Positions 1-64,000 of a stretch of 64,000 nucleotides of DNA are shown here, piece after piece (positions within the stretch are counted from its first letter, which is position 1; each line of letters begins with the position of its first letter). The notes below the pieces were generated by a model. That model did not search any database, had not been told where the DNA came from, and saw only the letters and a program-made list of their open reading frames with translations. Both the position numbers and the translations under genes were made by a program. Source of the DNA: Thermococcus thioreducens. Its GTDB lineage: Archaea > Methanobacteriota_B > Thermococci > Thermococcales > Thermococcaceae. The stretch covers positions 1,426,001 through 1,490,000 of the forward strand of contig NZ_CP015105.1 of NCBI RefSeq assembly GCF_002214545.1, in the 5' to 3' direction.

Positions 1-627
1 GACTTTTACGTAAACGTTTCCTGCCGGGGGACTCAAAGTCTCGTCTTCTATTGGTCCAAAGTCGTACCAGTAAGGCTCAGAAGTTCCGGTAGGCATTATT
101 ATGTCCTTCCCTGTAATTGCCGTAGCTTTTGCTTCCATATTCTCGGGGATACCCGCCTCTTTGAAGGTTCTAATATCATTCCCAAATGTCATGGGAGACC
201 TGGCCCACATCTCAAGCTCTTGGTAAAGCTTGGCAATGTCTCCAGAATAGTCCTCTGTAATCCTCTGGATTTTTATATTGACCCTTCCCTCAGGGGATAC
301 CTTTATGCTGTATCCTACAATTTTTGTCCCGGGTACCTCTAGAGGAAGTGCATATACCTTATACCGTCCTGAGGTTGGGAGGGACTCAATAGCTTTCTGT
401 ATTCTATTCGCAATATCCTCGGGAGCCAAAGGCCGTTCAGGACTTCCAAAGATAACAAATGCAGTATGGTTGGGAAGGACAATCTTTCTGAATTGTATCT
501 CCTTGATTGCCGGAATATTGTTGCCTTCCGAAATTCCAGAACGAGTATCCAGTGTTGGTGTACCGGAAACTAAAAAGAGACTACCAACCAAGACTCCAAT
601 CACGAACCAAACAATCCCATGCCGCAT
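1..627 (-). CDS. Exported or membrane-anchored hypothetical protein, C-terminus beyond window
   Basis: This gene is read leftwards and leaves the window with its frame still open, so only the first 209 residues are visible. The ATG at 627 follows a strong purine-rich ribosome site (GGAGGGG), and an AT-rich TATA-like stretch lies near 668-680. The N-terminus (MRHGIVWFVIGVLVGSLFLV) is one hydrophobic helix, an uncleaved anchor or signal peptide, followed by a polar domain with no motif I recognise. The remainder looks extracytoplasmic. Codon use is more AT-rich than in neighbouring housekeeping genes. I cannot assign a function. Confidence 0.7.
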   Translation of the reverse strand, partial: MRHGIVWFVIGVLVGSLFLVSGTPTLDTRSGISEGNNIPAIKEIQFRKIVLPNHTAFVIFGSPERPLAPEDIANRIQKAIESLPTSGRYKVYALPLEVPGTKIVGYSIKVSPEGRVNIKIQRITEDYSGDIAKLYQELEMWARSPMTFGNDIRTFKEAGIPENMEAKATAITGKDIIMPTGTSEPYWYDFGPIEDETLSPPAGNVYVKV

Positions 628-735
628 TCGCCCCCCTCCAAGGGTGATCAAACCTACTCGGTAACCAAAATATTTAAATTTTCGCTTTGTAGTTACTAAG
701 CACAAATTTTGGACATTGTCATGTATATACGAGAT

Positions 736-2033
736 TTAATAGTAAAATGGTTTCTCAAGAAGCCACCGCCAGAGGAGAACGAATCTGATGGTCTTTCTCC
801 CAACCTGGTGAATGTCCTCGTAGTCCCATGTCACAACGGTCAGTTTTTTATAACTCAGCGACTCTGAGGCTCTTAGAAGGGCTTTAATCTCCCTGTTCAT
901 TGTTGCCGTGTCATCGACGTCGTAACTGACCTGTATAAGCTCAACAACATTAAACCCCTTCGAAACCACGAAATCAACCTCTCCCCTCCCATCGTCCCAG
1001 TAATGAACTTCAAGCCTTGGCTCGAAGTAGTGCTTCCTCCTCAGGAGCTCCACCGCCACTATGTTCTCGATTCTGTACTCCTTGTCCTCAACACCAAAGG
1101 CACTTGCAAAGCCAGTATCGGCGAGGTATATCTTCGGAGTGCTCCTTAGCGACTCTACCTCGCTTGGGTGATACTTTCTTATTGGGATTACAAAACCTAC
1201 ATCCTCCAGGTAGGAGAAGTACTCCGAGGTCGTTGGTCGGCTCAGCTTTGTGCCGGTAGAAGCAAGAAGGCCATTGAGCTTTCTTATGGAGATTTTTCTG
1301 GCAAAGTTTCTCACAACAACCCTCATCAACGCCTTCATGGCCCTTGTTTTCTCAACTCCGTACCTTTCAACCAGGTCGCGGTAAACTATGAGATCGAGGT
1401 ATTCCTGAAGGGTTCTGATCTTTATCAGCTCAGAGGAATCCACTATCCCGGGAAAGCCTCCGTACCGAACGTACTTTTCCAAAAACCCCCTAAGCCTGCC
1501 CCTGCGTGCTTCTGTTAGTGGTTCGGAGTAATCAAAACCTTTGAAGAACAGAAACTCCCTGAACGATAGCGGAAACAGTCGAAAACTCAAACTCCTACCT
1601 CTAAGAGATGTGGCTATTTCCTTGGAAAGAAGCTTCGACAAGGAACCCGTTACGAATACCTGGCCCTTTTTCTCTCAAGGAGCCTTCTGACGAACTTTTC
1701 CCATCCTTCAACTTCCTGAACCTCATCGAGGAACAGGTACATAATGTCGGCGTCAGGATTTAACTTGTGGTACAGCTCCACTATTTTGGAGAGGCCTCCC
1801 GCCTTCAATCCTTCCAGCCTCTCATCTTCGAAGTTGATGTAGAAAAGCCTTCTCATCGGCATTCCCGACCGGAGGAGCTTCTGCATTGCATTGTACAGGA
1901 GGTGGGTTTTTCCTACTCACCTTAATCCAAAGAGGACAACAGCCACATCAACGTTATGGGCACTTCGAGCTCTCTCCTTTGTCTCAGGTATGCTGAACTC
2001 GTGGAACTCGGTGATGACTTCCTCCAGGAGCAT
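736..2033 (-). pseudogene. Decayed AAA ATPase (AAA_14/DUF4143-type), nonsense mutation plus frameshift
   Basis: Reading from the ATG at 2033, the N-terminal part of an archaeal ATP-binding protein is recognisable, but its Walker A loop is broken: a TGA at 1917-1919 sits where an Arg codon is expected in GLR-x-VGKT. The same frame continues through a Walker B-like segment (YLFLDEVQEV) and closes at about 1650. The rest follows one frame over, consistent with loss of one base in an A-run near 1660-1670. It carries the family's SFREFL motif and a C-terminal nuclease-like region (EVDFVV, then ELIQVSY). The span is 3n+2 bases, as expected for a single-base deletion. Two independent lesions argue for a real pseudogene rather than one sequencing error. 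Upstream palindromes (2044-2100) may be its former operator. Confidence 0.8.
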
Positions 2034-2043
2034 TTTAACCACA

Positions 2044-2100
2044 TGGTAAACTTAGCTTTACCACATTTAAGGATTTTGGCAAAGTGGACTCTACCACTTT
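2044..2100. promoter_or_regulatory. Two 20-bp inverted repeats upstream of the decayed ATPase
   Basis: The gap between the winged-helix gene's stop and the ATPase start holds two perfect inverted repeats with 7-bp arms and 6-bp spacers: TGGTAAA/TTTACCA at 2044-2063 and AAAGTGG/CCACTTT at 2081-2100. On the minus strand, GTGGTAGAG and GTGGTAAAG recur as near-direct repeats, with a further GTGGTTAAA before the start codon. Arms are AT-rich with no T-tract, so an operator fits better than a terminator. Function is inferred from position. Confidence 0.45.
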
Positions 2101-2104
2101 TGCC

Positions 2105-3055
2105 TCACTCCCTCAGGAAAACCCTGTATGTCCTCCCTTCCTTCACGCGGGTTATCAGCCCCTTCTCCTCCATCTCGCGGAGGATTATGCTGACCTTGGC
2201 CTTTGAAACGCCGAGCTTATCGGCGAGTTCGCTCTGAAGGATCGGGCCCTCCCTCAGCATGGCGAGTATCTTCTCCTCGTCGCTCCTCAGGTGAGTGAGC
2301 TCCTCCTCGCGCTTCCGTTCGCGATAAAGGATGTAGCCGTAAACGCTCCCGCCTCCAATGAGGAGACCAATAATGAAAACACCTACGTAGAGCCACGGGG
2401 AGGGCGGCTTTGGAACGGTTATCTCCCCTGAAAAGCCCACTATGAAGTAGAACTCGTCCCCAGGACGAATGTTACTGCGCTTCCATTCGAGGAGGAGTCT
2501 GTCCGTTGAGCTCTCAACCCTGTCGGGCGAGGGAATTATCGGCGAGAGTATGGCGTAGCCCTTCGGGACGAGCAGCTGCATGTGAAAGACCCCGACCGGC
2601 TGGCTGAACTTAACGTAGTACGTGAACTGCTGCTTCTCACCGTTCTCACTTATCATGCCGCGGGTTGTAAAGGCCAGATTTATTCGGGCGCTCTGGCCAG
2701 GCCTGATCATGGGAAACGTCATATATACTGCGTTGGTTCCCCCAAGGACTTGCCTGACTGTGACGTTAATTCTCTCCACAGTGTTTCCTAAGTCCAGCAC
2801 GGCGCTGGCATTCTCCACAGGGTAGTCAGTGTAGATAACGTACTGGGTAAGGTTGGTGTAGGATGTCACGTCTATCTCAATGGTTTCCTTGATGTTATCC
2901 GGACTAACCACCTCAAAATACACCGCGTAGGCGTTTATCTCGTAGTCATATTCCTGGGCACCGACAAGCGGGAGGAAAAGGAGAGTCAGAATCAGGAATA
3001 ACCCGATTACAGCTGACTTCCTTCCGAGGGGTTTTTGATTTTTAGGAGCGGGCAT
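2105..3055 (-). CDS. Membrane-anchored winged-helix (MarR/HTH-type) regulator-like protein
   Basis: The protein (316 aa from the ATG at 3055) has an N-terminal signal or anchor segment, an extracytoplasmic beta-rich domain of about 180 residues, a transmembrane helix (WLYVGVFIIGLLIGGGSVYG), and a basic linker leading to a C-terminal winged helix whose recognition region contains LADKLGVSKAKVSIILREME. This fits archaeal membrane-bound HTH proteins that sense outside the cell and bind DNA inside. A GTG at 3067 is possible but lies almost on the GGAG site; ATG 3055 also has imperfect spacing. The gene overlaps the 3' end of the PP-loop gene by about 50 bases, suggesting co-transcription. The signal sensed is unknown. 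Confidence 0.75.
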   Translation of the reverse strand: MPAPKNQKPLGRKSAVIGLFLILTLLFLPLVGAQEYDYEINAYAVYFEVVSPDNIKETIEIDVTSYTNLTQYVIYTDYPVENASAVLDLGNTVERINVTVRQVLGGTNAVYMTFPMIRPGQSARINLAFTTRGMISENGEKQQFTYYVKFSQPVGVFHMQLLVPKGYAILSPIIPSPDRVESSTDRLLLEWKRSNIRPGDEFYFIVGFSGEITVPKPPSPWLYVGVFIIGLLIGGGSVYGYILYRERKREEELTHLRSDEEKILAMLREGPILQSELADKLGVSKAKVSIILREMEEKGLITRVKEGRTYRVFLRE

Positions 3056-4896
3056 ACGTCCATACACTCCCTGCAGTGGGTGCAGAGCTCACCGTTCACA
3101 ACGATTTTCCTGCTCTTCGGATCGATGCTGAGGGCATTCTCGGGACACTTGCCGACGCAGACGCCGCAGCCGACGCACTCGTAGGCCCTCTTGACGAGGT
3201 AGTAAGCCTGCAGGGCCTCCTGAGAGTCACCCGTATAGGCCCCGTCTGGTTTAAATGTAACATCGCCCGCCCTTATGTAGTTTTCGCCCTCCTCAACCTC
3301 CCCGAGGATTGGAGCAACTTCCCTAACCCTTCTCAGGTTTATAACGGTGTTGAAGCGGGTTACGAAGCTGTCATCGGTTTCCTCGATGGAGTACCTCACT
3401 GGCTCCCAGGAGCGTTCCTCCGGAACATCCACGCCCAGCTCCCTCGCTATCGCCTTCTCCCCCTTACTCAGCTTCTTCCAGCGCCAGAAGCCGTAGGTTA
3501 TCCACTCGTCGGGCATTCCAAAGCGCTTCCCCCAGACCTTGAGCTCGTTCTCCCACCTGGCCCACAGCTCAGGCTTCTCTTCTTTGAGGGTGTAGATTTC
3601 GGCAAGCGAAGCGCTCGGACAGAGGAAGCAGCCTATTCTGTCAAGCCTGTCCGCGTAGAGCGGGTTGTACTTAAGGTTCCTGCTGAAGATGTAGAGCCAG
3701 ACCTCCAGCGCGCGCCAGTGGAATATCGGCGATGCCCCCCTCTCGTTCGGCACCCAGGGGTTCTTCCATATCCGGGGCTGCTTGAAGCGTTTTATGCTCT
3801 CGTACTTCCTCTGGCCGACGAACATGAGAACGCCTTTTGGGTAGTTCTCCTTTATCGCCATCGTTATGGGGCCAAGCTTCGTCACCTTACAGCACCAGCG
3901 GTAGTCTCTACCAGGTGGGGAAAAGACGTGAAGGGCGCGCCAGAACGCATCGCCGGCATCGGCAACGATGAACTTTATGCCCTTCGGCTCAAGCTCCCTC
4001 CTCAGCTCCTTGACGTATTCAAGCGTTTCAGGGAACTCTATGCCGGTGTTGTTGAAGAAGACGGTAAAATCTTCGCCGAACTCCTCAAGAGCGAGACCGA
4101 GAACGGCCAGGCTGTCCTTGCCGCCCGAAAAGGCAACCGCAACCGGAAGGTCGGAGTAGCGGGTGGCAACTTTCCTCATGAAGCGCCTCGCTTCCATCAC
4201 CTTCTTCTCAAGTTCGATGGAGTTGGCCCTCAGCACATCTTCCATCGTGGCCTTCCTTCCCTCGCGGTAGTTTACGCTCTTCTGCCGCCTCACCTTGACG
4301 CCGGTTCCGCGCTCCCTGGCTATCAGCGCGCTGTAGTCCTTCTTCGCTATGCCGGTAGCGATAACCTCACCGCTCTCAGAGACGAGGATTACGTCGTCGT
4401 TTCTCCGTATGCTCTGCTCTGCTTCAACTATTCCAACCGGCAGGAGGTTGGAGCCGCCCAGAATCGGGTCTATGGCCCCTTCATCGACGATTATCCACTT
4501 CCTCATGGACTTTCCAAAGCGCTTCCAGAGGGCAATGGCACCCTCAACCTTTAAACCTGGCTTCCACTTCAGCTCCAGCGGGTCGAAGCGTATCCAGCCG
4601 AAGACGTAGCCGTCGAGAATTATCTCGTAGGAGTCGTCCTCTCCAGGCGTCTTGTTGAGGAGGACGATTTTTCCATCAAAGAGTTCGCCGAGGTCAACGC
4701 CGTAGTGCTCCCTGAAGACCGAGCGTATGAACTCGATGTCCTTCTCAAAGGCGAACCTTAAGTCGCCCGGAGGTGTGATGTTGAGGCGGAATACACCCCC
4801 CTTTCCGTGGACGGCACAGCTATCACCGATGAGCGGGACGTTGCACTTCTCGCACCAGTAAACATGTGCTTTACCGAGGAAGACCGGCCTTCCCAT
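3007..4896 (-). CDS. Phosphoadenosine phosphosulfate reductase-family PP-loop protein with C-terminal ferredoxin domain
   Basis: This 629-aa fusion starts with a small zinc-ribbon-like segment (CEKC and a later Cys/His pair in the first 30 residues), continues with a basic, possibly RNA-binding domain, and has a PP-loop ATP-pyrophosphatase core (AVAFSGGKDSLAVL) typical of PAPS reductase-like enzymes. It closes with two Cys clusters (CVGCGVCVGKCP and CTHCRECMDVCP), i.e. a 2[4Fe-4S] ferredoxin module. Internal cysteines (WCCK, CFLCPS) resemble the extra Fe-S or zinc site of archaeal members. The family adenylates a substrate for sulfur or redox chemistry, but the physiological substrate of these archaeal fusions is not evident from the sequence. 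A good start context precedes ATG 4896. Confidence 0.85.
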   Translation of the reverse strand: MGRPVFLGKAHVYWCEKCNVPLIGDSCAVHGKGGVFRLNITPPGDLRFAFEKDIEFIRSVFREHYGVDLGELFDGKIVLLNKTPGEDDSYEIILDGYVFGWIRFDPLELKWKPGLKVEGAIALWKRFGKSMRKWIIVDEGAIDPILGGSNLLPVGIVEAEQSIRRNDDVILVSESGEVIATGIAKKDYSALIARERGTGVKVRRQKSVNYREGRKATMEDVLRANSIELEKKVMEARRFMRKVATRYSDLPVAVAFSGGKDSLAVLGLALEEFGEDFTVFFNNTGIEFPETLEYVKELRRELEPKGIKFIVADAGDAFWRALHVFSPPGRDYRWCCKVTKLGPITMAIKENYPKGVLMFVGQRKYESIKRFKQPRIWKNPWVPNERGASPIFHWRALEVWLYIFSRNLKYNPLYADRLDRIGCFLCPSASLAEIYTLKEEKPELWARWENELKVWGKRFGMPDEWITYGFWRWKKLSKGEKAIARELGVDVPEERSWEPVRYSIEETDDSFVTRFNTVINLRRVREVAPILGEVEEGENYIRAGDVTFKPDGAYTGDSQEALQAYYLVKRAYECVGCGVCVGKCPENALSIDPKSRKIVVNGELCTHCRECMDVCPLLKIKNPSEGSQL

Positions 4897-5019
4897 TTTC
4901 TCTCACCGCGCTTAGAATGGAGCGAGGGTTTATAAAGGCGATTGCTCGTGTAGTATCTCCCCAAAGTTTTTAAGCAGTTTAACTTCATGTCCCATGAAAA
5001 ATCACTGGAGGCGATGGTA

Positions 5020-5985
5020 ATGGCAGTATTCGCTGGTGCCGCGCTGGTCATACTGGGTGTTTTTCTTTTGATAATGCTCCTGCTGAGCGTAAAGGTTATC
5101 CGCCCGTACCAGAAGGGCCTCGTTGAGAGGCTCGGAAAGTTCAACAGAATCCTGGAGCCGGGAATACACTTCATAATCCCCTTTATGGAGCGCGTCAAGG
5201 TCGTGGACATGCGCGAGCACGTCGTCGATGTGCCTCCCCAGGAGGTCATCTGTAAGGACAACGTGGTCGTCACCGTCGATGCCGTCGTTTACTACCAGAT
5301 CCTCGACCCCATAAAGGTCATCTACAACGTCAGCAACTTCCTGATGGCCATAATCAAGCTCGCACAGACAAACCTCCGTGCCATCATAGGTGAGATGGAG
5401 CTCGACGAGACCCTCAGCGGAAGGGACATAATCAACGCCAAGCTGAGGGAGGAGCTCGACAAGATAACCGACCGCTGGGGCGTCAAGATTACGCGCGTCG
5501 AGATACAGCGCATAGACCCGCCCAAGGACATTCAGGACGCGATGGCCAAGCAGATGACGGCCGAGCGTGAAAAGAGGGCCATGATACTTATAGCCGAAGG
5601 TAAGAAGGAGGCCGCCATTAAGGAAGCGGAGGGACAGAAGCAAGCTGCCATACTCAAGGCGGAGGGTGAGAAGCAGAGGCAGATACTCGTGGCGGAGGGC
5701 CAGGCCGAGGCGATAAGGAAGGTTCTCGAAGCTCTGAGCCAGGCAGACGAGAAGTACCTCACGCTCCAGTACATCGAGAAGATGCCAGAGCTTGCAAAGT
5801 ACGGCAACCTGATAGTGCCCTACGACACGGAAGCTCTCATCGGTCTGCTGAGGATACTCCAGAAGGTCAAGGAGACTCCCCTCCCGGAGCCCAGGCCCCC
5901 CAAGGGGGACAACCCAGGAAATGAGAGCGCATCGATCAGCCCCTCAGAGGACGAGCTGAAAAAGCTTAAGAACATGATGGAGTGA
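5020..5985 (+). CDS. Slipin/stomatin (SPFH, band 7) membrane protein
   Basis: An N-terminal hydrophobic hairpin or helix (AALVILGVFLLIMLLLSV) is followed by an SPFH domain beginning VIRPYQKGLVERLGKF, then a long Ala/Glu/Lys-rich coiled coil with repeated EGE/EGQ units (KKEAAIKEAEGQKQAAILKA region), and a Pro-rich tail. This is the Thermococcales p-stomatin, which oligomerises at the membrane. The TATA-like GTTTTTAAGC near 4965-4974 predicts transcription starting after an in-frame ATG at 4987, so I use ATG 5020, which has GGAGG about 7 nt upstream (321 aa). The nfeD partner follows 18 nt downstream. In Pyrococcus the partner protease cleaves the slipin C-terminal region. Confidence 0.92.
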   Translation: MAVFAGAALVILGVFLLIMLLLSVKVIRPYQKGLVERLGKFNRILEPGIHFIIPFMERVKVVDMREHVVDVPPQEVICKDNVVVTVDAVVYYQILDPIKVIYNVSNFLMAIIKLAQTNLRAIIGEMELDETLSGRDIINAKLREELDKITDRWGVKITRVEIQRIDPPKDIQDAMAKQMTAEREKRAMILIAEGKKEAAIKEAEGQKQAAILKAEGEKQRQILVAEGQAEAIRKVLEALSQADEKYLTLQYIEKMPELAKYGNLIVPYDTEALIGLLRILQKVKETPLPEPRPPKGDNPGNESASISPSEDELKKLKNMME

Positions 5986-6003
5986 TTTAGACCGGTGGTG
6001 CGG

Positions 6004-6423
6004 ATGGATATCCTCCCAATTTCCCTTTTGATTCTTGGACTGCTCGTAATAGTCCTCGACATGATGGTATCCGCGTTCATAACCCCAATCGGAGTGGCAA
6101 TGGTGGTCCTCGGTCTCCTGCTGGGCTTTGGCGTGAACTTCACCGAGAGCTTTGTCCTGGCCCTCGTAGCTGCGGTTGTGGCTTATATCCTCGTTGGCAG
6201 GTACATAAAGAGGGACGTCCGGGATGCCGGAAAGGGCAAGTACACCTTCGAGCTTAAGGGCAAGCACGGAAGGGTCGTCGAGATAGGCAGGGAGCACTAC
6301 ATAGTCGAGCTTGAGGGAGACAGATGGATAGCCCTGGCCGAGGGGGACGAAAAGCTGAAAATAGGCGAAACCGTCGAGGTCGTTGACGTTGACGGCGTCA
6401 AGCTCATCGTCCGGAAGGCCTGA
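6004..6423 (+). CDS. nfeD: Short NfeD family protein, slipin partner
   Basis: About 139 residues from ATG 6004: two to three hydrophobic segments ([20 protein letters not shown] and following), then a compact beta-rich OB-fold domain ([32 protein letters not shown]). This matches short NfeD proteins, which lack the ClpP-like protease domain of the long form. NfeD proteins sit beside stomatin-family genes and are thought to act in membrane protein quality control or microdomain organisation. An in-frame GTG at 5995 is less likely, because the GGTGGTG ribosome site would then contain it. The 3' end overlaps the convergent amidohydrolase by 20 nt. Confidence 0.88.
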
Positions 6424-7666
6424 CCTCTTTCCACAGCTCCTCCAGGGTTTTCCCTATCATTATGAACAGGCCGTTTCTGTAGACCACTTCCCCGTTCACC
6501 ATCACAAGCTCGACGTCACTGCCCCTCGTTGAGTAGACGATGTGGGAATACAGGTTCTCCCCCGGAAGGAACTGGGGCTTTCTTGCGTTTATCAGCACGA
6601 GGTCAGCAAGATATCCAGGTTTTATCAGGCCCGCCTTCAGCTTCAGAGCTCTGGCACCGCCAGCGGTCGCCCAGCGGAAGACCTCCCTGGCACTGGCAAC
6701 GTCAGTCCTTCTCCGCCAGACCTTGTTGAGAACTGCAGCAAAGCGCATCTCCTCAAAGGGATCCATGAGTCCAACAGGGTTCGGGGAGTCGTTGCCGAGG
6801 GCTATGTTCGTTCTGTTCTTGGCCAGCTCGATTATCGGGGCTATCCTGCCTTCGAGCTTTGCCATGCTCAGCGAGCAGTGGACGAGCGTGGCGCCGCTCT
6901 TCGCGTAGAGGGGAACCTCTTTTTCACTCAGGTAGATGCCGTGGACGCCGATCAGGTGATCGTCCAGGACACCGGCCATTTCAAGGTACTCCACGGGCAT
7001 TAGGCCGTAGCGCCGCTTTACCGTCTCAACCTCCGCCATGCTCTGGGAGAGGTGGACGTGGATTAACGCGTTCTTCTCGTGAGCAAAGCCGCCGATTTCC
7101 TCCATCAGCTCAAGTGAGACAGTGTTTGTGGCGTGGGGCGCGAGGATGGGTTTTACAAGCTCATCATTCCCGCTCCAGCGCTTAAAGAATTTAAAACCCT
7201 CTTCTGGCTCAGCAATTGGAAACTCCACCAAATCCATCATAGTCTGGCCTATAAAGGCTCTGATTCCGAGCTCCCTTGCCGCCTCCCCTATCTCGTCCGC
7301 AAAGAAGTAGTGGTCGTTTATCGCCGTCGAGCCGTTTGCCAGGGCCTCCGCCATTCCGAGAAGGGCCCAGCGACGAATCTCTTCCGGCGTCCACTCAAGC
7401 TCCGCCGGCCAGATGACGTCGTTGAGCCACTGTTCGATAGGAACGTCCTCTCCGAGCCCCCGGAACTTTGCCATCGCGACGTGGGTGTGCGCGTTCACAA
7501 GGCCTGGCAGGATGATATATCCCCTCCCCCCGTAGACCTCGTCGATGCCGTACTCACCCAACCTCCCGACCGGAACAACGTCTCTGATTACAGACCCCTC
7601 TATTAAAACCGCGGAGTTCTCCTTAACGCCCTCCCCGTCCACGAGGGTTCCAACAAGTGCCTTCAT
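6404..7666 (-). CDS. Amidohydrolase, MTA/SAH deaminase-like (ATZ/TRZ family)
   Basis: A 420-aa metal-dependent hydrolase of the cytosine/adenosine-deaminase-like amidohydrolase superfamily. The metal-binding HxH lies in [10 protein letters not shown] (H60, H62), followed by [11 protein letters not shown], a substrate-site His in [20 protein letters not shown], and the late Asp in GNDSPNP. Family members deaminate 5'-methylthioadenosine or S-adenosylhomocysteine, and archaeal ones serve the methionine cycle. Some motif positions deviate from canonical MtaD (for example SPN in place of the usual AASNN), so the exact substrate is uncertain. The start at 7666 has a GGTGGGAG site. It is convergent with nfeD. 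Confidence 0.85.
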
Positions 7667-7713
7667 GCTCCCACCGGGGAGAATTAGGTGAGAAGTAAGT
7701 TAAAGTTTTGGGT

Positions 7714-9654
7714 TTACCCCTCCTCCATCTTGGCGGCTATCCACGCAAGGAGCAGGATGAACACTATCCCACCCACGAAGGAGCCTCCAATATAGATAAG
7801 CCTTTCTTTCAGGGAACTTCCTTCCCCTGAGGCTGTGGTGGTTGCGTTGCTCTCGTTGCTGGGCACGGGCACTTTTATTATCTTCGTGACCACTTTCGGC
7901 TCACAGGTTGAGCTGGTGTTTTTTACCACGGAGGCGTTTTCGGGGGTCGGCGCTGGAGAGTTCTCCCCCACCGTTATGATGGTGGAGTTGTAGAACACCC
8001 TCCCGTGGCTCTCAACCCCGGCGCTGATTTCATATTGACCGGGAGCCAGCGGGATTGCGGTGATAGAATACACCCGGCTTTCGTCTGGGGAGAGAGTGTC
8101 CGTTCTCGTCAGCCATTTTCCGTGGGCAGTGAAGTTCTCCGCTATGGAACCAAAACCTCCGGGAAGTGCCAGGGTAAGGGTGAAAGAAAGCTCGGTGTTT
8201 CCGGTGTTTATCACGGTCACGTTTACGGGAATCCTTGAGCCAACGGTACCGTTCGGTGCCGACACCACGATGCGGTAGCCGATCTCGGCGGGAGTGACCT
8301 CTATCTCCCGTTTCTCGGAGCTGAAGCTTACCTGTTCCACGCCGTAGCAGGAAAGAGCGTAAGGAGCGTGGCCCACAACCACCACACTGCCGAGGGTCAG
8401 GTTTCCCGCTTTTTCAGGAAGTATCCTGAGGGGAACTTCAACCGTCTTGCCCTTTGGAATCTCCTCCAGATACCTCGGGTAATCGTTTAAGATGCGGAAT
8501 CCGTTCGAGAGGTCGATGTTCAGCCCGACGTACCTTAGGTCGCTCGGTCCCTCGTTCTTTATGATGACCTCCGCGTCGAATGGGGTAAACTGCGTGGCGT
8601 TGTCCGGGGCAATAAAGGAAACGTTGAGGAGTGCCACATCGGTTACCTTTGGTAGCTTGGCCTCGTCTATGAACGCAACCACGTGGATTTCCCTAGCCCC
8701 GTCACGCCTTCTGGAGGCCGTCGCTCCCAGGAGAAGGCCGCCGTAGTAGAGCCCCGACGAGAAGTTGCCCACGGATATAAAGCCCGACTTGATGACCCTG
8801 CCACAGGGGTTCATTATTGACACATAGGCACTGCCATCAAACACCTTGTCTATCCTTAGGAGATAGGGCCCAAGTTTTTCCGTTTTCCCCTCCCTAAGCC
8901 ATCCCTCAAAAGAGGGCAGGACCTTAACACGGATGTATGCGCCCTTCAACCTTATGGAGGCTTTGAGGTACTCCGAACCCACCAGTTCTCCAATGCCTAT
9001 GACCAGACTCCCCGTGTCTATCGTATCCCCCGGTTCGGCTAGATACTGCCTGCCGTTGACGCGGACGTCAACTACCTCCGTCAGCTGGCCGTCCCGAGAG
9101 GAAACCGTGTAGTTGTAGAACACAACGTCCCACTCGCCGACCGATACGTTCTGACCCCTTCTCAGGTATCCGTTGAAGAGAAGCGGCATCGGCGTCAGAG
9201 ATATCCTTAGGCTGTCGAAGGAGACCTCCTTTCCGGAGGGGCAGTTAATTTCCTTCGAGATGTTCCCGCTGGTTATCTGCAAAACCCCCCCATTCTCGCT
9301 CACGGACTTCATGAGCAGTTCGTATCTACCCGCGATGAGCCTCTCGCCCTCCAAGAGATATGGAAACTCATAGGTTGTGTTCAGGTACATGGCCTCGGAC
9401 GTGTATATGACGTCGTAAAGGGAGAACGAATAGTCATCCCACACGATACGGCCGCCGATGGGCACAACGCGCATGCCCACACCGCCGGGATACGCCAGCA
9501 CCGAGCCGTCCTTGAGTGATATGTCATTAACTAAAACTTCTCCGCTTTCATGGCCCATCTTGAGCGGAAAAGCCAGCCACCCGCTTAGTGATGAACTGGC
9601 CGCGACCCCGGGCAACAGAATGAGGACTAGGACGAGAACAAGCAGTTTCTTCAT
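7714..9654 (-). CDS. Secreted Ig-like (CARDB/NEW3-type) surface protein coupled to archaellum operon
   Basis: Starting at ATG 9654 the protein (646 aa) has a signal peptide (MKKLLVLVLVLILLPGVAAS), a long beta-rich exported region, and two CARDB/NEW3-like Ig modules in its second half (the conserved 'NxGxxxxxF..NVTVINTGNTELSF' style). A Ser/Thr/Asn-rich stalk and a C-terminal transmembrane helix (IGGSFVGGIVFILLLAWIAA) follow. Similar archaeal surface proteins carry adhesion or S-layer-like repeats. The ATG overlaps the TGA of arlJ (ATGA), so it is the last gene of the archaellum transcript and probably translationally coupled. A much longer upstream in-frame extension would lie inside arlJ and is rejected. 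A role in surface attachment of the archaellum is inference. Confidence 0.8.
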   Translation of the reverse strand: MKKLLVLVLVLILLPGVAASSSLSGWLAFPLKMGHESGEVLVNDISLKDGSVLAYPGGVGMRVVPIGGRIVWDDYSFSLYDVIYTSEAMYLNTTYEFPYLLEGERLIAGRYELLMKSVSENGGVLQITSGNISKEINCPSGKEVSFDSLRISLTPMPLLFNGYLRRGQNVSVGEWDVVFYNYTVSSRDGQLTEVVDVRVNGRQYLAEPGDTIDTGSLVIGIGELVGSEYLKASIRLKGAYIRVKVLPSFEGWLREGKTEKLGPYLLRIDKVFDGSAYVSIMNPCGRVIKSGFISVGNFSSGLYYGGLLLGATASRRRDGAREIHVVAFIDEAKLPKVTDVALLNVSFIAPDNATQFTPFDAEVIIKNEGPSDLRYVGLNIDLSNGFRILNDYPRYLEEIPKGKTVEVPLRILPEKAGNLTLGSVVVVGHAPYALSCYGVEQVSFSSEKREIEVTPAEIGYRIVVSAPNGTVGSRIPVNVTVINTGNTELSFTLTLALPGGFGSIAENFTAHGKWLTRTDTLSPDESRVYSITAIPLAPGQYEISAGVESHGRVFYNSTIITVGENSPAPTPENASVVKNTSSTCEPKVVTKIIKVPVPSNESNATTTASGEGSSLKERLIYIGGSFVGGIVFILLLAWIAAKMEEG

Positions 9655-11369
9655 GGCATCACCCCCAGGGTGCCCATCAAAACCCCCGAAAGGGAGGAAA
9701 AGGTCATCATCTTGCCCATCACAACGGTTCCTATGTACTGGCCAAGCGCTGCCAGCCACACGAGGACAACGAAGTAGTAGACAGTAATCCCGATATGGCC
9801 CCCGTCCGCAAACTTTATAGAGAGCGCGGAAAGGAGGCAGTGGGTTATCAGTATTACAATCAGGATGTAGTTCGTCACCTCAAGACCGCTCTTCGAGGGA
9901 ACGAATATTATATTCTGGAGGAAGTCCCCCTGAATGGTCAGGTTCGAAAAGAGCTGGTTCATGTAAACCGCAACCTGGAAGGCTGCCGCAACAGAGAAGG
10001 CAAAAGCACCGGTTATTCCATAAATAACCCCCCTGAAGCTGGCAACTGTCTGTGCACGCTTTCTCCTGAGCCTTATCAGGCGCTCAAAGTTCCTTGAGAT
10101 GACCATCCCAACATAATCCGGCTCGGCACCGAGCTTTATGCTCTTGTTGAATATCTCAGAGAAGATACCTATCAGCCAGCTCCCGGTGTCTATCGTAAAG
10201 TAGCGCCAGGACTTGCTGTTGTCTATTCTCATGGAGACCCTGCGGTAGAGGTTCCGTATATCCCTTGTGAGGACCCCGAAGTCGTGGGAGCTGAGATACT
10301 TGAGCACGAGGGGGAGTGCAGCGCCGCTCGCGGCCAAAGACGAGCTGAGGCTCCTCATGAATGCCGGAAAGTTCTCGTCCTTTATCAGAATGGCCTTTTC
10401 CTCCTTCTCCAGAACCTTGCCAAGGTACATGACCGGGGAGAGTATTATGGCCACCTGAATAAGGAGAGGAATGTTGAATCTCGGCCGTATAACGAGAACA
10501 ACGACGATAGCCGCGACGGCACTTCCTGCGAAGGATATCAGGGCGGCTTTAATGAACCTGGCCTTCCTCTCGGAGGTCATGGCGTAGTCGGCCCATATCT
10601 TGTCCTCCGGCATCCTGTACTTTATAACAAGCAGCACTCCTATTTCAGTGGCAAGGACGAGAACGAACATGAAAGCGCTCAGACTGACGATGTCCTGCCC
10701 GGTCAGTATTGGGCCGATGATTATGAAAGTCACCATGAAGACCACGGAGATTATCAGGGAGGAGTACACCTCTTTAAAGACGTCCAAGTCGTAGAGGGTT
10801 CCCTCATAGAAGGTCTCGTAGTCGTCCATAACCGTTTTCTGCTCCTGAAGGAGGTAGTCCCTGAGCTCAACACCGCTGTCGAGGGAATAGGCGAGCCTGT
10901 CCAGAAAGTCCGCAAAGACCTTGCTGGGCGTCCTCCTGGCCAGGAACCTCAGGGCCTCGGGCATCCCCCTGTGGAGCTTGGCGATGAGGTAGTACACCTT
11001 CTTCATGTCGCTGGCTATGGGTTCGAGTATCTTTTCCGTGGCGAGGTTCCAAACCAGCTCGCTCCTGCTGACGTCGCTCGTAGAGAGAACCGCGAAGTAC
11101 GTGGCAAAGTACGGGATCTTCGAGTTTATCTGAACCCTCTTGTTGCTTATCTTGGCGTACGGGTATCCCACAGCGTAGATTAGGGGCAGGAGTGGAATCG
11201 CGTACAGAGCAAAGGTTATCACGTTTGAGAGGGTAACAAACCTCTTGAGCACTAAGACCGCGGCGAAGAGTGCCATGGCACCAACCAGGCTGGGCAGGAG
11301 CACTTTCCTGAAGTATTCGTGCATCGTGATGCCAGACTGCGCCAGTATCCCAGCCTTCTCCCCCGGCAT
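9651..11369 (-). CDS. arlJ: Archaellum membrane platform protein ArlJ (FlaJ)
   Basis: A polytopic membrane protein of 572 aa, homologous to TadC/GspF-type platform proteins. It has an N-terminal hydrophobic pair (LLPSLVGAMALFAAVLVLKRF), cytoplasmic helical domains, several helices in the middle (ILSLIISVVFMVTFIIIGP region) and a C-terminal hydrophobic cluster. It anchors the ATPase ArlI and assembles archaellin subunits in the cytoplasmic membrane. It directly follows arlI (9 nt gap), with the GAGGTGG ribosome site fixing ATG 11369. Its stop overlaps the start of the following secreted protein. Confidence 0.95.
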   Translation of the reverse strand: MPGEKAGILAQSGITMHEYFRKVLLPSLVGAMALFAAVLVLKRFVTLSNVITFALYAIPLLPLIYAVGYPYAKISNKRVQINSKIPYFATYFAVLSTSDVSRSELVWNLATEKILEPIASDMKKVYYLIAKLHRGMPEALRFLARRTPSKVFADFLDRLAYSLDSGVELRDYLLQEQKTVMDDYETFYEGTLYDLDVFKEVYSSLIISVVFMVTFIIIGPILTGQDIVSLSAFMFVLVLATEIGVLLVIKYRMPEDKIWADYAMTSERKARFIKAALISFAGSAVAAIVVVLVIRPRFNIPLLIQVAIILSPVMYLGKVLEKEEKAILIKDENFPAFMRSLSSSLAASGAALPLVLKYLSSHDFGVLTRDIRNLYRRVSMRIDNSKSWRYFTIDTGSWLIGIFSEIFNKSIKLGAEPDYVGMVISRNFERLIRLRRKRAQTVASFRGVIYGITGAFAFSVAAAFQVAVYMNQLFSNLTIQGDFLQNIIFVPSKSGLEVTNYILIVILITHCLLSALSIKFADGGHIGITVYYFVVLVWLAALGQYIGTVVMGKMMTFSSLSGVLMGTLGVMP

Positions 11370-11378
11370 TCCACCACC

Positions 11379-13007
11379 TCACAGCCTGAAGCTCAGTCCC
11401 TCGATTCCCTTCTCGTAGAACGCCTTGATTTCGCGGTGCACGGCGTGGTAGTCCGTTATCCCGAGCTCCGCCATCCTCTTGATTATCCGCGCCCTCAGGA
11501 AGAGCTCGTTGTATATCTCCTTGGGATCCTCATAGCCCGCAACTTCGGCTATCTTCCTCTCCAGGATGTACGAGTTGTTCATCCCACGGAAGATGTGCCT
11601 GTCCGTTACTGAATCCCACTCGAAGACGTTCCTCGTTGCAACGCCACCGAGCTCCTCATAGTAGCCCTCAATCTCAACAACGCTTAGAACCCTCCTCAGG
11701 AACCTGCCGCGGACGTAAACGGCCTGCTGGAAGAGGGCTATATTGAGGTTGTCAATAAAAGTGACGGGGATGTTTATGGGGGCACCGGTGAAGCGCTGTA
11801 TCATCTTTCTTATATCGCCGGCGTGAAACGTTGCCATAACAGGATGTCCCGTCTGCATGGCCTGGAAGGCTATGGCACCCTCCGCTCCACGGATCTCACC
11901 GACGACGATGTAGTTTGGCCTCGAACGCAGGGCCGCTTTGAGGAGGTCGAAGAGCGTAACCCTACTCTCCTCGGGTCCGCGCTCCCTGGTGGTGAGCCTC
12001 TGCCAGTTCTTGTGGGGCACCACAACCTCCGGCGTGTCCTCCGCGGTGTAGATTTTAGCGTCTGGTTTGATGAACGGGATTATCGAGTTGAGAGTTGTGG
12101 TCTTTCCGCTCGCCGTCTCACCGCAGACGAAGATGCTCATGCCGTACTCAAGGGCCAGCCAGAGGTAGGCAGCCACCTCCGCCGAGAATGTGTTCCACTT
12201 GACGAGCTGGACGACGCTCAGCGGAGTCGCCGAGAACTTACGGATGGTTGCGCTCGGACCCTGGATGCTGACGTCAGGTGAGTAGATGATGTTGATACGG
12301 GAGCCATCGGGAAGAGTTCCGTCAACTATGGGGTTCTTGTCGCTGACCGGCCTCCCCATCCTCTCACTGAGGTTTTTGAAGTAGTCGGCCAATCGGAGGT
12401 TGTCGCCGAAGGTTATGTTGGTCTCCATCGCATCGAAGATCTTGTGGATGAGTGAGACGTAGTTGGCACCTATTATGTGGATATCCTCTATGTAGGGGTC
12501 GCGCATGAGAGGTTCGAGAGGTCCAATGCCAACGATATCCCTCTTCAGGAGATAGCGGAACTTTGCAACCTCCTCCGCGGTGAACGAGACCCTCTTGCGG
12601 CTGAACAGTCCTCTGCCAATCCTACTAAGCGCCTCGTCCATGAGGTCATCCAGAAAGCGCTCGAACTCTTCGCTGTCCTCAGGAATTCTCTTCTCCGGCG
12701 CGAGCTCCAGTATCTTGTCCTTAAGGATGTCGTACTTCTTCTCTTCCTCCGGACCGGTTATCCTCGGCTCTACAACTATGTACCTCCTTTCGGTGTTTAT
12801 ATCGCCGTAGATGTGGATAAATATCGGGTCTCCAACGGGGTAGATTATGTTTGGATACTTTATGTCCTTCATGTCCCTGCTGAGCTGGGGATAGAATTCT
12901 GGAAACTTGCCCGTCTTTTTGACGAACCGGTCTATGTATGCCCTCAAATGAGGATTCCGGGCCATTGCAGCTTCGATGCTGTCGCTGACGTTCTTCCCAA
13001 CAGGCAT
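11379..13007 (-). CDS. arlI: Archaellum assembly/rotation ATPase ArlI (FlaI)
   Basis: A 542-aa type II/IV secretion-family hexameric ATPase. It carries Walker A (FVCGETASGKTTTLNSI), the Asp box, Walker B and His box (IVVGEIRGAEGAIAFQAMQT and GHPVMATFHAG). The N-terminal domain has the FlaI-type features. It powers archaellin export and drives rotation of the filament, with ArlH as regulator and ArlJ as membrane platform. Start ATG 13007 lies 2 nt after the arlH stop in an SD context, and gene order H-I-J is the canonical euryarchaeal one. Confidence 0.97.
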   Translation of the reverse strand: MPVGKNVSDSIEAAMARNPHLRAYIDRFVKKTGKFPEFYPQLSRDMKDIKYPNIIYPVGDPIFIHIYGDINTERRYIVVEPRITGPEEEKKYDILKDKILELAPEKRIPEDSEEFERFLDDLMDEALSRIGRGLFSRKRVSFTAEEVAKFRYLLKRDIVGIGPLEPLMRDPYIEDIHIIGANYVSLIHKIFDAMETNITFGDNLRLADYFKNLSERMGRPVSDKNPIVDGTLPDGSRINIIYSPDVSIQGPSATIRKFSATPLSVVQLVKWNTFSAEVAAYLWLALEYGMSIFVCGETASGKTTTLNSIIPFIKPDAKIYTAEDTPEVVVPHKNWQRLTTRERGPEESRVTLFDLLKAALRSRPNYIVVGEIRGAEGAIAFQAMQTGHPVMATFHAGDIRKMIQRFTGAPINIPVTFIDNLNIALFQQAVYVRGRFLRRVLSVVEIEGYYEELGGVATRNVFEWDSVTDRHIFRGMNNSYILERKIAEVAGYEDPKEIYNELFLRARIIKRMAELGITDYHAVHREIKAFYEKGIEGLSFRL

Positions 13008-13008
13008 G

Positions 13009-13710
13009 TCACACCACCGCGGCGATCTCGACTATGAATCCAACCCTCGGCTCAACCCTGAAGGGTATTATCTTCTGGAAGATCCCCATCGCGTTGTTGT
13101 ACTTCACTATGGTGGCCGAGTTCTTCAGGTCTCCCCCAAAGACCTTCACGCTGAGCCTGATGAGAAGGCTCGACGCCTCCTCCAGGATTTTCAGGAACTC
13201 CGGGTCTATGTCGGAGGGGTTTACGGTCATTATAGTGACCTTCCCGAGGGAGCTCAGCCTCTTAAGGTGCAGTGCAAACGCCCGTATCTCCTCCATGTCC
13301 AGCTCCGGAGGAAGGAGCGCCGAGAGGGAATCGATAATCATGACATCGCTCTTCCACAGTCTGGGCTCGCCGACAAACCTTGAAAGGAACTTTCTCCTGT
13401 CGGAGACCCCGACAAGCAGGGGGTAGAGGGAGACGAACATTAGTCGTCTTTTTATCAGCTCCTGAATTATGCTGTAACCGAGGGACTCCATCTGGTTTAT
13501 GAATTCAGGGGTGGTGTACTGACTGGAAACGTAGGTTCCCGTGTGGTCGTTCTTCAAAAGGCCGTAGAGGAGCCTCTGGGAGAATATAGACTTACCCGTC
13601 CCCCTGTCCCCCTCTATCAGGACTATGCTCCCCGCAGGGATTCCCCCACCAAGGCGCCTGTGAAGCTCATCGTTGGGTATCTGGATTTTAAGGAGGCTCC
13701 CCATGGTCAT
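13009..13710 (-). CDS. arlH: Archaellum regulatory ATPase-like protein ArlH (FlaH)
   Basis: A RecA/KaiC-fold protein with Walker A (LIEGDRGTGKSIFSQRLLYG) and a Walker B-like segment (VMIIDSLSALLPP). ArlH binds ATP, forms a ring and interacts with ArlI and the ArlC/D complex at the motor base. The arlG stop TGA overlaps the start region (GTGATG). I choose ATG 13710, four nt after GAGGTGG; GTG 13713 and ATG 13704 are the alternatives. The product is about 233 aa, the normal family size. Confidence 0.94.
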   Translation of the reverse strand: MTMGSLLKIQIPNDELHRRLGGGIPAGSIVLIEGDRGTGKSIFSQRLLYGLLKNDHTGTYVSSQYTTPEFINQMESLGYSIIQELIKRRLMFVSLYPLLVGVSDRRKFLSRFVGEPRLWKSDVMIIDSLSALLPPELDMEEIRAFALHLKRLSSLGKVTIMTVNPSDIDPEFLKILEEASSLLIRLSVKVFGGDLKNSATIVKYNNAMGIFQKIIPFRVEPRVGFIVEIAAVV

Positions 13711-14159
13711 CACCCCACCTCGAACACGAGGGATTTTCTCTTTCCTGTCTCTATGACAACGGTGATCTTATGATAGCCGGGCGATGAGATGAACGCGGTC
13801 GGGACATAGATTTTGCCGATATCATATGGTGCGAGCACCCCCGTTGGGTCAAAAGTCAGGTTAGCAGGGGGGATTATCGCACCATCTATCATCACGATAA
13901 CCGAGTTGGAGTCAAAGGAGAATGAGTCCTTACCGACGTTGCGGACGTAGAAGATGTACGAGGAACCAGAAACGGGTATGTTCTCGGGATCGTTAATTAT
14001 CTCAAAATTAGTTCGCAGACTGGTCGCCACGTCCTGGCCCTTCACAAGAATTCCGCTCGAAATATCCTGAGTGACCACGTACAGACCCCCAGCTACCATG
14101 CCCGCTACCAGCAGTGACACGATGAACAGTACAAGCTCCGAGACCACTGAACTCGCCAT
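13710..14159 (-). CDS. arlG: Archaellum stator protein ArlG (FlaG)
   Basis: A 149-aa protein with an N-terminal archaellin-like hydrophobic helix (VSELVLFIVSLLVAGMVAGG) and a beta-sandwich domain (SSYIFYVRNVGKDSF). ArlF and ArlG are pseudoperiplasmic stator components that bind the S-layer. The ATG 14159 start is 2 nt downstream of the arlF stop. Its stop overlaps the arlH start, implying coupled translation. Confidence 0.9.
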   Translation of the reverse strand: MASSVVSELVLFIVSLLVAGMVAGGLYVVTQDISSGILVKGQDVATSLRTNFEIINDPENIPVSGSSYIFYVRNVGKDSFSFDSNSVIVMIDGAIIPPANLTFDPTGVLAPYDIGKIYVPTAFISSPGYHKITVVIETGKRKSLVFEVG

Positions 14160-14161
14160 CG

Positions 14162-14665
14162 TTACCCCTCCACAGGGCAGTACCAGGCACTGCTAACCAC
14201 CTGCGGGGATCCGTTGGTCGTGTTTCCGACCCACTTCCATTTTATCTTCAGCCCACAGCCAACTTCAGTGCTCACCACGAGGGAATACGTTATCGTGGGG
14301 TCCGTCTGGAGGTTCTGAACCGTTACGGTCGTCCACTCCCCAGGGAGGAGGTATTCCCTGCTTGGGGCCACGACCGAGGTGGTGGTCACAATACCATCGA
14401 GTATGTACGTCCACCTCACCGGTGATAGGGTGCTCCCCCGGTTCGTGATGTTGAATGTGATGTCATAGAACCCAGTCCCCACCGTATAGTTGTAGCCTGT
14501 GAGTTCGAGCTCGGACGTCTTTGCCCTGAGCGCCATCTGGTTGTAGTCCTCGGTCGCTTTATGAACCATCGAATATGCATTCTCACTGGATACGTAGAGC
14601 ATTCCGAAGGAAACCAGCATCGCTATGAGCAGCACTGCAAAGGCCGCTGGCACACTGACCCCCAT
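14162..14665 (-). CDS. arlF: Archaellum stator protein ArlF (FlaF)
   Basis: A 167-aa protein with an N-terminal hydrophobic helix (AAFAVLLIAMLVSFGMLYVS) and an immunoglobulin-like beta domain (TFNITNRGSTLSPVRWTYIL). In other archaea ArlF binds the S-layer and forms filaments or heterotetramers with ArlG, acting as stator for the rotating archaellum. It sits between arlD and arlG in the standard order, with an SD-like AGGGGAT before ATG 14665. Confidence 0.9.
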   Translation of the reverse strand: MGVSVPAAFAVLLIAMLVSFGMLYVSSENAYSMVHKATEDYNQMALRAKTSELELTGYNYTVGTGFYDITFNITNRGSTLSPVRWTYILDGIVTTTSVVAPSREYLLPGEWTTVTVQNLQTDPTITYSLVVSTEVGCGLKIKWKWVGNTTNGSPQVVSSAWYCPVEG

Positions 14666-14674
14666 GGGAATCCC

Positions 14675-15580
14675 CTAAACGCCGTACACGTCTTCGAGCA
14701 CCCTTCCGATTACCCTCATTTCCCTCTCTATCGCGTCCAGCACCTCCCGGGTTATCCTGACACCCCTGAGCCTCTCGATGAAGAGCAGCGAAACCAGATG
14801 ATCCTGTATCGTGAGCTTCTCGTCCGGCCTCCAGTCCGGCTCCCTGTGGTGGGGCCTTATGCCCTCCGCGTATCTGAGCAGGGTGTTCAGCACATCCTCT
14901 GAGATCCAGCCGATCTGGTAGTAGAACTCAAGCACCTCTTCGAGGTTCTGCATCCCCACCCTGTCTATGAGGAAGCCCAGCCACTTCAGTGCCATCATTG
15001 TTGAGACCATGTCGTTGGGGATGTGTTCGAGCCTTGCCTTGGTGCGTGGTGGACTGACAAGTACATCCTTAAGTTCAGGGGGTATTTCAAATCCTCTGGT
15101 AAGCTCAAACTCCTTCTCCATGGGCACTACCTCCGCTTGGTTTTGGGAAGGAGGCTCGGGGGACTGCGCCTCTTCAGCCACAGGACTTTCACTGCCGAGG
15201 GACCCCTCACTGAAACCGCCGCTATTTCCGGCCCCCATGATTTCACCGAAATCCACAGCCTGGGTCCCTCCCATTGGCTGATACTGTGCCTCCTCCAACA
15301 TGGACGGATTAGCCTGAGCCGTCTGGGAAAGGTTCATCAGATGGTTGCGTATCTCCTCCAGGTACCTGCCAATCTCATCCACACGACTGTCGAGCCGGGA
15401 GAGCTTCTCGATCTGACCTGCGTAGGTGCGGAGTACCTTGTCAACTATCCTGTCAACCTGCTCCGGGGTCAGTATGTCGCGCTTCTTCATGAGACGGTCT
15501 TTGAGGTCGTCAATCAGGAAGTTCGGAACTTTCCCCCTGAGGCGCCTAAGCCTTTCATCAATCTCGGTTTCGGTAATCAT
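14675..15580 (-). CDS. arlD: Archaellum cytoplasmic ring protein ArlD (FlaD/E type)
   Basis: A 301-aa soluble protein. An N-terminal helical/coiled region (about residues 1-85) leads to a Pro/Glu/Ser-rich low-complexity linker (about 90-155) and a conserved C-terminal FlaD/FlaE domain (ELKDVLVSPPRTKARLEHI, then MVSTMMALKWLGFLIDRVG). In euryarchaea ArlC/D/E form the cytoplasmic ring and connect the motor to chemotaxis via CheF. The start codon overlaps the arlC stop (ATGA). No separate arlE is seen, as expected where D and E functions are carried by one gene. Confidence 0.92.
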   Translation of the reverse strand: MITETEIDERLRRLRGKVPNFLIDDLKDRLMKKRDILTPEQVDRIVDKVLRTYAGQIEKLSRLDSRVDEIGRYLEEIRNHLMNLSQTAQANPSMLEEAQYQPMGGTQAVDFGEIMGAGNSGGFSEGSLGSESPVAEEAQSPEPPSQNQAEVVPMEKEFELTRGFEIPPELKDVLVSPPRTKARLEHIPNDMVSTMMALKWLGFLIDRVGMQNLEEVLEFYYQIGWISEDVLNTLLRYAEGIRPHHREPDWRPDEKLTIQDHLVSLLFIERLRGVRITREVLDAIEREMRVIGRVLEDVYGV

Positions 15581-16080
15581 GCCCCTCCCTCCGACATGGC
15601 TTCGTATATCAGGTCATCAAGATCCATACCATCGATCACAAGGAGCCTCAGATCGGACTTTATTTGAGCAATTTCGGCCTTCAACCTCTCAATTTCCTCA
15701 CTCAACTCCTGAATCTCGCCAAGGAGAGGATTAGCGGAATCAACATCCTTAAACGGGTTGATCTGCTGGGAGACTATCTCGTAGAGCACCATAACGTCCT
15801 TAATCACCTTATCCAGGCGGTCTATCTCCTCGCGGAGCTCGTTAATCTGGGCTTTGAGGGTGTCTATACTCACCTTTATCCTAGGAATGTCGTTCTCGAT
15901 CTCGTTTACCCTGGTCATCACCTGGGTAAGGAGCTCCTCTTCCTCTTTTCTCTTCTGGGCGGCCTCCTCCGCGGCTTCCTGTCCCAGCTCATCAAGCTTA
16001 ATTATCTCCCTGTTGTCCTCGGGCTTATCCTCCCCCTCCTTTTTCTTCTTGAACTTGTTCTTTAGGTACGAAAACGACAT
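15577..16080 (-). CDS. arlC: Archaellum protein ArlC (FlaC), coiled coil
   Basis: A 167-aa, highly charged protein. A Lys/Glu-rich N-terminus (YLKNKFKKKKEGED) precedes a long coiled coil with heptad spacing (IKVSIDTLKAQINELREEID and a second coil near 115-140). FlaC proteins partner FlaD/E below the motor. ATG 16080 has GGGTGG about 5 nt upstream; GTG 16089 is a weaker alternative. It lies immediately downstream of the archaellin gene. Confidence 0.9.
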   Translation of the reverse strand: MSFSYLKNKFKKKKEGEDKPEDNREIIKLDELGQEAAEEAAQKRKEEEELLTQVMTRVNEIENDIPRIKVSIDTLKAQINELREEIDRLDKVIKDVMVLYEIVSQQINPFKDVDSANPLLGEIQELSEEIERLKAEIAQIKSDLRLLVIDGMDLDDLIYEAMSEGGA

Positions 16081-16129
16081 TCCAACCACCCGCGAGGAAA
16101 GTTATGGAAAAAGGAAAGTGGCAGAGGCT

Positions 16130-16783
16130 TCACTTGAGGTCGACAATCTTGTCGGTGGTGCTGAGACCGTAGGCGGTCGGGGTGATGACCTTGGTGAAGC
16201 CCGGAGCACCGAACTCCGGAACTACCCTAATGGTTATCGGGGTCCTCGGCTCAACGCCGCCGAAGACAGCGGAGAGGTTGATGGTGAGCAGGGCTATGTC
16301 GCCGGTGGTGAGGGTCGGAATGTTCCCGTTGAGGGAGTTGTCGGCATCCTGGACAATGAGAATTCCAAAGTGGGTTCCGTCAACCTTGGTGCTGTTCCAG
16401 GCGGGCGAGGTCGTGTCAAACATGTCGCCACTTATGGTAGCCTTGGCGTTTCCGTAGGAGAGAACGACCTGCTTCTGGCCGTTGTCGAGGTAGATCTTGG
16501 TCTGGTTGAGGTCAATGGGGGTGCTTCCGGCGTTAAGGGAAACCTGGATCGTCATCAGGGTCATGTTGTTCGCGCTCGGAGCGTAGCCGGTCACCGCATC
16601 GATCTTTATGCCCGTTGAAACCTCCTGGGTCGTCTGCCTGCCCGTGGCCTCCGCCCTCTGCTGGAGGTAGCCGCTGGTGTTGATGAGAACCGCGGCAGCC
16701 ACTGCGGCCACTAGAACCATGGCTATGAAAACTATCAGGGTACCGATACCAATGGCACCCCTCTTCTTCCTCAGCAACTTCAT
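16130..16783 (-). CDS. flaB: Archaellin (flagellin) FlaB/ArlB, only copy in this locus
   Basis: A class III prepilin-like archaellin. The leader MKLLRKKRG is cut by the FlaK/PibD-type peptidase before [20 protein letters not shown], the hydrophobic helix that builds the filament core. The rest is the beta-rich outer domain with several N-x-S/T sequons (for example NNMT, NQTK, NST). Thermococcales loci often carry several tandem archaellins; here only one lies between the promoter and arlC. A TATA box and candidate activator sites lie upstream. Confidence 0.95.
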
Positions 16784-16804
16784 ATCCTGGCACCTCCATT
16801 AGGG

Positions 16805-16892
16805 ATTTTGCAATATATCTTAGTGATCTTTGGATATAAATCGATTTTTTGTTGGTAATTATGTAGAAACTGGTGTACCTACATATGTAGGT
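16805..16892 (-). promoter_or_regulatory. Archaellum operon promoter with TACATA (EarA-type) boxes
   Basis: On the minus strand a TATA element (TTTATATCC, 16832-16840) lies about 50 nt before the flaB start, predicting a start of transcription near 16805-16812. Upstream are three TACATA hexamers: minus strand at 16860-16865 and 16884-16889, plus strand at 16880-16885. The last two overlap within a perfect 16-bp palindrome (ACCTACATATGTAGGT, 16877-16892). As I recall, TACATA is the binding consensus reported for the archaellum activator EarA in Methanococcus maripaludis. Action of the neighbouring EarA homologue here is inferred. Confidence 0.65.
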
Positions 16893-16967
16893 CGATACTA
16901 CTGTGAATAATTAAAGACACATTGGGAAAATCTCCAACATACTCTTGAAGGGCGTGAAGACAGGGGG

Positions 16968-17930
16968 TCACACCAGACGCGTGACCAACAGAACAGACTT
17001 CCCGAGGGTGTCGACCTTTACATCGTAGGGGCTCTCCTCCACGGCATGGATGATCTCGGTTGAGCTCGGGAAGCGGACAAATTCCCTCGTCAGGCTCTCA
17101 AAGAACTCCATGGCAGCTATCAGCGGATAGTTGTCCCTGAACGGCTCAACTATGGCGAGCCTCCCTCCCGGATTCAGGGTACCAATGGCCTTTTTAACCG
17201 CCGCACCCGGATTTTCCAAGTACTCAAGGACGAAGCTCATCACAACGGCGTCATAGGTATTTTTGACCACGAGCTTTCTTATGTCCATCTCCCTCAGGAG
17301 CACCCAGTCCATCCGGGCGTTTCTGATGCGGGTCTGTGCGATGCTCAGAAGCCCCGGCGAGAAATCGACTCCAACGTACTTCCCGTTGGGCCCCACAGCA
17401 TCCCCAAGCTCCACGGGGGAAACGGAGCCGCAGCCGAGGTCAAGGACCCTCACCCCATCTTCAAGGCCCAGCAGGTCTATGAGAAGCTGTCGGTAGATTC
17501 TGTTGAGCTCCATCAGCAGGCGCATGTCCCAGAAGTCGGCACCCTTGTCGAAGTCCATGAGTATCTTCGGGTGCTCCGCGGATATGAAGGCGTAGTCCGC
17601 CATCTTGTATATCTCCTCAAGCACCTGAACCCAGTCAGAGAGCAACCTTCCGGCGTCTTCGGCACTTAGGTTAAACTCGTATGAGAAGCCCGGAACCCTC
17701 AGCACGCCGTCGGACTCATCGACGATGCCAAGGGCAACGTACGTGTCGATGAGCTTTCCGAGGTAATCCCTGTTGGACACCGGAATCGCTGCCAGAAGCT
17801 CTTCGCGGGTCGCTCCGCTCGTAAGCCTGCGGAAGATGTCGTGCTTCAGCCCGAGCTTGAAGAGGTGTGCGAGTGAGATGTCCGTCATCGCTTCGAGGTT
17901 CCTGTCGAGGACTTCGATCAGTGCGTTCAT
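16968..17930 (-). CDS. SAM-dependent class I methyltransferase
   Basis: A 320-aa protein with an N-terminal helical, winged-helix-like dimerisation region and a Rossmann methyltransferase fold. Motif I is VRVLDLGCGSVSPVELGDAV, followed by an acidic motif (YVGVDFSPGLLSIA), a motif IV-like segment (DAVVMSFVLEYLEN) and GRLAIVEPF. The arrangement resembles O-methyltransferase/ubiE-like enzymes. The substrate is unknown. It sits between the earA-like regulator and flaB on the same strand, so it may act on the archaellum or its glycan, which is positional inference. ATG 17930 follows GAGGTGA; GTG 17939 is the alternative. Confidence 0.82.
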   Translation of the reverse strand: MNALIEVLDRNLEAMTDISLAHLFKLGLKHDIFRRLTSGATREELLAAIPVSNRDYLGKLIDTYVALGIVDESDGVLRVPGFSYEFNLSAEDAGRLLSDWVQVLEEIYKMADYAFISAEHPKILMDFDKGADFWDMRLLMELNRIYRQLLIDLLGLEDGVRVLDLGCGSVSPVELGDAVGPNGKYVGVDFSPGLLSIAQTRIRNARMDWVLLREMDIRKLVVKNTYDAVVMSFVLEYLENPGAAVKKAIGTLNPGGRLAIVEPFRDNYPLIAAMEFFESLTREFVRFPSSTEIIHAVEESPYDVKVDTLGKSVLLVTRLV

Positions 17931-17940
17931 TACCTTCACC

Positions 17941-18261
17941 TCATGTGTACCTTGAATAATAGGAGTGGTACGACTTCAGGAGCTTGACGACCTGCTTTCC
18001 GTACTCGGTGAGCCGGTAGTACTTGAAGCCCTTCTCGATGACGACCTCAACGAGACCGAGGCTCACAAGGGAGCTGTGGCCGTTGTACCTGTTCCCAAGG
18101 CCGATAAGGGCACCCTTCACATTCGAGGGGTCTGACTTAACCACCCTTGCAATTTCAGAGAGGTAGGTGGGGGTGGGATATATTTCATCGAGGTAGAAGA
18201 GTATCCTCTTCCTTAACTCGCTGCGATTAATGGAGCGTATTACAAAGGGATCAATAAACAT
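17941..18261 (-). CDS. earA: Winged-helix regulator, EarA-like archaellum activator
   Basis: A 106-aa winged-helix protein: helices SELRKRILFYLDEIYPTPTY and LSEIARVVKSDPSNVKGALI, then a wing and tail (YYRLTEYGKQVVKLLKSY). Size, fold and position just upstream of the archaellum operon fit EarA, the euryarchaeal archaellum transcription activator. The flaB promoter carries matching TACATA hexamers. ATG 18261 is preceded by GGTGGGGGG; a GTG start at 18288 is possible but poorly placed. The methyltransferase starts 10 nt after its stop. The symbol is tentative because the identity rests on size, fold and context. Confidence 0.7.
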   Translation of the reverse strand: MFIDPFVIRSINRSELRKRILFYLDEIYPTPTYLSEIARVVKSDPSNVKGALIGLGNRYNGHSSLVSLGLVEVVIEKGFKYYRLTEYGKQVVKLLKSYHSYYSRYT

Positions 18262-18364
18262 TTGAACATCCCCCCACCACGACCCCACAATAATTAAAGA
18301 CTATCCAATTCCCACCGGGATATGTTGGGCACAATACTATATAAGTGTTACGATTTGTGAACTA

Positions 18365-18544
18365 ATGGCGCCGTTCAACTTATCAAAATGTAATTATTAC
18401 ACCAATGAATATTCCATTATTGAAGGTTTCTCCAGTTTGGATAAAATCTATCTAATGGTTGGATTACCTACAATCCCTTCAATAGTGCCCAAAACAGTAT
18501 GTCGTCATATTTTAGCCAAAATCTCCAAACGTATGATGAGATGA
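18365..18544 (+). CDS. Possible small leaderless ORF behind a strong TATA box
   Basis: The gap 18289-18707 holds no clear gene. A near-consensus TATA element (CTATATAAG, 18337-18345) predicts transcription starting near 18365, exactly where an ATG opens a 59-codon frame that ends at 18544. The peptide is rich in Ile, Ser and Lys and matches nothing I recognise. The transcript could instead be a non-coding RNA. The rest of the gap is AT-rich spacer leading to the asnS promoter (TATA near 18680). Confidence 0.25.
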   Translation: MAPFNLSKCNYYTNEYSIIEGFSSLDKIYLMVGLPTIPSIVPKTVCRHILAKISKRMMR

Positions 18545-18716
18545 CAATCAATGAAACAAAGGATTTAAATTAGGGTTTTCAAACCTACACCCATGCCGTT
18601 GATGATAGTGGTCGAGCACAGAATTGGGGCATTTCCGCTCTGGATAAATTGACGCTTTTCTTAGCCCAATCGCTACCGTTATAAAGCCCCCTTCAAAGCC
18701 TCTGGAGGTGGTAATG

Positions 18717-20009
18717 ATGATTGATAAGGTTTACTGCGCCGATGTTCGGCCCGATATGGAAGGCAAGCGTGTTAAACTCGCCGGATGGGTTTACAGGAAG
18801 AGAGAAGTTGGAAAGAAGGTGTTCATAGTCCTCCGTGACTCAAGCGGAATCGTTCAGACTATATTCAAGAAGGAGCTGAGCGAGAAAGCCTACGCCGAAG
18901 CAAAGAAGGTCGGAATAGAGTCCAGCATCATCGTGGAGGGCACCGTTAAGGCCGACCCCCGCGCTCCCACCGGTGTCGAGATCCAGGCAGATAAGATAGA
19001 GGTCGTCCAGAACGTTGACTTCTTCCCGATAACGAAGGACGCGAGCGACGAGTTCCTGCTGGACGTCAGGCACCTCCACCTGCACTCCCCGAAGGTCGCC
19101 AGCATAATGAAGGTCAAGGCGACGATGATGCAGGCCGCTCGCGAGTGGCTCCTCCAGGACGGCTGGTACGAGGTTTTCCCGCCCATACTCGTCACCGGAG
19201 CGGTTGAGGGCGGAGCGACGCTTTTCAAGCTCAAGTACTTCGACAGGACGGCCTACCTCAGTCAGTCGGCACAGCTCTACCTTGAGGCGGCAATCTTCGG
19301 CCTTGAGAAGGTCTGGTCGCTCACGCCGAGCTTTAGGGCGGAGAAGAGCAGGACGAGGAGACACCTCACCGAGTTCTGGCACCTCGAGCTTGAGGGAGCC
19401 TGGATGGACCTCTGGGACATCATGAAGGTCGAGGAGGAACTGGTGAGCTACATGGTGCAGAGGACGCTGGAGCTCAGGAAGAGCGACATCGAGACATTCA
19501 GGAAGGACTTCACCACCCTTAAGAACACGGTTCCGCCCTTCCCGAGGATAAGCTACGACGAGGCTATAGACATCCTCCAGGGCAAGGGCGTGAACATAGA
19601 ATGGGGCGAGGACATGGGCGCCGACGAGGAGCGCATTCTGACCCAGGAGTTCGAGAGTCCTTTCTTCGTCTACGGCTATCCGAAGCACATCAAGGCCTTT
19701 TACATGAAGGAGGATCCAGACGACCCGAGAAAGGTTCTCGCGGCGGACATGCTCGCGCCGGAGGGATACGGCGAGGTCATCGGTGGTTCACAGCGTGAGG
19801 ACGACTACGACAAGCTCGTGCAGAGGATTCTCGACGAGGGCATGGATCCCAAGGACTACGAGTGGTACCTCGACCTCAGGAAGTACGGCTCAGTTCCGCA
19901 CAGCGGCTTTGGACTGGGCCTTGAGAGGCTCGTTGCGTGGGTGCTGAAGCTCGACCACGTCCGCTGGGCCACCCTCTTCCCGAGGACGCCGAGCAGGCTG
20001 TATCCGTAG
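18717..20009 (+). CDS. asnS: Asparaginyl-tRNA synthetase
   Basis: A class IIb aminoacyl-tRNA synthetase of 430 aa. The N-terminal OB-fold anticodon-binding domain contains VKLAGWVYRKREVGKKVF. The catalytic core shows motif 2 (FRAEKSRTRRHLTEFWHLEL) and motif 3 (GFGLGLERLVAWVL). It resembles Pyrococcus AsnRS much more than archaeal AspRS, for example in VTGAVEGGATLFKLKYF and the C-terminal FPRTPSRLYP. It charges tRNA-Asn directly. ATG 18717 is 5 nt from GGAGGTGG; ATG 18714 and GTG 18708 are too close to that site. It is convergent with the downstream tRNA gene. Confidence 0.93.
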   Translation: MIDKVYCADVRPDMEGKRVKLAGWVYRKREVGKKVFIVLRDSSGIVQTIFKKELSEKAYAEAKKVGIESSIIVEGTVKADPRAPTGVEIQADKIEVVQNVDFFPITKDASDEFLLDVRHLHLHSPKVASIMKVKATMMQAAREWLLQDGWYEVFPPILVTGAVEGGATLFKLKYFDRTAYLSQSAQLYLEAAIFGLEKVWSLTPSFRAEKSRTRRHLTEFWHLELEGAWMDLWDIMKVEEELVSYMVQRTLELRKSDIETFRKDFTTLKNTVPPFPRISYDEAIDILQGKGVNIEWGEDMGADEERILTQEFESPFFVYGYPKHIKAFYMKEDPDDPRKVLAADMLAPEGYGEVIGGSQREDDYDKLVQRILDEGMDPKDYEWYLDLRKYGSVPHSGFGLGLERLVAWVLKLDHVRWATLFPRTPSRLYP

Positions 20010-20310
20010 CAACCTTTGCTGGACAAAGGTTGACCAAAGTTCGTGATTCCTCCTCAATTTTTCTTGTTACAAGGTTTTGCGTTTGAGTTGGAATTTATGA
20101 GAGGAATGCAGTCTTAATTCAGCCGATTAGCAGGGGTTTACTTTTGTTTAGCGCTCCGGATGAGTGGGGTGAAGTAAACTCCTTGAAAAAAGCCAGAGGA
20201 GAATGCATTCCAAAACCAGAACGGTAAGTTGAGTAAGAGCCTCCCATGGAAAGCCCACTCAAGAAGAATCACGAACCTTGATCAAACTTTTGCCAAGCAA
20301 AAGTTTGCTA
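20005..20310. repeat. Diverged inverted duplication (~140 bp arms) between asnS and tRNA-Arg
   Basis: By eye, the sequence after asnS and the reverse complement of the sequence after the convergent tRNA are diverged copies of one element. The best block is TTCGTGATTC (near 20039) against GAATCACGAA (near 20268), each preceded by an AAGTTTG/AAGGTTG-rich hairpin. Further matching blocks at nearly equal spacing are GGAATGC and GG(G/A)GTTTACTT. The right copy includes a perfect 11-bp stem with a CAA loop at 20283-20307; the left has AACCTTTG/CAAAGGTT at 20012-20032. It could be a convergent terminator/3'-end element or a MITE-like repeat. I see no protein gene in it. Confidence 0.5.
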
Positions 20311-20387
<77 letters not shown>

Positions 20388-20448
20388 TCGCTCCTATCCT
20401 TTTGGAGCGCTCTTATAAAAGTTGCGGTGGAGAGAAAAGGGAGAAATC

Positions 20449-21591
20449 TCACCGCCTCCTCCTGAGAAAGAGCGGAAGGACGGCAAGGCCAACTATGAGT
20501 GCTGGCCCGCAGATGCTTGAGTTGCTGGACTCTCCACCGGTTTCGGTGGTCGTCTTTCCGGTTATCTCCTCTGGGCTCTTGCCCTCCACCATTAGCTGGG
20601 TCCACTGCTTGAGCCAGAGGTCGTAGTTATTCTCGATCTCCTTGGGATCAACGGTAACGGGCTTGTCAACCTTTACCGCATATTTGAAGACCTCGGGGAT
20701 CTGGACGTTCTTGTTAACCGGGTACATCCACTGGTTGAGGGGGAGCTTCTCCTGTGCCTCCTCGCTGATGAGAAACTCGATGAACTTCTTGGCCAGCTCA
20801 GGGTGCTTGGCGCCCTTTACTATTCCGGCCCCCTCTATCTGGAGGTAGTTGCCCTCCTTAAAGGCAACGGCACCGACGTTGGTGTTGTTGTCGTAGTAAA
20901 CGGTCGCCGCCGGGGAAGTGGCGTAGCTGAGGACGAGCGGGTACTCACCCTTGGTGAAGGCGTTCCAGGCCGCGCTCCAGCCCTCGACTATCTGGACGTC
21001 GTTCTCCTTGAGCCTCTCCCAGTAGTTCAGCCAGTCGTCGCCGTAGACCGCTATCGTCCAGAGGAGGAAGGCCATTCCCGGCGAACTGGTGCGCGGGTCT
21101 TCGATTATCAGCTTGCCCTTCCACTCGGGCTTGGTGAGGTCTTCTAGACTTGCCGGTGGGTTCTGGACCATGTCCCTGCGGTAGTTGATGGCTATGTAGC
21201 CGTAGTCGTAGGGGGTGAGGTGGAACGTCGGGTCAAAGCTGTCGATTATCCACTGGGGGATGACATCAGCGTTGGCCGGTTTGTACGGCTCCAGTATTCC
21301 GGCATCGATGGCCTTGGCCATGTAGCTGTTGTCTATGCCGACCACAACGTCGGCCTGCGGGTTGTCCTTCTCAAGGACGAGCCTGTTGAGAACCTCTCCT
21401 GCGTCGCCGATGAGGACGAGGTTGACCTTGACGCCGTACTTCTCCTCGAAGATTGGAACGATCTCCTTCATCCACCACTCTATGCTGTCGTAGGAGTAAA
21501 CAGTCAGCTGCTCCTGGGCCTTAACGGGCTTTGCCGCCCCGAGGGCACCGAGGAGCAGGAAGGTAAGCAGCAGGGTGGCAAGCTTTCTCAT
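20449..21591 (-). CDS. ABC transporter solute-binding protein, thiamine-type (TbpA-like), with CGP-CTERM anchor
   Basis: A 380-aa exported binding protein. A signal peptide ends near KAQ, then comes a periplasmic-binding fold (QLTVYSYDSIEWWMKEIVPI, ADVVVGIDNSYMAKAID, TPYDYGYIAINYRRDM) characteristic of the thiamine-binding SfuA/TbpA group of iron/thiamine binding proteins. After a Ser/Thr/Glu linker the C-terminus is SICGPALIVGLAVLPLFLRR, the Thermococcales CGP-CTERM sorting signal (Cys-Gly-Pro, hydrophobic helix, Arg tail). No permease or ATPase adjoins it, so its partners must be elsewhere. The TATA box lies near 21645-21655 and GAGGTGG precedes ATG 21591. Thiamine as ligand is a family inference. 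Confidence 0.85.
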   Translation of the reverse strand: MRKLATLLLTFLLLGALGAAKPVKAQEQLTVYSYDSIEWWMKEIVPIFEEKYGVKVNLVLIGDAGEVLNRLVLEKDNPQADVVVGIDNSYMAKAIDAGILEPYKPANADVIPQWIIDSFDPTFHLTPYDYGYIAINYRRDMVQNPPASLEDLTKPEWKGKLIIEDPRTSSPGMAFLLWTIAVYGDDWLNYWERLKENDVQIVEGWSAAWNAFTKGEYPLVLSYATSPAATVYYDNNTNVGAVAFKEGNYLQIEGAGIVKGAKHPELAKKFIEFLISEEAQEKLPLNQWMYPVNKNVQIPEVFKYAVKVDKPVTVDPKEIENNYDLWLKQWTQLMVEGKSPEEITGKTTTETGGESSNSSICGPALIVGLAVLPLFLRRRR

Positions 21592-21704
21592 TTTTCCACC
21601 TCCATGAACAGGTTTTGGGTTTTCATAAGGTGGTAATAGACGGGATTAAAAAGCTTTGCGCCCCAGAACTGTGTCCTAAAAAATATTAGGGAAATAGAGA
21701 ATGG

Positions 21705-22646
21705 TCAGCCCTGCGGCAGGTGGACGCCCCCGGTGAGGTATACGTAGAGGAAGTAGGAATAGATAGCCAGCAGTACTCCCCCAGTAAGCCTGTCTATCCT
21801 GCCGGTGAAGCGAAGGACTGCCGTCAGTATGGCCATGACCAGGAGGGTCAGCGGCAGGGTGAAGGTGTAGATGGTGGAGTCGACGTATATCGGGTTTATG
21901 AGAGCCGCTATGCCGATGACCATGAGGATGTCCAGGATGTTAGCACCTATTATGTTGCCGACGCTTATGTTTGGAAGCCGTTTGAGGGTCGCCATGAGGG
22001 AGTTTGTGAACTCCGGCAGGGACGTTCCAATGGAGACCATCGTGAGGCCTATGACGACCTCGGGGACTCCAAAGGCCCTGGCCATCGTGACGGCGCTGTC
22101 CACAACGAGCTTTGCACCGGTCACGACGAGAATGCCGCTTCCAAACATTATGAGGGCATCCCTCTTCGGGTTTCCGCGCCCGCCCTCGGGGAGCTCCTCA
22201 AGCGTCATGTGCTTCCGGTAGAGGTAGTAGAGGAAGCCGAAGTATATCAGTATCAGGCTCGCCCCGTCGAGCCGGCTTATCTTGCCGTCGTACATCAAGA
22301 GACCCGCATATGCTGTGACGGCTATCATGAAGAGGGAGTTCTTCCAGGCGGTCTTCTCCACATTCAGGGGGCGGAGAAGGGAAGACACACCGAGGATCAG
22401 GGCTATGTTCGCGAGTGCGCTTCCAATCGCATTTCCCAGCGCTATGTCGGGCTTTCCCTGGTAGGATGAGATTGCCGAGACCGTAACTTCCGGCAGGGTG
22501 GTGGCTATGCTGGCCAGAACGAGCGCTATGAGGAACTCGCTCACCCCGAAGCCCTTTGCAACGCGCGAGGCGGCTTCAACAAAATAGTCGCTCCCCTTGA
22601 TGAGCAGGACGAGGCCTAGCGCGAAGAGTATGATTTCAACTATCAC
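21705..22646 (-). CDS. Sodium/calcium exchanger family protein (CaCA, YrbG-like)
   Basis: A 313-aa membrane protein with about ten helices arranged as two inverted repeats, each with the alpha-repeat ion-binding signature: ALGNAIGSALANIALILG in the first half and SVGNIIGANILDILMVIG in the second. It belongs to the cation/Ca2+ antiporters (K+-independent YrbG-like group) and would export Ca2+ or another cation against Na+ or H+. The start is a GTG at 22646 behind GGTGGGAG. It is on the same strand as the binding protein but spaced by about 110 nt, including an AT-rich promoter, so probably a separate unit. Confidence 0.9.
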   Translation of the reverse strand: MIVEIILFALGLVLLIKGSDYFVEAASRVAKGFGVSEFLIALVLASIATTLPEVTVSAISSYQGKPDIALGNAIGSALANIALILGVSSLLRPLNVEKTAWKNSLFMIAVTAYAGLLMYDGKISRLDGASLILIYFGFLYYLYRKHMTLEELPEGGRGNPKRDALIMFGSGILVVTGAKLVVDSAVTMARAFGVPEVVIGLTMVSIGTSLPEFTNSLMATLKRLPNISVGNIIGANILDILMVIGIAALINPIYVDSTIYTFTLPLTLLVMAILTAVLRFTGRIDRLTGGVLLAIYSYFLYVYLTGGVHLPQG

Positions 22647-22687
22647 TTTCTCCCACCAGAGTAGGGCTGGAAAGAAAGCTTAAAAGT

Positions 22688-23203
22688 TTATTTGAACTCA
22701 TGGGTTTCGCCTTTGCCCTCCATCTTGATGACGTAGTCGGCCGCATTCTGGAGCGCCACAGAGAAGCCCGGCTCAACTCCTATGACTATCGTCTCCTTTC
22801 CCCTGCGCTTCGCCTCGTTGACTATCGGAAGAAAATCGGCATCGCGGGTGGCAAGGGCTATTACCTCCACGTCGGAGTTGTAGATGAGCTCCATGGCCTC
22901 TATGGCTATCCTGACGTCGGTGTCGCCGGCGACTATGATCGGCTCAAGCCCCTGGTTGACGACGGCCTCTATGAGCCCCTGGGGAGCGTACTGGTTGAGG
23001 ACTACCTTGGCGACGCGGAGCTTTCCAATCCTCTCAAGGGCGTCTATTATGTCCTCCAGCTTTATCCCAAACTCCTTCCTGAGGATGTTAGGGCCGTCGA
23101 TGATTAGGCCTATGCTCCTCTTCTTCTTTGGCTTTTCCGGGGTGCTGACCTCCCTGACCTCCTTCTCCCCGCGCCTGAGAACCCTAAAGAAGCGCTCCTT
23201 CAT
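22688..23203 (-). CDS. NYN-domain (LabA/DUF88, PIN-like) protein, active-site intact
   Basis: A 171-aa protein. After a basic N-terminus it carries a PIN-fold NYN domain with [13 protein letters not shown] (D36), [12 protein letters not shown] (D94/D96) and [11 protein letters not shown] (D121, D123), the acidic residues expected to bind metal in NYN RNases. Its start overlaps the stop of the upstream paralogue (ATGA), so the pair is co-translated. The family is predicted to act in RNA processing or decay; the target is unknown. Confidence 0.88.
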
Positions 23204-23709
23204 CTCCCCTCACCGCCCTCAAGGATTATGGTGTAGTCCGCCGCGTGCTTCAGAGCCGCTGAAAAGCCCGGTTCGATGCCGATCACTATGGTCTCCTTAC
23301 CCTTTTCCTTGGCCTTGAGGATCACCGGCAGGAACTCGGCGTTTCTCGTTGCGAGCGCAATCACGTCGATGTTGGGGTTGTATATCTCCCTCATCGCCTC
23401 GACGGCGAGCTTGACGCCTGTCTCACCCGAGACGACGATGGCCTCAAATCCTTGGTTCGATACCGCCTCTATGAGCCCCTGGGGAGCGTACTGGTTCAGT
23501 ATCACCTTGGAGACCCTGAGGTCGCCCAGCCCCTCCAGGGCCTCAACTATGTCCTCCAGCTTGACACCGAACTCCTTCCTGAGGATGTTCGGGCCGTCGA
23601 TGAGCAGGGCTATCCTCTTACCGCGGCCTATCTTTCGTCTCATGGTTCCTATGCTCCTCATGCCATCCTTCGTTATCGAGATTATCTTCTCCCAGTTGCC
23701 GCCCGGCAT
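23200..23709 (-). CDS. NYN-domain paralogue with degenerate active site
   Basis: Closely similar in sequence and length to the downstream gene: [33 protein letters not shown] and [18 protein letters not shown] are shared with few changes. However, the GDTDV motif reads GETGV (D to G at position 98) and DADF reads NAEF (D to N at 123, D to E at 125), so metal binding is probably lost. I start it at ATG 23709 because the TATA box at 23766-23775 places transcription near 23743, and the N-terminal length then matches its twin; the longer frame begins at 23763 with a TTG. It may be a pseudo-enzyme partner of the active copy. Confidence 0.85.
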
Positions 23710-23786
23710 AGGAGTCACCGTTGGAATGGATACACCAGAGATACCGAGGAAACTATGCACCAATCCTATAAAAAGTTAGTTTAGGG

Positions 23787-26219
23787 TCATGAGATGACCC
23801 TCTTATAGTAGTACCAGAGGCCCCTTATGATATCGCGCACCTCTATCATGGTGAAGGTCTCGGTTCTGTCTATCAGCTTTGCCGCCTCCTCCCAGCTGTG
23901 CCCCTGAAGAACGCGGTAGATGAGGAGCCTTATCTGCCTCTCGTCGAGGTAGGGCTTCATCCAGCCGTCGAGAAAGTAGAGCTTGACGATGGGCTTAACG
24001 GCGTCAACCACGGTGTCGTAGGTGAGAACCTTGCCCGTGAAGGCGTCGAGGCGCTTTCTCTGGACGTCCGTGAGGTGTATCGGGTAATCCACCGCCTCCC
24101 CGAAGGGCGTCTCGAAGAGCCACCTGACTATCTCGGGCTCGATCTCGCGGTGGGTATCGCCCAGCCACTCCGTCAGCCTTATGCGGAACTCGTCGTTGGC
24201 CTTCTTGATGATCTTTTTCGCCCTCTCGCTTATCGGCTTGAGGACTATAGCGGTGAATTCGCCGCTAACAGGGTTTCTGGCTGGACTGAGATGAACTACC
24301 GCAAAGCCGTTCCGGACCCAGAAGCGGACGAGCTCTTCACTCGCCCCAAAGCCCGAGCCGATCCAGTCGAGGCCTTTCTCCCTCGCTTCCTTCTCAAGGA
24401 GCTCCAGCGCCTTGCTTCCAAGTCCCATATCCATCGCGTCCGGGTGGGTGGCAATTCTAACTATCCTGTACCCCCTCAGCTTCGCGAACTCCTTCGCCAT
24501 GTGGTGCTTGACCATCATGTCCGGGATTATGTTGCCGCGCGGCTTGTAGCCCTTCGCCATCTTCTCGATGACCTTCTTGGGTATGTTGCCCTCCTCGGCT
24601 ATCTGAATCGCCGTAACTATCTTGCCGTTCTTGAGGCGGAGAACCCTCGCCCTGTGGTGCGGCGCGTCCGCGAGCAGGGCAACGTCGCTCGGCCTGTTGC
24701 GGTAGTGGGCGAGGATGTAGATGCCGACGAAGTTTCTGAGATCATCCCTGTCGTTCTCGAACCAGTCGTCGAGGTCGGGCTCCTCGAAGTAGACCTCCTT
24801 GTTCGTTATGAGCTCGTAGTCCTCATTGGTAAGCTCAACTGGCTCGGCATCGAGGAGCAAAACGTCAAAGAGCCACTTCTCTATGGGATCGCCCTCGGCA
24901 TAGCGTATCGGCTCCTCCATGTGGAGCTCCCTAAACTGCCTTCTCTCCCTGGCCCTCTTCAGGAACTTGACCGAGAAGCCCCTTCCCGCTCCCTCGTAGC
25001 CGTGTATGGTGGAGGAGTACACCACACGCGGCTTGCTGAGGTACCTGTGGAGTATCGGGACGTGGATTCCAGCAGCCTCATCGAGGATGTACAGGTCGGC
25101 GGTCTTTTTGTAGCCCTCAGCGGGGGGATAATAGCGGAGGCCGATCTTCCTCGCGTAGAGCTCCTTGATGAGGCCCCTCTCCTCGACGACGTGCGGCTTG
25201 AACCCGAGCCTCTCTAAGGCCCTCTTGGCGAAGCGGAAGAGGGCCTGGACGTTCTCCGGCTCGGGGGCAGTCACGACTATTCTGGTTCTCTTCTTGAGCG
25301 CCAGTGCGAGGCCTATCGCGGCTATTCCAACGGAGACGCTCTTTCCACGGCCCCTGTCAGCGGTGAGGACGAGCATGCCCTCCTCCTCAACCAGACCCTC
25401 AAAGGCCTTAAGGACTTCAACCTGTCCCTCTGTGAGTGCCATCTCGTAGAGCTCGCGCGGGAAGATAGTCTCCTCGGGAATCTCAACGCCCTTCCTCGCT
25501 CTGATCTTTGCCTGAGTTTTGTTCCTCTTCGGCTTCTTCCTGAGCTTTCCGTTCTCGGTGATGATGTAGATGCCCTCATGCTCGGTGAACTTCCTAATGA
25601 GGCGCCTGTTGAAGCGCTTCTTGACGTCGTCTATCGTGTAGGGCGGCGTGACGAGGCTCTTGTGGAAGCCCGTCCACATGTTCTTCCACTTCTCGAATGG
25701 GTGGGCGAGTATGAAGATGAACCCGCCGCCGCGGACGGTCTCTATAATCCTCCCGAGGTCGTTGGGGGAATAGTCGTAGCTCATGTCCAGGACGAGCAAG
25801 TCATAGGTTCTGCCAAGAATGTCGCGGGTGTGCTTGAAGGTAACCGCCTTTACCTCGGCACCCCCTGCCAAAAGGTCGAAGTGCTTCCTGAAAGCCTCGT
25901 AGCGCTTCCTTCCAAAGGTATCCTCGCCGAGCGCGTCCGTCGCGTAGAGGACCTCAATTTTATCCTCGCTCTCGTCGCGGAGACGCTTTTCCTTGAGCTC
26001 ATCAAGGACATCCCCGAGAATCCGGGCCGATGCGCCGGCCAGGATTCCCGCTAATTCCGCCTTCCTCAGTGTGTCTCCCTCTATGATTATCATTCTCCTG
26101 TGGAACTTCTCAAGCGCCTGGGCTAAAGCCGTCTCGGTGAGCCTGAGAACCTGATCCTTAACCTTCTCGCCTTTGGCGTAGTCTCTCACTTCCTTATCAA
26201 AGCGGACCTTGACGGTCAC
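23787..26219 (-). CDS. tmcA: tRNA(Met) cytidine acetyltransferase TmcA
   Basis: An 810-aa RNA acetyltransferase of the TmcA/NAT10/Kre33 family. It has an N-terminal DUF1726-like domain, an RNA helicase-like ATPase (LTADRGRGKSVSVGIAAIGL, DLYILDEAAGIHV), a GNAT domain (RIVRIATHPDAMDMGLGSKA) and a C-terminal tRNA-binding region. It makes N4-acetylcytidine; in Thermococcus kodakarensis, TmcA installs many ac4C sites in rRNA and other RNAs at high temperature. Two GTG starts are possible. GTG 26219 is 6 nt from GGGAGGTGG, whereas GTG 26228 overlaps it, so I choose 26219. It is the last normal-composition gene before the AT-rich island. Confidence 0.95.
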   Translation of the reverse strand: MTVKVRFDKEVRDYAKGEKVKDQVLRLTETALAQALEKFHRRMIIIEGDTLRKAELAGILAGASARILGDVLDELKEKRLRDESEDKIEVLYATDALGEDTFGRKRYEAFRKHFDLLAGGAEVKAVTFKHTRDILGRTYDLLVLDMSYDYSPNDLGRIIETVRGGGFIFILAHPFEKWKNMWTGFHKSLVTPPYTIDDVKKRFNRRLIRKFTEHEGIYIITENGKLRKKPKRNKTQAKIRARKGVEIPEETIFPRELYEMALTEGQVEVLKAFEGLVEEEGMLVLTADRGRGKSVSVGIAAIGLALALKKRTRIVVTAPEPENVQALFRFAKRALERLGFKPHVVEERGLIKELYARKIGLRYYPPAEGYKKTADLYILDEAAGIHVPILHRYLSKPRVVYSSTIHGYEGAGRGFSVKFLKRARERRQFRELHMEEPIRYAEGDPIEKWLFDVLLLDAEPVELTNEDYELITNKEVYFEEPDLDDWFENDRDDLRNFVGIYILAHYRNRPSDVALLADAPHHRARVLRLKNGKIVTAIQIAEEGNIPKKVIEKMAKGYKPRGNIIPDMMVKHHMAKEFAKLRGYRIVRIATHPDAMDMGLGSKALELLEKEAREKGLDWIGSGFGASEELVRFWVRNGFAVVHLSPARNPVSGEFTAIVLKPISERAKKIIKKANDEFRIRLTEWLGDTHREIEPEIVRWLFETPFGEAVDYPIHLTDVQRKRLDAFTGKVLTYDTVVDAVKPIVKLYFLDGWMKPYLDERQIRLLIYRVLQGHSWEEAAKLIDRTETFTMIEVRDIIRGLWYYYKRVIS

Positions 26220-26255
26220 GGCCGCCACCTCCCGGATAAAAGGGAGAAGGGGGGT

Positions 26256-28091
26256 TTAAAAAGGTTCAGTACCTGTGTTTAATAGTTTCTCTAATGTCGC
26301 TACAAGAGTCCTTAGATGAGTCTTTTTTCTAACTTCTGAATTAACTCTCCTTCTCAGTTGAGATTCATCTGGAAGGAGAATTATGGAAATATTTCCTTTT
26401 AACTCTTTTTGAACTCTCTGGATAATCTTCCTATATGCTCCACTCCCAATGTACGCAACAACCCATTTATCCCGCGCATGGTTTTCCAGAAACTCCTTCA
26501 GCCGAGTAGATACGAGACTTACTTGCTCCTCTGGAGTGCGAGAAGATAGTACAAAGTCGTATTCCAATATCGAAGTTTCTTTTTCAAAATTCTGGGGAAC
26601 CGGACCATACATTCCAGAGAGAGTAACCTTTTCAATTTTTTTAATATTAACACCATGCTCCTGGAGATATCTAAAAATAAGCTTGTGTGTTGTAGATTTT
26701 GAGTATGGTTTTTCTGGAGTGCAGGATAAGATTAAAATAACTCTCTTCTCTGGAGGGACACTATATGGTGTTTTCGTTATGTCAAACTTGGTAGGATCAC
26801 GCTTTAATGAAATTCTCCGGGCATAAAACTGACCCTTGGGGAGTTTCGGAAGTTTCAACTTAAATTTAGTAGCAATATCGATGAAGTCTTCGTCAATCGT
26901 TGATAACTTAGCAACTACTTTCAAAAGCTTGTTGTCACTATTTGCATATCCAACAAGCCACTCTTTAAACTCGCGAGATTTAGGATTGTACTTTTTCAGT
27001 TCTCCTATAAGATTCAATTGAACAGATAGATTATGAAGTGCAATTATACCATAGATATCCGACTTGATTACTTCTTTCCCATGGAGGCTATATCGAGAGT
27101 AACTTTTGCTCTTTAGTATCTTTTTTGCTTTCTGAAGATTTCGTCCTCTGATACAATTACAAAATGGGCATAAATCCAAATCTCTGTTGGTTATCATGTA
27201 AAATTTCTTTTTTTGAGTGTATGAAACAAAAAACTGAAGATTTTGGGCAGCTTTGACATATGTATTACTATCAAAACTGTTTACTCCCAAATAATACATG
27301 AAAGGAGTTATCCTTCCAGAAATCCCAAAAACATGTATGGGGATTTTTTCTGGGTCAGAATTTATCTCAATTAATGTGTCCTTGAGAGCTTTTATTATCT
27401 CAACGATTAGCTCATAATGGTTCTTTATTGGAACCATTGAACCAATGGCCAACCCAAAAGGATAGTGGGAATACTCATTAAATCCGGTTTCCTCAAGGAG
27501 ATTGAACAATCTTTTGACATAATACTGAATTTCTTCGTAGGATCTGCCATGGACAGCAAGATACGGAAAAACATCCACATCATGTGAATCATATACTAAT
27601 TCCATCAGGCGTACAGCATTCATAATGCTCTTTTCCATTCTTTCATTAGTTTCTTCCTTATTTAGTCCAGGGGGTATTGGATAATCCAAAGATGCAACGT
27701 AGTCTGCACCAAGTTTAAGTTGCAAATCCAAAACGCTTTCGGGTGTTGCTTTAAGTTGGTACTTTGACAAATCATACTCCCGGTTATACAGAAGTTTAAA
27801 ACCACCACTATCTGCGAAAAGGATAGGGGAATAAGTTGGATTCTCTTGTATAATCCAGTCTTTTAATGTCTTTCCATCCTTAAACCATTCATTAAAGCTC
27901 TTTTCATTGAGATTAAAATCCACAAAGTGAAGAACTTGAGTCATAATTGCGGGCAATTTTAACTCGTGTATTATCCCCCGTTTAATAGATTTCCATATGC
28001 CCCCATTTCGAAGAACTCCCGGGGGACCTGTCATAAAATTGACCACGGGGAAAAATGTGAATTCCTGCAGTGACCTTGGACGAGCAGACAT
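26256..28091 (-). CDS. DpdA-like tRNA-guanine transglycosylase paralogue with DUF5591-like C-terminus
   Basis: A 611-aa protein with TGT-barrel signatures in archaeal order: ADSGGF (D94, candidate catalytic base), ASLDYPIPPG (D136), LAVHGRSYEE (H181/G182, in place of VQG), FGLAIGSMVPIKNHY and SFDSNTY (D274, the expected nucleophile, compare LFDSA in ArcTGT). A zinc site follows (C308, C311, C313 and H353 of ALHNL). Residues about 445-540 resemble the DUF5591 domain of ArcTGT/ArcS (ILSCTPEKPYSKSTTHK, MYGPVPQNFE). A Lys (K99) replaces the Gln of DSGGFQ, and no PUA domain follows. TGTs swap guanine for a 7-deazapurine, and DpdA relatives do this in DNA. Strong AT bias and divergent pairing with a helicase-nuclease suggest an acquired DNA-modification or defence gene. 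A second tRNA-acting TGT is the alternative. Confidence 0.78.
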   Translation of the reverse strand: MSARPRSLQEFTFFPVVNFMTGPPGVLRNGGIWKSIKRGIIHELKLPAIMTQVLHFVDFNLNEKSFNEWFKDGKTLKDWIIQENPTYSPILFADSGGFKLLYNREYDLSKYQLKATPESVLDLQLKLGADYVASLDYPIPPGLNKEETNERMEKSIMNAVRLMELVYDSHDVDVFPYLAVHGRSYEEIQYYVKRLFNLLEETGFNEYSHYPFGLAIGSMVPIKNHYELIVEIIKALKDTLIEINSDPEKIPIHVFGISGRITPFMYYLGVNSFDSNTYVKAAQNLQFFVSYTQKKKFYMITNRDLDLCPFCNCIRGRNLQKAKKILKSKSYSRYSLHGKEVIKSDIYGIIALHNLSVQLNLIGELKKYNPKSREFKEWLVGYANSDNKLLKVVAKLSTIDEDFIDIATKFKLKLPKLPKGQFYARRISLKRDPTKFDITKTPYSVPPEKRVILILSCTPEKPYSKSTTHKLIFRYLQEHGVNIKKIEKVTLSGMYGPVPQNFEKETSILEYDFVLSSRTPEEQVSLVSTRLKEFLENHARDKWVVAYIGSGAYRKIIQRVQKELKGNISIILLPDESQLRRRVNSEVRKKTHLRTLVATLEKLLNTGTEPF

Positions 28092-28172
28092 GATTAACCC
28101 CTAATCTCAAAGCCTCACGTTAGATTTAAAAATATTTACGTACTTTCTCATAAAATGAAGGTGGCAGTTATT
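28092..28172. promoter_or_regulatory. Shared divergent promoter of the TGT/helicase pair
   Basis: Only about 80 nt separate the two starts. The AT-rich core at about 28120-28138 (TTTAAAAATATTTACG) provides TATA-like elements in both directions, so the two promoters overlap and are likely co-regulated. An AGGGGTTA ribosome site precedes the leftward ATG at 28091. AAGGTGG (28158-28164) precedes ATG 28173 on the right and argues against the earlier ATG at 28155. Confidence 0.55.
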
Positions 28173-31100
28173 ATGAATAGAGTAAGCTTAACGCTACATC
28201 CAAGTGAGATTGCCAAATATTTTGAGCTTGATAAATGTCCAAAATATGTCTTCTGGCTAAGTAGAAAGAATGAACTTGAAAGAATATCAAGGATTCTAGA
28301 TAAGAAAATAAGAAAACGCTTGAAAGGAGAAATTGATGAAGTATTGAGAAGACAAGGTAGAAATTTTGAGGAATCTCAACAAAGAATATTGGCACAGATA
28401 ACCCAACCTTCAGGGATACAGAATAATAGCAGTTTTGAAGAGTTAGTAAACTACATAATCAATAAACAAGAGTACGAGGGGGAAGCCTGCATATTTTCCC
28501 AGCCTTCTTTAAATGGCCGAATTGGAATTTATACTATTGAAGGTAGAGCTGATATTGTTTTGGTAAGACACTACGAGCAAAAAACAGAGATATGGGTTTT
28601 TGAAGCAAAATTTACCAATGAGGAAAAGTTTCATCATAGACTTCAAGCTATAATGTATGCAAAGCTGATTTATGATGCTGTTCACAAGAAAATAGAAAAT
28701 CAGGGACGTTCACTGGAGATTTATGTTTCTGTTATAACGAAAAAGAACAATCTTGGTTTGGGGCTTAACCACATAAAAAAACTCAAATTCCCCGACGACG
28801 CAGGAACGTATGTTGAAATTTTAGAGAATGCCCTAAAAAAGGATGGAACTTTTGACAGGATAATAACTGGAAGGGAGATTCCTAGATTTTGGATTAGCAA
28901 GAGATGTCAAGAATGTCCATATGAGGCATTCTGTATCAAAGAAGCTGTAGAAAAGAAAGGTCTCGAATTGTTGGGTATTCGGCCTGGCGATCAGGAAATT
29001 TTAGAGGAACTAGGTATTAGTACTTTAGAGGATTTAGCAGATTTATATGAGTATCCTCCGCATCCAAAAAAACCATCGAGGCTTGGAATGCTCCCTACAA
29101 AATTTGAGCCGTTTAAACCTCAAAAAGGCAAAGAACATTTAGTGAACAATATACTAAGCCGCTTGAACATAGCAAATCTCCAAAAACTTGCTCAGGGTGC
29201 ATATCGGCTTGTAAGGGAGTTAAATTGTAATCCAGATAATTTTTCCGATTGGATACATGGATCTGGATATAATCTGCCAAGGGACATCTACGATGAAGAG
29301 CAACTCAGAGAAAAGAGGGTTCCTATACCAAAATACCCTTCAGGATCCCTAATTCGCGTTTATATTTTTGTTCAGTATGATCCCGTGCATGATAGACTTG
29401 CAATACTGAGTGCTACTGTTGAAAATACTCTCTCACAAAAACTAAGAAGTGTTGTCAAGATTATCCCGGAACTTTCTGATGATGAACACAAAATGAACGA
29501 GTTTGAAATGAAACTAATTGATGAATTTTTTGAGGATTTATTCAAGGCGATAAAAGAAGTAAGACCAAATCTCACTCAGCCCTCCTCCGAAAAATCCGAC
29601 GATTATGTGTTTGTTCACCTCTATTTCTATAGCAGATTCCAGCGAGATGCATTAATGAATGCTGTAAAAAGACATGGAAACAAGTTAACATATTACAAGA
29701 GCATTAGATGGTTACTTGGACTAAGAAAAGAAATTGATCAAGAAATGGTCTCCATTATAAAAGAAGAGATATCAAAAAGGCATGCATTACGATTTCCTGG
29801 ACTTGGAATAATCCCAGTTGTAGCCCACTACTACTGGAAAGATAATGGGGGATGGTTTGAATGGGATCCCGAAATAAAAACTGAATTTGAAGAGATTTTT
29901 AAAATTGCAGCAAGAAAAAACTGTGATAATACAGACAAAAAACTGATACTTGATGAGCTTTCTGATATATTTCCTGATGGAATCTCAAGGATTTCCAACA
30001 GAGCTTATCCAGTTATGAATAGGGAACTTGAACAGATCCCTCTCAAATATCTTTGGGAAAAGATTGACACAAACTCCGGAAGACGGCATCTTGAAAAATT
30101 CGCTATGTATCTTGCATTGGCAGTACGACACATCGAAAGAAGTATTCCAGAGTGGTCTAAGGATACCACCGTAAGGAAAGAGCCTATCCCCATTAGTGAA
30201 TTGGAACGTATCGGCTTTGAAGACATTTCCCTAGCAGAAGTCTTAATAGAGTATCAAAAACTTGAATACCAGACAAAAAAAGAGAATATGGAGGAGTACT
30301 ACAGACTTCCAATTAAAGAACGCTGTAGTACTGGAAAATCGCTCTTAATTAAGATTGACTCGATTAAAAAGAAGAAAGAAGATGGAAGAGAAGTAGTAGT
30401 AATAACGGGTCACGTGCCTCTCTCAGAGGAACAAGAATGGAATTTAATGGATGCTCCAATATCATTGTCTGAAGATTCTCTTGTTGTTATTACACCTGTA
30501 GTTTATGAGAATGGTAATCTAAGGCAGGTAACTAAGTACAAAGATCCTAGTTCAATAAAATATTCAATTTTGGGATTTATTCAATCTATTGAAGAATATG
30601 AAAGCAAACAAATAAGGATATCCCTAAAATTGCAAAATCCCTTTTCACTTAGCAATTATGAATTTGTTAATAATGATCATTTATATGTGAAATTTATTGA
30701 TAATAAACAACGCTCATTAGATTCATTCATATCACAACAGAAACAAACAAATCACAAGAAAAAAGATTATGGAAATATTCTTGAGGTCAAAGGTATAAAA
30801 AATACCCAAAAAAGAATAAAAAATGGAGATTTAATTGTCATTGATGAGGCTATTGATGATATAAATTCATCAAGAGCATACAGCATCCTTGTTGCGTTAA
30901 GTGAGGGTGAAATTCAACACATTTTGTATAATCAACTGAAGGATGTATATCAGTCTAAAATAATATCTGAAAGTTTAAGTAATCTAATGTTTATCAAGCC
31001 TCCATGGAATAAAGAAGACATTCGGGAATTCATTGATAGATATCTCCAGCAGTATATAAACCCTGATCAAAGAAAATTTATTGAGGAATGTTACACGTCC

Positions 31101-32669
31101 CTAGTAACTCTTCAGGGTCCTCCAGGAACAGGTAAAACATCTTATGCAATAGCCCCAGCAATTTGGAGTAGAGTATATTCAGCGTTAAAACAAAACAAGA
31201 GAATTATTATCTTTGTAACTGGAATATCCCACAGAGCAGTTAATGAAGCTTTGATTAGTACTATCAGACTTTTAGACCACTTAGATACCCAAACAAGAAA
31301 AAAACTCCTTAATCGTGTCAGAATATATAGATTAGTGAATAGTTCAGGACAAAGTAAAAAAATAAAGAAAGATATCCAAAAACTAAGGGATAAGGGCTTA
31401 ATAACGTTTATAAATTATAACCGTACAAAAAATTTAAATATACTCAATAGGGATAACCAAAATGTACAGTTAATATTTGGAACTACAAGTTCACTGTTTA
31501 TTCTCGTTCAAAAAATCTCTCTAAATCCAGATTTAATTGTAATTGATGAGGCAAGTATGATGGATTTGCCTATGTTTCTCTTAGCAACTTCATTTCTCAA
31601 AGAAAATGGACAAGTCTTACTAGTTGGTGATCATAGACAAATGCAACCTATTCAGCAACATGACTGGGAACATGAAGATCGCGAAACAATCGAACAGCAT
31701 ACACCATTCCTGTCTGCTATCAATTTCATAAGATTTTTACGTGGAGAACTCTCAGAATCGGAAAGAGAAGAGTTCAAGAAAGTTCTCTATAGGGACCCTC
31801 CTTTATGGGAATACAACAACCTGAAAAAGGACATTCTACCGTTCCATAGACTCAATGAGACATACCGATTACCTCAGATTGTCGCTGATATGCTCACAGA
31901 TTTGTTCTATATACATGACAATATCGAACTTAAAAGCAAGAAACACGAAATAGAAAAACTAAAAGAGGACTCAAAGAAATTCAAAGAAGGACTATTAAAA
32001 TATATCGAGAGATTAGGGGACAATCCTGACACAACCCCCATAGCCAGCGTAATCAATCCCGAATATCCTGTAACCTTAGTACTTCACGATGAGAACAAAT
32101 CAACTAAAGTCAACGAAGTTGAAAAAATTATCATTAGTGAAATTGTCAAAAAGCTTCCAAAAGAATACACATCCAAGGATAAGTTAGGAATTGTTGTGCC
32201 ATTCAAGGCGCAGAGAGCTCAGATTAAAAGCCTTCTTAGAGAGCTTGGGTTAGAGCACGTTCAAGTTGACACCGTGGAAAGATTCCAAGGAGGAGAAAAG
32301 GACATTATAATTATCTCCCTCACGGCAAGTGACCCCTCATATATAAGTGCAGTTTTAGAGTTTCTATTTAACCCCAATAGGCTCAATGTTGCTATGAGTA
32401 GAATGAAAGAGAAACTCATACTGATTGGATCCCAAGAGATGTTTAATGCAACAACTAAAGATATCCAGAAATTTGAAGAACTAATAGAACCCTGGAGAAC
32501 CCTATTCAGAAAGATACGGACGTATGGAGAAAAATTATGGAGTGGAACTCTGGAGGAATTTGTTGGAGAGTTAGATACCAGCGAGGATAAATATCAAAAA
32601 ATACTCAATAAATACAAGGCTATTAATATGGAAGTCTTCGGAATAAACGAATGGCCTAAGAGTCCATGA
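28173..32669 (+). CDS. Giant Cas4-like nuclease - SF1 (DNA2/NAM7-type) helicase fusion
   Basis: A 1498-aa protein. Residues about 15-260 form a Cas4/RecB-like PD-(D/E)xK nuclease: an early Cys (C22), EGRADIVLV (D127), FEAKF (E144, K146), a QAIMYA motif, and a terminal CQECPYEAFC (Cys spacing x2, x5) that with C22 would hold an Fe-S cluster as in Cas4/AddB. A helix-hairpin-like stretch follows (ILEELGISTLEDLADL). The C-terminal half is a superfamily 1 helicase: Walker A LQGPPGTGKTS (about 982-990), VIDEASMMD, LLVGDHRQMQPI, NETYRLPQIV, VERFQGGEKDIIII and NVAMSRMKEKLILIGS. About 600 residues between are unassigned. The gene is AT-rich like its divergent TGT partner and unlike its flanks, consistent with horizontal transfer. 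A DNA-targeting effector role is inferred. Confidence 0.85.
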   Translation: MNRVSLTLHPSEIAKYFELDKCPKYVFWLSRKNELERISRILDKKIRKRLKGEIDEVLRRQGRNFEESQQRILAQITQPSGIQNNSSFEELVNYIINKQEYEGEACIFSQPSLNGRIGIYTIEGRADIVLVRHYEQKTEIWVFEAKFTNEEKFHHRLQAIMYAKLIYDAVHKKIENQGRSLEIYVSVITKKNNLGLGLNHIKKLKFPDDAGTYVEILENALKKDGTFDRIITGREIPRFWISKRCQECPYEAFCIKEAVEKKGLELLGIRPGDQEILEELGISTLEDLADLYEYPPHPKKPSRLGMLPTKFEPFKPQKGKEHLVNNILSRLNIANLQKLAQGAYRLVRELNCNPDNFSDWIHGSGYNLPRDIYDEEQLREKRVPIPKYPSGSLIRVYIFVQYDPVHDRLAILSATVENTLSQKLRSVVKIIPELSDDEHKMNEFEMKLIDEFFEDLFKAIKEVRPNLTQPSSEKSDDYVFVHLYFYSRFQRDALMNAVKRHGNKLTYYKSIRWLLGLRKEIDQEMVSIIKEEISKRHALRFPGLGIIPVVAHYYWKDNGGWFEWDPEIKTEFEEIFKIAARKNCDNTDKKLILDELSDIFPDGISRISNRAYPVMNRELEQIPLKYLWEKIDTNSGRRHLEKFAMYLALAVRHIERSIPEWSKDTTVRKEPIPISELERIGFEDISLAEVLIEYQKLEYQTKKENMEEYYRLPIKERCSTGKSLLIKIDSIKKKKEDGREVVVITGHVPLSEEQEWNLMDAPISLSEDSLVVITPVVYENGNLRQVTKYKDPSSIKYSILGFIQSIEEYESKQIRISLKLQNPFSLSNYEFVNNDHLYVKFIDNKQRSLDSFISQQKQTNHKKKDYGNILEVKGIKNTQKRIKNGDLIVIDEAIDDINSSRAYSILVALSEGEIQHILYNQLKDVYQSKIISESLSNLMFIKPPWNKEDIREFIDRYLQQYINPDQRKFIEECYTSLVTLQGPPGTGKTSYAIAPAIWSRVYSALKQNKRIIIFVTGISHRAVNEALISTIRLLDHLDTQTRKKLLNRVRIYRLVNSSGQSKKIKKDIQKLRDKGLITFINYNRTKNLNILNRDNQNVQLIFGTTSSLFILVQKISLNPDLIVIDEASMMDLPMFLLATSFLKENGQVLLVGDHRQMQPIQQHDWEHEDRETIEQHTPFLSAINFIRFLRGELSESEREEFKKVLYRDPPLWEYNNLKKDILPFHRLNETYRLPQIVADMLTDLFYIHDNIELKSKKHEIEKLKEDSKKFKEGLLKYIERLGDNPDTTPIASVINPEYPVTLVLHDENKSTKVNEVEKIIISEIVKKLPKEYTSKDKLGIVVPFKAQRAQIKSLLRELGLEHVQVDTVERFQGGEKDIIIISLTASDPSYISAVLEFLFNPNRLNVAMSRMKEKLILIGSQEMFNATTKDIQKFEELIEPWRTLFRKIRTYGEKLWSGTLEEFVGELDTSEDKYQKILNKYKAINMEVFGINEWPKSP

Positions 32670-32736
32670 TTTTTAGATGCTTGTCGAAACGCTAAGCTTT
32701 TATACGAAAAAGGCCGATGTTAGTTCGGTGGCGTCT

Positions 32737-34635
32737 ATGGCTAAGGGATTGGATATTAAAGACCTCGGGAAGTTCAGGCTCGTTGGGAACGTTGATGCTT
32801 TCAGGAAAAGGCTCGTCTTTCAGGTCACGGAGATAAGCCTTGAAAAGGACGACTACTTCTCGAGGCTCTACATCTACGATGGGAGAAAGGTCAGGCCGTT
32901 TACGGCGGGAAAGAAGGACGGAAACCCACGTTTTTCCCCCGATGGAAAGCTCATAGCATTCACCTCGAAGCGAGACAAGGAGAGCAAGGAGGCCGAGCTG
33001 TATGTAATCCCAACCGACGGCGGCGAGGCGAGGCTTTTAGTGAAGTTCAAGTATGGGATTAAAAACCTCCGCTTCACCGAGGACGGAAAGGGCATAGCGG
33101 TCGTCACGCCAGTGGACATCGAGAAGAAGCCGAAGGACGACGTCCACGTCATCAAGGAGATTCCCTTCTGGTTCAACGGTGTCGGCTGGGTCTACGGAAA
33201 GAGGAGCGTCGTCTATCTGGTGGACATCGAGACGGGCAGAAAAAGGCGCTTAACCCCCAAGAACCTCGACGTCTCGCAGGTTCGCTTCCACAAGGGCAGA
33301 CTCTACTTCATTGCCCAGGAAGACCGCGAGAGGAAGCCCATGGTGAGCGACCTCTACGCCCTTGAGGGCAGGAAGGCGAAAAGGCTCACCCCCGGAGAGT
33401 GGAGCGTCCAGGACTTCATTCCCCTCGACGACGGCACGTTCATCCTCAAGGCAAACACGAGGGAGCGCGGTATCCCCACAAACACCAACATCTACCACTA
33501 CAACCCGGAGACGGGCGAGATGAGGAAGCTCACCTCGGAACTCGACCGCTCGGCCTACAACTCCCTCAACTGCGACGTCAGGGGGAGCCAGAGGGCGGAG
33601 CTGGTTTTCAGGGACGGCTGGGTTTATTACGTGGCAACGGATGGCCCGAGGGCGAACCTCTTCAGGGTAAACCTTGAGGGGAAGATAGAGCGCGTCATCG
33701 GCGGCGATAGAAGCGTCGAGAGCTTTGCCATTGGGGACTACATAGCCTTCACCGCCCAGGACGCGGTCACTCCAACGGAGCTCTACGTTCTCCGTGACGG
33801 GAAGGAAAAGAAGGTCACGGACTTCAACGGCTGGATAAAGGAGTACAAGCTCTCGAAGCCGGAGCACTTCACCGTCAGGACCAGCGACGGCGTTGAGATT
33901 GACGCGTGGATTATGAAGCCCGTTGACTTTGAGCCGGGCAAAAAGTATCCGGCCGTTCTGGAAATCCACGGCGGGCCTAAGACAGCCTACGGCTACTCCT
34001 TCATGCACGAGTTCCACGTTTTAACAGCGAAAGGCTTCGTTGTAATCTTCTCCAACCCACGCGGGAGTGACGGCTACGGCGAGGACTTCGCCGACATCAG
34101 GGAGCACTACGGCGAAAGGGACTACCAGGATCTGATGGAGGTCGTTGACGAAGCCGTTAAGCGCTTCGACTTCATCGATGCGGAGAGGATTGGCGTCACC
34201 GGCGGCTCCTACGGCGGCTTCATGACCAACTGGATAGTGGGGCACACAAACAGATTTAAGGCCGCTGTAACCCAGCGTTCAATCTCCAACTGGGTGAGCT
34301 TCTTTGGTACAACTGACATCGGCTACTTCTTCGCGCCCGATCAGATAGGCGGCGACCCATGGAGCAACACCGACGGCTACTGGGAGAAGAGCCCGCTGAA
34401 GTACGCACCCAACGTTGAAACGCCCCTGCTCATAATCCACTCGATGGAGGACTACCGCTGCTGGCTTCCCGAGGCTCTCCAGTTCTACACGGCGCTCAAA
34501 CACCTGGGCAAGACCGTTGAGCTTGCCATCTTCCCCGGAGAGAACCACGACCTCAGCCGCTCCGGCAAACCGAAGCACAGGGTTAAGCGCTTGGAGCTGA
34601 TAGCAGGGTGGATGGAGAGGTGGCTGAAGGAATGA
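32737..34635 (+). CDS. Acylaminoacyl-peptidase / S9 family prolyl oligopeptidase
   Basis: A 632-aa two-domain serine peptidase. An N-terminal seven-bladed beta-propeller (repeated 'GNPRFSPDGKLIAFTSKR' style blades) covers an alpha/beta-hydrolase domain with GGSYGGF (Ser491) and a late catalytic His in GENHDLSRSG. This matches Thermococcales acylaminoacyl peptidases of the S9C group, which remove acylated residues from short peptides. A TATA box (CTTTTATACG, about 32696-32705) puts transcription near 32727, so the start is ATG 32737 rather than the longer frame from 32677. GC composition returns to the local norm here, marking the right edge of the island. Confidence 0.92.
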   Translation: MAKGLDIKDLGKFRLVGNVDAFRKRLVFQVTEISLEKDDYFSRLYIYDGRKVRPFTAGKKDGNPRFSPDGKLIAFTSKRDKESKEAELYVIPTDGGEARLLVKFKYGIKNLRFTEDGKGIAVVTPVDIEKKPKDDVHVIKEIPFWFNGVGWVYGKRSVVYLVDIETGRKRRLTPKNLDVSQVRFHKGRLYFIAQEDRERKPMVSDLYALEGRKAKRLTPGEWSVQDFIPLDDGTFILKANTRERGIPTNTNIYHYNPETGEMRKLTSELDRSAYNSLNCDVRGSQRAELVFRDGWVYYVATDGPRANLFRVNLEGKIERVIGGDRSVESFAIGDYIAFTAQDAVTPTELYVLRDGKEKKVTDFNGWIKEYKLSKPEHFTVRTSDGVEIDAWIMKPVDFEPGKKYPAVLEIHGGPKTAYGYSFMHEFHVLTAKGFVVIFSNPRGSDGYGEDFADIREHYGERDYQDLMEVVDEAVKRFDFIDAERIGVTGGSYGGFMTNWIVGHTNRFKAAVTQRSISNWVSFFGTTDIGYFFAPDQIGGDPWSNTDGYWEKSPLKYAPNVETPLLIIHSMEDYRCWLPEALQFYTALKHLGKTVELAIFPGENHDLSRSGKPKHRVKRLELIAGWMERWLKE

Positions 34636-34705
34636 CTTTTCTCTCTTTTCCTTAGTGGAGTAACCCTTAAATACGTGAATCCACATATTTCTGTGCGGTG
34701 ATGGC

Positions 34706-34978
34706 ATGCCAAACATAACACTCTCCATCCCGCCAGACATCTACCGAAGGATGAGGAAGCACCCGGAGATAAAGTGGAGCGAGGTGGCAAGGAAAGCCAT
34801 AGTGGAATACCTCGCGAAAATTGAGGCCGAGGAGCTTAGCTCGGACGAACTGCTCTCGCTCCTTGGAGACGAGTTTAGGAAGGAGCTTGAGAGCACACCA
34901 GTTGGCGAGTACGAGAAAGCACTCAAAGAGACGAGGGATGCCGAATGGAAAAGGCTCTCTACGACACCAACGTCTTGA
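34706..34978 (+). CDS. vapB: VapB-type antitoxin
   Basis: A 90-aa protein. The N-terminal ribbon-helix-helix-like segment (NITLSIPPDIYRRMRKHPEI, WSEVARKAIVEYLAK) should bind DNA, and an acidic, flexible C-terminus should wrap the toxin. It overlaps the downstream PIN gene by 34 nt, a common VapBC layout. An in-frame ATG follows GGTGATGG. Autoregulation of the pair is typical of the family but no operator was identified here. Confidence 0.82.
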   Translation: MPNITLSIPPDIYRRMRKHPEIKWSEVARKAIVEYLAKIEAEELSSDELLSLLGDEFRKELESTPVGEYEKALKETRDAEWKRLSTTPTS

Positions 34979-35271
34979 TTGAGGCTGTAAAATCTCGCAA
35001 AAAGCTCAAAGGATACACAACGGTTCTCAACGTTGTGGAGTTTCCGAGGGCGCTTGAGCTCGGCCTGACCGTGATAACGCCGAGCCTCGAAGACTACCTG
35101 CTGGCAATCAAGGTATCTCAGGCGATGGTCAGAAAAGGAACTTCAGTTCCAGCGGTTGATGCGATAGTTGCTGCGGTTGCGATAAACCGGGAGTTGACGC
35201 TCGTCACGAAAGATAAACACTTCGAGTGGATAAAAGGAGAGTTTGGAGATCTAAAACTTCAGAGCATATAA
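34945..35271 (+). CDS. vapC: VapC-type PIN-domain toxin ribonuclease
   Basis: A 108-aa PIN protein. Acidic residues fall in ALYDTNVLIEAV (first Asp), VVEFPRALE (Glu), PAVDAIVAA and VTKDKHFEWI, the usual four-residue metal centre of VapC RNases. VapC toxins cleave tRNA or rRNA when freed from VapB. The start lies within the antitoxin gene, so translation is coupled. Normal size and intact motifs suggest it is functional. Confidence 0.87.
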   Translation: MEKALYDTNVLIEAVKSRKKLKGYTTVLNVVEFPRALELGLTVITPSLEDYLLAIKVSQAMVRKGTSVPAVDAIVAAVAINRELTLVTKDKHFEWIKGEFGDLKLQSI

Positions 35272-35359
35272 TCCCAGTTTTATTAACCTCCAGGGCGCTT
35301 GTAGCCTCTGGATTCCCACGTTTTATCGGAGAGTTTTAGCGTTTACACGGAACTCTCAC

Positions 35360-35681
35360 TCAGGGCATCAGGCCCAAGACTAGAAGGGCCGCCAAAACCA
35401 ACGGGCCGAGCAGGAACATGGCCACCGCAGATTCTTCCGTTGGTTTCTCTGGATCAACTTTCCGAACTATCCACAAGCCGAGTGGAAATCCCACAATAAG
35501 GCCCAGAAACCAGCCGAGGGTCACCAGTTTGCCATTTGGGATAGTTTGTTGTCACCATTGCCACAAACAGGAGAAAAACACCCCGCGATGCCTTCACGGT
35601 GCTTCTCTGTCGTCCTACCAAAATGAAGAATCCTGCCCATGTGAGGGTAAATACTAAACCCAGTATGAACTCCGTGAGCAT
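35360..35681 (-). pseudogene. Small membrane protein with single-base frameshift
   Basis: From ATG 35681 the frame encodes a membrane segment (MLTEFILGLVFTLTWAGFFI), a basic loop and a second helix (VFLLFVAMVTT). The frame then breaks at a run of T (35535-35537 on the plus strand). Dropping one base there restores a second half with helices VTLGWFLGLIVGFPLGLW and LLGPLVLAALLVLGLMP before a TGA at 35360-35362. The span is 3n+1 bases, as expected for one inserted base. It is therefore a four-helix hypothetical protein, either newly inactivated or affected by a sequencing error. Confidence 0.6.
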
Positions 35682-35722
35682 GGCACCGCACCGTGAGTTC
35701 TTCAGTGGGGGAGTATTAAAAC

Positions 35723-35860
35723 TTAACTCAACGTCTCCCCTCTATCCATCTGGTCGCTCTTGAAGAAGGGAATAAATACGTTGTCGAAGTGCTGAGTACC
35801 CATCGTTTTTAGCATTGTTTCTCCAACCAAACCGACAAAGAACTGACATAATTCAAATTT
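35723..35860 (-). other. Possible C-terminal gene remnant
   Basis: The roughly 250-nt gap before the MobA-like gene contains, on the minus strand, a short protein-like reading frame ending in a TAA at 35723-35725 (for example TMGTQHFDNVFIPFFKSDQM). The only internal ATG is at 35815 and no ribosome site precedes it. Its composition looks coding, so it may be the tail of a lost gene. I cannot name the family, and chance is not excluded. Confidence 0.25.
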
Positions 35861-35931
35861 TTGGAGAAAAACTTGTATAAATGACAGGAAGCCGGAAAAA
35901 GGTTTTTAAACAGCCCGCCCTAGTTCCGCCC

Positions 35932-36519
35932 ATGAGGGCGTACATCTTGGCGTTTCCAGAGAAGCGGTGGGAGAACTACACCCTCCCCGTTGCGGGCGAG
36001 CCCGTTGTTAAGCTCACCGAGCAGAGGCTCCTCATGAGCAAGAGGACAGACGAAGTCATCACGGTAGTTCGGAGGGACAAGCTCAAAACTTATTCCCTCC
36101 ACGTTTCAAATCCCCTTCCTGTTTCCGCGAGGAGCAAGATGGAAGCACTTCTGAAGGCCCTTCCGGATGGGCCTTTCTTTCTGGCCGAAGGGAACATGCC
36201 ACTGATAATGCCGTTTTTTGTTAACTACATGGTCGGGCTCTTCTATGAGAATGAACCGGAGGCGCTGATACCGGTCTGGAAGGACGGGACGGCGGAGGTC
36301 ACGCACGCAATTTACGAGCCTGATGCCCTCATGGACGCCATAGAAGCGGCGCTGGCAGAGGGCTACAGGAACCTGAGCAGAATAGCAGAGTTCCTGGACT
36401 ACGAGCCACTGCCCATTGAGGAGCTGGCGAAGAGGAACCCCAAGGTGACGCTGAGCTTTTTCAGAGTGAGGAACTCCTTTGACGTTAGATTCGCGGCCGA
36501 GACCCTCAGGAAGCTGTGA
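35932..36519 (+). CDS. MobA-like nucleotidyltransferase-fold protein, degenerate
   Basis: A 195-aa protein resembling MobA/CofC-type NTP transferases in outline: an N-terminal strand (MRAYILAFPEKRW), LPVAGEPVVKLTEQRLL, and GPFFLAEGNMPLIMPFFVNY in the place of the metal-binding GDMPLL segment. The glycine-rich LAGGxSxRMG loop of true MobA is absent, so activity on molybdopterin is doubtful. TATA-like GGTTTTTAAAC (35901-35911) predicts transcription at about 35931. ATG 35932 would then be leaderless, which agrees with the lack of a ribosome site; a frame from 35881 would lie upstream of the transcript. Confidence 0.6.
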   Translation: MRAYILAFPEKRWENYTLPVAGEPVVKLTEQRLLMSKRTDEVITVVRRDKLKTYSLHVSNPLPVSARSKMEALLKALPDGPFFLAEGNMPLIMPFFVNYMVGLFYENEPEALIPVWKDGTAEVTHAIYEPDALMDAIEAALAEGYRNLSRIAEFLDYEPLPIEELAKRNPKVTLSFFRVRNSFDVRFAAETLRKL

Positions 36520-36647
36520 TGCAAATTCACTTTGGAGGTTTCCCAAATTAATGCAAGAATACTTAAATAGTGTAAGACCTACAATATATTAAGGGCAGGG
36601 CTCCACAGGTTCTTCTGCCCGGTTCGGACCAAAAGGAGAGATTTATT

Positions 36648-37679
36648 ATGAAAAAAATTCTGAGCGCAGCGCTCTCGCTGCTAGTACTGTTTAGTTTGAT
36701 GGCGGTGTTGGGCCCCCCCGCCGTTTCTGCAAAACCGCTGAGCGGATACAACGTGCTGATACTGAAGAACGTGGACGCATGGAACTCGCCGGCGGTTGAG
36801 GATACCCTCACCGACATGGGGGTTCCGTATGATGTCATGACAAGCACTGAGCTTCAGAACAAGACGGCCCAAGGGCTCATAGACGCGTACGATATGATTA
36901 TTGTCGTAAGCGACCAGCCCCAGAGCTTTTACGACCAGATAGGGCCCCAGATGGGCAAGCTGGAAGAGTACGTAAGGGCAGGGAAGGTTCTTGAGATCCA
37001 TGCCGCCAACTGGGGATGGAACGGAGGGCTTTGGACGACACCCCTCCCAAGGAACGTCACGATAGTGCGGAGCTATTCGAGCTACGATTATGTGATAGCC
37101 AACAACACGACGCTTTACAGCAGCTACGCCAGCCACGGCTACTTCGTCGGCCTCCCGGCCGATGCAGAGATAATAACCGTCCAGGCACCCACCGGAAGCC
37201 CAGACTACGGCAAGCCAAGTACCGCAATATACACCCTCGGGAACGGCAGGGTCTTCGTCACCGGCCTGACCATTGAGTACAGCGTTGCCAGAAGAGGCCC
37301 CGAATGGAAAGCGTTCTACACCGAGATGGTCATGAATAACCTCGGATATTCTCAGACGGCACCGGCTCCGGAGATGCCGATCCAGAGGGGAATAAACGTG
37401 ATGCTCTTCAACTTCTACTACTACACCCAGTACCACAGGAACCTTGAGAGATACAACGCCCTGTACGAAGAGGCCTTTGCGGGAGGCATGGACAACGAGA
37501 CCCTGGGACTGGCGACCATCCAGAACGACACCGCCGCTGATTATTACGCCAACGCAAGCCAGTACGGCCCGGTTGTGGCGAACTTCCCGAGAATCTACAT
37601 CTTCATAGACCTGAGAAAGGCAGCGCTTCATCAGAAGCAGGCCGTAAAAATACTTGAAGAAGCGATGGCGGACCGGTGA
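36648..37679 (+). CDS. Secreted hypothetical protein, class I glutamine-amidotransferase-like fold
   Basis: A 343-aa protein with a clear signal peptide (MKKILSAALSLLVLFSLMAV, cleavage near SAK). A Rossmann-like domain follows: YNVLILKNVDAWNSPAVEDT, a second strand MIIVVSDQPQSFYDQ, LEEYVRAGKVLEIHAANWGW and VFVTGLTIEYS, reminiscent of DUF4350/GATase-like extracellular domains. The C-terminal 90 residues are Tyr/Asn-rich. No membrane anchor or CGP tail is present, so it is probably released or lipid-free. AAAGGAGAG lies 8 nt before ATG 36648. Function is unknown. Confidence 0.75.
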   Translation: MKKILSAALSLLVLFSLMAVLGPPAVSAKPLSGYNVLILKNVDAWNSPAVEDTLTDMGVPYDVMTSTELQNKTAQGLIDAYDMIIVVSDQPQSFYDQIGPQMGKLEEYVRAGKVLEIHAANWGWNGGLWTTPLPRNVTIVRSYSSYDYVIANNTTLYSSYASHGYFVGLPADAEIITVQAPTGSPDYGKPSTAIYTLGNGRVFVTGLTIEYSVARRGPEWKAFYTEMVMNNLGYSQTAPAPEMPIQRGINVMLFNFYYYTQYHRNLERYNALYEEAFAGGMDNETLGLATIQNDTAADYYANASQYGPVVANFPRIYIFIDLRKAALHQKQAVKILEEAMADR

Positions 37680-37684
37680 CGCCA

Positions 37685-38203
37685 TCACCCCAAATCCATT
37701 GCTTTTCTTACCCTGTCGGCTATCAAAACCGCCAGGGCGGCTTTTATAACGTCCACGGGGATGAAGGGCAGCACCCCGAGGAGAAACGCTTTGTGGAAGT
37801 CTCCCGCGAGGAACAGGCCGAGTCTCAGCCAGCCGAGGAGGTATATGGCCCCAACCCCCGCAAGGGAGCCGAGGACCATTCCTGTTTTTCTCCCCGATTT
37901 TTCGGTTATATAACCTGTAAGAAATGCCGCTATGGGGAAGGCCGCTATGTATCCACCGGTTGGCCCGTAGAGGACTGCAAACCCTCCCTGAAAGTTGGCA
38001 AATACCGGGATGCCCACGGCACCCATGAGAACGTAAACCAGCTGGCTCAAAAAGCCGAGTCTTGCCCCAAGAACGAGTCCGCTAAGGAGAACGAGGAACA
38101 CCTGAAGTGTTACTGGAACCGGCCCCACTGGAATGCTGATCTGAGCCCCCACTGCAGTCAGGGCCGCGAAGAGACCTGCAAAGGCTACATCGCGTGCTCT
38201 CAT
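37685..38203 (-). CDS. bioY: Biotin transporter substrate-binding subunit BioY
   Basis: A membrane protein of 172 aa with six helices and BioY signatures: FAALTAVGAQISIPVGPVPV, LVLGARLGFLSQLVYVLMG, GGFAVLYGPTGGYIAAFP. It is the S component of an ECF-type vitamin transporter that captures biotin. The energising ATPase and T component are encoded nearby on the other strand behind birA. ATG 38203 follows GGTGG; the frame from 38224 has a weaker start context. Expression is probably controlled by biotin through the shared operator at 38228-38256. Confidence 0.93.
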   Translation of the reverse strand: MRARDVAFAGLFAALTAVGAQISIPVGPVPVTLQVFLVLLSGLVLGARLGFLSQLVYVLMGAVGIPVFANFQGGFAVLYGPTGGYIAAFPIAAFLTGYITEKSGRKTGMVLGSLAGVGAIYLLGWLRLGLFLAGDFHKAFLLGVLPFIPVDVIKAALAVLIADRVRKAMDLG

Positions 38204-38227
38204 TTGACCACCATCCGGGAGCACTTC

Positions 38228-38256
38228 CGTTAATCTTTAAAACGTTTTAGTTAACG
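38228..38256. promoter_or_regulatory. Candidate BirA operator in the bioY-birA divergent promoter
   Basis: An interrupted palindrome CGTTAA-17 nt-TTAACG lies between the divergent bioY and birA genes. It encloses a second 10-bp palindrome AAAACGTTTT, and the TATA-like elements of both genes fall inside it. The birA product carries an N-terminal helix-turn-helix, so autoregulation and co-repression of bioY with biotinyl-AMP is the expected logic. Binding itself is inferred. Confidence 0.55.
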
Positions 38257-38269
38257 AAAATTGGTCGGT

Positions 38270-39043
38270 ATGAGGGGGCTGATAAAGGACAGTCCCGTTA
38301 AGAGGGGCATACTGTCCATGATGAGGAGCAGGGAGATGGTATCCGGGGAGGATATGGCAAGAGAGCTGGGAGTTTCGAGGGTCTCCGTATGGAAGCACAT
38401 TAAAGAGCTCCAGGCCCTCGGATACGGCATAGAGACCACAGGAAAGGGGTACCGGCTCGTTTCCACCCCCGAAAAGCCATATCCCTGGGAGCTTGACGTC
38501 AGAAGCTACTACCTTTTGAAGACACCGTCAACCATGGAGGTCGCGGAAAGGCTGGCTGAGAGGGGAGAACCGGAATGGACGTTTGTCATAGCGGAGGAGC
38601 AGACCGCAGGAAGGGCCCGTCGGGGAGGGCGGTGGCTTTCGAGGAGGGGAGGCCTGTACTTCTCGGTGATTCTGCGGCCAGGGATTAGGCTTACGGACGT
38701 CGGAAACCTCATGGAGCCCTCCCTCAAAGCGGTCGCGAGAACCCTGGGAGGTTACAGGATCCCTGTGGAGGTTCTTGAGGAGGGGATCTATACAGGAGGA
38801 AAAAAGATAGCGGGCGTCCTTCTGGAGGCGGCAGGGGAGCTGGATATGGTTCGATACGCCATCATCGGGGTTGGGCTGAACGTTTCCAATCCTGTGCCGG
38901 ACGATGCGACGTCCATGGCACGTGTGCTCGGAAGGGCGCCCACACTCATAGATGTCTCCAGGAAGCTGTTCAGGGAACTCAAGCTCTCACTGGGAACTTT
39001 TTTAAATCAGCAGTCGGAAGTTGAAAGCGATGCTGAGGGCTGA
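38270..39043 (+). CDS. birA: Biotin operon repressor / biotin-protein ligase BirA
   Basis: A 257-aa bifunctional protein. Residues about 1-65 form a winged helix (EDMARELGVSRVSVWKHIKE), and the rest is a biotin ligase domain with the adenylate-binding AEEQTAGRARRGGRWLSRRG loop, a central sheet (GLYFSVILRP), and the biotin-site GGKKIAGVLLEA. It activates biotin and transfers it to BCCP-type carrier lysines, and can repress transcription. The start at ATG 38270 is nearly leaderless given the TATA-like element near 38236-38245. Its 3' end overlaps ecfA by 14 nt, so it heads a transport operon. Confidence 0.93.
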   Translation: MRGLIKDSPVKRGILSMMRSREMVSGEDMARELGVSRVSVWKHIKELQALGYGIETTGKGYRLVSTPEKPYPWELDVRSYYLLKTPSTMEVAERLAERGEPEWTFVIAEEQTAGRARRGGRWLSRRGGLYFSVILRPGIRLTDVGNLMEPSLKAVARTLGGYRIPVEVLEEGIYTGGKKIAGVLLEAAGELDMVRYAIIGVGLNVSNPVPDDATSMARVLGRAPTLIDVSRKLFRELKLSLGTFLNQQSEVESDAEG

Positions 39044-39821
39044 GAACGTCTGGCATGTCTACGAGAACGGGAGAGAGGCCCTGAGAGGCATAGACTTTGA
39101 AATGGGCGAGGAGATAGTGGCTCTGGTGGGCCAGAACGGGAGCGGAAAGACGACGCTGGCAAAGCACTTCAACGGCCTCCTGAAGCCCACAAAGGGGAGG
39201 GTAATCGTCGATGGAATGGACACAAGGGAGCATACCGTCGCAGAGCTGAGCAGAATAGTCGGCTACGTCTTTCAGAACCCGGAGCACATGTTCTTTGAGG
39301 AGAGTGTCTTCAGGGAGGTTGCATTCGGCCCAAAGAACCTCGGCCTGGATGAGGACGAGGTCGAGAGCAGGGTGAGGTGGGCACTGAAGACCGTCAACCT
39401 TGAGGGCTACGAAGAGAGAACACCGTACTCCCTCAGCGGTGGTGAAAAGCAGAGACTGGCTATAGCCTGCGTCCTGGCCATGAAGCCGAAGTACCTAATT
39501 CTGGACGAACCTACTACCGGTCTGGACGCCAGAAACGCCGCAGGAGTCGTCAAGACCATACGCGAACTGAGAAAAAGCGGTCATGGAATACTCCTCATCA
39601 CCCACGATATGGACCTGGTCCTGGAGCTGGCCGAGAGGGTAGTTCTGCTCCACCGGGGCAGGAAGGTCTTCGACGGCCCTGTGGAAGAGTTCTTCTCCCT
39701 CGAACTTCATGAGTACGGGCTTGAAAAACCGGAGCTCCTCAGAATAAGTGAAAAACTCGGAATAGGGTTTGTTAGGAGCGCCTCGGAGGTCATAAACGTC
39801 CTGGCGGGTGGTTCGCGATGA
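39030..39821 (+). CDS. ecfA: ECF transporter ATPase (EcfA/BioM-like)
   Basis: A 263-aa ABC ATPase: Walker A LVGQNGSGKTTLAKHF, Q-loop YVFQNPEHMFFE (the energy-coupling-factor 'ENPxxQ'-type region), signature YSLSGGEKQRLAIAC, Walker B YLILDEPTTGLD and switch His in LLITHDMD. With EcfT it energises uptake by BioY. ATG 39030 lies inside the end of birA, and the gene ends overlapping ecfT by four bases (ATGA), so the three are translationally linked. The ECF pair may also serve other S components. Confidence 0.92.
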   Translation: MLRAENVWHVYENGREALRGIDFEMGEEIVALVGQNGSGKTTLAKHFNGLLKPTKGRVIVDGMDTREHTVAELSRIVGYVFQNPEHMFFEESVFREVAFGPKNLGLDEDEVESRVRWALKTVNLEGYEERTPYSLSGGEKQRLAIACVLAMKPKYLILDEPTTGLDARNAAGVVKTIRELRKSGHGILLITHDMDLVLELAERVVLLHRGRKVFDGPVEEFFSLELHEYGLEKPELLRISEKLGIGFVRSASEVINVLAGGSR

Positions 39822-40579
39822 TATACCCCTTCTACTTTGAGAGGGACTCCCTGCTTCACAGCCTCGACCCGAGGGTCAAGATAATCGGGACCCTCGCCGG
39901 GATTGCCGCAATAATGCTCTACAATGACCCCCTCTTCCTGATCCCGCTGTTCTTTCTCACTCTCATATCGGCCAAAGCTCTTGGAAGGATTGAAATCCGG
40001 GAGGTGCTTCGCCTTCTGAAGCCCCTCATCCCGATAGTTGTTATAACCATTGTGATATGGCCCCTGATATACAAGCCGAGGCTTGAGGGGCTTCTCTTCG
40101 GCATCTCCTTCTCGATGCGCCTGCTGACCTTCGCCCTGCTGACGTTCATGCTCCTGATGACGACGAGCCAGCGCGACCTGATCCTCGGCTTTGTGAAGCT
40201 GGGTATGCCCTACGAGTTCGGCCTGACGATTTCAATAGCACTCCGCTACATCCCTACCCTCTACATCCTGACTGGCAACATCATGGATGCCCAGAAGAGC
40301 CGGGGATGGGAGATGGAGAAGGGCAACTTCCTGGTCAGGATGAAGAGGATGAGCGCAGTCCTTATACCCCTTCTTGTGGCGTCTCTCAAGACTGCTCACG
40401 AGCTGAGCATAGCCCTAGAGAGCCGCGCCCTCGGTGCCACCAAGAAAAGGACGTTTCTCTACGACATCGAGATGAGGGGTAAGGACTATCTCGCCATGAC
40501 CGTCCTCCTGCTACTCTTTGCACTGGCGCTCTACGTCCGCTACGGCCTTGGACTGGGGCATATAAGTATGTACGGCTAG
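39818..40579 (+). CDS. ecfT: ECF transporter transmembrane T component (EcfT/BioN-like)
   Basis: A 253-aa membrane protein starting with a family-typical MIYPFYFERDSLLHSLDPRV. It has several helices and the cytoplasmic coupling motifs around AQKSRGWEMEKG and LESRALGATKKRTF (the two Ala-Arg-Gly-like motifs contacting EcfA). It couples ATP hydrolysis to toppling of the S component. Its TAG stop overlaps that of the convergent downstream gene (bases 40576-40579 are shared). Confidence 0.92.
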   Translation: MIYPFYFERDSLLHSLDPRVKIIGTLAGIAAIMLYNDPLFLIPLFFLTLISAKALGRIEIREVLRLLKPLIPIVVITIVIWPLIYKPRLEGLLFGISFSMRLLTFALLTFMLLMTTSQRDLILGFVKLGMPYEFGLTISIALRYIPTLYILTGNIMDAQKSRGWEMEKGNFLVRMKRMSAVLIPLLVASLKTAHELSIALESRALGATKKRTFLYDIEMRGKDYLAMTVLLLLFALALYVRYGLGLGHISMYG

Positions 40580-41211
40580 AGCAGGGGCTTTATTAAGGAG
40601 TCAATCGGTATCGAGTGGTCACCAACGGCGGAGACATAATCGGGAGGTGCCCTGAGAACTGTCATGTTGAGCCGGTAGTGGCCGCGGTAGGAGCTGGTTC
40701 TCAGTACGGCGAGGACATCAAAAATCTCCGGAAGGTCATAGAACCGCCTGAACTCCCCGGGAAGGTCGAGTTCGTTGAGCTCTATGGTTGAGTGTCCGAG
40801 AACCAGAATGAGCCCCTTTCTGTCAACCAGTTTTCTAACCTCCACTATTCCCCCGGCGGACCGGTTGAGGAGCGCTGGAAAGAGCGAGACCACCACAAGG
40901 GACCCATCCTCAACGACGTTTAACGCCTGGAGGAGCTCCTCAACGGAGTAGACGTTGCCTGCGTAGAGGTTCGAGACGTCCTCAGCGATGCGCTTCAGAA
41001 CCTTAACGGAAAACGATGCCCCCGGGCCGATATGGTAGGCGGGGCCGTTCTCAAGGGCATTTGCTATGAGATGGTACAAAAAGACGGTCTCGGCGAGCCC
41101 ATCGGCCGCTATCATGGCCGACATGCTCCCCTCGGCAAACGAGAGGGGAAACGCATCGAATGGCTTGACCTCCCTTGGCTGGAGCTCGGCCGGTTTGAAG
41201 AACATAGGCAT
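40576..41211 (-). CDS. Hypothetical protein, possible degenerate RecA/KaiC-like NTPase fold
   Basis: A 211-aa soluble protein without recognised domains. The pattern DGLAETVFLYHLIANALENG followed by YHIGPGASFSVKVLKRIAED and SLVVVSLFPALLNRS is reminiscent of archaeal RecA-superfamily (RadB/KaiC-like) proteins, but no Walker A GK(S/T) is present, so ATP binding is doubtful. A strong TATA box (TATTTATACC on the plus strand, about 41236-41245) places transcription near 41215, making ATG 41211 essentially leaderless. It is convergent with ecfT. Confidence 0.6.
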   Translation of the reverse strand: MPMFFKPAELQPREVKPFDAFPLSFAEGSMSAMIAADGLAETVFLYHLIANALENGPAYHIGPGASFSVKVLKRIAEDVSNLYAGNVYSVEELLQALNVVEDGSLVVVSLFPALLNRSAGGIVEVRKLVDRKGLILVLGHSTIELNELDLPGEFRRFYDLPEIFDVLAVLRTSSYRGHYRLNMTVLRAPPDYVSAVGDHSIPIDSLIKPLL

Positions 41212-41262
41212 CACATAGCTTAGTGCGCTGGGGATATTTATACCTTGCCCAAAAATAGAAAC

Positions 41263-41649
41263 TCAGAGCGCCGCGAGGGCACCGATTGTGAAGAGTCCCA
41301 GGAGCGCGAGGATTCCCATCACCAGGATGGCTATAATCCCCGAGAGCAACCATGCCAAGAAGGCCCTGAGCCAGTCAGTATTGAACACTGCCTTGATGAC
41401 CCAGATGTTGGCCAAGAAACCCAGTACTGGTCCAAACGGCCCCAGAACCACTCCAACCAGGGCACCAACAATGGCCGCCAGGATGCCTCCGCCGAGTATT
41501 GCGATCATTGCTTTCCCTATCGAGGCGTCATGGATCCCAATCAGCTTTGCCCCCATCCACAGGAACAGCGCCGCTATGAAGAGCGCCAGCAGGAAGCCCA
41601 GTATAGCTACAGCACCCATCCCAAAAACCATAGCAGGCCCGTACGGCAT
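41263..41649 (-). CDS. Small polytopic membrane protein, unknown
   Basis: A 128-aa Gly/Ala/Ile/Leu-rich protein with four hydrophobic helices (AMVFGMGAVAILGFLLALFI, IAILGGGILAAIVGALVGVV and two more), a short basic/acidic loop, and a helix-rich C-terminus (MGILALLGLFTIGALAAL). GGGGTGATG precedes ATG 41649; a frame from 41676 lacks a site. No motif points to a function. Confidence 0.72.
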   Translation of the reverse strand: MPYGPAMVFGMGAVAILGFLLALFIAALFLWMGAKLIGIHDASIGKAMIAILGGGILAAIVGALVGVVLGPFGPVLGFLANIWVIKAVFNTDWLRAFLAWLLSGIIAILVMGILALLGLFTIGALAAL

Positions 41650-41752
41650 TACATCACCCCTTAATTTTTGAAACATCCAAGTTTATCAGCTTTTCCTTTT
41701 TGCTCCCAAAAGACCTTTAAAGGGGTAGGGGGACTCATCTGGGGGTGAAAAA

Positions 41753-42541
41753 ATGCTGGAATCCCTGATGGACTTTCTCTACCGCTACTTCTGGGAGCCG
41801 ATGTTCACGAGGAGCGGCTACAACCCGATTAACACATTCGTCTACGCCTTCCTGCTGGGCCTTGGAGTGATATACTCATATAAATATATAATCAAACCCC
41901 TCCGGATAAAGGTCGACGAGAGGCTCTTTCTGGCGGTTACACCAATGGTCATCTTTGGCTCGACGGTGAGGGCGCTCGTTGACGGGGGAGTTCTCCCAAA
42001 GAACCCCCTCATACTGACACCGGGCATATTCTTTACGGCCTTCATCCTGATACTCCCCGCCCTCGCGGCGGACGCAAAAATGGAGATGTACCCCAGGATA
42101 ACCATTGCGTGGGGGGCACTTCTGGCGCTCTGGGCCAACTACCTCCTGGTGACCAACGCCAAGAGCTGGGAGCCCTACGGGCTGACCCTCATCCATACCG
42201 CAGTCAGCTTTGCCGCGGTCTTCGCGTTCTACCGGTGGAGGCCCTTTGAGAGGCTCTACCTTTACCCTGTCTTGGCACACTACTTCGATATAGCCTCGAC
42301 CGTCGTTGCTATCCACTTCTACGGCTACCGCGAGGTGCACTGGCTGGAGAACATCCTGGTGAACTACCTGGGGGCGTACTCATACTACCCATGGATAACG
42401 CTGATACTCGTAGTGGTCTACTACGGGCTCAGGTACCTCGTGCCCGACGAAGAGGAGCGCTATTTCTGGTATCTCGCAATATACATCCTCGGCTTGGGCC
42501 CGGCCATAAGGGACCCGGCCCAGCTGGTGCTCCAGGTTTGA
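41753..42541 (+). CDS. DUF63 family membrane protein
   Basis: A 262-aa integral membrane protein with about seven helices. It matches the archaeal DUF63 family in its features: an N-terminal FWEPMFTRSGYNPINTFVYA, the VTPMVIFGSTVRALVDGG segment, and LAHYFDIASTVVAIHFYGY near the C-terminal third. Conserved Asp/Arg/His within helices suggest a binding or transport site, but no function is established. GGGGGTGAAAAA precedes the ATG. Confidence 0.85.
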   Translation: MLESLMDFLYRYFWEPMFTRSGYNPINTFVYAFLLGLGVIYSYKYIIKPLRIKVDERLFLAVTPMVIFGSTVRALVDGGVLPKNPLILTPGIFFTAFILILPALAADAKMEMYPRITIAWGALLALWANYLLVTNAKSWEPYGLTLIHTAVSFAAVFAFYRWRPFERLYLYPVLAHYFDIASTVVAIHFYGYREVHWLENILVNYLGAYSYYPWITLILVVVYYGLRYLVPDEEERYFWYLAIYILGLGPAIRDPAQLVLQV

Positions 42542-42600
42542 ATTTTGTTTTTCCATGAAGACAAAATTGTTGAATTTTGTCTTCACTCGAAGACAATATT
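42541..42600. promoter_or_regulatory. Array of four alternating 12-bp half-sites over the ATPase promoter
   Basis: Four copies of a 12-bp half-site alternate in orientation at exactly 16-bp steps: AATTTTGTTTTT (42541, two mismatches), GAAGACAAAATT (42557), AATTTTGTCTTC (42573) and GAAGACAATATT (42589, one mismatch). Spacers are 4 bp. The central pair is a perfect palindrome with 13-bp arms (42556-42585). The last half-site runs into the TATA region (ATATTTTTAAAG, about 42597-42606) of the downstream ATPase gene. This looks like a multi-site operator; as a terminator for the preceding gene the regular phasing would be unexplained. Confidence 0.6.
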
Positions 42601-42625
42601 TTTAAAGATTGTGCCAAAGAGAATA

Positions 42626-43810
42626 ATGGTGGACACTGTGGAGAGCAGGATTATTTCCTCGATAGTTTCAACGAGTAAGAGGTTGATGAAGTGGGCCTCA
42701 AGATTCCCAAAGAGAAGATTTCTTTACAGTGAGCTAAAAGAAATAGATAAAGAGTACTATGTTGGGGTAAAAGGGATTCGAGGTGTTGGAAAAACTGTGC
42801 TTCTTCTCCAATTGGCCTTTGAGACAGAAAAGAGCGTCTATTTCTCTGCGGATTCAACGCTTTTAAAGCCCTATTCACTTTATGAAATCGTTAAAGAGCT
42901 CCAAGGCATGGGCTTTAAGAACATCTTCATCGATGAGATACACAGAAAGGCTGGATGGGAAGAAGATTTGAAAACCCTGTATGATGAGCACGAGGTCCGG
43001 GTGTTTTTTTCTGGATCTTCTGCCATAGATATACTGCATTCTTCCGCCGATCTCTCAAGAAGGGTGGTACTCAAAGAACTCCCTCCGGCATCGTTTAGGG
43101 AGTGGCTTAACATAAAGAGGGGGGCTGATATCCAACCACTGTCTCTCGATGAAATCCTCTCGAAGGCATTCGAGACAACATACCGGTACATGGAATACGA
43201 GCCTATGTGGAAAGAGTACATGCTGAAGGGGGGAGTACTGTATCCAGATGGGGGCTTTTTTGACGCACTCGAAAACTCTCTGAGGAAGGTTATCCTCGAA
43301 GATATGGCTGCATTGAGGGAAGTTAGTGTCAAATACGAGGAAGATGCCTTCAAGTTGCTCTATCTCATTGCGAGGTCTAAACCCTTTGAGGCCAACTATT
43401 CCAGGATAGCCAAGAGCCTCGAAATATCAAAGACCCTTGCCATAAGGCTCGTCTCCGACCTGGAAAAAGCTGGGCTGATAATCAGGGTTCTTCCCTGCGA
43501 GAACATTCGAAAGGAACCCAAGCTTTATTTGACAGTACCGCTCAGGAGGTTTTTTGAGAGGAAGGGCTTTTCAGTGGAGTTGGGCTCGCTCCGTGAGGAG
43601 TTTTTCGTTAACCATGTGCGGCAGGTTGGACTCTGCTATCCCAAGAGTTCTCGGCTCACAAAGAAACCGGACTTCGTGGTGGCAGGAAAGATATTTGAAA
43701 TTGGCGGTCCTGGGAAGGGGAGAGGACAAAGGCCGGATTACGTAGTCTCCGACGGCATAGTTACCGGTGATAACCGCGTTCCCCTCTTCCTCTTTGGTTT
43801 TCTCTACTAA
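42626..43810 (+). CDS. AAA ATPase with DUF4143-type C-terminal domain
   Basis: A 394-aa archaeal ATP-binding protein: Walker A GIRGVGKTVLLLQLAF, Walker B NIFIDEIHRKAGWEEDLKTL, a sensor segment VRVFFSGSSAID, SFREWL, a winged-helix-like region (RIAKSLEISKTLAIRLVSDL) and a C-terminal PD-(D/E)xK-like remnant (KKPDFVVAGKIFEIG). Family members are abundant and mobile in Thermococcales and are of uncertain role. TATA at about 42597-42606 places transcription near 42626, so ATG 42626 is leaderless. The last 50 nt overlap the convergent helicase gene. Composition is a little more AT-rich than neighbours. Confidence 0.85.
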   Translation: MVDTVESRIISSIVSTSKRLMKWASRFPKRRFLYSELKEIDKEYYVGVKGIRGVGKTVLLLQLAFETEKSVYFSADSTLLKPYSLYEIVKELQGMGFKNIFIDEIHRKAGWEEDLKTLYDEHEVRVFFSGSSAIDILHSSADLSRRVVLKELPPASFREWLNIKRGADIQPLSLDEILSKAFETTYRYMEYEPMWKEYMLKGGVLYPDGGFFDALENSLRKVILEDMAALREVSVKYEEDAFKLLYLIARSKPFEANYSRIAKSLEISKTLAIRLVSDLEKAGLIIRVLPCENIRKEPKLYLTVPLRRFFERKGFSVELGSLREEFFVNHVRQVGLCYPKSSRLTKKPDFVVAGKIFEIGGPGKGRGQRPDYVVSDGIVTGDNRVPLFLFGFLY

Positions 43811-46298
43811 CTTTGCCCTCTTCAATCTCCATCTTCAGGATTTTTGCTTCTTTCTCAGCTCTCCCGACACGGAAGACCCTTGCAATTCTCTCGATTGCTT
43901 CAAGCTTCCTCACAATGCCATCGAGCCAAGTAAAGACGTCGCCCGGATAGACTATCAGCCCGTAGACCTTCCTGAAGTGCTCCGCTATCTGCGTCGGGTG
44001 TTTGCCGTTTCTCCTCAGCTCGATTATCATATCGCTCACGCGCTCCATCGCGTGCTCGGTGCAGTCCTCCTCAGGACACATGAAGAACTCCTGGTAGAGC
44101 ATGAAGAGCCTCTCCGCCGCGTTGGGGCTGAGCTCCGGGATGACCCTGTCGAGCTCCTCAAGGATGGAAGCGAAGCTTGGCGAGAAGACGTTTGCACTCA
44201 GCCTTCCCCTAACTGCGCCCTCAAGCTCCCTCTGGAGCGTCCCGCTCAGGTAGAGGTTCTCGAATGGGAGGAGCTTGACGGCCATCCACCGGGCGGGCTT
44301 CTTTCCGAGGTTGTCCCTTATGAACGCCGCCTCCGTGGGCAGGAGGAAGCTCATGCTCACAGCTCGCCCGTAGGGCGTGACCTCAACAACCGGCCCTCTA
44401 AGCCGGACGAAGCCGAACTCCCTAAGCTTTTCGAGAACCTTTTCCGCGCTCTGGTTGGCGCCGAGGCATCTGGACTGGACATCCTCGATGACGTCAAGGC
44501 GGTTGAAGACGCAGGAGTGGGCCAGAACGTTGTCCTGTTCAAGCTCGTCGCTCCACTCCACAATTACTGGCTCGATTGGAGCGGTGAGGAGCTTGAACGC
44601 AACCTCGTCCTCCGAGCTTTCCATCTGGGCAGAATACTTTCTCCCGGGCTCGACTATGAGGTAGACCCTGCCCTTCTCGTGGTAGAGGGGCCTTCCGGCA
44701 CGGCCGAGCATCTGGTGGAACTCCCTGACGGTGAGCCACTTGTTGCCCATGGCCAAACTCTCAAAGATTACCTGGGAGGCCGGAAAGTCCACACCTGCTC
44801 CAAGGGCGGCTGTGGTGACCACAACGTCGAGCCTCTGAGCCAAAAACTCCATCTCGGTGAGCTTTCTCTGCTTGTAGGGCAGGCCGGAGTGGTAAGGCTT
44901 GGCTCTAAGGCCTTTGCTCGTGAGGTAAGCCGCTAATTCGTGCGTCCTCTTGCGCGAGAAGGTGAAGACTATCGTCTGCCCCTTGTAGCCCTGCGGGGAT
45001 TTCCTCATCGCCTCAGCACGGCAGAGAACCGCTATGTGGCGCCACTTCTCGCTCTCGTTCCTCGCTATGATTATGTGCCTCTCCAGATCGACCGGTCTCT
45101 CGTCGTAGAGCACCAGCTTCAGCCCGAGTTCTCTGGCCAGCTCGCCAGGGTTCCCGACGGTGGCGCTCAGGCCTATGAACTGGGCATCTGGGTAGAGCCT
45201 CCTTAAGCGGGCTATTAAACCGTCCAGCCTCGGCCCGCGCTCTTCGTCGTCCAGCATATGGATTTCGTCTATCACTATGGTTCCGATGTTGCCGATCTTC
45301 CTGCCGGCGCGGAGGAGGTAGTCTATTCCCTCGTAGGTTCCGACGATTATGTCCGCGTCTATCCCAGTATCAACCACAACCAGCTCGTCCCGGGTCTTTA
45401 TGCGGCTCATGCCAACCCTTATCGCCACCCGGAGGCCGAGCTTGGAATAGCGCCGTTTGAAGTCATCGTACTTCTGGTTTGCCAGGGCAACGAGGGGGAC
45501 GAGGAAGAGCATCTTCCCGCCCTTCATGGCCTTTGGGACACCGGCCAGCTCGCCAATGAGGGTCTTACCGCTCGCAGTGGCTGAAACCACAAGGAGGCTC
45601 TCACCCTCAAGAAGGCCGCCTTTTACCGCCAAGCTCTGGACGGGGAGGAGCTCGTTAACGCCTTCAGCTTTGAGAACGGATTTGAACTTCTCGGGAAGCG
45701 GAAGCTCGTCAAGGTGGACTTTCTCAACGCGCACGTGTTTGGCCTTCAGCTCGTCCCACTTTGTTATCTCCGGGTGCCCGGTAGGGTCAAAACGCGGGTC
45801 GAAGGCGTAGAGAACTTTATCAAGGTCTCTAAACCTGTCGAGGAGCTTTCTAGCCTGGTCAAACATTGCAACGCTCCTGAACCTGAAGCGGAGCTCCCTC
45901 TTCAGCTCGTCTTCCGCACACCTCTCGCAGATGTACTCGCCCTGGTATTTAATGCGGTTCCCCTCGGTGAGGACGGTCACCCTGCCGTCGAGGAGGCAGA
46001 GGCGGCAGAGCTCGGCTTTCTCAACGCGCTTGTTCTGGAGCCTTCTCTTAAAGTAGTCTTCCCACTCGCCCGCATTTATGAGGACTATCCTTGCCCCACG
46101 GAGAAGTTTCTCAATCTCCTTTGGGTTCCTGTAGTTGCTCCCCTCAAGGACCTTGAAGAGCCTTCCCTCGCGCATTATGAAGCGGTATATAGCATCGGCT
46201 TTGAGGTTCCTCATCTGTGAGAGCTTTTCGGGCTCGTTCTCAATGAAGAAAGCCTCAAGCTCGTTTTTCTTTCTTCCGGGCCTCACGACGAAGAGCAT
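43761..46298 (-). CDS. Ski2-like DEAD/DEAH-box helicase with N-terminal zinc-finger domain
   Basis: An 845-aa protein. The N-terminal 220 residues contain a Cys4 site (CRLCLL, CERCAED) and a basic domain. The helicase core has LVVSATASGKTLIGELAGVP (Walker A), TIVIDEIHMLDDEERGPRL (DEIH), FIGLSATVGNPGELA, VTTAALGAGVDFPA and REFHQMLGRAGRPLY (motif VI), followed by a winged helix and a C-terminal helical domain with CPEEDC. Ski2/Hel308-like helicases unwind RNA or branched DNA; this archaeal subgroup's target is not fixed by the sequence. ATG 46298 follows GAGGGA at good spacing. It lies in the same direction behind the Lrp and TyrRS genes. Confidence 0.86.
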   Translation of the reverse strand: MLFVVRPGRKKNELEAFFIENEPEKLSQMRNLKADAIYRFIMREGRLFKVLEGSNYRNPKEIEKLLRGARIVLINAGEWEDYFKRRLQNKRVEKAELCRLCLLDGRVTVLTEGNRIKYQGEYICERCAEDELKRELRFRFRSVAMFDQARKLLDRFRDLDKVLYAFDPRFDPTGHPEITKWDELKAKHVRVEKVHLDELPLPEKFKSVLKAEGVNELLPVQSLAVKGGLLEGESLLVVSATASGKTLIGELAGVPKAMKGGKMLFLVPLVALANQKYDDFKRRYSKLGLRVAIRVGMSRIKTRDELVVVDTGIDADIIVGTYEGIDYLLRAGRKIGNIGTIVIDEIHMLDDEERGPRLDGLIARLRRLYPDAQFIGLSATVGNPGELARELGLKLVLYDERPVDLERHIIIARNESEKWRHIAVLCRAEAMRKSPQGYKGQTIVFTFSRKRTHELAAYLTSKGLRAKPYHSGLPYKQRKLTEMEFLAQRLDVVVTTAALGAGVDFPASQVIFESLAMGNKWLTVREFHQMLGRAGRPLYHEKGRVYLIVEPGRKYSAQMESSEDEVAFKLLTAPIEPVIVEWSDELEQDNVLAHSCVFNRLDVIEDVQSRCLGANQSAEKVLEKLREFGFVRLRGPVVEVTPYGRAVSMSFLLPTEAAFIRDNLGKKPARWMAVKLLPFENLYLSGTLQRELEGAVRGRLSANVFSPSFASILEELDRVIPELSPNAAERLFMLYQEFFMCPEEDCTEHAMERVSDMIIELRRNGKHPTQIAEHFRKVYGLIVYPGDVFTWLDGIVRKLEAIERIARVFRVGRAEKEAKILKMEIEEGKVSRENQRGRGERGYHR

Positions 46299-46319
46299 CC
46301 CCACTCCCTCGCCAAGCGA

Positions 46320-46793
46320 TCAGCGCCTCTTGCTCTCACTGGGCACCCAGTTCTCCTTAAAGATATCTATTATAAGTGTGACTTCAACCCGCTCCAAGTT
46401 TTTGCCGAAGAGCCGTTTGAGCCTTCCGGCGAAGGCCTTGACTTCATCCGTATCGTGGAAGCTCGCCCTCACGAGTATCTGCCTCTCACCGCTGCGCCGG
46501 TAGAGGCTCTGAACTTCCTCCAGCCGAGCAATCCGCCTCAGAATTGGGTCAACGGTGTGGTCGTCTATGGCAAGCTTCAGCTCAAAAAACGCCTGAACGT
46601 ATTCGTCGAGGAAGGCTGGGTCAACGATGGCGGAGTAGCCCTTAATTGCCCCGAGCTTCTCCAGCTTTTCTACCCTGTTCTTCACGCTCGCCGGGGACAG
46701 GCCAACCCTCTTCCCGAGCTCTGTGAGGGTTATCCTGCCCTCCTTCCGGAGGATTCTGAGTATCTCCCTGTCCTTCTCGTCTATCCCCGGCAT
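46320..46793 (-). CDS. Lrp/AsnC family transcriptional regulator
   Basis: A 157-aa protein with an N-terminal HTH (REILRILRKEGRITLTELGK, VGLSPASVKNRVEKLEKLGA) and a C-terminal ligand-binding RAM/AsnC_trans_reg fold (YVQAFFELKLAIDD onward). Such regulators form dimers or octamers and respond to amino acids. It sits 21 nt before the helicase and about 30 nt after tyrS on the same strand, suggesting one transcript. ATG 46793 is behind GTGGAG; GTG 46802 overlaps that site. Confidence 0.88.
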   Translation of the reverse strand: MPGIDEKDREILRILRKEGRITLTELGKRVGLSPASVKNRVEKLEKLGAIKGYSAIVDPAFLDEYVQAFFELKLAIDDHTVDPILRRIARLEEVQSLYRRSGERQILVRASFHDTDEVKAFAGRLKRLFGKNLERVEVTLIIDIFKENWVPSESKRR

Positions 46794-46823
46794 CGGCTCC
46801 ACCAGCTAAAAGGGAAGGAAAAG

Positions 46824-47951
46824 TCAGCGGGTGATCTTTATCTCCCGCATCAGCTCAAGCGGCTCTGGATTCCTCTCGAAGTAGTCCCTGACCGGCTTGA
46901 GGAGCTCAATGAGATATTCTGCCACCGCGTTCTTGAGGTCGAGCGGGTGGAGCTTGCCCTCGGCGAAGTCCCTCTTGAGCTCCTCGATGGTCGTGTAGGT
47001 GACGTCGCCGCCGAACTTGGCAGGTCTGTGTATTGTGAACTCGACTGGTTCTTCCCGGAAGATTATGTACTCGGCCCAATCTAAAACCGGGTTGTACTTG
47101 ACCTCCCTGGCCGGGCAGAAGGCCTTCCTGAGTTTTTGCTTTATCTCCTCCGGCGTGTCGTGGATGAAGACGGCTGAGTAAGGCTTGCTCTTGCTCATCT
47201 TCATCTGGGTCTTTAGCTCCTTGAACTTCTCCTCGTCCTCTATCGGCCAGACCGGCGGCTCCTGCAGGCCCAGGAGGAGGTGGTGGTGCAGGGCGACCGG
47301 CTTGAGCTTCTCCCCATTCCACTCGAGCGGGTGGTATTTCAACTTTTGAGCGACTTCAATGGCTATAACGTGGGCCTTCCTCTGGTCCATTCCGGCGTGG
47401 GCTATCGTGACCCCCTGGTAGAAGATGTCAGCAACCTGCATAGCCGGGTAGATGAGCTTGGCGAAGTCTATGGCCTCACCCATCTGCCTGCCCATTATCG
47501 TTATCGAGCGCATCATTCTTGCCAGAGTAACGTTCTTGGAGATGTCTATGACGGTCTGCCAGTAGTCACCCTTCTCCAGTATCTCGCTGGCCAGAACGAA
47601 CTCGACCTTGTCCGGGTCGCCGCCCATTACCTTAATGCTCTGCTTCATTCCCTCCTTGAAGTAGCTCAGCGCGACCTTCTGGATGACCTCAAGGTCTCCA
47701 CCGAGCTTGTCGTTTATCCAGCTGTGCCAGTCAGCTAAGAATATCCTCGTCTTGATTCCAGCCTTCTGGAGGTCGGCTATCTTCGCTCCAGCCATAAGCC
47801 CGGTTCCGAGGTGAATGTAACCGCTTATCTCAAATCCGATGTAGTGCTGCATGGGGACACCAACTTCAAGCAGGTGCCTGAGGTTCTCCTCCGTCAGGAG
47901 CTCTTCCGTGGGCTTCCTCTTGATAAGTTCTATTTTCCTCTCAATATCCAT
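46824..47951 (-). CDS. tyrS: Tyrosyl-tRNA synthetase
   Basis: A 375-aa class I synthetase of the archaeal/eukaryal TyrRS type. The HIGH-like motif is SGYIHLGTGLMAGA, the KMSKS loop is KMSKSKPYSAVFIHD, and substrate-pocket segments include LADWHSWINDKLGG and YPAMQVADIF. It lacks a bacterial S4 tail, as expected. It attaches tyrosine to tRNA-Tyr. ATG 47951 follows AGGTGGTGAG. Confidence 0.94.
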   Translation of the reverse strand: MDIERKIELIKRKPTEELLTEENLRHLLEVGVPMQHYIGFEISGYIHLGTGLMAGAKIADLQKAGIKTRIFLADWHSWINDKLGGDLEVIQKVALSYFKEGMKQSIKVMGGDPDKVEFVLASEILEKGDYWQTVIDISKNVTLARMMRSITIMGRQMGEAIDFAKLIYPAMQVADIFYQGVTIAHAGMDQRKAHVIAIEVAQKLKYHPLEWNGEKLKPVALHHHLLLGLQEPPVWPIEDEEKFKELKTQMKMSKSKPYSAVFIHDTPEEIKQKLRKAFCPAREVKYNPVLDWAEYIIFREEPVEFTIHRPAKFGGDVTYTTIEELKRDFAEGKLHPLDLKNAVAEYLIELLKPVRDYFERNPEPLELMREIKITR

Positions 47952-48074
47952 ACTCACCACCTGAAGCCTGAACGGTATAAGCCTTTAAGGACTTTACGGA
48001 AGTTTTTCCAGGCTGTTAAAGTTCGGATTCATAAGATTTATAACTTCATGGAGCGTAAATAACCCGGTGATACC

Positions 48075-49174
48075 ATGAGGAAGGCTGCAATAATAATGGC
48101 AGTGTTTGTGTTCTTTGGTGTTTTGGTTTTGCCATGGCAAGTGCAACGACAATCGGCGTTGACCTCGCCCACGGCGAGAGCGACAAGGGACTGGCAGTTC
48201 TGACCGACAGGGACGGCAACGTCCTCGCGGAGGGAATGATAAAGACCCTCAGCGACTTCAACTGGGTCTACATCGGCGACCCTGCCGTTGCCGACACGCT
48301 TGGAATCCAGAACGTCGGCGACAAGATAACCTACGACGCGATTAAGGACGTTGACTTCCTTATCCTTGGACAGCCGAGCCAGGCCTTCAGCCCTGATGAA
48401 ATACAGGCCATCGTCCAGTGGTGGAACGATGGAAACAGGATCCTCTGGGTTGCCGCTGATTCCGACTATGGAGACGGCCCGAACAGGATTGACTTTGCTG
48501 ACACCATTCTTGACGCCATCGGCGCCAACCTGCGTGTTGACCAGGCTTCAGTTGAGGATGCAACAAGCAACGCCGGTGCCGGATACCGTGTCATCGGCCT
48601 CGTTAACCCCGACCCGGACACTCCCGAGAAGGACATGATAACCAAGGACCTCGCCAACGGCGGAAAGGTCCTCTTCCACGGCCCGGGTGTTGTCGCTTAC
48701 TACGACGAGAACGGCGACTGGAAGCCCCTCCCTGTCGGAGGCGGCATTGAGAACATATATGTGATCGTCACCAGCAGTAAGGACGGCCAGATCGTTGAGA
48801 ACACTGATCCAGCTGCCAACGCTTACACTGCCGGCGACACCGGCCAGTTCCCGCTCATGGCAGTCCAGCTCTTCCCGGACATGAAGAACGTCCTTATAGT
48901 CAGCGGTGAGACCCCCTACGGTGGCTACGAGCCAATGTGGGCACCCGAGTACCACGGGGTCAAGCTCGACGGCCCGCAGTTTGTCTCCAACTTCATTAAG
49001 TGGGCAGTCTACGTCCAGGGCGAGCTCGGCAAGGAGACCGCAAGCGAAACGACCAGCGAGGCCTCTGAAACTGGCAGCGAAACCACCGAAGGCGGTGAAA
49101 CCGGAGGCACCACCTGCGGTCCGGCTGCCCTCGTTGGCCTTGCACTCGTCCCGCTCCTCCTCAGGAGGAAGTGA
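48075..49174 (+). CDS. Exported CGP-CTERM protein with frameshifted signal peptide
   Basis: ATG 48075, behind CCCGGTGATACC, opens a good signal peptide (MRKAAIIMAVFVFFGVLVLP). Its frame then mismatches the body at 48131-48136. One missing A there would give 'LPMASATTIGVDLAHG' and rejoin the frame that starts at ATG 48134. The body (about 346 aa) has a GATase/DUF4350-like Rossmann outline (DVDFLILGQPSQAFSPDEI, ILWVAADSDYGDGP, GKVLFHGPGVVAYYD), a Ser/Thr/Glu/Gly stalk and a CGP-CTERM tail (TTCGPAALVGLALVPLLLRR). As read, translation from 48134 would yield a cytoplasmic protein. The total length is 3n+2, fitting one lost base: recent mutation or sequencing error. It precedes the ABC importer operon and could be part of that surface system. 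Confidence 0.72.
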
Positions 49175-49261
49175 TTCCCTTCCTTTCTTCTGTCATTTGA
49201 ACCATTAATTTTTTATTGTGTTTTGCCAACTTCAGCTGATTGACATAGCAGGGTGGTAAAA

Positions 49262-50713
49262 ATGAAAAAGATCGTGTCGGTGGGTATAATCTTTCTTCTT
49301 GCACTCAGCATAGTGGCCAGCGGATGTATAGGCGGAGGGGAGACCTCCACAGGGACTTCTGGCGAGGGCATAACCCTCGTCGTCGTCACGAGGCACGACG
49401 CGACCATCCAGTACATGGTAAAGCAGGCCTTCCTTCAGAGCGACATAGCCAAGCAGTACAACATAAAAGACCTCAAGTTCATCAAGGTTCCCGAGAGCCT
49501 CTGGCCCAGCTACATCCAGAAGGGCGCCGATGTCGGCTGGGGAGGAGGGCCGACCCTCTTCGACGACCTTTACAAGGCAGGATACCTTGCCCCGATAACT
49601 GATAAGAAAGTACTCGACCTCCTCGGCAACCCGATACCGACCGAGCTCGCCGGAATGCCCATGGTTAGGAAGGACGGTGACAAGGTTTACTGGATCGCCG
49701 CGGCACTTTCATCCTTCGGTTTCACCGTCAACAAGAAGCAGCTCGCCAAGTGGAACCTCAAGATGCCCGAGAAGTGGGAGGACGTTGCCAGTGAGGACTG
49801 GGCTCTTGACCCACCGCAGTACGGCATAGCCGACCCGACGAGGAGCACCTCCAACACCAGGATATACCAGATCATCCTCCAGGCCTTTGGATGGGACCAG
49901 GGATGGCGCATCATGACCCTCATAGCTGCCAACTCCAAGGTGTACATGGCAAGTGACGCCGTCAGAGATGCAGTTATAAACGGCGAAATCGCCGCAGGAA
50001 ACACCATTGACTTCTACGGGTACACCGCCATGCAGCAGAACCCCGACTGTCTTTATGTTGTTCCAAAGGGAGAGAGCATAATCAACGGCGACCCGATAGC
50101 ACTCCTTGCCAAAGCCCAGCACCCCGAGGCGGCCCAGGCCTTCATCTACTGGGTTCTCACCGAGGGCCAGGCCGTCTGGATGAGCCCGGACGTCAACAGG
50201 CTGCCCATCAACCCGCAGATATTTGACATGAAGATAACAAAGGTCTACGCGGACGTTATATTCAAGGGCCAGCACGAGGGCCAGACCTACGGCGAGGCCA
50301 GGCCGGCCCTTAAGAAGGCCTACCAGGACGCCACCAGCGCCCAGGGAATCCCGTTCGATGACAAGAGGGCCCTCGAAACTGTGAGTGCCCTTCAGTACTA
50401 CTTCAAGGCAACCCTCGTTGACCCGAACCAGCAGCTCCACAACGCGTGGGTCGCCATAGTCCAGGCCTACAGGAGTGGAAAGATAACCAAGGAGCAGTTT
50501 GAGCAGCTCAAGGACGAGCTCACCGCACCGATACAGTTCAAGGATCCGGAGACCGGCAAGACCGTCACCTTCACCGAGGAGTACGCCAAGAGCATCAACG
50601 ACAGGATTGTGAAGGACAGGAACTTCCAGGATCAGCTCGTCCAGGCATGGCGCCAGGCGGCGATGGACAAGTACAACAAGGTGCTCCAGGACCTCAAGCA
50701 GATCACCGGATGA
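49262..50713 (+). CDS. ABC transporter solute-binding lipoprotein (iron(III)/PotD-FbpA type)
   Basis: A 483-aa binding protein. The lipobox LALSIVASGC places the modified Cys at about residue 22, then a Gly/Thr/Ser linker and a class II periplasmic-binding fold (GITLVVVTRHDATIQYMVKQ, VGWGGGPTLFDDLYKAG, VYWIAAALSSFGFTVNKKQL, PEAAQAFIYWVLTEG). A C-terminal helical extension of about 120 residues goes beyond the usual fold. It would present substrate to the permease and ATPase encoded just downstream. The fold resembles FbpA/thiamine/phosphonate binders, so iron, phosphonate or an organic anion are all possible. GGGTGGT precedes ATG 49262. Confidence 0.88.
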   Translation: MKKIVSVGIIFLLALSIVASGCIGGGETSTGTSGEGITLVVVTRHDATIQYMVKQAFLQSDIAKQYNIKDLKFIKVPESLWPSYIQKGADVGWGGGPTLFDDLYKAGYLAPITDKKVLDLLGNPIPTELAGMPMVRKDGDKVYWIAAALSSFGFTVNKKQLAKWNLKMPEKWEDVASEDWALDPPQYGIADPTRSTSNTRIYQIILQAFGWDQGWRIMTLIAANSKVYMASDAVRDAVINGEIAAGNTIDFYGYTAMQQNPDCLYVVPKGESIINGDPIALLAKAQHPEAAQAFIYWVLTEGQAVWMSPDVNRLPINPQIFDMKITKVYADVIFKGQHEGQTYGEARPALKKAYQDATSAQGIPFDDKRALETVSALQYYFKATLVDPNQQLHNAWVAIVQAYRSGKITKEQFEQLKDELTAPIQFKDPETGKTVTFTEEYAKSINDRIVKDRNFQDQLVQAWRQAAMDKYNKVLQDLKQITG

Positions 50714-50871
50714 GTTTGACATTTTTCTGGAAATTCTCCCTTTTTGCCTTTCCTAATTTCTATGTGCCCGGCGCAAGAATGCTTTGGAAACGTTTAAATA
50801 TGGCCCTTGAGACCATGCGAGAAGCAAAGGAGTGTTGCACATACACAAAGAGGACGGGAGGTCGATAACCC

Positions 50872-52713
50872 ATGAGAGTTAGCAAGTGGAGCGAGAGGCT
50901 CTTTGGAACGCCTATTTTCGACCCTGTTGTGACTGCGTCGTTCATGATACCCCTTCTGTACCTCGTGGCGTTCCTGATAATTCCCGTGCTGGCAATGCTG
51001 GCGGTGGCCTTTGAGTACAACGGCAGCTTTTCCCTCCACTGGTTCACGAGCATACTGACCTCGGATTACTACATCAGCTTCCGCCCCGAAGGGACGTTCT
51101 CGCAGCTGATAACGATGCCCAACGGTGAGCAGATATACTACGTCCAGGGCGTAGACTTCGGTGTCATTCTGAACTCAATAATAGTGTCCGTCAGCGTCAT
51201 GATACTGACGACGATTCTGGGGACGATCTTCGCCTTTGTCATGGCCCGCTACGACTTTCCGGGCAAGAACATCGTCAGAATCCTGCTCTTCGTACCGCTT
51301 CTCGTCACCCCCTTCGTGAACGTCTTCATCGTTAAGAAGATGTTCCTCCCAGACGGGCTCATTAACTGGATCTTCTACGACATCCTCCATGTGTTCCCGC
51401 ACAGAATCGTTATCGACGGCCTCATCGGTGTAATCGTCGCCCAGACCATGACGTACTACCCGATAGTCTACCTCAACGCCTATGCCAGCTTCATCAACAT
51501 TGACCCGACCCTTGAGGAGCAGGCGGAGAACCTCGGAAGCAGAGGGTTCCACCTCTTCAGGACGGTAACGTTTCCCCTTGCGTTGCCGGGAATTGCGGCC
51601 GGAGCGACCCTCGTCGGCATATTCAGCCTTGAGGACCTTGCGGCACCGATAGTCTTCCAGGGCAACCCGCTCGCGAGGAAGCTCATGTCCTTCCAGATCT
51701 ACAGCGCGTTCACCAGCGGCTTCAACGTCGGTAGCCCACAGCTCGCGGCACTCGCTTTGATAATGCTCACGATAGCGATACTCATGTTCCTCGGCATCAG
51801 GAAGTACGTCAGCATGCGGCAGTACGCGATGCTCAGCAAGGGCGGAAGGTGGAAGCCCCGCGTGGCCAAGCCCAAGGGCTGGCAGGCCATCCTCATATAC
51901 TTTGTAGTCCTGCCGATGCTCCTCATCTCTATATTCCCCCAGGTGGGCGTTGTCCTTCTGGCCTTCAGCAAAAGCTGGGCCGGCACGTGGCCCGACGGCT
52001 TTACCACGGCACACATAAAGAGCATCATAACCCAGCCCGACATCGAGAGGGTGATCCTCAACAGCGTCATGTACTCAACCGTGGCCATAGTGGTCATAAT
52101 CCTCCTGTCCCTCACCGCCTCATACGCATCCAGCAGGTTCAAGAAGAGCAAACTCGGCCCGGTGCTCGACAGCCTTGCGACCATCCCGATAGCGGTTCCG
52201 GGAATAGTCATTGCCATGAGCTACTTCTTCTTCTTCGCCAAGGTGTTCCCCGACACGCCCCTCGACCCGACCAACCTGCTCGGCTTCAACCCGGCCATGG
52301 TGCTGGTGCTGGCCTATTCTATCAGACGTCTGCCCTTCGCGGCGCGCTCCATCTCCGCGGGAATCCAGCAGGTTCACGTCTCGCTTGAGGAAGTTGCCCT
52401 CAACCTCGGTGCCAGCAGGTGGAAGGCCCTAACCGGGATCCTCATACCCCTAATACTCCTCAACCTCCTCGGAGGGGCAATGCTGAGCTTCGTCTACTGT
52501 ATGAGCGAGACCAGCGTCGGCATCACCCTGGGTTCCATCAACCCGGACTACTACCCGATAACGGCAAGGATGGTCGAGCTCATGACCAGCGCCGTCGGAA
52601 GCGCCAACCTGGCGGCAGCTCTGGGCGTGTTCCTAATGACGGTTCAGATAATCGCCATAGTCCTTGCCAACGTGATAACCAAGCAGAGGTACTCGTTCAT
52701 AGGTCTCACATGA
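50872..52713 (+). CDS. ABC transporter permease, two fused halves (FbpB/ThiP-like)
   Basis: A 613-aa permease of about 12 helices with two BPD_transp_1 units. EAA coupling loops are visible in each half: EEQAENLGSRGFHLFRTVTF in the first and EEVALNLGASRWKALTGILI in the second. Fused permeases of this type serve iron(III), thiamine and 2-aminoethylphosphonate importers. GGAGG lies 11 nt before ATG 50872, and the ATPase gene follows 10 nt downstream, giving one operon with the binding protein. Confidence 0.93.
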   Translation: MRVSKWSERLFGTPIFDPVVTASFMIPLLYLVAFLIIPVLAMLAVAFEYNGSFSLHWFTSILTSDYYISFRPEGTFSQLITMPNGEQIYYVQGVDFGVILNSIIVSVSVMILTTILGTIFAFVMARYDFPGKNIVRILLFVPLLVTPFVNVFIVKKMFLPDGLINWIFYDILHVFPHRIVIDGLIGVIVAQTMTYYPIVYLNAYASFINIDPTLEEQAENLGSRGFHLFRTVTFPLALPGIAAGATLVGIFSLEDLAAPIVFQGNPLARKLMSFQIYSAFTSGFNVGSPQLAALALIMLTIAILMFLGIRKYVSMRQYAMLSKGGRWKPRVAKPKGWQAILIYFVVLPMLLISIFPQVGVVLLAFSKSWAGTWPDGFTTAHIKSIITQPDIERVILNSVMYSTVAIVVIILLSLTASYASSRFKKSKLGPVLDSLATIPIAVPGIVIAMSYFFFFAKVFPDTPLDPTNLLGFNPAMVLVLAYSIRRLPFAARSISAGIQQVHVSLEEVALNLGASRWKALTGILIPLILLNLLGGAMLSFVYCMSETSVGITLGSINPDYYPITARMVELMTSAVGSANLAAALGVFLMTVQIIAIVLANVITKQRYSFIGLT

Positions 52714-52723
52714 GGTGGTTGAA

Positions 52724-53788
52724 ATGGTTGACGTCAAGCTTGAGAACATCGTTAAAACTTTCGGAGAAACGGTCGCCCTTAAGGGGATAAACCTCCACAT
52801 AAAAGCGGGGGAACTCTTCACCCTGCTCGGACCGAGCGGCTGTGGAAAGTCAACGACGCTGAGAATTATAGCCGGCCTCGACTTCCCGGACAGCGGAACT
52901 ATATACTTCGGCGACGAGGAGGTCACCTACCTGCATTCCAGCAAGCGCGGTGCCGTTCTCGTCTTCCAGAACTACGCCCTCTGGCCGCACATGACGGTCT
53001 TTGACAACGTCGCCTACGGCCTCAAGCTCAAGAAGCTCCCCAAGGAAGAGATACGGAAGAAGGTCGAGTGGGCCCTTGACCTCGTCAAGCTCCGCGGTTT
53101 CGAGGACAGGTACCCGACCCAGCTTTCCGGTGGTCAGCAGCAGCGTGTCGCCATAGCTAGGGCGCTGGTCGTCGAGCCGAAGGTTCTCCTCCTCGACGAG
53201 CCGCTGAGCAACCTCGATGCCAAGCTCAGGCTTGAGATGCGTTCCGAGATCAGGAGGATCCAGCGCGAGCTGGGCATCACCGTCATCTACGTCACCCACG
53301 ACCAGGAGGAGGCCATGGCGATAAGCGATAGGATAGCGGTGATGAACGTCGGCACCGTCGAGCAGGTCGGAACTCCAAGGGAGATATACGAGAGCCCGAG
53401 GACGGAGTTCGTCGCCTCATTCATGGGCAAGACCAACGTCATCCCCGCCAGGGTCGTGGAGAGGGACGGCAACAAGGTCACCGTTGAATTCGAAGGGATA
53501 AGGCTTGACGGCCTCCATTACACTGAAAAGAGCGACGACGTCGTCATAGTCATCAGGCCGGAGAGGATAAAGCTCAAGCCGGTCGAGAACGCGGTCTCAT
53601 TCACCGGAACCGTTGACCTCGTCGAGTACTACGGATTCTTCATTGAGGTCGTCGGCCTCTTCGGCGAGACGAGGATCATAGCCAGAACCATCAGCGACAG
53701 GGACATCGGAGGGCTCAGGCCCACGCAACCGGTAACGTTCTATGTGAACAGGGACGACATCATCGTCCTGCCGAAGCAGCAGCTTTAA
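52724..53788 (+). CDS. ABC transporter ATPase (PotA/FbpC-like) with TOBE domain
   Basis: A 354-aa ATPase: Walker A LLGPSGCGKSTTLRIIAG, Q-loop VFQNYALWPHMTVFDN, signature QLSGGQQQRVAIARAL, Walker B VLLLDEPLSNLDAKL and His switch VIYVTHDQEEAMAI. The C-terminal 110 residues form a TOBE-type regulatory domain. It powers the upstream fused permease. ATG 52724 has GAGGTGG 6 nt upstream; a frame from 52715 would overlap the permease stop region. Confidence 0.94.
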   Translation: MVDVKLENIVKTFGETVALKGINLHIKAGELFTLLGPSGCGKSTTLRIIAGLDFPDSGTIYFGDEEVTYLHSSKRGAVLVFQNYALWPHMTVFDNVAYGLKLKKLPKEEIRKKVEWALDLVKLRGFEDRYPTQLSGGQQQRVAIARALVVEPKVLLLDEPLSNLDAKLRLEMRSEIRRIQRELGITVIYVTHDQEEAMAISDRIAVMNVGTVEQVGTPREIYESPRTEFVASFMGKTNVIPARVVERDGNKVTVEFEGIRLDGLHYTEKSDDVVIVIRPERIKLKPVENAVSFTGTVDLVEYYGFFIEVVGLFGETRIIARTISDRDIGGLRPTQPVTFYVNRDDIIVLPKQQL

Positions 53789-53820
53789 ATTCTCCTTTTC
53801 TATTCTCCCCTGGTGGTGTC

Positions 53821-54453
53821 ATGGAGCTCATTGGCTTCTTCAACGAGGGTCAGGTCTACGAGGTTCTCCTGGTCACTCGCTCGAACGTCACTCCCGTCGG
53901 CGTTGTAAGGAAGGGGAATAGACTGTTTTTCAAACTCTTCGGCGGGAAAAGTAGAGAGGACATACAAGACCACCCCAGGGCCTCGATACAGGTAACCAAC
54001 GACGCCGAACTCATTGTTAAACTCGCCCTCAACTTTCCTGTGCAGACTGAGTTCAAAGAAAGTGACGGCTACCGCTGGATAGCGGGCCTTCCGGGTGTTT
54101 ACGGGAGGGTTGAGTTCATGGAGGAGCCCCACAATGACGAACTTGGGTCGGCCACCGTTCTGGAGTGTAGCCTCACCCCAGAGGGGGAGATTGATGGTAC
54201 CCTGCCGCCGAGGCCGATAAGCAGGGCGGACTTCCACCTCATTGAGATGGCGGTTCACCTCACAAGACTCCTTGTGGCAGTCAGGAAGGGAAAACTTGAC
54301 GTTGCAAAGCGGCTCCACGATGATGTGATGTTGAACTACCTTATGTATAAACGCTTTGGTGGACGTTCCGAGGTTGCCAAGAGGATGGTTGAAACCGCGG
54401 AGGCCAGTTTTGGCCAGAATTCCACAGAGACTCCTGCAAAGGAAAGCTTATAA
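53821..54453 (+). CDS. DUF447 family protein (flavin-reductase-like split barrel)
   Basis: A 210-aa soluble protein matching archaeal DUF447: an N-terminal beta-barrel (VYEVLLVTRSNVTPVGVVRK, GGKSREDIQDHPRASIQVTN) and a helical C-terminal part (ISRADFHLIEMAVHLTRLLV). Structural-genomics members resemble flavin-binding split barrels, but no reaction is established. It lies about 30 nt behind the ABC ATPase, so it probably belongs to the import operon. GGTGGTG precedes ATG 53821. Confidence 0.8.
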   Translation: MELIGFFNEGQVYEVLLVTRSNVTPVGVVRKGNRLFFKLFGGKSREDIQDHPRASIQVTNDAELIVKLALNFPVQTEFKESDGYRWIAGLPGVYGRVEFMEEPHNDELGSATVLECSLTPEGEIDGTLPPRPISRADFHLIEMAVHLTRLLVAVRKGKLDVAKRLHDDVMLNYLMYKRFGGRSEVAKRMVETAEASFGQNSTETPAKESL

Positions 54454-54485
54454 CCTATTTTTGCAACGATGTTTTTGGTGATGCT

Positions 54486-56519
54486 ATGCTGGGCAGGAAA
54501 ATAATCTCCCTGTTGATAGCCCTTTTTACACTGGCAGCGATTCCAGCGAGCACGGTGTGGGCAGCGACTCCAGCCACTCCAGGGGACATCCTGATTCAGC
54601 CTCTGCCGGGAGCGCCTGTGATAGGCATGCCGGGTGACACCGTGGAGATATATCCCGCGGAGGGCGTTACAATCCAGGAACTGCAGATAGTTTCAATACT
54701 GCACGGCCCGTATAATCTGGAGATCGTCGGAACGGAGAACGGGGCTGTCAAGGCTAAAATACCCGAAAACGTTGAGCCAGACGTCTACTTCCTCGCGGTC
54801 AAGAGCGACAAGGGCGAGATCACGATCCCCAACGGCGTATGGGTCATGAAAAAGGCCCCGACGGTTCTCAAGATAGCCCATGGAAGTGACCTCCACGTGA
54901 CGAGCGGGTCAAAGATGGGGTTCGTCTGCGGCGACTACTTCCAGAAGAGCCTAACCGGCATTCTTGAGTACTGCAAGAACCCGATAGCACTCCACAGCTA
55001 CACAGCAACAGACAGCTTCATGACCTACTACGGTATGGTCGGACAGGACGGGACAAACGTCATAAACATCATCCTCGCCACCGGTGATGACGTCGACACC
55101 AACGGCGACAGGCGTGGCTATGAGCTCCTCGACGAAACAATCCTCCACGCAACCGCAGCGGGAACCCCCTTCATGGCAGTTAAAGGAAATCACGACCATC
55201 CGCCGAAGTACTACAACAAATACGTCGGCCCGAGCTACTTCTACAGGGTCATCGGGAACTTCCTCATCATAGGCCTCGACAGCCGCGGTGAGGAGAGGCA
55301 CCCGGACATGGAGCAGCTCAAGTGGATGGAAGATGTCCTCAAGAGCCACCCCGACAAGATACCGATCGTGTTTGTCCACCACTATTTCTGGTACATAAGC
55401 AGGCTCAACGGTGGAGTGGTGGAGAACCTCACTGCTTTCGACGACAACGACTGGCAGCAGATAAAGAAGCTCGCCAGCTGGGACTGGGTTGGCAGGAACG
55501 GCGAGTACGAGGACATAGCCAGGTACTTCCTCCAGATGGTCGAGAAGTACAACGTCAGGCTCGTCCTCAGCGGCCACATCCACAAGGACAAGCCCGTCCT
55601 CTACATTGACAAAAACGGTGAGAAGCACTGGTTCTATGCACTTACCACCACAGGAGCGCCGGACAAGACCAGCAATCCTGTTAGTGAGACCGACAAAAAG
55701 AGGGGTTACACCAAGCCCAGCTGGTACGGCTCCCAGATAATATACGTCTACGACAACGGCACCGTTGAGTTCCCGTACCTCCTCAGGGACATATTTGACA
55801 AGGACAACCCCGTTTCCCTTCCGGTTCCGCAAAAGTTCATCGTCTTCCGCCAGGACGGAGAGGACGGGACTGCGGTCAAGTTCATCAACGAGCTCGGCAA
55901 GAGCATAAGCGGCCCGATAGCCCTCCAGATACCCGCTGGAGCCAAAGTCGACCCCCAGGCGACCAACATAACCTACACCGTTCTCGGTGAGAAGGAGATA
56001 GGTGGAACATACTACATGCTCCTCAACGTCACCGTCCCGGAGGGAATCAGCCAGATAGCCGTTGTAAAGGAAGCTGACACCAAGGCGCCTGAAGTCAAGG
56101 TCGGCTACCTCTCGCCCAGCAAGCCCAAGCCGGGCAAGGCCTTCAAGGTCTACATCAGCGCCAGCGACAACGTTGGAATCAGGGACATGAAGGTGCAGAT
56201 AATAAGCGACGGAAAGGTCATAGCTGAATACCCGGCGTTCTCAATGAAGCCAGCGGAGGTCTCGGCCACCTACTTCACCGAGGTTCCAGGTGTTGACGCC
56301 AGCGAGTTCACCATCAAGGTCATAGCGACCGACTTCTACGGCAACACCGGCGAGACCACCTACACCGTCGGGGGAACGGCCAAGACAACCACCCCAACAA
56401 CGAGCGCCACAGAGAGCACCACCGAAAGCGCCACCCAGGGCACTACCGGAAGCACCTGCGGTCCGGCTGCCCTCGTTGGCCTTGCACTCGTCCCGCTCCT
56501 CCTCAGGAGGAGGAAGTGA
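54486..56519 (+). CDS. Secreted metallophosphoesterase with CGP-CTERM anchor
   Basis: A 677-aa exported enzyme with a signal peptide (LLIALFTLAAIPASTVWA), a calcineurin-type metallophosphatase core with all the main metal ligands (HGSDLHV, ATGDDVDTNGD, VKGNHDHPP, FVHHYFWY, SGHIHKDKP), then beta-sandwich modules, one of them with DNVGIRDMKVQIISDG, a Thr/Ser/Glu-rich stalk and a CGP-CTERM tail (STCGPAALVGLALVPLLLRR). It should hydrolyse phosphomono- or diesters at the cell surface. It directly follows the ABC importer and DUF447 genes, suggesting release and uptake of a phosphorylated nutrient or its product; that link is inferred. GGTGATG precedes the ATG. Confidence 0.88.
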   Translation: MLGRKIISLLIALFTLAAIPASTVWAATPATPGDILIQPLPGAPVIGMPGDTVEIYPAEGVTIQELQIVSILHGPYNLEIVGTENGAVKAKIPENVEPDVYFLAVKSDKGEITIPNGVWVMKKAPTVLKIAHGSDLHVTSGSKMGFVCGDYFQKSLTGILEYCKNPIALHSYTATDSFMTYYGMVGQDGTNVINIILATGDDVDTNGDRRGYELLDETILHATAAGTPFMAVKGNHDHPPKYYNKYVGPSYFYRVIGNFLIIGLDSRGEERHPDMEQLKWMEDVLKSHPDKIPIVFVHHYFWYISRLNGGVVENLTAFDDNDWQQIKKLASWDWVGRNGEYEDIARYFLQMVEKYNVRLVLSGHIHKDKPVLYIDKNGEKHWFYALTTTGAPDKTSNPVSETDKKRGYTKPSWYGSQIIYVYDNGTVEFPYLLRDIFDKDNPVSLPVPQKFIVFRQDGEDGTAVKFINELGKSISGPIALQIPAGAKVDPQATNITYTVLGEKEIGGTYYMLLNVTVPEGISQIAVVKEADTKAPEVKVGYLSPSKPKPGKAFKVYISASDNVGIRDMKVQIISDGKVIAEYPAFSMKPAEVSATYFTEVPGVDASEFTIKVIATDFYGNTGETTYTVGGTAKTTTPTTSATESTTESATQGTTGSTCGPAALVGLALVPLLLRRRK

Positions 56520-56601
56520 CCCTCCCCTCTTTTTTCTTGTATTTACAGTTCTCCCGGCACCTCCCATGGAAGAGTTTTTAAACCATCTCCATAAGCCCTC
56601 C

Positions 56602-57225
56602 ATGGTGATGAAGGTGAAGTTCAAGGGTAAAGCCTTCGGCGACATCGTGAGGATGGAGTTTGATATCCTCACCCTCAGCGAGCTTAAAATAGATGACCTG
56701 CGAGACTTCGACGTTGATTCCATCAAGATAGAGCTCAAACCGACATCCTCTGGAATAAAGGTCATCGGCATATGGGAGGGTACGGTTGAAGAGGCAGGGG
56801 AGGGGATAAAGAAGGCCCTCCGGGAGAGCTACAAGCTCCGCGAGAGGATTCTTAACAGGATAAAAAGCAAGACCGAAGCCATAAGGAGCACCATGCACCA
56901 GCTCGGCTTCAGGGAGGACGTGGAGGGCTATGGGAGTGTGCTCAGGTTCACCAAAAAGGTTGGTGCGTATGAGATAGTGGTGGTGGCCTCTACCACCGAG
57001 GACGTGGTGCGCGTTGAGGTCTACGGCAACGACAAGAAGATCATCAGCCCAGAGATAGAGAGCATCTTTGAGGACGTTGAGGTCGAGGAGCTTGAGGTCT
57101 ACGACTTCGAGGACAGCAAGGAAGAGAGGCTCGTAATCAACCTTGAAATTCCAAAGAACGAGGAGAAGCCGGAGAGGAAAATAGTGGAAGCAATAAAAAT
57201 GATAGAGAACATGCTGATGACGTGA
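56602..57225 (+). CDS. Hypothetical protein, conserved-looking alpha/beta
   Basis: A 207-aa acidic soluble protein with no domain I recognise. It looks like two similar alpha/beta halves, each with long charged helices (AGEGIKKALRESYKLRERIL, ERKIVEAIKMIENML) and beta hairpins (AYEIVVVASTTEDVVRVEVY). TATA-like GTTTTTAAAC (56574-56583) predicts transcription at about 56602, where ATG 56602 would be leaderless; the open frame extending back to 56476 crosses the end of the upstream gene and is rejected. Its stop abuts that of the convergent Mrr-like gene. Confidence 0.7.
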   Translation: MVMKVKFKGKAFGDIVRMEFDILTLSELKIDDLRDFDVDSIKIELKPTSSGIKVIGIWEGTVEEAGEGIKKALRESYKLRERILNRIKSKTEAIRSTMHQLGFREDVEGYGSVLRFTKKVGAYEIVVVASTTEDVVRVEVYGNDKKIISPEIESIFEDVEVEELEVYDFEDSKEERLVINLEIPKNEEKPERKIVEAIKMIENMLMT

Positions 57226-59364
57226 TCATTTGTATTTGCTCTCAAGCTGGAGCCGCTTTAGCTTTGCCGCTATTCCTTTTATCGGTGCGGTGTCTTCGCT
57301 CAGTATTTTGCCCGTTTTTGTGTCTATCCTCGCATAGTAGAACTTCCCCCTGCCAGAGACCTTGATGTTTATGTATCCCCTGTCCTTATAGTGTGTGAGC
57401 CTCTCCGTTGTTAGGGCTTCCTCGCCGAAGGTCTTCCTCAGGTGTTCGTGGTACATGGTCTCAATGGCCATCTCAGTGAAGCGCACGTTTTCTTTGAGAA
57501 CTTCCCCTGTGGCCCTGTGGAGAGTCAGGTTTCCTATTTTGGTCTTTCCGGCAAACTCCACATTCCAGTTTTCATCCAGAGAAATCGAGTCTATTCCAGC
57601 CTCCTCGTCAATCTCCCTGGCACGTTCCAGGGCTATTTTTTCCGCCAGCTCCCGTCTAAGAACGCGGTCTACCTCCTCGACAAGCTTCCCGTCCCTGCTC
57701 AGCCTTATGGTTACCACGTGTCTGTCGTTCTCAGCCTTCAGTGTGTACTCGGCCTCGTTTCCTTCCACCGAGACTATCTCAAAATCCGGATACCTCTCGG
57801 CGACAAGTTCCTTTGCTCTTTCGGGGGTTATCTCCACGAGGTAATCGAGGACGTCCCCCGTGGCACCGTCCACCTTCACGGTTGCCTTCCCGTCGGGGCT
57901 CTCAAGGGCCAGCTCAAGGTATTTGTGTTCAAGCACCCTGTGGGACTTCATCTCAAGGTTTCTGAGCGGGAAGTTTGCCTCTATAACCTCCCGGGCGTTT
58001 TTGAAGGCTTCATCAGGAGAAGGAAGCTTCCTAATCTCCCTGTGCTGGCCGTTCGTCAAATCTACCTCAAGAACCGCTATACCGTCAGAGAGGAGGATAT
58101 CTGCAACGGCCACTTTCCTGCCCTTCTCAAGGTTAATGACCTTCCCATCCGGGTACACCTTCCTCAACAGCTCGTCCAGAGCCTCATCACTCAGAAGGGC
58201 TTCGAGACTGAGAGGCCTCCCGGTATACTCATTGAACGTCATTTCAAAGGAGAAGCTCTTGGTCTTACCTGAGATCCTGACCCTCCCTCTCTCCCTCCGT
58301 AGTTCTTTCTCCAGCACTTCCTCCCCAGTCTGTTCGAACACCATCTCCTCGGTTTTCCTGACAAAGTACTCATCGGGTAAGGGGCTTATATCGAACCGAA
58401 CCTCACCAGTTTCCAGATTTACAGTGGCCTTTGCCCTGTTATCTCCCACCTTAAGGTCGAGTTTGGCAAGCTTTGGAACGTAGACCTTCTTTCGTTCGTG
58501 GATTGATATCTTCCCCTCCGGGACATTCAGCTCCCCGGCGGCCCTTTCCTTGAGCAGCAGGACTGCCTCGCTTGGGCTTATTGGAACCTCTATGTCTCTC
58601 TCGGTTGCTCTAATGGCGGACGCATCGTTGAGCAAGGCTTTTGTTACCGGGACGCTGAGATTCTTGTCCTCGGTTGCTCGGAGGACAATTTTATCGCCCG
58701 AGAACACGACCGCCTTATCCTTCTGGTTGCCCTCCTCAATGGACCAGGAGAATATGTACGCGCTGGACAGAGTTACGGAAAGGGAGAGGAGGCTCATCTC
58801 GGAGGGCTTGACCGGATACCTGGAAGAAGCAAAGGACGCCACCTTTTTAAACACGTTCTCGGCAGAGAAGTCGTGGAGAAGGGGGGCATCGAGCTCAAAC
58901 TCGTTGAGAGCACTCTTTTTTTCGGGCTTTTTTCTGGCATTCTCAGCCATTCTCACAAGTTCCTCGGGAGGTTCAACGGAGTAGTTATGGAACAGCGAGG
59001 CCAGCTTCTCCCCGTCCCACGGAATTATCCTTCCCCGGTATTCCCTCGATATGAGCACCTTGGCGTCCTTGGTGAATCCCGCGGTTGAGATGAGTATCCC
59101 TTTGTCGGCCTTGTACTTCTCCACCAAGTCTGCGAAGACATTGACGTCACGTGATGAAGCGAGTCCCTTACGGTGAACGGCTATCACAAGCTTCTCCATG
59201 CCGGCTATGGGGTCATCCCTTATGGCCACGATGTCTATTCCCCAGTCCTTCTTGCTGGAAACCCTTTCATAGTCTCTGAACCCCATCCTCTTCAGCAGTT
59301 CGATTACGTTTTCAATGAGAACGTCCTCTGGCGCAAGCATTATTATATCCTGGGTCCACGGCAT
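57226..59364 (-). CDS. Mrr/restriction-endonuclease-like domain fused to PepSY-like repeats
   Basis: A 712-aa protein. Residues about 1-135 resemble Mrr-type PD-(D/E)xK nucleases: ELLKRMGFRDYERVSSKKDW, GIDIVAI (D44) and VIAVHRKG (K66), then ADKGILISTAGFTKDA. The catalytic E/Q-x-K reads H64-R-K66, so activity may be altered or lost. The remaining 570 residues are charged alpha/beta units, several ending in 'T-G-(E/D)-V/I-L' strands (VNLETGEVRFDI, VDGATGDVLDYL, LHRATGEVLKEN, IDTKTGKILSED), as in PepSY-like repeats. No signal peptide or membrane helix is seen. Function is unknown; the combination is unusual. ATG 59364 has an upstream GGGTGAGAG. Confidence 0.7.
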   Translation of the reverse strand: MPWTQDIIMLAPEDVLIENVIELLKRMGFRDYERVSSKKDWGIDIVAIRDDPIAGMEKLVIAVHRKGLASSRDVNVFADLVEKYKADKGILISTAGFTKDAKVLISREYRGRIIPWDGEKLASLFHNYSVEPPEELVRMAENARKKPEKKSALNEFELDAPLLHDFSAENVFKKVASFASSRYPVKPSEMSLLSLSVTLSSAYIFSWSIEEGNQKDKAVVFSGDKIVLRATEDKNLSVPVTKALLNDASAIRATERDIEVPISPSEAVLLLKERAAGELNVPEGKISIHERKKVYVPKLAKLDLKVGDNRAKATVNLETGEVRFDISPLPDEYFVRKTEEMVFEQTGEEVLEKELRRERGRVRISGKTKSFSFEMTFNEYTGRPLSLEALLSDEALDELLRKVYPDGKVINLEKGRKVAVADILLSDGIAVLEVDLTNGQHREIRKLPSPDEAFKNAREVIEANFPLRNLEMKSHRVLEHKYLELALESPDGKATVKVDGATGDVLDYLVEITPERAKELVAERYPDFEIVSVEGNEAEYTLKAENDRHVVTIRLSRDGKLVEEVDRVLRRELAEKIALERAREIDEEAGIDSISLDENWNVEFAGKTKIGNLTLHRATGEVLKENVRFTEMAIETMYHEHLRKTFGEEALTTERLTHYKDRGYINIKVSGRGKFYYARIDTKTGKILSEDTAPIKGIAAKLKRLQLESKYK

Positions 59365-59509
59365 CACTCTCACCCATGAGAGCGGAATCAGACACTGACG
59401 TATTTTTGAATCTCATTTTATAAATCTCTTTCCCCGGAAATTCATTATCACTAGAGGTGTTCAAAATAAGTTTTTAACGGGTGAAATTTAACACCGCGAT
59501 GGTGATGGA

Positions 59510-60739
59510 ATGTTCAGGCTCACGGACTTCAGCTATCACGGCAAGACCGTTTTTTTGAGGGCCGACTTAAACTCTCCCGTCAAGGATGGGAGGATAATAA
59601 GCGACGCCAGATTCAGGGCGGTTCTCCCGACGATAATATACCTCCTTGAACACGGGGCAAAGGTCGTTATAGGCACCCACCAGAGCAAGCCATACAAGGG
59701 CGACTACATCACCACCGAAGAGCATGCTGAGATTCTGAGCCGTCTCCTTGGTCAGGAAGTTGAATACGTCGAGGACATCTTTGGTAATTACGCCCGCGAG
59801 AGGATAAAGGCGCTAAAACCCGGCGAGGCGCTCATGTTAGAAAACCTCCGTTTTTCAGCGGAGGAGGTTAAATACAAGCCCATTGAGGACTGCGAGAGGA
59901 CTTTTTTCGTGAAGAAGCTGGCACCGCTCATAGACTACGTCGTGAACGATGCCTTTGCAGCCGCCCATCGAAGCCAGCCGTCCCTGGTGGGCTTTGCAAG
60001 GCTGAAGCCTATGATAATGGGGTTTCTAATGGAGAGGGAGGTCGAGGCGCTCACAAGGGCGTACGGGACCGGGGAGAAACCTAGGGTCTACGTCCTCGGT
60101 GGGGCAAAGGTGGACGACTCCCTAAGGGTTGCCGAGAACGTGCTGAGAAACGGCCGCGCCGACCTGATCCTCACCGGGGGGCTTGTTGCCCACGTCTTCA
60201 CACTCGCCAAGGGCTTCCACATAGGTGATGCAAACCTGGAGTTCATGGCAAAGCGGGGCCTCCTTGAGCTCGTCGAGCGGGCGGAGGGGATACTGGACGA
60301 GTTCTATCCATACGTCAGGACGCCAGTGGATTTCGCCGTCGAGTACAGGGGGGAGCGCGTTGAGGTTGACCTGCTGGGCGGTGAGAAGAGTCTCTTCGAC
60401 GAGCATCCGATACTCGACGTAGGGTCGAGGACGGTTGAAAAGTACCGCGAGGTGCTCATGAGGGCGAAGATAATAGTCGCCAACGGGCCGATGGGTGTCT
60501 TTGAGAGGGAGGAGTTCGCCGTTGGAACCGTCGGCGTGTTCAGGGCCATCGGGGAGAGCCCGGCCTTCAGCGTTGTTGGGGGCGGCCACAGCATAGCCAG
60601 CATATACCAGCACAACATCACCGGGATAAGCCACGTCTCAACCGGCGGCGGCGCGATGCTGAGCTTCTTCGCCGGCGAAAAGCTCCCCGTCCTGGAGGCG
60701 TTCAGAATAAGTTACGAGAAGTTCAGAGGAAAGGCATAG
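59510..60739 (+). CDS. pgk: Phosphoglycerate kinase
   Basis: A 409-aa archaeal PGK with the N-terminal substrate-binding motif TVFLRADLNSPVKDGRI, basic-patch residues (FRAVLPTIIYLLEHG, IGTHQSKPYKGDY), the hinge (MIMGFLMEREVEAL), nucleotide-site KVDDSLRVAENVL and the C-terminal GGGHSIASI glycine loop. It transfers phosphate between 1,3-bisphosphoglycerate and ADP; in Thermococcales it acts mainly in gluconeogenesis because GAPOR bypasses it in glycolysis. GATGGTGATGG precedes ATG 59510. Confidence 0.95.
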   Translation: MFRLTDFSYHGKTVFLRADLNSPVKDGRIISDARFRAVLPTIIYLLEHGAKVVIGTHQSKPYKGDYITTEEHAEILSRLLGQEVEYVEDIFGNYARERIKALKPGEALMLENLRFSAEEVKYKPIEDCERTFFVKKLAPLIDYVVNDAFAAAHRSQPSLVGFARLKPMIMGFLMEREVEALTRAYGTGEKPRVYVLGGAKVDDSLRVAENVLRNGRADLILTGGLVAHVFTLAKGFHIGDANLEFMAKRGLLELVERAEGILDEFYPYVRTPVDFAVEYRGERVEVDLLGGEKSLFDEHPILDVGSRTVEKYREVLMRAKIIVANGPMGVFEREEFAVGTVGVFRAIGESPAFSVVGGGHSIASIYQHNITGISHVSTGGGAMLSFFAGEKLPVLEAFRISYEKFRGKA

Positions 60740-60741
60740 GT

Positions 60742-61284
60742 TCAATCTTTTTTCGTTTTCTCGTAGAGCCTCCTGTAGGACCCTCTGAACTGGAAAACCA
60801 TTATGACCGCATAGAGCACCGCGAAGGACTTCAGGGGGAAGTGGCCGCCGAGAAAGTGATTCAGCAGGGATATAGTCCCCAGAACGGCAAGGTATGTTGT
60901 GAGAACGTCGAGGGCTGCCGCCAACGTTGCTCCGCGGCGGTACGCGAGCCACACCCAGAACGAGGAGTTGAGCATTACCAGCCAGCGGAGCCTGAGGGGT
61001 TCGTCCGGGGGAACTTCCACCGAGTAGGCGTCCCTCAGCATCTGCTTTCGGAAGGCAATGGCAAGTAGAACCGCAGCCACCATCAACGCAAAGGAGCCGA
61101 TTACAAAGAACCCGCTGTCGAGGATTGCCCCGAAGGCCAGCATAACGACCCATGCGGTAAAAGTTAGGTAAACTGCCAGGGATTCCGGCGAGAGCCGTCC
61201 CTTCCTGAAGAGGTAGGTTGGATAGATGCCGAAGAAAGGGACGCCGACCATCAGCAGGATCGCGGCGGAGATCATATCATCCAT
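60742..61284 (-). CDS. Hypothetical integral membrane protein
   Basis: A 180-aa protein with about five hydrophobic helices (ISAAILLMVGVPFFGIYPTY, LAVYLTFTAWVVMLAFGAIL, FVIGSFALMVAAVLLAIAF and two in the C-terminal half) and a basic C-terminal tail (RGSYRRLYEKTKKD). No family recognised. A TATA-like AT stretch (near 61303-61313) makes the ATG at 61284 nearly leaderless. It is convergent with pgk with a two-base gap. Confidence 0.7.
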   Translation of the reverse strand: MDDMISAAILLMVGVPFFGIYPTYLFRKGRLSPESLAVYLTFTAWVVMLAFGAILDSGFFVIGSFALMVAAVLLAIAFRKQMLRDAYSVEVPPDEPLRLRWLVMLNSSFWVWLAYRRGATLAAALDVLTTYLAVLGTISLLNHFLGGHFPLKSFAVLYAVIMVFQFRGSYRRLYEKTKKD

Positions 61285-61354
61285 TCCGCATCGAGGTTTT
61301 TGGAACTTGAAATATTAAAAAGGTTTCGATTGAAAATAGAAATAAGTACATCCC

Positions 61355-62119
61355 TCAGTCTATCGTCGCCTTTCTGAAGCCGAGGGCGGCAACTCCTGCG
61401 AACAGCGCGGCGAGGCCGGCTAGAACCACCCAGTCCGTGACTATCCCAAAGGCCGGCTCGACACCCGCGAGGTAGTAGCGGGAACCATCTACCGCATAGG
61501 TCAGCGGGTTTATCTTGGCCAGCCACTGCATCCACTCCGGCATAGTGCTTATCGGGTAGAACGCTCCGCTGAGGAAGGTCATCGGGAGCATTATCATGGT
61601 CACTATCATCTGGAAGCCTTCCATGCTCGTCATCTTGAGGGCTATGGCAACGCCCATGCCGGCTATCGCTATTCCGACGAGAAAGCTCATTCCAAGCGCT
61701 GGAAGGATTCCGCTCATGTTTAGGTCGGCCAGGAAAAAGCTGAGCACGAGGATTATGACCCCCTGTATCATGGCCATGAGCGCTCCTCCCGTGATTCTCC
61801 CGAGTATTGCCTCCGTTCTGCTGGCAGGGGCTACGAGAATCTCCTTAAGGAAGCCGAACTGCTTGTCCCAGATGAGGGTGATGCCCTGCATGAAGCTCAT
61901 GTTGAAGACGGTCATCGCTACTATTCCCGGAACGAGGTAGGTCATGTAGTCAACGCCGCCGAATATCTGAGACGCAAAGGGGTTGTCGAAGACGCCGGCC
62001 CATCCCTTTCCGAAGAAGATGAGCCAGATGAGCGGGTTAATGAGGCTCCCTATAACTCTTGCGCGGGAGCGGGAAAAGCGCTTGAGCTCACGGTATATCA
62101 TCGTGGCAAACACCTGCAT
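61355..62119 (-). CDS. ABC-2 type transporter permease (DrrB-like)
   Basis: A 254-aa ABC-2 permease with six helices: an amphipathic start (FATMIYRELKRFSRSRAR), IGSLINPLIWLIFFGKGW, the conserved ABC-2 segment MTVFNMSFMQGITLIWDKQF, and ASRTEAILGRITGGALMAMI. It pairs with the ATPase just upstream to export lipids, drugs or similar compounds. ATG 62119 is 6 nt from GGAGGTGA; a GTG at 62128 sits inside that site. It is the last gene of a padR-ATPase-permease operon. Confidence 0.92.
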   Translation of the reverse strand: MQVFATMIYRELKRFSRSRARVIGSLINPLIWLIFFGKGWAGVFDNPFASQIFGGVDYMTYLVPGIVAMTVFNMSFMQGITLIWDKQFGFLKEILVAPASRTEAILGRITGGALMAMIQGVIILVLSFFLADLNMSGILPALGMSFLVGIAIAGMGVAIALKMTSMEGFQMIVTMIMLPMTFLSGAFYPISTMPEWMQWLAKINPLTYAVDGSRYYLAGVEPAFGIVTDWVVLAGLAALFAGVAALGFRKATID

Positions 62120-62124
62120 GCAAC

Positions 62125-63105
62125 TCACCTCCTCCTGGCCCGCATAATCATCTTTGCCACGTTCTGCTCGCCGCCCTCGTCCCTTATCTCTCTCCCCGTC
62201 AGGTGGAGGAAGACGTCGTTGAGGGTCGGTCTGTGGTAAGTTACCTCAAGTATTTTGACCCCGTTTCTCTCCGCGAGCTCAAAGAGCCTCGGCAGGGACT
62301 CCGCGGCGTTCTCAACGTCGAGCCTGACCCGCCCGTCCGGCAGGAGCCTGCACCCCCTGATAAAGTCCGCCTTGAGGCACTTCAGTTCCTCCCTTGCCTG
62401 GAGCTTCAGGTAGATAATGTCGCTCCCCACGAGCTTTTTCAGCTCTTCAGCCGTCCCCTCCGCTATTATCTTCCCGTGATCCATTATCGCTATCCTGTCG
62501 GCGAGTTGCTCGGCCTCGTCCATGTAGTGCGTGGTGAGGAATATCGTCATGTCCTGCTCCTCCTTCATGGCCCTGATGTAGTCCCAGATGTGCGCCCTCG
62601 TCTGCGGGTCGAGGCCTATCGTCGGCTCGTCGAGGAACAGGATTTCAGGCTCGTGGAGGAGCGAGCGCGCTATCTCAAGCCTCCTCTGCATCCCACCGGA
62701 GAAGAACTTGACGGGCCTGTCCCTGAACTCCCACAGCTCAACGAACTTGAGGAGGCGCTCGATTTTTTCCTTCAGTTCGTTTCCGCTCAGGCCGTATATC
62801 CTGCCGTGGATGAGCATGTTCTCGTAGGCGGTAAGTTCCCTATCAACGCTTGGATCCTGGAAGACTATCCCTATTTTCCTCCTCACAGCTATTGGCTCTT
62901 TAACAACGTCGTGGCCGGCTACGATGGCCCTTCCAGCGGTCGGCCGGAGCAGGGTCGTCAGGACGTGGACGGTGGTGGTCTTTCCCGCCCCGTTCGGCCC
63001 CAGGAAGGCGAATATCTCGCCCCTTTTGACCCTGAATGAAATCCCCTTGACGGCCTCGAAGTCGCCGTACTTTTTCACGAGGTCCTCAACTTCAATTGCG
63101 CTCAT
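62125..63105 (-). CDS. ABC exporter ATPase (DrrA-like, DUF4162 C-terminus)
   Basis: A 326-aa ATPase: Walker A LGPNGAGKTTTVHVLTTL, Q-loop IVFQDPSVDRELTAYENM, signature KFFSGGMQRRLEIARSL, Walker B EILFLDEPTIGLDPQ and switch TIFLTTHYMDEAEQLAD. A DrrA-type DUF4162 C-terminal domain ends in FLHLTGREIRDEGGEQ. It energises the permease immediately downstream. ATG 63105 overlaps the padR stop region (TGATATG) and has GGAGGCGA; an in-frame TTG at 63120 is unlikely. Confidence 0.93.
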   Translation of the reverse strand: MSAIEVEDLVKKYGDFEAVKGISFRVKRGEIFAFLGPNGAGKTTTVHVLTTLLRPTAGRAIVAGHDVVKEPIAVRRKIGIVFQDPSVDRELTAYENMLIHGRIYGLSGNELKEKIERLLKFVELWEFRDRPVKFFSGGMQRRLEIARSLLHEPEILFLDEPTIGLDPQTRAHIWDYIRAMKEEQDMTIFLTTHYMDEAEQLADRIAIMDHGKIIAEGTAEELKKLVGSDIIYLKLQAREELKCLKADFIRGCRLLPDGRVRLDVENAAESLPRLFELAERNGVKILEVTYHRPTLNDVFLHLTGREIRDEGGEQNVAKMIMRARRR

Positions 63106-63106
63106 A

Positions 63107-63556
63107 TCACTCGCCTCCAAGAAGGATCAGGCGCAACTCTCTGGCGCATCCGGTGAGGAGCTTCCGAATTTTCGTCTTCTGCTCCTCGGTCAGCTCATCA
63201 ACCGACTCAAACAGCTCCCTGAAGGCGGCCTTCAGCTCGTCTCCCCCCAGTTCGAGGAAGACCCTGTAGGCGCGCATCCTGCGTTTGGCCTCTTCAAGCT
63301 CCCCCGTGTGTTCCTCAAGATACTTCCGGCCCTTCTCCGTTATGACGTAGGCCTTTCTGTCCCTCGCTCCCGTTCCGGCGACTTTGATGAGGCCGCTCCT
63401 CCTCAGGGAGGAGAGTATCGGATACACGGTTCCGGCGCTCAGCCTTATTCCGTACAGCCTCTCCAGCTCGGACATTATCCCATATCCGTGCTTTGGTTCC
63501 CTGAGAAGGTTGAGGATGAGAACTTTCATATGTCCACGAAAGTTTGGACGCTCCAT
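63107..63556 (-). CDS. PadR family transcriptional regulator
   Basis: A 149-aa winged-helix protein with the PadR signature MKVLILNLLREPKHGYGIMS, recognition region LSAGTVYPILSSLRRSGLIK, wing (RKAYVITEKGRKYLEEH) and a C-terminal dimerisation helix. PadR repressors typically control adjacent ABC exporters and respond to the exported compound. A perfect palindrome overlies its predicted transcription start, fitting autorepression. ATG 63556 follows GGTGA and lies just after the TATA-defined start; frames from 63610 would begin upstream of the transcript. Confidence 0.9.
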   Translation of the reverse strand: MERPNFRGHMKVLILNLLREPKHGYGIMSELERLYGIRLSAGTVYPILSSLRRSGLIKVAGTGARDRKAYVITEKGRKYLEEHTGELEEAKRRMRAYRVFLELGGDELKAAFRELFESVDELTEEQKTKIRKLLTGCARELRLILLGGE

Positions 63557-63563
63557 TTGCTTC

Positions 63564-63577
63564 ACCGATATATCGGT
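63564..63577. promoter_or_regulatory. 14-bp palindrome, candidate PadR operator
   Basis: A perfect palindrome ACCGATATATCGGT lies 8 bp upstream of the padR start codon, with a further partial repeat (CGATATG, 63578-63584) next to it. The TATA element of the operon is at 63591-63599 (GGTTTATAA on the minus strand), so the palindrome covers the expected transcription start. Repression by the encoded PadR is inferred from this geometry. Confidence 0.6.
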
Positions 63578-63628
63578 CGATATGTCATCCTTATAAACCT
63601 TCCCTCCCACCTATCCAATGGTGGTAGC

Positions 63629-64000
63629 ATGAAGCTGGTTCTTAAACCTCTATTTGAAGCAGAACTGCCGGCGGACTTCGAGGAACTCATACGGAGCAAG
63701 CTCATGGGGATGGAGGTCAGAACTGGAGAGGAGATTGAGGTAGACCTCCTTGGAAAGCCGCTGCGATTCAAGGTTCTCCTGGCTGAGCCCTCACCTCTGA
63801 AAGTCAGGGGAAACACGAGGATAGAGTTCTCAACCGGAAGCATGGAAGTGATAGATCTTGAGTTCGATGAGCCCGTTAAAGATGTGGTTCCCTTTGAGAA
63901 AGGATTCGTCATCCTGCTCGAAAGAAAGGTTCTGATTCTGAACCATAATGGGCAAAAGATTTATAGCGGTGAGTTCGATGACCTAAAAGGAGTTAGGGCC
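63629..64000 (+). CDS. Hypothetical protein, N-terminal part (runs off window)
   Basis: The gene opens at ATG 63629, behind GGTGGTAG, and is still open after 124 codons at the window edge. The visible part is beta-rich and acidic: an N-terminal MKLVLKPLFEAELPADFEEL, then VDLLGKPLRFKVLLAEPSPL. It faintly resembles the N-terminal (double-psi-barrel-like) substrate domain of CDC48-type ATPases, but too little is present to decide. It is divergent from padR, with promoters sharing the short gap. Confidence 0.6.
   Translation, partial: MKLVLKPLFEAELPADFEELIRSKLMGMEVRTGEEIEVDLLGKPLRFKVLLAEPSPLKVRGNTRIEFSTGSMEVIDLEFDEPVKDVVPFEKGFVILLERKVLILNHNGQKIYSGEFDDLKGVRA

Follow-up and report, generated by a model that had tools for sequence, protein, structure and literature searches.

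A phased array of alternating half-sites as probable autoregulatory operator of an AAA_14 ATPase gene in Thermococcus thioreducens

The gene of an AAA_14 ATPase in Thermococcus thioreducens is preceded by four 12-bp half-sites that alternate in orientation at exact 16-bp steps (positions 42541-42600 of the window, the 64,000-nucleotide stretch of DNA analysed here). The array is genuine and chance is excluded as its origin. Judging from sequence comparisons, it is probably an autoregulatory operator of the adjacent ATPase gene, bound cooperatively by phased dimers of the ATPase that repress their own gene. The array is also far more general than first proposed.

Array geometry and promoter

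The array was noticed by reading the sequence, and the geometry given in the preliminary description holds: the four alternating half-sites are present at exact steps, the two inner ones without and the two outer ones with mismatches (Table 1), the middle pair forms a perfect palindrome with 13-bp arms (42556-42568 / 42573-42585), and the last site enters the TATA region, where it reaches the octamer TTTTTAAA. On the forward strand the order is AATTTTGTTTTT-CCAT-GAAGACAAAATT-GTTG-AATTTTGTCTTC-ACTC-GAAGACAATATT. A repeat search of the array region returned a single inverted repeat of 28 nt with 79% complementarity and, at a spacing of 32 bp, a direct repeat of 32 nt. Half-site 1 starts within the stop codon of the upstream DUF63 gene (TGA, 42539-42541), and the array fills the gap between this stop codon and the TATA-like box of the ATPase gene. 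The centre of this box lies 16 bp from the last dyad, so that the array register continues into the TATA box.

The dyads at exact 16-bp steps are complementary at 10, 12 and 11 of 14 pairs, which sums to 33 of 42. This sum is the highest among 323,566 positions (324 kb) of the same genome, sampled as the window and 13 other stretches of 20 kb each, and the next unrelated place reaches 25. When the region was shuffled 200,000 times, the sum stayed below 33 every time. When the 2.07-Mb genome was searched with the 28-bp palindrome pattern (≤ 3 mismatches), the window array was the single match, with no regulon elsewhere.

Table 1. Features of the array, the ATPase gene and its surroundings in the window
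Feature	Position	Strand	Remarks
Half-site 1	42541-42552	-	AAAAACAAAATT on the - strand; two mismatches; same column kept in orthologues
Half-site 2	42557-42568	+	GAAGACAAAATT, exact
Half-site 3	42573-42584	-	GAAGACAAAATT, exact
Half-site 4	42589-42600	+	GAAGACAATATT, one mismatch; extends over the BRE region into the first TATA-box bases
TATA-like box	42599-42606	+	TTTTTAAA; TTTATAAA in most orthologues
AAA_14 ATPase, 394 aa	42626-43810	+	Winged helix inside the chain; DUF4143-like region at the C-terminus
Winged helix, residues 235-302	43328-43531	+	AF2 model; Foldseek MarR matches; Pfam MarR E 5.5e-4 (below cut-off)
Recognition helix, residues 269-281	43430-43468	+	Residues 270-271 = TL, covary with the half-site
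Putative PD-(D/E)XK-like/DUF4143 core	43670-43750	+	D349, E358, K364 and Q368 conserved
DUF63 membrane protein	41753-42541	+	Upstream neighbour, outside the module
DEAD/DUF5814 helicase	43761-46304	-	Downstream convergent neighbour, outside the module
Palindrome pair, 20 bp each	2044-2096	-	TGGTAGAGTCCACTTTGCCA and TGGTAAAGCTAAGTTTACCA; 33-bp spacing around a TATA-like box

The window ATPase

The start codon of the ATPase (ATG at 42626) agrees with the promoter spacing of its orthologues. The AAA_14 domain (PF13173) is recognized by Pfam with 80.7 bits against a cut-off of 27. An AlphaFold2 model of moderate confidence (mean pLDDT 72) gave Foldseek matches to STAND ATPases (Apaf-1, MalT, plant NLRs) and to Orc1/Cdc6, and its winged helix matched MarR proteins. 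The C-terminus is likely a PD-(D/E)XK-like/DUF4143 core, as judged from relatives: DUF4143 (PF13635) has no Pfam match in the window protein, and it does match in the distant orthologue L115 (35.5 vs 28.1 bits) and in a second ATPase family of the same genome (family 2, 66.8 bits). The window ATPase resembles the PADLOC candidate system PDC-S01, whose models match its residues 29-289 with part of the profile (E 9e-17, on E-value alone, without the PADLOC coverage and score rules) and the family-2 paralogue with E 4e-34. The 3' ends of the ATPase gene and the convergent helicase gene overlap by ~50 bp (43761-43810).

Conservation among Thermococcaceae

Orthologues were collected from 94 Thermococcaceae genomes, in which identity to the window ATPase is ~62-82% and then drops across a gap to ≤ 34%; a phylum-level search around G000 added no close orthologues to those known. 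The preliminary description had regarded absence of the array from orthologues as evidence against an operator, and the array was found conserved 5' of every intact orthologue examined in the Thermococcaceae genomes. In 23 of 23 orthologue promoters (21 distinct sequences) the array aligns without gaps and ends at the TATA box, with the consensus CATTTCGTCCT...GAACGAAATGCATGCATATCGTCCT...GAGGACAAG-TTTATAAA. Dyad complementarity at 16-bp steps amounts to 57, 70 and 61% in these promoters, against a background of ~27%, and the TATA-box centre is again the next 16-bp step. The putative operator thus abuts the core promoter both in the window, where site 4 runs into the TATA box, and in the 23 orthologues.

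The upstream neighbours of ~20 orthologues fall into 11 groups and the downstream neighbours into 12. As the array is present despite these differing neighbours, it moves with the gene, and since it stays with the ATPase across contexts a linked second regulator is unnecessary. No neighbour is constant across the 11-12 contexts, which speaks against a toxin-antitoxin arrangement, i.e. a two-gene operon with a co-encoded partner. In one genome the window ATPase occurs twice, at positions separated by 12 kb (G017:C1:1899568 and 1911951), and the second copy has an in-frame TAG and retains the array.

Exclusive linkage to the ATPase gene

Searching the 94 genomes with the core motif RAACGAAATGCATGCATATCGTCCT (≤ 3 mismatches) yielded 24 sites in 23 genomes, compared to 0 for the reversed control. 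At 19 of these sites an orthologue follows, be it intact, broken or contig-cut. The remaining five (L149, L155, L165, L169 and L171) lie at loci where relatives have the ATPase, and their flanks read as ATPase-deletion scars with remnants of array and promoter. If all sites without an ATPase are such scars, there is no regulon. No core-motif copy was found in the 94 genomes away from ATPase promoters or deletion scars, which argues against a replication origin or ORB site. The orphan arrays at the five scars are useful to gauge the rate at which an operator degenerates once its protein is gone.

At the window locus itself, DUF63 and the helicase are mostly adjacent in relatives, and the ATPase is present only in G000 and G015. 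Recent insertion of the ATPase at this junction was considered and partly rejected on account of short C-terminal remnants of an otherwise lost ATPase gene at the DUF63-helicase junctions of G041 and G029 (L178 and L179), which imply that gene loss also happens at this locus.

Half-sites and the recognition helix

The half-site letters switch jointly at all four sites between clades, and they do so together with residues 270-271 of the recognition helix, which is near-invariant elsewhere. TL at these residues goes with GTCTT half-sites (L003 and L004; site 1 of L003 is degenerate), NM with GTYCT (most orthologues) and GA with GTTCA (L017 and L018). As exceptions, six NM promoters have GTTCA at site 2, and a small number of sites deviate more. 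With no more than two or three independent switches behind it, the covariation is supportive and falls short of proof.

Distant orthologues

The scope of Thermococcales alone, as initially suggested, proved too narrow, as the period is kept in DPANN archaea, Methanoperedens and bacteria, including plasmids. Orthologues with 33-53% identity occur in Micrarchaeota, Diapherotrites, Methanoperedens, Elusimicrobia, Thermoanaerobaculales and Aminicenantes, and homologues with ~30% identity on bacterial plasmids. The distant-orthologue promoters of DPANN archaea, Methanoperedens and bacteria have other half-site letters and retain a 32-33-bp period, which is the top of 25 lags in 12 of the 14 distant promoters (Fisher p ~5e-21, with 32 and 33 pooled and a few of the sequences related); the plasmid homologues L141 and L145 show no 32/33 period. 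The repeats of Aminicenantes and Thermoanaerobaculales allow a reading in which they overlap -35/-10-like boxes, which would fit the expectation for a repressor site. Because the ATPase is the sole thing that these genomes have in common, it is the shared period that points most strongly to the ATPase as the binder.

Other ATPase families of the same genome

The promoters of ATPase genes in the T. thioreducens genome are generally rich in dyads (mean z 2.08 vs 0.27 for 168 background gene starts, p 2e-6; at least two top-scoring background starts look like ATPase starts). Three further AAA_14/DUF4143 families, to which the window ATPase shows 25-31% BLASTP identity over parts only, each have private conserved palindromes at the TATA box. 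In 14 promoters of family 2 (L052/L090, 439 aa; the count leaves out L104, whose extracted start is doubtful), the palindrome TGTGAAAGT..ACTTTCACA is repeated at exact 32-bp steps (-107.5, -75.5, -43.5 and -11.5 from the ATG), with the TATA box in register between the last two and the outermost palindrome missing in some members. In families 3 and 4 (L048 and L051) the palindromes flank the TATA box ~34-35 bp apart and have family-specific letters. Covariation with the family-3 recognition motifs GKG/GKP/GKT looks consistent and was set aside because half-sites are mixed within the palindromes.

The window holds a second example, the palindrome pair at 2044-2096 (Table 1), which lies 5' of a broken AAA_14/DUF4143-type ATPase with an interrupted frame (736-1641 and 1650-1886, - strand). 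This pair was recognized by reading the sequence, and the automatic dyad score of that promoter is not significant (z 0.86).

Two further observations concern ATPase genes elsewhere. Three genes of different families lie within ~7 kb (L047, L052 and L059; G000:C1:828973-835745), two of them with clear promoter palindromes, and this group is possibly an ATPase/defence cluster. The PF01637-like ATPases L055, L056, L057, L060, L061, L065 and L066 have short palindromes over the start codon with a period of ~16-19 bp (e.g. CTAATCGTGATTAGTACTAATCATGATTAG), perhaps a second operator style.

Proposed mechanism and alternatives

The preliminary description had proposed an operator for a cooperative dimeric regulator, possibly the ATPase itself, and the conservation, the presence in at least 11 contexts, the exclusivity and the covariation with the recognition helix argue for this proposal. 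In the mechanism that we favor, the winged-helix domain of the ATPase would bind the half-sites, one dimer per palindrome; that the ATPase dimerizes is suggested solely by the symmetry of the DNA. With palindrome centres 32 bp apart, or three helical turns, the dimers would sit on one face of the DNA, where cooperative binding is possible. Half-site 4 lies over the BRE region and directly adjoins the TATA box, so that full occupancy of the array should shut out TBP/TFB and keep expression of the ATPase gene low. Release would follow when the ATPase is lost or titrated, or when its nucleotide or ligand state changes. The upstream sites could also activate instead of repress.

A broader picture is doubtful and is offered as a speculation about the widespread PDC-S01-like AAA_14/DUF4143 ATPases in general. 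Here the private array would serve as both operator and resting platform, from which an infection signal would free the dimers, leading to derepression and to an active ATPase-nuclease, and joint changes of half-site and helix would create a family-specific address code.

Among the alternatives, an array used mainly as assembly platform or self-recognition site of the ATPase (Orc1/ORB-, ParB/parS- or transposon-ATPase-like) rather than for transcription control is unlikely, though it carries the most weight. An array of 4 to 8 half-sites exceeds the needs of a repressor, and the protein resembles STAND and Orc1/Cdc6 ATPases and may have a nuclease-like domain, yet the array invariably occupies its own gene's promoter, where it shares the register of the TATA box, without second copies elsewhere. 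Next, and likewise improbable, is binding by a different regulator of the host, encoded at an unlinked locus and devoted to these ATPase genes. Many archaeal genes are under unlinked MarR/TrmB-type regulators, and that the ATPase is the binder is something we infer ourselves. However, such a regulator would have one site per genome apart from the ATPase loci, would have to be conserved from Thermococcaceae to DPANN archaea and bacteria, and would leave the half-site letters following the recognition helix of the ATPase, with each ATPase family having its own operator.

We give very little credence to the idea that the array marks the end of a mobile element or its attachment site. The ATPase gene is patchy and occurs in many locations, but the array lies on its 5' side only, in register with the promoter, and is left behind when the ATPase is lost. 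No matching copy was seen 3' of the ATPase gene in the window. Viral carriage was rejected, as no relatives of the window ATPase were found in IMG/VR viral contigs.

Least probable of all is that the array serves the upstream gene as terminator, attenuator or structured RNA, as would suit a palindromic array beginning at the DUF63 stop codon: this reading was ruled out, since the array is 5' of the TATA box, is missing after DUF63 in relatives without the ATPase, accompanies the ATPase in other contexts and gave only sub-threshold chance matches in Rfam. Copies 3' of unrelated genes, as expected for a terminator-like repeat, were looked for as well; ATPase-less copies do exist, solely at the five deletion scars.

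Should the ATPase indeed regulate its own gene through this array, a cognate, protein-specific DNA site would give such ATPases a testable molecular activity, namely sequence-specific binding. The families would offer naturally matched proteins and DNA sites from which winged-helix specificity could be decoded, and the array promoter is a potential reporter of the signal that these ATPases sense.

Comparison with known systems

A literature search, conducted mostly outside subscription journals, returned no operator or self-repression for AAA_14/DUF4143 ATPases, and of the 5.4 million papers covered a single one names DUF4143. The statement in the preliminary description that no operator like this has been published agrees with this search. 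PDC-S01, a single-gene candidate defence system of the AAA_14/DUF4143-like type, has been reported to rank fourth in frequency among prokaryotic defence systems, and most PDCs are said to await experimental validation (PMC12988326). Its models match the window ATPase and the family-2 paralogue, with the window protein covering only part of the profile, and no operator is described for it in the literature searched.

Two other ATPase systems are comparable in part. Archaeal Orc1/Cdc6 proteins, AAA+ ATPases with a winged helix that bind repeated ORB sites, share with the window ATPase the domain combination, the repeated inverted sites and a fold match (2qby), whereas the window array is located at the promoter of its own gene, with one site per genome, and the protein belongs to another family. 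MalT, another fold match (8bob), likewise has a STAND-like ATPase and a DNA-binding domain on a single chain; it activates a regulon, whereas the window site is private to its own gene.

Close parallels are the AbiEi antitoxin (PMC7319586) and Stf76 (PMC4027180), which are described as self-repressing winged-helix regulators with several inverted repeats in their own promoters. The window ATPase similarly has a winged helix and inverted repeats in its own promoter, and negative feedback is likely. It differs from both in that the DNA-binding domain is part of a STAND-like ATPase that is encoded as a single gene and has a DUF4143-like C-terminus, in that there is no antitoxin partner, and in that the 16/32-bp phasing is kept across archaea and bacteria. 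Winged-helix self-repression via inverted repeats is thus known; unusual here are the deeply conserved phasing and the clear experimental handle.
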